Assembly: GCA_030668025.1 (NCBI GenBank) | Contig: DAOUUT010000066.1 | Span: 1 to 14,211, forward strand | Direction: 5' to 3' | Length of the DNA stretch: 14,211 nucleotides | Source of the DNA: Promethearchaeota archaeon | GTDB lineage: Archaea; Asgardarchaeota; Lokiarchaeia; Sigynarchaeales; SOKP01 | In this document: positions 1 through 14,211 of the stretch, one piece after another | Position numbering within the stretch: position 1 is the stretch's first letter | How the letters are laid out: each line of letters opens with the position of its first letter | The notes under the pieces: model-generated | What the model was told of the DNA's origin: nothing | Database searches by the model: none | The model's input: only the letters and a program-made list of their open reading frames with translations | Position numbers and translations under genes: made by a program

Positions 1-606
1 GATTTCATGAGGTTGAATTCTTTTTTCCTTCGGCCATGTCTCTTCCAACATAGCTAGCGTAACAATAATTGTAATTACTGTTAGACCAGCTGCAAATAAT
101 CCAGGTCCTAAAAGACCAAACCATGTAAAAAGAATACCGCCGATTGCTGGTCCTATTAGAGATGCTAATACATGGGCAATCCCAACATTAGCCATTTGAA
201 TACCTCTATCTTTTGGTGGAACTTTATCGCTTATGATAGCTTTAGCAATTGGAAAATTTCCTCCAAATATTCCATCAATCATGCGCGCTAAAAATAACAT
301 CCATAATGTGTTTGAAAAAGCGGTTAATATAAACGCTAAACATGTGCCGAATTGAGAAATCAAAAGTAATGGCCTTCTCCCATATTTATCGCTGAGTTTT
401 GCTAAGATTGGTCCAAAAATAAAACCAAACATTGCATTAACAGAGAAGATTAAACCGATCATCGTCATAGAGGTATTAAAGAGTTCACTGAAAAAACCTA
501 CCATGGGAAAGAAAAGCGTGAACCCTAGTACATCAATGAAAATAGCAATCCATAAGGGCGTTAACATTCGATATTTGAATAATTTTTTATTGTTGTTTTC
601 GGTCAT
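1..606 (-). CDS. MFS drug exporter, TetA-like (partial, N-terminal 202 residues)
   Basis: The reading frame is open from an ATG at 606 to the left window edge with no stop, so only the N-terminal half of a 12-helix transporter is present. About six hydrophobic segments are visible. The loop after helix 2 carries the MFS motif A signature (residues about 65-78, GPILAKLSDKYGRR), including Asp73 and the basic pair Arg77/Arg78. A later LARMIDGIFGGN stretch followed by a GPAIGGIL motif is characteristic of the tetracycline-resistance/multidrug (DHA1) subgroup. Family knowledge: these are proton-driven exporters of small hydrophobic compounds in the cytoplasmic membrane. The true substrate cannot be read from the sequence. 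The gene diverges from the gelsolin-like gene. A TATA-like element 23 nt upstream of the ATG suggests a leaderless message. Confidence is high for MFS and moderate for the subgroup. Confidence 0.9.
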   Translation of the reverse strand, partial: MTENNNKKLFKYRMLTPLWIAIFIDVLGFTLFFPMVGFFSELFNTSMTMIGLIFSVNAMFGFIFGPILAKLSDKYGRRPLLLISQFGTCLAFILTAFSNTLWMLFLARMIDGIFGGNFPIAKAIISDKVPPKDRGIQMANVGIAHVLASLIGPAIGGILFTWFGLLGPGLFAAGLTVITIIVTLAMLEETWPKEKRIQPHEI

Positions 607-623
607 AATTTAAAAGTCCTAAA

Positions 624-633
624 TTATTTTTAA
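624..633 (-). promoter_or_regulatory. TATA-like element of the left MFS gene
   Basis: On the minus strand it reads CTTAAAAATA, centred about 23 nt before the ATG at 606. This is the spacing expected for an archaeal TATA box feeding a leaderless transcript. It is an inference from position and composition only, in an A+T-rich background. Confidence 0.4.
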
Positions 634-894
634 GAAGAATAAGACAAGAATGCACTTAATATTCCCTAAACTTATCAAGTAAAATAGATGATGACTATTA
701 AATTATATTAAAAAACATTTTGTATTTTTTATATATGTGAGATTTTTGCTTAAGTAATTTTACCTATAAGACTCTCTATTTCAATAATTTTATATGTGAA
801 TACTAGATGATTAATCTAGCAAAAAAAAGTTAAAAGTTATTTATCGTCCTTCAAAAAGAGGTTAATTTTAAAATTCATTATAGTTATTTTGTTT

Positions 895-904
895 TTATTT
901 AAAA
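895..904 (+). promoter_or_regulatory. TATA box of the gelsolin-like gene
   Basis: TTATTTAAAA is centred 26 nt before the ATG at 926. That places the transcription start at or next to the start codon, so a leaderless message is inferred. No Shine-Dalgarno-like purine motif precedes the ATG, which agrees. Confidence 0.5.
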
Positions 905-925
905 GAAAAAGAACCGTAATATAAG

Positions 926-2068
926 ATGTCTGAAACTTATAAGAAATTTATGATCTTCGGTCTAGAAAGTACCGGAGAAAAAGTAAGGTTAGATATTTCT
1001 GAAGATACCTTTCGGTTGAATAACGGTCAAAATGTATTAGATCCTAACCAAGTGTTAATAATTATCAAGGAAGGGCTAAGGAGGATCTACATCTGGAAAG
1101 GTCTCAATTCACATGTCAGGAAAAAATTTATAGCAGCCCAGGTTGCCGCTGAATTACAAAACGATTTGGTTGTTGAAGCGCGTTTTCATAGGTGCAAAAT
1201 TATCTCAGTAGACCAAGGAGACGAACCTAACGAATTCTTAAGAGCATTTGATTTTTCGACAGCTGAATTACCAGAACTTATTGATCGTAATTCACCAGAG
1301 TTCAAGCAAATTCATTCTACATCTACAAGAACGGCGTCAGAATTAGATGGAAAGAAAGTTCACAGTTGGAAGGGAACTACTCCTTCTTTAAAAGGAAAAA
1401 AAGGCTCTCCAGCAATTACTCAAACTATGACGGAAAGAGCAAAAGAGGAACCTAAAAAGACAATTAAATCCTTTAACACTGACGAAAAGGAAATAATAGA
1501 GAAAATAGTAAAAAATAATGTTCCAGCCGGTCTAAAAAGACAAAACCTAATCTTAGGTAATTTTCAGATTTTTGGTGCAACGATTAAAAAAGCAAAAATA
1601 TTTGGCAAAGAAGTAGAAGAAGTCAAATGGGAACCAGTGAACTCGCTACCAGAAGGAATAATTGAACTAACTGATCGCACTCTTAGAATTTATATCGATG
1701 ATACCTCTAAGACTATTGAAGGAATAGAAGTTCTCCAGAAACTCGAATCACCTAAGATTGTAGAACCTGTGGTTGAAAAGGATGAACAAATAGACTACAA
1801 TACTTGGACTGTTAAACAACTAAAAGTTTATTGTCAAGAAAACAATATAAAAGTGCCTATATCTTACAAAAAAGCACAAATTATAAATCTCATTAAAAAG
1901 AAGCCCTCCCAAGAATCTATTGAACCAGAATCAATTGAACCAGAATTAAATTATAAAACTTGGACAGTAAAGCAACTGAAAGAATACTGTAAAAAAAACG
2001 ATATCAAAGTGCTTTCTAAATACAGAAAAGCAGATTTACTTAAACTTGTGAAAGAACATCAAAAATAG
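926..2068 (+). CDS. Gelsolin-like domain protein with two C-terminal SAP-like repeats
   Basis: A 380-residue protein. Residues about 27-108 match the gelsolin/ADF-H type repeat: an NVLDPNQVLIII strand, the hallmark IYIWKGLNS turn (Trp57, Gly59), a helix with KKFIAAQVAAEL, and the closing VDQGDEPNEFLRAF segment with its conserved G-D/E-P-x-x-F. Family knowledge: gelsolin repeats bind, sever or cap actin, and Asgard archaea encode actins and short gelsolins. Residues about 110-185 are a charged, probably disordered linker. Residues 186-272 form an unrecognised globular segment. Residues 291-326 and 343-379 are near-identical SAP/LEM-like helix-extension-helix repeats beginning Y-x-TWTVKQLK, a fold usually linked to nucleic-acid binding. 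An SIEPE duplication joins the repeats. The ATG lies 26 nt after a TATA box. The gene converges with the TPR regulator. The gelsolin call is strong. SAP-like is moderate, and actin or DNA binding is inferred. Confidence 0.85.
   Translation: MSETYKKFMIFGLESTGEKVRLDISEDTFRLNNGQNVLDPNQVLIIIKEGLRRIYIWKGLNSHVRKKFIAAQVAAELQNDLVVEARFHRCKIISVDQGDEPNEFLRAFDFSTAELPELIDRNSPEFKQIHSTSTRTASELDGKKVHSWKGTTPSLKGKKGSPAITQTMTERAKEEPKKTIKSFNTDEKEIIEKIVKNNVPAGLKRQNLILGNFQIFGATIKKAKIFGKEVEEVKWEPVNSLPEGIIELTDRTLRIYIDDTSKTIEGIEVLQKLESPKIVEPVVEKDEQIDYNTWTVKQLKVYCQENNIKVPISYKKAQIINLIKKKPSQESIEPESIEPELNYKTWTVKQLKEYCKKNDIKVLSKYRKADLLKLVKEHQK
1796..2062 (+). repeat. Two in-frame SAP-like protein repeats
   Basis: Repeat 1 (1796-1903) and repeat 2 (1952-2062) encode aligned segments of about 36 residues sharing TWTVKQLK, a Y-C pair and a Y-K/R-KA motif before an amphipathic helix. 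They also resemble each other at the DNA level, which indicates an internal duplication followed by drift. The linker carries a shorter SIEPE repeat. Confidence 0.75.
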
Positions 2069-2107
2069 AAAGAACTAATAAATAAATAAAAAATAAATTA
2101 AATTTCC

Positions 2108-5074
2108 TTAATCCTGAGAAGCGTAGAAATCGTCGAAATTCTCTTGTAATTGATCTATGTATAGCTTTCTCTTTCCAGGTATAACTTTTTCTGTAAGCAT
2201 TTTTGCTTTCTCGTAGCAGGTGGCTGCTTCTACGCGCATTTCTAAGTGTTTATAGGACTGGGCTAATTTTAGAAAAGTGTGAAATGCGAACCAACCTCTT
2301 GGGTTGGCTTCCAAAGCTTGTGTAAATTTCTCGATAGCACCTTTATAATTTTTTGAGTTCATCAATACTTCTCCGTATGTGTCATACATGTTTGCATCGA
2401 GAGGATCGATTTCGATGGCTTTTTTAATTGTTTCAATCGCTTCATCGTATCTTCCGATAGTGCTCAATGAAATGGATCTATTGTTTAATAACCCTGGTGA
2501 ATCCGGATAAAGGTCTAAGGCTTCGTCAATAGTCTTGATCACTTCTAAATATTTACCCATCGTATAATATGTAAAGCTTTTCAATTGATAAAGCGACTTA
2601 CGCTCCTGTGGAAATTTTTTCATCATCTCATCGATTAGGGCCATTAAATCGCTTCTCATTTTATCATTCGTGAGATATAAGTGAATTTTTGTGTTATAGA
2701 TATCGAAGTGATCAGGGCTTAATTCAATTGCTTTTTCAATTTCAACTAAAGCCTCTGCAGTCCCGTTTGTCTCATTTAAAATATAACTATACAGTTGATA
2801 ATACCTGGACAACTGTTTTTCACTCGGCTCCATTGATATTGCCTTCTCAAATTCCTCAATATAGAGCTCTTTGTTTAATTTACTCGCGTCAAAATTGTAT
2901 ACAATGTTAAATCCGTGAACTATTCCAGTAATAATATGAGAAAGTGGGTGGTTTGGGTAATGAAATTTTATTTTGTTGACGATGTCTAAGGCTTTATCGA
3001 ATTTTCCTCGAGATAAATACGAGAAGGAAAGTATCAAATACGCTGCCGTATCAACACGGGGATTATGCTTGAGTAAATTGAATTCAACAACATGTTTAAT
3101 CCAATCTTTTCCCTCTTTGTAATTATTTGTAACCGTGTATAATAGAGCTTTCATTACTGAGAGTTCCAAGTCCTTAGGATTTGCTTCAATTAATGAATTA
3201 ATAAGTTCCAAAGGTTCGTCAATTGATATTACACAGCACTTTTTATCTGTTAGGTTACACAGGAATTTAGTTCGTTGGAGCAAAAAATTATCAGGATATT
3301 CAGCTAATGCGTCTTCAACAACGCTTAAAGCTTTATCGTGATCTTGATTTACTAGTATTTGTGCTTTTTGAGTAATAAGCGACACATCATAAGTCCTGCT
3401 TAACCCTAATTCGATGGTTTCTAACGCTGAATTGTGATTACCCATAAAGAAATAGGTTATTGATTGAAACAAATAACCAATATATTCGTTAGGGTGTTTT
3501 ATGATGATTTCTTCAGTTAACTCGAGCGAATCCTCTAATTCTCCATTGTATGTGTAAAATAAATCTTTCAGAAGCAATAACTCGATATCACTTAAATTCT
3601 TTAGATTCTCTGTAAGTAAGTCGTTTACTTTGGATAGTTTCCCTCTTGCGAATTTACGTTCAATTTTCGTCAAAAATTCCGAATTCTTAGGAAAGTATGT
3701 CTTTTTGAACTGAGATGTTCTAATAAAGTTAATTTTAGTCAAATAGAATATGTCCAAGGTATCAAAAATTCTGTTGTGTAAGAAATAATACGCTTCGCTA
3801 TCGGCTGGTTTGTTCATCGTGCTCGCCGTATCAGAGGTATCAAAACTTTGAATTACCTCGAAAACATTTTGAAAGGCGATCCCTTTTATTTTATCTGTGT
3901 GGTCGATCAAATTCTTCTCGCTCTCAAATTTATACGCCAAATGCTCGATATACTCAGGAAGGAATTTTTTTAAAGCCGGTTTCAAATCGTCGTGGAATAA
4001 ATTACTACACATTTCGCTAGTTATATCTTCAAGCAACTCGTTGATATCGGGTATGTGATATTGAACTCCACTCGCTTTCTGGAATTTACTCAAATACGTA
4101 AATCTCCTAATGTAGTCCTCTATAATTACATTGAGCATTTTTTCTAACCGCTCTTCTGCCTGAATGTAGTAGGTGTATTTGTTGCCTATATTTAATTTAA
4201 AGAAGCGTATCGGATAGATGTTATCTTCAACGATCTTCTCAATGAAGAAGTTCAGAGTTGTTAGCTTTATATCGTATTCTACAGCAAAATCTTTAGCCGT
4301 GATGTAGTTAGGGTATTGATCCGGGTGATTAATAGCAAGATAAAGTAAAATTTTATCAAAATCCACCTCGTCGGACAGAGTACTTTCAACTTTAGTATAA
4401 TCCAACCTAAGTACCATGTTCAAAAATCTGTATTTTATCCCGTCGCCCTCGATATCGTAATCCTTAAAAAATCCTGCTACTTTATCTGTTATAACCTCAA
4501 CTCTCTTGCTCTCTTCGTCTAATATTGATTGGCGATCTAAATCATATTTTTTTAACATATTGAAGTATTCTAATTCCCCTGAATTAGTAATCTTATACTC
4601 ACGGTTATCTTTATTAATAAATCCAGATTCTAGTAATAAATTCAAATTCTTTGACAATGAAGATTGATTAATTTTGAGAGGTTCCTCAAGGAAATCTGAC
4701 CATTTACAATGGTGGTTATTATATAACATCCAAAGAATCCAATCATCGTATTTTCTCTGATTTGTTATAGTCTCAGGTGGATAATTCAATGTTTTTTCTA
4801 GCGCATCTTTAGCTTGAAGATCGGCATACTGCTTTCGACCTTCAGGAGTAATATTATACTTACCCTTCATTTGCTTCTCAATAAAACCATTATTAATTAA
4901 GATGGCAAGATATTTCGACAAAGTTGCTTGACTTATATTTACAGGATCTGCTTTAAAATCAGACCATGAACAATGGTTATTATTATAGAGCATCCAGAGG
5001 ATAATATGCTCAAAATCTTTGTTGATTTTCATGGGTGTAATTATACCTTCAGGTGGAAATTTTGGTACACTCAT
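2108..5074 (-). CDS. Large winged-helix/TPR regulator-like protein
   Basis: 988 residues from the ATG at 5074. A longer frame from 5155 exists, but it would run through the TATA box and palindrome. The 5074 ATG lies 25 nt from a strong TATA box, so it is preferred as a leaderless start. Residues about 18-86 and 109-176 are two duplicated winged-helix domains (shared LWMLYNN, WSDF, LSK and Y-x-ITxxG wing motifs). A third winged-helix-like segment lies at about 239-305. Residues about 310-480 are an unassigned, mostly helical region. From about 495 to 965 there are roughly ten TPR-type helix pairs, the clearest being YGEVLMNSKNYKGAIEKF followed by NP near residue 920. Inference: a cytoplasmic DNA-binding regulator that senses or recruits partners through TPRs, possibly self-regulating through the adjacent palindrome. 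The ligand and targets are unknown. It converges with the gelsolin-like gene. Confidence 0.85.
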   Translation of the reverse strand: MSVPKFPPEGIITPMKINKDFEHIILWMLYNNNHCSWSDFKADPVNISQATLSKYLAILINNGFIEKQMKGKYNITPEGRKQYADLQAKDALEKTLNYPPETITNQRKYDDWILWMLYNNHHCKWSDFLEEPLKINQSSLSKNLNLLLESGFINKDNREYKITNSGELEYFNMLKKYDLDRQSILDEESKRVEVITDKVAGFFKDYDIEGDGIKYRFLNMVLRLDYTKVESTLSDEVDFDKILLYLAINHPDQYPNYITAKDFAVEYDIKLTTLNFFIEKIVEDNIYPIRFFKLNIGNKYTYYIQAEERLEKMLNVIIEDYIRRFTYLSKFQKASGVQYHIPDINELLEDITSEMCSNLFHDDLKPALKKFLPEYIEHLAYKFESEKNLIDHTDKIKGIAFQNVFEVIQSFDTSDTASTMNKPADSEAYYFLHNRIFDTLDIFYLTKINFIRTSQFKKTYFPKNSEFLTKIERKFARGKLSKVNDLLTENLKNLSDIELLLLKDLFYTYNGELEDSLELTEEIIIKHPNEYIGYLFQSITYFFMGNHNSALETIELGLSRTYDVSLITQKAQILVNQDHDKALSVVEDALAEYPDNFLLQRTKFLCNLTDKKCCVISIDEPLELINSLIEANPKDLELSVMKALLYTVTNNYKEGKDWIKHVVEFNLLKHNPRVDTAAYLILSFSYLSRGKFDKALDIVNKIKFHYPNHPLSHIITGIVHGFNIVYNFDASKLNKELYIEEFEKAISMEPSEKQLSRYYQLYSYILNETNGTAEALVEIEKAIELSPDHFDIYNTKIHLYLTNDKMRSDLMALIDEMMKKFPQERKSLYQLKSFTYYTMGKYLEVIKTIDEALDLYPDSPGLLNNRSISLSTIGRYDEAIETIKKAIEIDPLDANMYDTYGEVLMNSKNYKGAIEKFTQALEANPRGWFAFHTFLKLAQSYKHLEMRVEAATCYEKAKMLTEKVIPGKRKLYIDQLQENFDDFYASQD

Positions 5075-5094
5075 GATTATATAATGGTTTTGTA

Positions 5095-5104
5095 CATATA
5101 TAAG
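5095..5104 (-). promoter_or_regulatory. TATA box of the winged-helix/TPR gene
   Basis: On the minus strand it reads CTTATATATG, with its centre 25 nt from the ATG at 5074. This near-ideal archaeal spacing decides the start codon and implies a leaderless message. An A-run (AAAAAACC) directly upstream could serve as the BRE. Confidence 0.65.
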
Positions 5105-5119
5105 GTTTTTTATTCGCAT

Positions 5120-5145
5120 CGAACTTCGAAGTTCGTTCGAACTTC
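5120..5145. promoter_or_regulatory. Palindromic operator-like site between divergent promoters
   Basis: 5120-5135 is a perfect 16-bp palindrome, CGAACTTCGAAGTTCG. It overlaps by one base an 8-bp palindrome, GTTCGAAC, at 5135-5142. The octamer CGAACTTC occurs at 5120-5127 and again at 5138-5145, 18 bp apart, so two dimer sites could sit on nearly the same DNA face. The block lies between the TATA boxes of the two divergent genes, 15 bp from one and 11 bp from the other. It is G+C-rich compared with its surroundings. Control of both genes by one factor is inferred. Confidence 0.65.
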
Positions 5146-5156
5146 CTAAAGTCAAA

Positions 5157-5164
5157 CTATATAA
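5157..5164 (+). promoter_or_regulatory. TATA box of the small Alba-like gene
   Basis: CTATATAA lies about 74 nt before the ATG at 5238. Transcription should start near 5185, giving a leader of about 50 nt that is almost pure A/G. This differs from the leaderless arrangement of most neighbours. Confidence 0.65.
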
Positions 5165-5182
5165 GAACTGCGAATCTAATAA

Positions 5183-5237
5183 AATTTAACAACAAAAAAA
5201 AGAACATAAAGAAAAAAAAGAAAAAAAGTGAAAAAAA
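5183..5237 (+). repeat. A-rich leader, copy 1
   Basis: The leader starts AATTTAAC, continues as long A-runs, and ends AAAGTGAAAAAAA directly before the ATG. It begins where transcription from the TATA box at 5157 should start. Two similar leaders follow downstream (5537-5588 and 5693-5742). Confidence 0.5.
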
Positions 5238-5516
5238 ATGGCACAAGCAATAGTAAAAAAAACCATGTCCAAGGAATATGACCTCCAAGCTTTAGCCCTG
5301 AACTTAGCACTTGAGGTGCGGGAGCCTCAAGTGCTGGTTCTAATAAATGAAGAAGCGAAGGATAAATCAAGTTTACTAAAGAACAAGCTTTTGAGAGTGT
5401 TCGATGAAATTAAATATAACGCGAGGATTTCGGAAGAGAATGTCGTTATAAACAGGTATAAGGGGCAAGTAGACACAAAGCTTCTTGGAGCTCGCATTTC
5501 CATGTTAAATATATAA
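5238..5516 (+). CDS. Small protein, possibly Alba-fold
   Basis: 92 residues. The predicted order of secondary structure is strand (AIVKK), helix (YDLQALALNLALE), strand (PQVLVLIN), long helix (DKSSLLKNKLLRVFDEI), then two strands (NVVINRY, GARISMLNI). This order and the length match Alba/IF3-C-like archaeal nucleic-acid-binding proteins, which coat DNA or RNA. However, the usual Alba loop motif around the second strand (RGxAIxKA) is replaced by INEEAKDKSS, and the protein is only mildly basic. I therefore treat Alba as a structural guess rather than an identification. The strong TATA box, A-rich 50-nt leader and T-rich end suggest a well-expressed single-gene transcript. The gene diverges from the winged-helix/TPR gene and shares the palindromic region with it. 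Residues 24-33 are encoded within a perfect DNA hairpin (listed separately). Confidence 0.7.
   Translation: MAQAIVKKTMSKEYDLQALALNLALEVREPQVLVLINEEAKDKSSLLKNKLLRVFDEIKYNARISEENVVINRYKGQVDTKLLGARISMLNI
5306..5335 (+). repeat. Perfect 11-bp inverted repeat inside the small gene
   Basis: Arms AGCACTTGAGG (5306-5316) and CCTCAAGTGCT (5325-5335) are exact reverse complements around an 8-nt loop, TGCGGGAG. The hairpin is far richer in G+C than the surrounding DNA and lies 68 nt after the start codon. It could fold in the mRNA or in DNA, or mark an inserted palindrome that kept the frame open. Confidence 0.8.
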
Positions 5517-5521
5517 TTAAA

Positions 5522-5540
5522 AATATATTTTTTTATAATT
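5522..5540 (+). terminator. T-rich terminator of the small gene
   Basis: A run of seven T and a second T-rich stretch follow the stop codon at 5516 within 25 nt. Archaeal polymerases terminate at such runs. The same stretch contains AATATAT and TTTTATAA, which may also act as the TATA region of the next unit. Confidence 0.5.
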
Positions 5541-5588
5541 TTTAAGCCAAAAAAAACCAATAAAAAAGTAAAAACGAGGTAAAATAAA
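5537..5588 (+). repeat. A-rich leader, copy 2
   Basis: TTTAAGCC plus A-runs, ending AAAAACGAGGTAAAATAAA before an ATG. It aligns with the third leader: both share CCAAAAAAAA and the AAAAACGAG block 11-14 nt ahead of the ATG. GAGGT is a plausible ribosome-binding sequence. Confidence 0.5.
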
Positions 5589-5657
5589 ATGAAAAAGTAT
5601 GAGGAAAGAATAATAATTAAGAACGCAGGATACATTCCTGAATGTTTAGATTTTTAA
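5589..5657 (+). CDS. Possible 22-residue small protein (unit 2)
   Basis: Starts MKKYEERIIIKN and ends with TAA. It is preceded by GAGGT eleven nt upstream and by a leader like that of the small gene at 5238. The EERIIIK segment loosely resembles EENVVIN near the end of the 92-residue protein, so this may be a copy of that gene reduced to a short C-terminal part. A small hairpin, CAGGA/TCCTG with a 5-nt loop, lies at 5626-5640. No homologue is recognised. It could equally be a small RNA gene in which the ORF is accidental. Confidence 0.3.
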   Translation: MKKYEERIIIKNAGYIPECLDF

Positions 5658-5667
5658 CCTAAATTAA

Positions 5668-5680
5668 AATATTTTTTTAA
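5668..5680 (+). terminator. T-run after unit 2
   Basis: AAATATTTTTTTA follows the stop of the 22-codon ORF by about 10 nt. As after unit 1, it combines an AATAT core with a run of seven T, so it could end unit 2 and help start unit 3. Confidence 0.4.
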
Positions 5681-5692
5681 TTCAATATTCAG

Positions 5693-5742
5693 AATTTAAC
5701 CAAAAAAAAAATCAACCAAGAAATAAAAACGAGTGAAATAAA
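5693..5742 (+). repeat. A-rich leader, copy 3
   Basis: Begins AATTTAACC, as copy 1 begins AATTTAAC, and ends AAAAACGAGTGAAATAAA before an ATG. The length (50 nt) is close to that of copy 1 (55 nt). Start codons of units 2 and 3 are 154 bp apart. Confidence 0.5.
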
Positions 5743-5820
5743 ATGACAAGAAAAGAGATAAGAGATAAAAAAACGAACCTAATCCCTACGGGATATAATA
5801 TAGCATATTTCAATTATTAG
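5743..5820 (+). CDS. Possible 25-residue small protein (unit 3)
   Basis: Starts MTRKEIRDKKTNLIP and ends with TAG. The upstream sequence GAGTG could act as a ribosome-binding site. A short hairpin, ATCCC-TAC-GGGAT, lies at 5782-5794, at nearly the same distance from the ATG (39 nt) as the hairpin of unit 2 (37 nt). The T-rich block at 5827-5846 closes the unit. No protein family is recognised. A small RNA is an equally good reading. Confidence 0.3.
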   Translation: MTRKEIRDKKTNLIPTGYNIAYFNY

Positions 5821-5826
5821 AACTAA

Positions 5827-5846
5827 TTTTTTTTTTCCTTTTTTTT
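5827..5846 (+). terminator. Double T-run terminator after unit 3
   Basis: Ten T, CC, then eight T directly downstream of the 25-codon ORF: a strong archaeal-type terminator ending the plus-strand series that starts at 5157. Confidence 0.6.
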
Positions 5847-5889
5847 ATATTTCAATTCTTATCAGATTAACTTATCTATATCTATTTTG

Positions 5890-6096
5890 TTAAAAGGGAT
5901 AATATTTAGAAGAATGGGTAAAATTTTTGCCTTGAATTAATTTTTTCACATCTTTTTCAATTGATTTCAGTTCGTAGTCTCCTTCCACCTTAATTTTGTA
6001 TATTTGTTTAAATCTCTCCTTATTCGCGCGATTTATGAAATCTTTTTTTTTAATATTTAATATTACATTTATATGGTATGTATGGGTAACTGTTAT
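5890..6096 (-). pseudogene. Truncated paralogue of the small gene at 7372-7719
   Basis: The minus-strand frame between the stop at 6097-6099 and the TAA at 5890 contains no ATG, GTG or TTG start. It encodes IYKIKVEGDYELKSIEKD, then VKKLIQGK and a C-terminal YYPF. This clearly matches the end of the intact copy (IYEIKVEGDNNFRLIEQD, then IKDLIKGK and NYPL). Nucleotides also align (28 of 36 identical over the block starting near 5980 versus 7460). The N-terminal two-thirds of the family is missing or unrecognisable. It is read as a decayed duplicate. The function of the family is unknown. Confidence 0.7.
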
Positions 6097-6183
6097 TTAG
6101 CAAATAAAATACGGTTTCTAAGCATTGAGTTAAAAAAATTAATCATAATGAGATAATAGAGTGTATTACTAATTGTCTTTCTA

Positions 6184-6214
6184 AAATATATATCTACAAC
6201 TTAGCATAAGGTGG
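6184..6214 (+). promoter_or_regulatory. TATA box and ribosome-binding-like site of the acetyltransferase gene
   Basis: AAATATATA at 6184-6192 is a good TATA box. Twenty-three nt from its centre lies GTG at 6211, within AAGGTGGG. That GTG is one nucleotide out of frame with the acetyltransferase. AAGGTGG could also act as a ribosome-binding site for a start slightly downstream. The element matters because it sets the real 5' end of this gene. Confidence 0.4.
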
Positions 6215-6293
6215 GAAAAAAATAGTAAATAATATAATAATAAAAAAAATTACTACAAGAATACTGACAGATAGTTCTGAAATTTTAACATAT

Positions 6294-7247
6294 TTGCAAT
6301 TTGGAACTAGTATTCCAATTCTACCCAATCTTTCAAAATACATTTTACATGATCTGGAGTACTTTAAAGCAAAATCCATTTTGTTATTAGAAAGTGGAAA
6401 TCCCGCTGGACAAGTATTAATATATGATGATGGGCGAGATACCTTATTTTTTGGATATTTTGGAATAATGAACCATAATAGTGCAAAAATAAATTTTTTA
6501 ATTGATGAGCTTATTAAATATGCAAAAGAGAAGGAATATAAGTTTATAAGAGGTCCAATAAATATACCAGTAATTATATATGGATGGGGATTTATGAAAG
6601 AAGGTAGTTTCGAAAATTTATTTATCACTAAACCTGTAAATCCTCCAATATATCCAAATACATTCTTAAAAAAGAAATTTTATGTAAAATCTGAACAGGT
6701 GACTTGGTTAGGTTCTCGTTTACCTCGATTTGATCCATGGAAACTCAAGAAATATGATTATAGTGATTACGAATATTTTTACCCTAATGATATTACTGAT
6801 TTTAAAAAGTATAAATCCGATTTTTTAAGAATTCATGCAGAAAACTTGCCCCTCTCCGCTCAAATTACTCCAAATGTAAGTGGGGTTTATGATAATTATG
6901 TAGACTTTGTTTTTAGATATGGATTTAACTTCATGATTTTTTTTGTAAAATTTAAACCTACAGAAAAAATTGTTGCGTGTGGAGCTTATATACCAAATCC
7001 TTTTAGAAAGGATTCAAAAGGAAACTATGATTCTTGTGTAATTTATACATGGGCAGTTGAACCTAAACATAGGCGTAAGGGGTTAGGAATGCTAATGTAT
7101 GGAGCCACTTCTCAATTACTTTGGAAACATAAAATTAAATGTGGTATCGGGCCCATGCCTAAAAGTAATACTGCCAATATGAGTTTTGCGGTGAAACTTG
7201 GTGGTGTTATTAGTAGAACTCATCTTATTTTTGAATACAAGGTATAA
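6294..7247 (+). CDS. GNAT-type N-acetyltransferase
   Basis: 317 residues from a TTG. The frame stays open upstream to 6210 and continues with protein-like sequence (KKITTRILTDSSEILTY), so the true start is probably near 6211-6222 and the protein about 345 residues. No in-frame ATG exists there. Residues 86-125 carry a RGPINIPV...GWGF...NPPIYPN pattern typical of a bacterial and archaeal family of two-lobed GNAT-like proteins. Residues about 245-317 are a standard GNAT core, with VEPKHRRKGLGML at 255-267 containing the acetyl-CoA pyrophosphate-binding R-R-K-G-x-G. A late SNTANMSFAVKLGG segment matches motif B. The enzyme should transfer an acetyl group from acetyl-CoA to an amine. The substrate is unknown. 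It is flanked on both sides by copies of one minus-strand gene family. Confidence 0.8.
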   Translation: MQFGTSIPILPNLSKYILHDLEYFKAKSILLLESGNPAGQVLIYDDGRDTLFFGYFGIMNHNSAKINFLIDELIKYAKEKEYKFIRGPINIPVIIYGWGFMKEGSFENLFITKPVNPPIYPNTFLKKKFYVKSEQVTWLGSRLPRFDPWKLKKYDYSDYEYFYPNDITDFKKYKSDFLRIHAENLPLSAQITPNVSGVYDNYVDFVFRYGFNFMIFFVKFKPTEKIVACGAYIPNPFRKDSKGNYDSCVIYTWAVEPKHRRKGLGMLMYGATSQLLWKHKIKCGIGPMPKSNTANMSFAVKLGGVISRTHLIFEYKV

Positions 7248-7262
7248 TAAAAATAATAGGTT

Positions 7263-7352
7263 ATGCTTATAATGTTGATAGAGATATTAAATAATGACAA
7301 AATCGGTAGGATTAGACTCAAAAGTTTAAAGAAAATGAAAGAAATTAAATAA
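7263..7352 (+). CDS. Possible 29-residue small protein
   Basis: ATG at 7263 starts MLIMLIEILNN, followed by a basic tail (GRIRLKSLKKMKEIK) and TAA. It has a hydrophobic start and a strongly cationic end. It lies 15 nt after the acetyltransferase stop, in the same direction, with only a weak TAGG upstream. It may be a small membrane-associated or basic peptide co-transcribed with the acetyltransferase, a remnant, or chance. Confidence 0.22.
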   Translation: MLIMLIEILNNDKIGRIRLKSLKKMKEIK

Positions 7353-7371
7353 TATATTGATATAAATTAAA

Positions 7372-7719
7372 TCATAAAGGGTAATTAGAGCGAAATGAAG
7401 TTCCTTTTTTTCCTTTAATCAAATCTTTAATGTCTTGTTCGATTAATCTAAAATTATTATCTCCTTCAACTTTAATTTCATATATTGGTTTAAGATTCTT
7501 TTTATTTTGAGTATCAAGATTATTTTCGAATAAACGGATTAAATAAGAACAAGGTGCATCAATAATTGATATTATTATCCACTTCTTATTTTCTTCTTCA
7601 TTAACATCTTTATAATTAAATTTTACATTTTGTAAAGTGATTTCACATATATTTTCGAATTTTTTAATTTTTAATATATAATTATTATCCAGTTTTTCTA
7701 ATGCCGCTAAAAGATTCAA
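7372..7719 (-). CDS. Small conserved protein of unknown function (intact paralogue)
   Basis: 115 residues from a TTG at 7719. The same frame is open up to 7761 and adds DDYIKAIDDIPDNA, which reads as genuine protein. An ATG at 7760 with no in-frame partner sits one nucleotide out of frame there. The sequence is mixed alpha/beta, without membrane segments or known motifs. Its most characteristic part is IYEIKVEGDNNFRLIEQD near the C-terminus, shared with the truncated copy at 5890-6096, which supports real coding. It is probably cytoplasmic. A repeated AATTTCTATA (7782-7791 and 7809-7818) upstream gives two TATA-like sites on the minus strand. I do not recognise the family and assign no function. 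Confidence 0.65.
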   Translation of the reverse strand: MNLLAALEKLDNNYILKIKKFENICEITLQNVKFNYKDVNEEENKKWIIISIIDAPCSYLIRLFENNLDTQNKKNLKPIYEIKVEGDNNFRLIEQDIKDLIKGKKGTSFRSNYPL

Positions 7720-7781
7720 AGCATTATCGGGAATATCATCTATCGCTTTAATATAATCATCCTAAAATTAATAATTTAAAA

Positions 7782-7818
7782 AATTTCTATACAAACCTAT
7801 TATGAAAGAATTTCTATA
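7782..7818 (-). promoter_or_regulatory. Duplicated TATA-like element upstream of the small gene
   Basis: AATTTCTATA occurs at 7782-7791 and 7809-7818, 27 bp apart (TATAGAAATT on the minus strand). The nearer copy is centred about 26 nt from the ATG at 7760, as expected for a leaderless start there. The farther copy would give a short leader. Confidence 0.35.
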
Positions 7819-7898
7819 TAAATTCAATTTTACATGTATTCAAATAAATAGGTCGGGAAAAAAGAATTGATATTTGATTTTAAAGTTATTTTGATTAG

Positions 7899-7906
7899 AA
7901 AAAAAA
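7899..7906 (-). terminator. T-run after the seven-helix membrane protein gene
   Basis: Eight A on the plus strand, hence eight T in the minus-strand transcript, about 13 nt past the stop at 7919. A likely archaeal terminator. Confidence 0.5.
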
Positions 7907-7918
7907 GGCTATTTGTTT

Positions 7919-8635
7919 TTATAACTCACGCCCGATTCCATAATAAATAAAAATTGCCGAAGAGATCATTAAAAAAAAAGTAATTACAACCCACAACGAC
8001 CTAAAAAGAGGGTCTTGCCATGTGATATAAAGAACTGCCCCATAAAGTATTGAAAACATCCCGAAAACACCAATAATAAAGGTTACGAGTTTCTTCTTTA
8101 GTATTTTATCTTGAAATGTTTTTATTAAGCGTCTTGAATATATCAGTGTTGGTATAACAATACTTACTGTAAAAACAATATAAATACACATAGAAAAAGT
8201 CCAACTATAAATCGGTCGCCACTGTTCGGTAAATGTAATTCCATAGGGAATAAAAAAAAATAAACAATTAACAAAACCGTAAATAATTGTAATAATCAAT
8301 TGTTTTTTTAATGTAAACACAAATTCAAGCTTAAGTATGCTAACTATAAATGTAAGGATAAAAATAGGTGAAATCAGCATTGGATAAAATGTGAAGAAGT
8401 AAAGTATTTGTAACAACAACACATTGTCAGGTATAACTGCTGCTATTACAATAAAAATAGCATTAAATATCAGTCCGGAAGCTGTAAAAAAATAAAACAT
8501 ACTTAAAGTAAGAATGGGACGCGGTCGGTTACGTATTAGTAATTTTACTGCGATAAACAAAAATATACACGCTACAATCAACTGTGGGATAAAAATTGTT
8601 AATATCCTTGATGGATCGGTTGATTGTAATATCAA
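7919..8635 (-). CDS. Seven-helix integral membrane protein, unknown function
   Basis: 238 residues from a TTG at 8635. The frame is open a little further upstream without an ATG. Seven hydrophobic segments of about 20 residues lie near 12-34, 42-66, 73-102, 110-132, 143-166, 183-205 and 212-233. They are separated by short loops containing basic residues (LIRNRPRP, YSRRLIKTFQDKILKKK) that are probably cytosolic by the positive-inside rule, so the N-terminus is probably outside. No retinal-binding lysine context, transporter motif or enzyme motif is visible. Seven-helix proteins of this sort occur as sensor input modules, but no kinase or other output domain is attached here. It stands between the ThiF-like gene and the small unknown gene, on the same strand, with its own apparent TATA at about 8672-8684. 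Confidence 0.7.
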   Translation of the reverse strand: MILQSTDPSRILTIFIPQLIVACIFLFIAVKLLIRNRPRPILTLSMFYFFTASGLIFNAIFIVIAAVIPDNVLLLQILYFFTFYPMLISPIFILTFIVSILKLEFVFTLKKQLIITIIYGFVNCLFFFIPYGITFTEQWRPIYSWTFSMCIYIVFTVSIVIPTLIYSRRLIKTFQDKILKKKLVTFIIGVFGMFSILYGAVLYITWQDPLFRSLWVVITFFLMISSAIFIYYGIGREL

Positions 8636-8759
8636 TATTATAACACTACGATTTATTAACCAGTTAGTTAATTTAATATATTATTTCTATATTATTTATT
8701 GTTCAATCTTTTATTTAAGTGTAATAATATGGGAATATAAATTAAATGTTTATTAGTAT

Positions 8760-9611
8760 TTAGAATTTGAAATTTAACGATTCTGATTGAAAATAATCGT
8801 ATCCAATTATCTGGGGGGCAAGAATCATCCTTTTTATTTTAAGAACTCCCGAAAAAATCACCTCAAAAGTAAGATACGAAGCAGCTATTCTTACTATAGG
8901 TGCCATTGATATAAAGGGAAGTTTTCCTGAAAATATCCCGTCAATTGCACCCTTTTCACGATTATAACGCGAGATTATTTCGGGAAACTGTGTCAATTTA
9001 TCTAGAACCTGCCTTTTAATATCTATTAAAACCGATTTTGATTGATAAATTTCGGGAATTGTCATTTTATTTGTTTTAAAGCCGTAGCAAGTCTCGTAAT
9101 CCTCGCTTTCAGAAGTAAACCACCACGCCCAGAGGTAAGGCACCGTCCATGCCTCTAGCATTAAAATTTTTAATTCTCTACATTTACGCGAAATCAGTAT
9201 AGAAACAATAGGATCGTCTAAAGCTAAAACCACAACGGAAGATCCCTCTATAATGTTTAATAAATTTCGCTCATTAACTTCGTAATACTTACATACATTA
9301 ATTTCGGAGTTAATATTCTTTAATAATTTTTCAACTACATCGACTTTGTATTCTCCCATATCTGCTCTTACGCATACTTGTCTGTTTAGATTAGATTCTT
9401 CAAACTTGTCGTTATCGCATATAACAAGATTTTCACATCCAGAACGAGAAAGTTGTTCCGTTAGTGACCCACCAAGACCGCCTTGACCAAAGATAGTAAT
9501 CCGAGCTTTACGAAGTTGTTCTTGTTCAAGAAATGTTACAAGCCCGATATTTCTATTAATTTGATTCCAATACGACTGAGACCAATTTTTAGGTCGTTTA
9601 TCTTCGAACAT
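8760..9611 (-). CDS. ThiF/MoeB/E1-like adenylyltransferase
   Basis: 283 residues. An N-terminal RNIGLVTFLEQEQLRKARI lead-in is followed by the nucleotide-binding GQGGLGG (42-48), the acidic D66-N-D68 motif, the SNLNRQ signature (73-78), Lys89 and the A-L-D-D motif near 130-133. All are diagnostic of E1-type enzymes, which adenylate the C-terminus of a ubiquitin-like or peptide partner with ATP. The C-terminal part (SGKLPFISMAPIVRIAASYLTFEVI) is the usual closing helical region. Odd points: neither of the two CxxC zinc pairs of MoeB/ThiF is present. Only isolated cysteines occur (C59, C65, C80, C107, C144, C175), and none is an obvious catalytic thioester cysteine. No ubiquitin-like partner is encoded nearby. 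It follows the double-GNAT gene on the same strand (151 nt gap) but has its own TATA box. A role in amino-acid or peptide modification is inferred only. Confidence 0.85.
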   Translation of the reverse strand: MFEDKRPKNWSQSYWNQINRNIGLVTFLEQEQLRKARITIFGQGGLGGSLTEQLSRSGCENLVICDNDKFEESNLNRQVCVRADMGEYKVDVVEKLLKNINSEINVCKYYEVNERNLLNIIEGSSVVVLALDDPIVSILISRKCRELKILMLEAWTVPYLWAWWFTSESEDYETCYGFKTNKMTIPEIYQSKSVLIDIKRQVLDKLTQFPEIISRYNREKGAIDGIFSGKLPFISMAPIVRIAASYLTFEVIFSGVLKIKRMILAPQIIGYDYFQSESLNFKF

Positions 9612-9629
9612 AATAATCTGATTTTAATG

Positions 9630-9638
9630 ATAAAATAA
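9630..9638 (-). promoter_or_regulatory. TATA-like box of the ThiF-like gene
   Basis: TTATTTTAT on the minus strand, centred about 23 nt from the ATG at 9611, with no Shine-Dalgarno-like motif between. A leaderless transcript is inferred, so the gene need not depend on read-through from the double-GNAT gene. Confidence 0.45.
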
Positions 9639-9725
9639 CACATTCCAAGATTTTCTACACTCTTTTGCAGTTTTGGCTTAACTACTTCCCTTATCCTATA
9701 ATCTTTGAACTATTTTTCATCGGAG

Positions 9726-9741
9726 ATATGTTATAACATAT
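9726..9741. promoter_or_regulatory. 16-bp perfect palindrome between the GNAT and ThiF-like genes
   Basis: ATATGTTATAACATAT equals its own reverse complement. It lies between the GNAT stop and the ThiF-like promoter, about 90 nt upstream of the TATA box. It may be a regulator site or part of the GNAT gene's 3' end. A palindrome this A+T-rich can arise by chance more easily than the one at 5120. Confidence 0.4.
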
Positions 9742-9753
9742 TTTCCATTTAAT

Positions 9754-9761
9754 AAAAAAAA
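9754..9761 (-). terminator. T-run after the double-GNAT gene
   Basis: Eight T in the minus-strand transcript immediately beyond the stop at 9763. This suggests the double-GNAT and ThiF-like genes are mainly separate transcripts. Confidence 0.5.
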
Positions 9762-9762
9762 T

Positions 9763-11010
9763 TTACTTTTTTTTTATTTGTTTAAAATATTTTATAGTTT
9801 TAAGAAACTCTACCGTTTCTGGAATTAACTTGGTTTCTTTATTTAATTCTCCTTCGTGATATACAAACAATACCTGGTCTTCAAACAAATTTTTAGCTTT
9901 ATTGTACTTAAAAGCAGGTATATAGCCTGTTGGCTTAAATCCGGCGTTAAAGAAAATCGTTTGATGTGCTGGATCATAAGCGGATAAATACGCTTCAAAA
10001 TAGCGTAGTCTCAATTCCTGAGTTATTGACTTTATCTCTTCTATAAACACATATAACTCCTCTAAAGTTGAAACTTTATAAACCACTTTTTCTGCGATAC
10101 AGATATTATCATAGTGTAAAAATTCAAAGAAAGAATTAGTTCCTTTTATCGAAATAGTAATTAGCTCGTTACCAAACTTGTCTTTTTCAACTTTTCTCTT
10201 TAAAAGCGAGTTTATCTTTACTATTTTATGCTTATCCAATTCCGACTCTAAATTATCGTAATTCTTTATCGCAGGCAGTTTTAAACTATATTTTTGAAAA
10301 GCGTGAAAATAACAGAAAATCGCCTGAGATATTATTTTAGGTTTTTCAGAGCTTCTGTAATTAAATAGCGCTTTCCGATTGTAAATAATAAATAAAATTT
10401 CTGATTCAGAATGGTTAAAAAACATGTCCTTATTAGGAAGAAACGCCGTTGGCTTAAGTCCTGCTAACTTTGCTAGATATTGGATACTAGAAAAACTTGA
10501 GCGAATTTCAGCAAACCAAATGAATATTTGATCTTTAAATTTATTCATAGGAGCTATCTCACAGGCGATACTTGCAGTGGATATGTCTGCAATATGTTGA
10601 TAATTCTTTCTAAAGGCGAAACCAAAAAAATTTCCGATTTTATTTTCAAAATCAAGGTGAAGGCCAATACAACCTATTACTTTATCGGGTTTAAATCTAA
10701 AAATTATCCAATAATAATTAGGACTTCTTATCATGCTCCGAATTTCAGAGATATCCTCCATATTTTTATAAGGATAAGTATTTTCATAAACTTCCTTGAA
10801 GATATTTGTGATTTCCTCTGCGTCCTCTTCTGTGGCAAACTTTAATGAGGGAATTCTCTTTCCGTTCCTTATGGAGTTTTCAAATTCATACCCTTTTTCT
10901 AAATCCATTTCCCTTGAGTAACGATATTTGTTGAGCATATCCTCAATAGTAATGATATCCTCTTTAGATTTAGAAACACTTTTAGAAAACAATATTAAAT
11001 AGTCATCCAT
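9763..11010 (-). CDS. Double-GNAT acetyltransferase-like protein
   Basis: 415 residues from an ATG at 11010. Residues about 52-215 form a GNAT-like domain: KFATEEDAEEITNIFKEVY at 57-75 with TYP is the usual first strand/helix, and VIGCIGLHLDFENKIGNFFGFAF the central strands. The acetyl-CoA loop, however, reads FRKNYQHIADIS, without the standard R/Q-x-x-G-x-G/A. Residues about 290-400 look like a second, C-terminal GNAT half, with EAYLSAYDPAHQTIFFNAGF, then KPTGYIPAF and EDQVLF. A long linker separates them. This two-lobed arrangement suggests one domain may be non-catalytic. It is encoded just upstream of the ThiF-like gene on the same strand, so a shared pathway (adenylation plus acyl transfer) is possible but not shown. 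A TATA-like stretch at 11030-11042 fits a leaderless start. Confidence 0.75.
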   Translation of the reverse strand: MDDYLILFSKSVSKSKEDIITIEDMLNKYRYSREMDLEKGYEFENSIRNGKRIPSLKFATEEDAEEITNIFKEVYENTYPYKNMEDISEIRSMIRSPNYYWIIFRFKPDKVIGCIGLHLDFENKIGNFFGFAFRKNYQHIADISTASIACEIAPMNKFKDQIFIWFAEIRSSFSSIQYLAKLAGLKPTAFLPNKDMFFNHSESEILFIIYNRKALFNYRSSEKPKIISQAIFCYFHAFQKYSLKLPAIKNYDNLESELDKHKIVKINSLLKRKVEKDKFGNELITISIKGTNSFFEFLHYDNICIAEKVVYKVSTLEELYVFIEEIKSITQELRLRYFEAYLSAYDPAHQTIFFNAGFKPTGYIPAFKYNKAKNLFEDQVLFVYHEGELNKETKLIPETVEFLKTIKYFKQIKKK

Positions 11011-11365
11011 GAGCTACTTAACATTATTATTATTTTATTATTAAATCTATGGAATATATGGAAGATAACTTATTATGGCTACTTATAAAGGAAAAATTTT
11101 ATAGGTTTAAATTTGTCTCCAAATTAGTTTTTTAAACATTTTTTACGATTTTTAATAAGGTTTATTTTAATATTAATTAAAACTTAGAAGGTATTCCCAT
11201 ATGTCATCAGATATAACGCTAATTTTAAGCTTATATGGCGTTTAATAACCTTGCTCTTAATTACAATTTCAGAATTTGCAAATAGGATTAAATTTATAAT
11301 TCAACTATAAAGTTTTAAAGAAAAATCCATGAAAATTATTGTTTTAATTAAATAGCTCCTTTTTC

Positions 11366-11407
11366 AATAGTTCGAAGTTTGAGTAAAGTTCAAGATTCGA
11401 AACTATT
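11366..11407. promoter_or_regulatory. Imperfect inverted repeat upstream of the MFS gene
   Basis: AATAGTTCGAA (11366-11376) and TTCGAAACTATT (11396-11407) are inverted copies with one extra A, 19 nt apart. Each contains the palindrome TTCGAA. The left arm continues as TTCGAAGTT (11371-11379), identical to nine bases of the operator-like site at 5125-5133. It lies about 80 nt before the MFS start. A role as an operator for a drug-responsive regulator is inferred. Confidence 0.5.
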
Positions 11408-11470
11408 AATAGCAGCATACTTATCAGATACTAAAAGGAATTGAATTTAAGTATTTAGAATCAAATTATT

Positions 11471-11475
11471 AGGAG
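11471..11475 (+). promoter_or_regulatory. Ribosome-binding site of the MFS gene
   Basis: AGGAG, 12 nt before the ATG at 11488. This is one of the few clear Shine-Dalgarno motifs in the window, so this gene has a leadered transcript. Confidence 0.5.
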
Positions 11476-11487
11476 TTTTGAAAAAAT

Positions 11488-12783
11488 ATGGAAGAATTAA
11501 CTACGAAAAAAACCTTTAGGCATTACCTTTATTTTATGTTTGGGCAACAGTTTTCGCTGTTAGGTTCAGGGATTGTTGGATTTGTAATAGCTTGGTGGAT
11601 TACGATTGAAACACAGAGTGCTATATTTCTTTCAATCGCAGTATTTTTAATATTTTTACCTCAAGTTATAGTTTCGCCATTCGCTGGCGTTTTAGCTGAT
11701 AGGATGAACCGTAAAACTATAATCTTTATTGTAGATTCTCTTCAAGCGGTTTTAACATTTGTTCTGTTTCTACTTTTCTTTATAGGATATATTAATATTT
11801 GGATGATATTTGTAATTCATACTTTGCGCAGCGTTCTTTTTGCATTTCAGATACCAACAGTTCAAGCGATTGTTCCATCTATGGTCCCAAAAGAAAAATT
11901 ACCTCGAATTAATGGACTCAATTTTCTTATCTCGGGAGTAGTTTTTATAATAGGACCCATATTATCGGCTATACTTTTAGAGTTGTTTCCAATAACATTT
12001 ATCTTTTTAATCGATGTTCTAACCTTCGTTATGGCGCTTATTCCGTTGTTATTAATAACAATCCCCAATGAAGCGAAATCCTTGAAGGAGTCAGACTCAG
12101 AAAAAGAATCGTTCATAAGAGAATTCAAGGAAGGCTTCCTTGTCGTAAAAGCAGTGCCAGGACTCTTAAGCATGATAGTATTTGCTATGATTTTTAACTT
12201 CATAAATAGACCTTTTAACGTATTATGGCCTTACTTTATAAACGTAACCCATGATGGAACAGCTCTTAATTTAGCGCTACTTTTTGGGTCTATGCAAATA
12301 GGAAGACTGATTGGCTCTTTAATTACATCAATCAAAAAGGAGTGGAAACACAAGATCAAAATCAATCTAATTGGAGCGACGATATTTTTTGCCGCGTATT
12401 TATTAATAAGTATTGCCCCCTATCGTTCGTTTAATTTAATGATGATTAGTGGATTCCTCGGTGCGATAATATTTCCCATAACAGTAGCTACTTACTTAAC
12501 GATATTACAAACAGTAGTTCCTTCGGATAAAATAGGAAGAGTTATGTCAATAGATCATACGATTTCTATGGCAATAGCACCTATTGGGGCTCTAATGGCG
12601 GGACCTATGGCGGAGTTAATTGGTATTAATACGCTATTTAGTATTTGCGCTTTTATAGGTATTATTTATCCCGTCCTCTTATGGTTTTTCACAAAGATTA
12701 GATATCTCGATCATCCTCGAGAAGATGAAGTCGAAGTTGTGCCTAAACAAGAAATTATAGAAATAAAAGTTCAAGAAACTTAA
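11488..12783 (+). CDS. MFS exporter, DHA3 (macrolide/enterobactin efflux-like) type
   Basis: 431 residues, full length, with about 12 hydrophobic helices in two halves split by a charged loop near residues 200-215 (KESDSEKESF). The start, FGQQFSLLGSGIVGFVIAWWI, is characteristic of the DHA3 subgroup that includes MefA-like and EntS-like exporters. Motif A after helix 2 is GVLADRMNRK (67-76), with Asp71 and Arg75 intact. Function by family: proton-coupled export of a hydrophobic compound across the cytoplasmic membrane. The substrate is not determined. It diverges from the double-GNAT gene. An inverted repeat in its upstream region points to ligand-responsive control, as is common for drug exporters. 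The C-terminal tail (residues about 410-431) is acidic and probably cytoplasmic. Confidence 0.9.
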   Translation: MEELTTKKTFRHYLYFMFGQQFSLLGSGIVGFVIAWWITIETQSAIFLSIAVFLIFLPQVIVSPFAGVLADRMNRKTIIFIVDSLQAVLTFVLFLLFFIGYINIWMIFVIHTLRSVLFAFQIPTVQAIVPSMVPKEKLPRINGLNFLISGVVFIIGPILSAILLELFPITFIFLIDVLTFVMALIPLLLITIPNEAKSLKESDSEKESFIREFKEGFLVVKAVPGLLSMIVFAMIFNFINRPFNVLWPYFINVTHDGTALNLALLFGSMQIGRLIGSLITSIKKEWKHKIKINLIGATIFFAAYLLISIAPYRSFNLMMISGFLGAIIFPITVATYLTILQTVVPSDKIGRVMSIDHTISMAIAPIGALMAGPMAELIGINTLFSICAFIGIIYPVLLWFFTKIRYLDHPREDEVEVVPKQEIIEIKVQET

Positions 12784-12786
12784 TTA

Positions 12787-12810
12787 TTTTTTACTCTTTT
12801 TTTTTTTTTT
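12787..12810 (+). terminator. T-run terminator after the MFS gene
   Basis: Six T, then ACTC, then fourteen T within 30 nt after the stop codon. This is the longest T-run in the window and a strong archaeal-type terminator. The next gene has its own TATA box. Confidence 0.7.
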
Positions 12811-12834
12811 GTCTGAATAATCTGGTTAAATAGT

Positions 12835-12844
12835 TTTTTATAAG
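12835..12844 (+). promoter_or_regulatory. TATA box of the beta-helix acyltransferase-like gene
   Basis: TTTTTATAAG, centred about 25 nt before the ATG at 12865, with no ribosome-binding motif between: a leaderless start is inferred. Confidence 0.6.
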
Positions 12845-12864
12845 ACTTTAGTAATAATTATACT

Positions 12865-13671
12865 ATGGAAGAGAACAAAGTAGAAGGAAAAATTAATTCC
12901 GAATTTGAGCAGAAAAAAGGGCAAGTTGTGGAACTTCCCATTTTAGACTTCCTCAAAATTAATTTGATTAGCTTCTTGGTTCCACTTTATGCATGTTTAG
13001 GGCTTTTTTTACTATTTGAATACGGTTTTATTATCTATTTTTCAATTCCACAAATAATTCATTTCTTAATACTCCCTGGTTTCCTATTATTTCTTTATTT
13101 TATTTATCTTATTTTATTAATTGAGTTCACAGCATTATGGGCTCGACGATGGAGTAAAAAATCACCTCCCAAAGAAGGAGTTTTCAAACGGATTTTAGAC
13201 GATGTTAATAGCGAAGAAGGAAAGATGATGAAGTATTACCACAAAAGAGGATTCATAATAAAATATCCGATGTGGTTGACTTCCAAATCGCCTTTTCCTT
13301 GGCTCGTGAATCGTACGCTAAGAAGGATTAGTCATAATAAAATCGGAAAGAATGTAATTTATTGCGATTCCTACGTAGGTTTAGAATTTACAGATTTAGG
13401 AGATAACGTCTTCTTCTACCCTACGGCTGCATTGTCGAGTCACGCCGTCAATACAATCTTTGGAAAGATAAGTATGATGGAAATAAAGCTTGGAAAAAAC
13501 ACGACTTTCTATCCGGGAATAATTGCCGGACCCAACGCTTTAACAAAGGATAATAATGTTATCTTTCCAAATACGGTATTACATAAAAATTGGAGAGGGA
13601 AACCTGATAAATACTATTACCAAGGAAGTCCCGGAAGACCCATAGAAATCAAGCATTTAGAAAAAAGTTAA
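12865..13671 (+). CDS. Membrane-anchored left-handed beta-helix acyltransferase-like protein
   Basis: 268 residues. A charged N-terminus (1-28) precedes two long hydrophobic segments (about 33-58 and 63-92), then an amphipathic region to about 158. Residues about 159-262 show hexapeptide-type turns (NKIGKNVIYCDSYVG, TDLGDNVFFYPTAAL, IKLGKNTTFYPGIIAG, NNVIFPNTVLH) and end in YYQGSPGRPIE, the usual close of hexapeptide transferases. His193 in ALSSHAVN is a candidate catalytic base. The order resembles the C-terminal region of Pls/PosA-type peptide-synthetase proteins, where membrane helices and beta-helix repeats also occur together. Inferred role: acyl transfer at the inner face of the membrane, perhaps on lipid, amino-acid or peptide substrates; the donor is unknown. 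It converges with the acyl-CoA synthetase-like gene with only 35 nt between the stops. Confidence 0.75.
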   Translation: MEENKVEGKINSEFEQKKGQVVELPILDFLKINLISFLVPLYACLGLFLLFEYGFIIYFSIPQIIHFLILPGFLLFLYFIYLILLIEFTALWARRWSKKSPPKEGVFKRILDDVNSEEGKMMKYYHKRGFIIKYPMWLTSKSPFPWLVNRTLRRISHNKIGKNVIYCDSYVGLEFTDLGDNVFFYPTAALSSHAVNTIFGKISMMEIKLGKNTTFYPGIIAGPNALTKDNNVIFPNTVLHKNWRGKPDKYYYQGSPGRPIEIKHLEKS

Positions 13672-13706
13672 AACTGTTCTCACATTTTTATTTTAAATTA
13701 AGACGC

Positions 13707-14211
13707 TTATGTAGTTTCAATTTTGGGGAATCTTCCATGCTTTTGCAAGAATTCTCGATAAGAGTTCACCTTATCTAAAACAGAACCCGCAAGTTCTAAA
13801 GATTCGAAAACAGGAACATTGCGATTTAACAATTTTAGCTTAAATTTATATCTACTTTTATACGCTTCGAATCCTTCGTTTATTTTTAACATAACGCAAT
13901 GCATTGGCTTTGTACACGCGCTTTTTGCTTTAGAAATATATCTTATAAATTCTTTGTTTAAATCGAGCCCTTTATACCCCAAGTCGTTCAAAATTTCTTC
14001 AAACCCTCCAAATCTTTCGTGATCTTTAACGAAGATAATAGAAGAATTGTTAGGGTCTTTATCTAGCGCTAAAATTGTACGATAATAGATATTTGGTTGG
14101 ATTCCCATTCCGCCTAAATCTATTGGATTTGTTAAGTTAGTATTTACATCCGGGATGAATCTTTTCATTTTATTCATTGTCTTTTCTGATAATTGGGGTA
14201 TTTTTAAATTA
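13707..14211 (-). CDS. NDP-forming acyl-CoA synthetase-like protein (partial, C-terminal end)
   Basis: The frame continues past an internal ATG at 14177 to the right window edge (NLKIPQLSEKT before MNKM), so the N-terminus is outside the window. The visible 167 residues match the flavodoxin-like succinyl-CoA-ligase domain of ADP-forming acyl-CoA synthetases. IPQLSEKT is followed by NPIDLGGMG, the dipeptide region expected at the domain start; then come a core with SSIIFVKDH, CVMLKINEG and VPVFESLELAGSVLDKV, and a final helix with YREFL. Family knowledge: these enzymes interconvert acyl-CoA and free acid with ATP synthesis, and some act as CoA-binding subunits. The catalytic histidine and the ATP-grasp part would lie elsewhere. 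It ends 35 nt from the convergent neighbour. Subunit type and substrate are undetermined. Confidence 0.75.
   Translation of the reverse strand, partial: NLKIPQLSEKTMNKMKRFIPDVNTNLTNPIDLGGMGIQPNIYYRTILALDKDPNNSSIIFVKDHERFGGFEEILNDLGYKGLDLNKEFIRYISKAKSACTKPMHCVMLKINEGFEAYKSRYKFKLKLLNRNVPVFESLELAGSVLDKVNSYREFLQKHGRFPKIETT

Follow-up and report, generated by a model that had tools for sequence, protein, structure and literature searches.

Asgard archaea encode gelsolin-type proteins of several kinds. For a cultured Lokiarchaeon, a passage of PMC9834061 reports a cytoskeleton of Lokiactin and puts the number of gelsolin-like proteins at eight. The 2DGels (7c2g/h, 7whf and 7whg) contain two gelsolin domains with calcium sites, as stated in a section of PMC9433394, and ProGel (7c2f) is a lone domain; the title of entry 7c2f names a complex of ProGel with rabbit actin. 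A third kind, 1DGelX, which by its name has one gelsolin domain and an X region, is uncharacterised; the passage of PMC9433394 that mentions it assigns two such proteins to MK-D1 and three to GC14_75.

The window, that is, the whole stretch of 14,211 nucleotides analysed here, contains an ATG-initiated gene (926..2068, + strand) encoding a 380-aa protein that consists of a gelsolin-type domain, a linker, a domain that we call M, and two SAP repeats, as delineated from the open reading frame, Pfam and relatives. Like ProGel and the 2DGels, this protein has a gelsolin-type domain that is detectable by sequence; unlike the lone domain of ProGel, its single gelsolin domain is followed by M and the SAP repeats. 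The gelsolin and M domains together (the core) are probably the 1DGelX of PMC9433394, with which we compare them by name only, whereas SAP, HhH, H1-like and LPKIPS ends are unmentioned in that passage. Our searches of the open-licence literature found no report of a gelsolin with a SAP domain in Asgard or other archaea, of an Asgard gelsolin fused to a DNA-binding domain in connection with actin, or of an Asgard gelsolin in connection with chromatin and histone H1.

In the following sections, we describe the domains of the protein and then its relatives. The best single reading of the window protein, unproved and in our judgement somewhat short of an even chance, is that it is a calcium-insensitive adaptor between the cytoskeleton and DNA, and more specifically between actin and DNA.

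The window gene and the family sample

The window gene is conserved at 80-85% identity across residues 1-380 in three named Lokiarchaeal MAGs. In its closest relative, an in-frame TAA occurs close to the gene start (L001, 10001-10127), representing either a MAG error or a broken gene. The gene adjoins a convergent neighbour (2108..5155, - strand) in all three named relatives; according to Pfam, this 1015-aa protein carries two N-terminal winged helices (HTH_45) and a TPR array, and it matches an Sso10a-family chromatin model at 46.6 bits, below the cut-off of 60. A 92-aa ORF without a family match (5238-5516, + strand) is also found beside the gene in all three, conserved at 56-64%. No Rfam family or tRNA was found within the window, and scans for viral sequences found no viral relatives of the window protein.

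At least part of the protein is matched in 207 of the 227 genomes in the phylum of one Lokiarchaeal relative, a figure that is not an orthologue count since some matches cover the whole protein and others no more than one domain. All six of the related genomes searched contain actin-family genes. For the domain scan, the frame that matched best was taken at each of 100 loci except L011, which gave none; after duplicates (L001-L003) and an interrupted copy (L004) were left out and the window protein was included, this yielded 96 proteins. Note that 60 of the loci were hand-picked from among the matches listed, so that fractions of the 96 are not phylum frequencies, and that L013, which is among them, does not belong to the gelsolins.

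Gelsolin-type domain, linker and M domain

The gelsolin-type domain covers residues 4-115 (935..1270, + strand) and is supported by Pfam, the family HMM and PDB profile matches. The preliminary description had recognised a gelsolin-type segment by the signatures IYIWKG and QGDEPNEF; these lie at residues 54-59 and 97-104, and the assignment is confirmed by a PF00626 match at residues 38-105 (E 1.8e-6, 28.1 bits against a cut-off of 21). This is the only gelsolin stretch that Pfam finds in the protein, and the second gelsolin domain that defines a 2DGel is absent. When a 37-row profile of the family domain was compared with the PDB, all 31 sequences at E<=0.01 were gelsolin, villin, adseverin, CapG or Asgard gelsolins, including Thor ProGel (7c2f) and the Loki, Heim and Thor 2DGels, with top E-values of 2e-14 for villin and 4.5e-14 for 7c2f. 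The nearest matches in a single-sequence search likewise include Thor 2DGel3, ProGel (7c2f) and Loki 2DGel. In addition, the stretch FKKLMGTRVA of ProGel aligns with a conserved RKKFI..RVA stretch of the family.

The acidic pair of the first domain of Loki2DGel (DE in SVDEK) aligns with R65-K66 of the window protein, and 91 of the 96 rows have K or R at position 66; the acidic residue of the calcium-regulated 2DGel type, which we take to be the calcium ligand on the long helix (Glu97 in human gelsolin), is replaced. Inspection of the window linker by eye found no LKKT-like WH2 motif. Because of these two observations, the classical gelsolin mode is unlikely. ProGel has FKK at the same position and likewise lacks the acidic pair. 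We infer a ProGel-like, calcium-insensitive mode for the window domain, for which actin binding is plausible from its likeness to Asgard ProGel and 2DGel.

The same replacement can also be read as a sign that the domain has lost actin and docks some other conserved partner, so that the protein would be a DNA-binding protein of the nucleoid that makes use of a cytoskeletal fold and is placed on DNA by its SAP repeats or, in relatives, by HhH or H1-like tails. Gelsolin folds do have non-actin roles in Sec23/24, and among nine gelsolin-bearing relatives, the Pfam gelsolin cut-off is passed by L078 only; scores of 15-20 bits were obtained for seven others, and for L035 no match was listed. However, the nearest solved relatives include Asgard gelsolins bound to actin, and ProGel was solved with actin despite lacking the acidic pair; we regard the loss of actin binding as unlikely.

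The linker (residues 116-187; 1271..1486, + strand) is poorly conserved in the alignment and probably disordered; its pLDDT is low (under 50), which is uninformative by itself. A short motif, WxGPPP, is conserved amid this variable sequence in L005, L006, L014, L016, L018, L022 and L019-L021, and its place is taken by WKGTTP in the window protein and by WTGSPP in L015.

The M domain (residues 188-277; 1487..1756, + strand) was delimited by a family HMM, the alignment and a low-confidence model, and is predicted to consist of a short helix followed by a beta-rich part. The preliminary description had listed an unassigned domain after the linker, and it proves to be real: in an alignment of 41 rows, R20 is invariant and P15, R69 and E83 are nearly so (fragment numbering). 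Two copies occur in 5 of the 96 proteins. A model of M alone, built from 4 rows, has a helix and seven strands at low confidence (mean pLDDT 42.7).

Two possible identities of M were dropped. M is not a second gelsolin domain, the hhalign probability between the M and gelsolin profiles being 0.3%. Nor was M assigned to a known family, since comparison with Pfam and the PDB gave nothing convincing (best E 0.39 in one search); matches to Chromo_SEND1 are weak (best 0.028) and restricted to 3 of the 41 members.

Tandem SAP repeats and other hosts of the same subtype

The two repeats cover residues 290-325 (1793..1900, + strand; net charge +7) and residues 342-378 (1949..2059, + strand; net charge +8). 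Both are identified by Pfam, a SAP HMM and the structure model, and the second also by structural matches. Pfam finds two stretches each of Ish1 (1e-12, 48.6 bits against a cut-off of 26.6), SAP (4.2e-9, 36.2 against 23.9), HeH/LEM (1.4e-8) and Rho_N (1.6e-7), all above cut-off. The repeats are identical at 20 of 36 residues, and their alignment score of 118 was reached by none of 1000 shuffles (maximum 53), in agreement with the duplicated TWTVKQLK-type repeats reported earlier. In a model of the full-length protein (3 rows), which is confident in the SAP repeats only and has most residues at pLDDT under 50, both repeats adopt the helix-extension-helix fold that structure prediction of residues 285-380 had been expected to check. 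They thus resemble SAP/Ish1/HeH modules such as the SAP domains of Ku70 and MKL1, from which they differ in standing in tandem, in being fused to an actin-regulator domain, and in that their binding is predicted only. When the sequence of the SAP region was compared directly with the PDB, no match fell below E 0.1.

Nucleic-acid binding, more precisely DNA binding, is the likely role predicted for these repeats, and the other hosts of the subtype bear on this. For this search, the SAP HMM was built from 39 seeds, whereas a single SAP seed was used in the scan of the 96 proteins. At nine loci in related genomes, it also matches topoisomerase VI-B, the neighbour of SMC, and GIFT-like proteins. 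The topoisomerase VI-B hosts, L139 and L146, come from 2 genomes and have the SAP in a C-terminal extension; L146 scores 324 bits against the NCBIfam cut-off of 274, and L139 has a Topo-VIb transducer (99 bits). In 4 genomes, the gene directly downstream of SMC begins with the same SAP subtype (L011 640-1677, L105 1459-2469, L143 2-640, L147 495-1568), SMC being identified by Pfam at one of the four (L140, the same place as L011) and the neighbour having nearly the same sequence in the other three. The third kind of host comprises IFT52/GIFT-like proteins with a C-terminal SAP (L013 and L141); L144 also has a SAP. The sharing of the subtype with topoisomerase VI-B and the post-SMC gene favours DNA binding. 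As to what the SMC-adjacent protein is, a kleisin/ScpA-like partner is our guess: one of two fragments tested matches ScpA at 17.4 bits, below the cut-off of 24.6, and two full frames gave SAP-type matches only, with no ScpA.

Some proteins use SAP and Rho_N-type modules to bind RNA, and the Rho_N match in the window protein is above cut-off. If the repeats were of this kind, the protein would couple actin to transcripts or ribosomes. Against this, the hosts of the subtype identified at the nine loci include no RNA enzyme, and we consider such an RNA tether very unlikely.

Alternatively, the repeats may bind proteins, in the manner of LEM or CDNF, making the window protein a cytoskeletal scaffold that does not touch nucleic acid. 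SAP-fold domains can bind proteins, CDNF/MANF being among the best structural matches of the modelled repeats, and the third host of the subtype is GIFT-like rather than a DNA enzyme, both of which count against the actin-to-DNA adaptor. So does the distribution of charge: the mean net charge per SAP is +0.6, or near neutral, in tail-bearing relatives (11 repeats). In the two-SAP clade that includes the window protein, however, the repeats are basic (+4.8; 22 repeats), and in single-SAP proteins without a tail the mean is +3.9 (18 repeats). Moreover, other members of the family have an H1-like or HhH-like end in place of SAPs, as described below. Protein-binding SAPs appear quite improbable, if a little less so than the RNA tether, and we retain the adaptor between actin and DNA as the preferred reading.

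Exchange of the C-terminus across the family

A gelsolin domain followed by M is found in 90 of the 96 proteins and forms the common core, on which we have seen the following C-terminal ends: two SAPs, one SAP, HhH-like, H1-like Pro/Lys repeats, a second M, and an LPKIPS tail. One or two SAPs occur in 40 of the 96 and an LPx[IV]P end in 30. In a quick tree of the gelsolin and M parts (88 rows, since 8 of the 96 had a domain that was incomplete or absent), the C-terminal ends, sorted into nine classes, require 12 changes, SAP presence 6 and the tail 3; these counts do not separate gain from loss, and the 'basic' class among them was set at a net charge >=14, a threshold of our own. This repeated exchange of the C-terminus is a new observation. 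Three proteins (L070, L099 and L078) have the same gelsolin domain with other unassigned regions replacing M, and L070 and L099 share one such region by eye.

The preliminary description had suggested a search of Asgard proteomes for the same architecture; in the tree, the two-SAP form makes up one clade of 11 (SH-aLRT 99). L041, with an HhH-like end whose Pfam HhH match of 23.4 bits is below the cut-off of 27, is placed among the single-SAP proteins. Ends of the H1-like type, rich in Pro, Lys and Ala and with repeated PAPKKK or PTAKRR, adjoin SAP-bearing rows in two places: L054, L063 and L065 beside L062, and L053 and L057 beside eight SAP rows. The supports for the HhH-like and H1-like joins are moderate (82-94, without bootstrap), and L041, L050 and L075 have long branches.

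A paralogue with the core and an LPx[IV]P end is present in 10 of the 11 genomes that have a two-SAP protein (one of these paralogues is cut at its start) and was not found in the remaining one, G002. The tails of these paralogues (L007, L008, L044, L047 and L129-L134) mostly read RRELPKIPS. Their LPKIPSxDD-type tails resemble MPEIPSDD-type stretches of Loki ESCRT-III (L117-L121), and the pattern M-P-[EK]-[IV]-P-[SAD]-D-[DE] occurs in 5 of 10 ESCRT-III loci from G001, G003, G115, G125 and G128, although such a short motif match may be due to chance and the window protein has no tail. Proline-rich motifs resembling MIM2 are noted for Asgard Vps20/32/60 in a passage of PMC7240154, and a passage of PMC12993045 reports chromatin binding for Asgard ESCRT-III/Vps4; the word 'gelsolin' does not occur in the text of PMC11188069. 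We hypothesise that the tail links the paralogues to Vps4, which concerns these relatives and not the window protein.

As a general tag, the LPKIPS tail was rejected. A narrow pattern gave 5 matches in 3 genomes. Two of them are tails of the present family, and three are not C-terminal tails: one is in the interior of a frame of 617 residues, another in a frame of 23 residues, and the last has no LPx[IV]P frame. The pattern missed the known L007 tail in G003, so that these numbers are no proof of rarity.

A possible actin-to-DNA adaptor

In the preferred reading, the gelsolin-type domain of the window protein would bind actin, as monomer or at the side or end of the filament, in a calcium-insensitive manner like that of ProGel or cofilin. 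M would serve as a conserved structural module or as a dimerising or regulatory one, the flexible linker would extend the reach of the protein, and both SAP repeats, which are basic, would bind chromosomal DNA bivalently. By binding actin and DNA at once, the protein could keep actin or actin regulators at the nucleoid. The tether from actin to the chromosome or RNA that had been proposed at the outset is partly supported: the domain calls are right, and the domain order, homology, conservation, C-terminal exchange and SAP charge are seen in the sequences themselves; the tethering is unproved.

The same reasoning can be extended, more tentatively, to the family. Asgard archaea may possess a family of adaptors built on the gelsolin-type core, in which interchangeable C-terminal ends direct the actin cytoskeleton to different parts of the cell: tandem SAP, HhH or H1-like ends to the chromosome, and the ESCRT-III-like LPKIPS tail to Vps4/ESCRT. 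We rate this as rather doubtful.

With an actin-regulator domain and DNA-binding-like modules in one chain, the protein provides a specific case in which a connection of the cytoskeleton to the chromosome can be tested in the closest lineage to eukaryotes. That the DNA-binding-like end has been exchanged repeatedly suggests that this is not just one unusual fusion. If the reading is true, the adaptor family would be an actin-chromosome linker that predates the nucleus.
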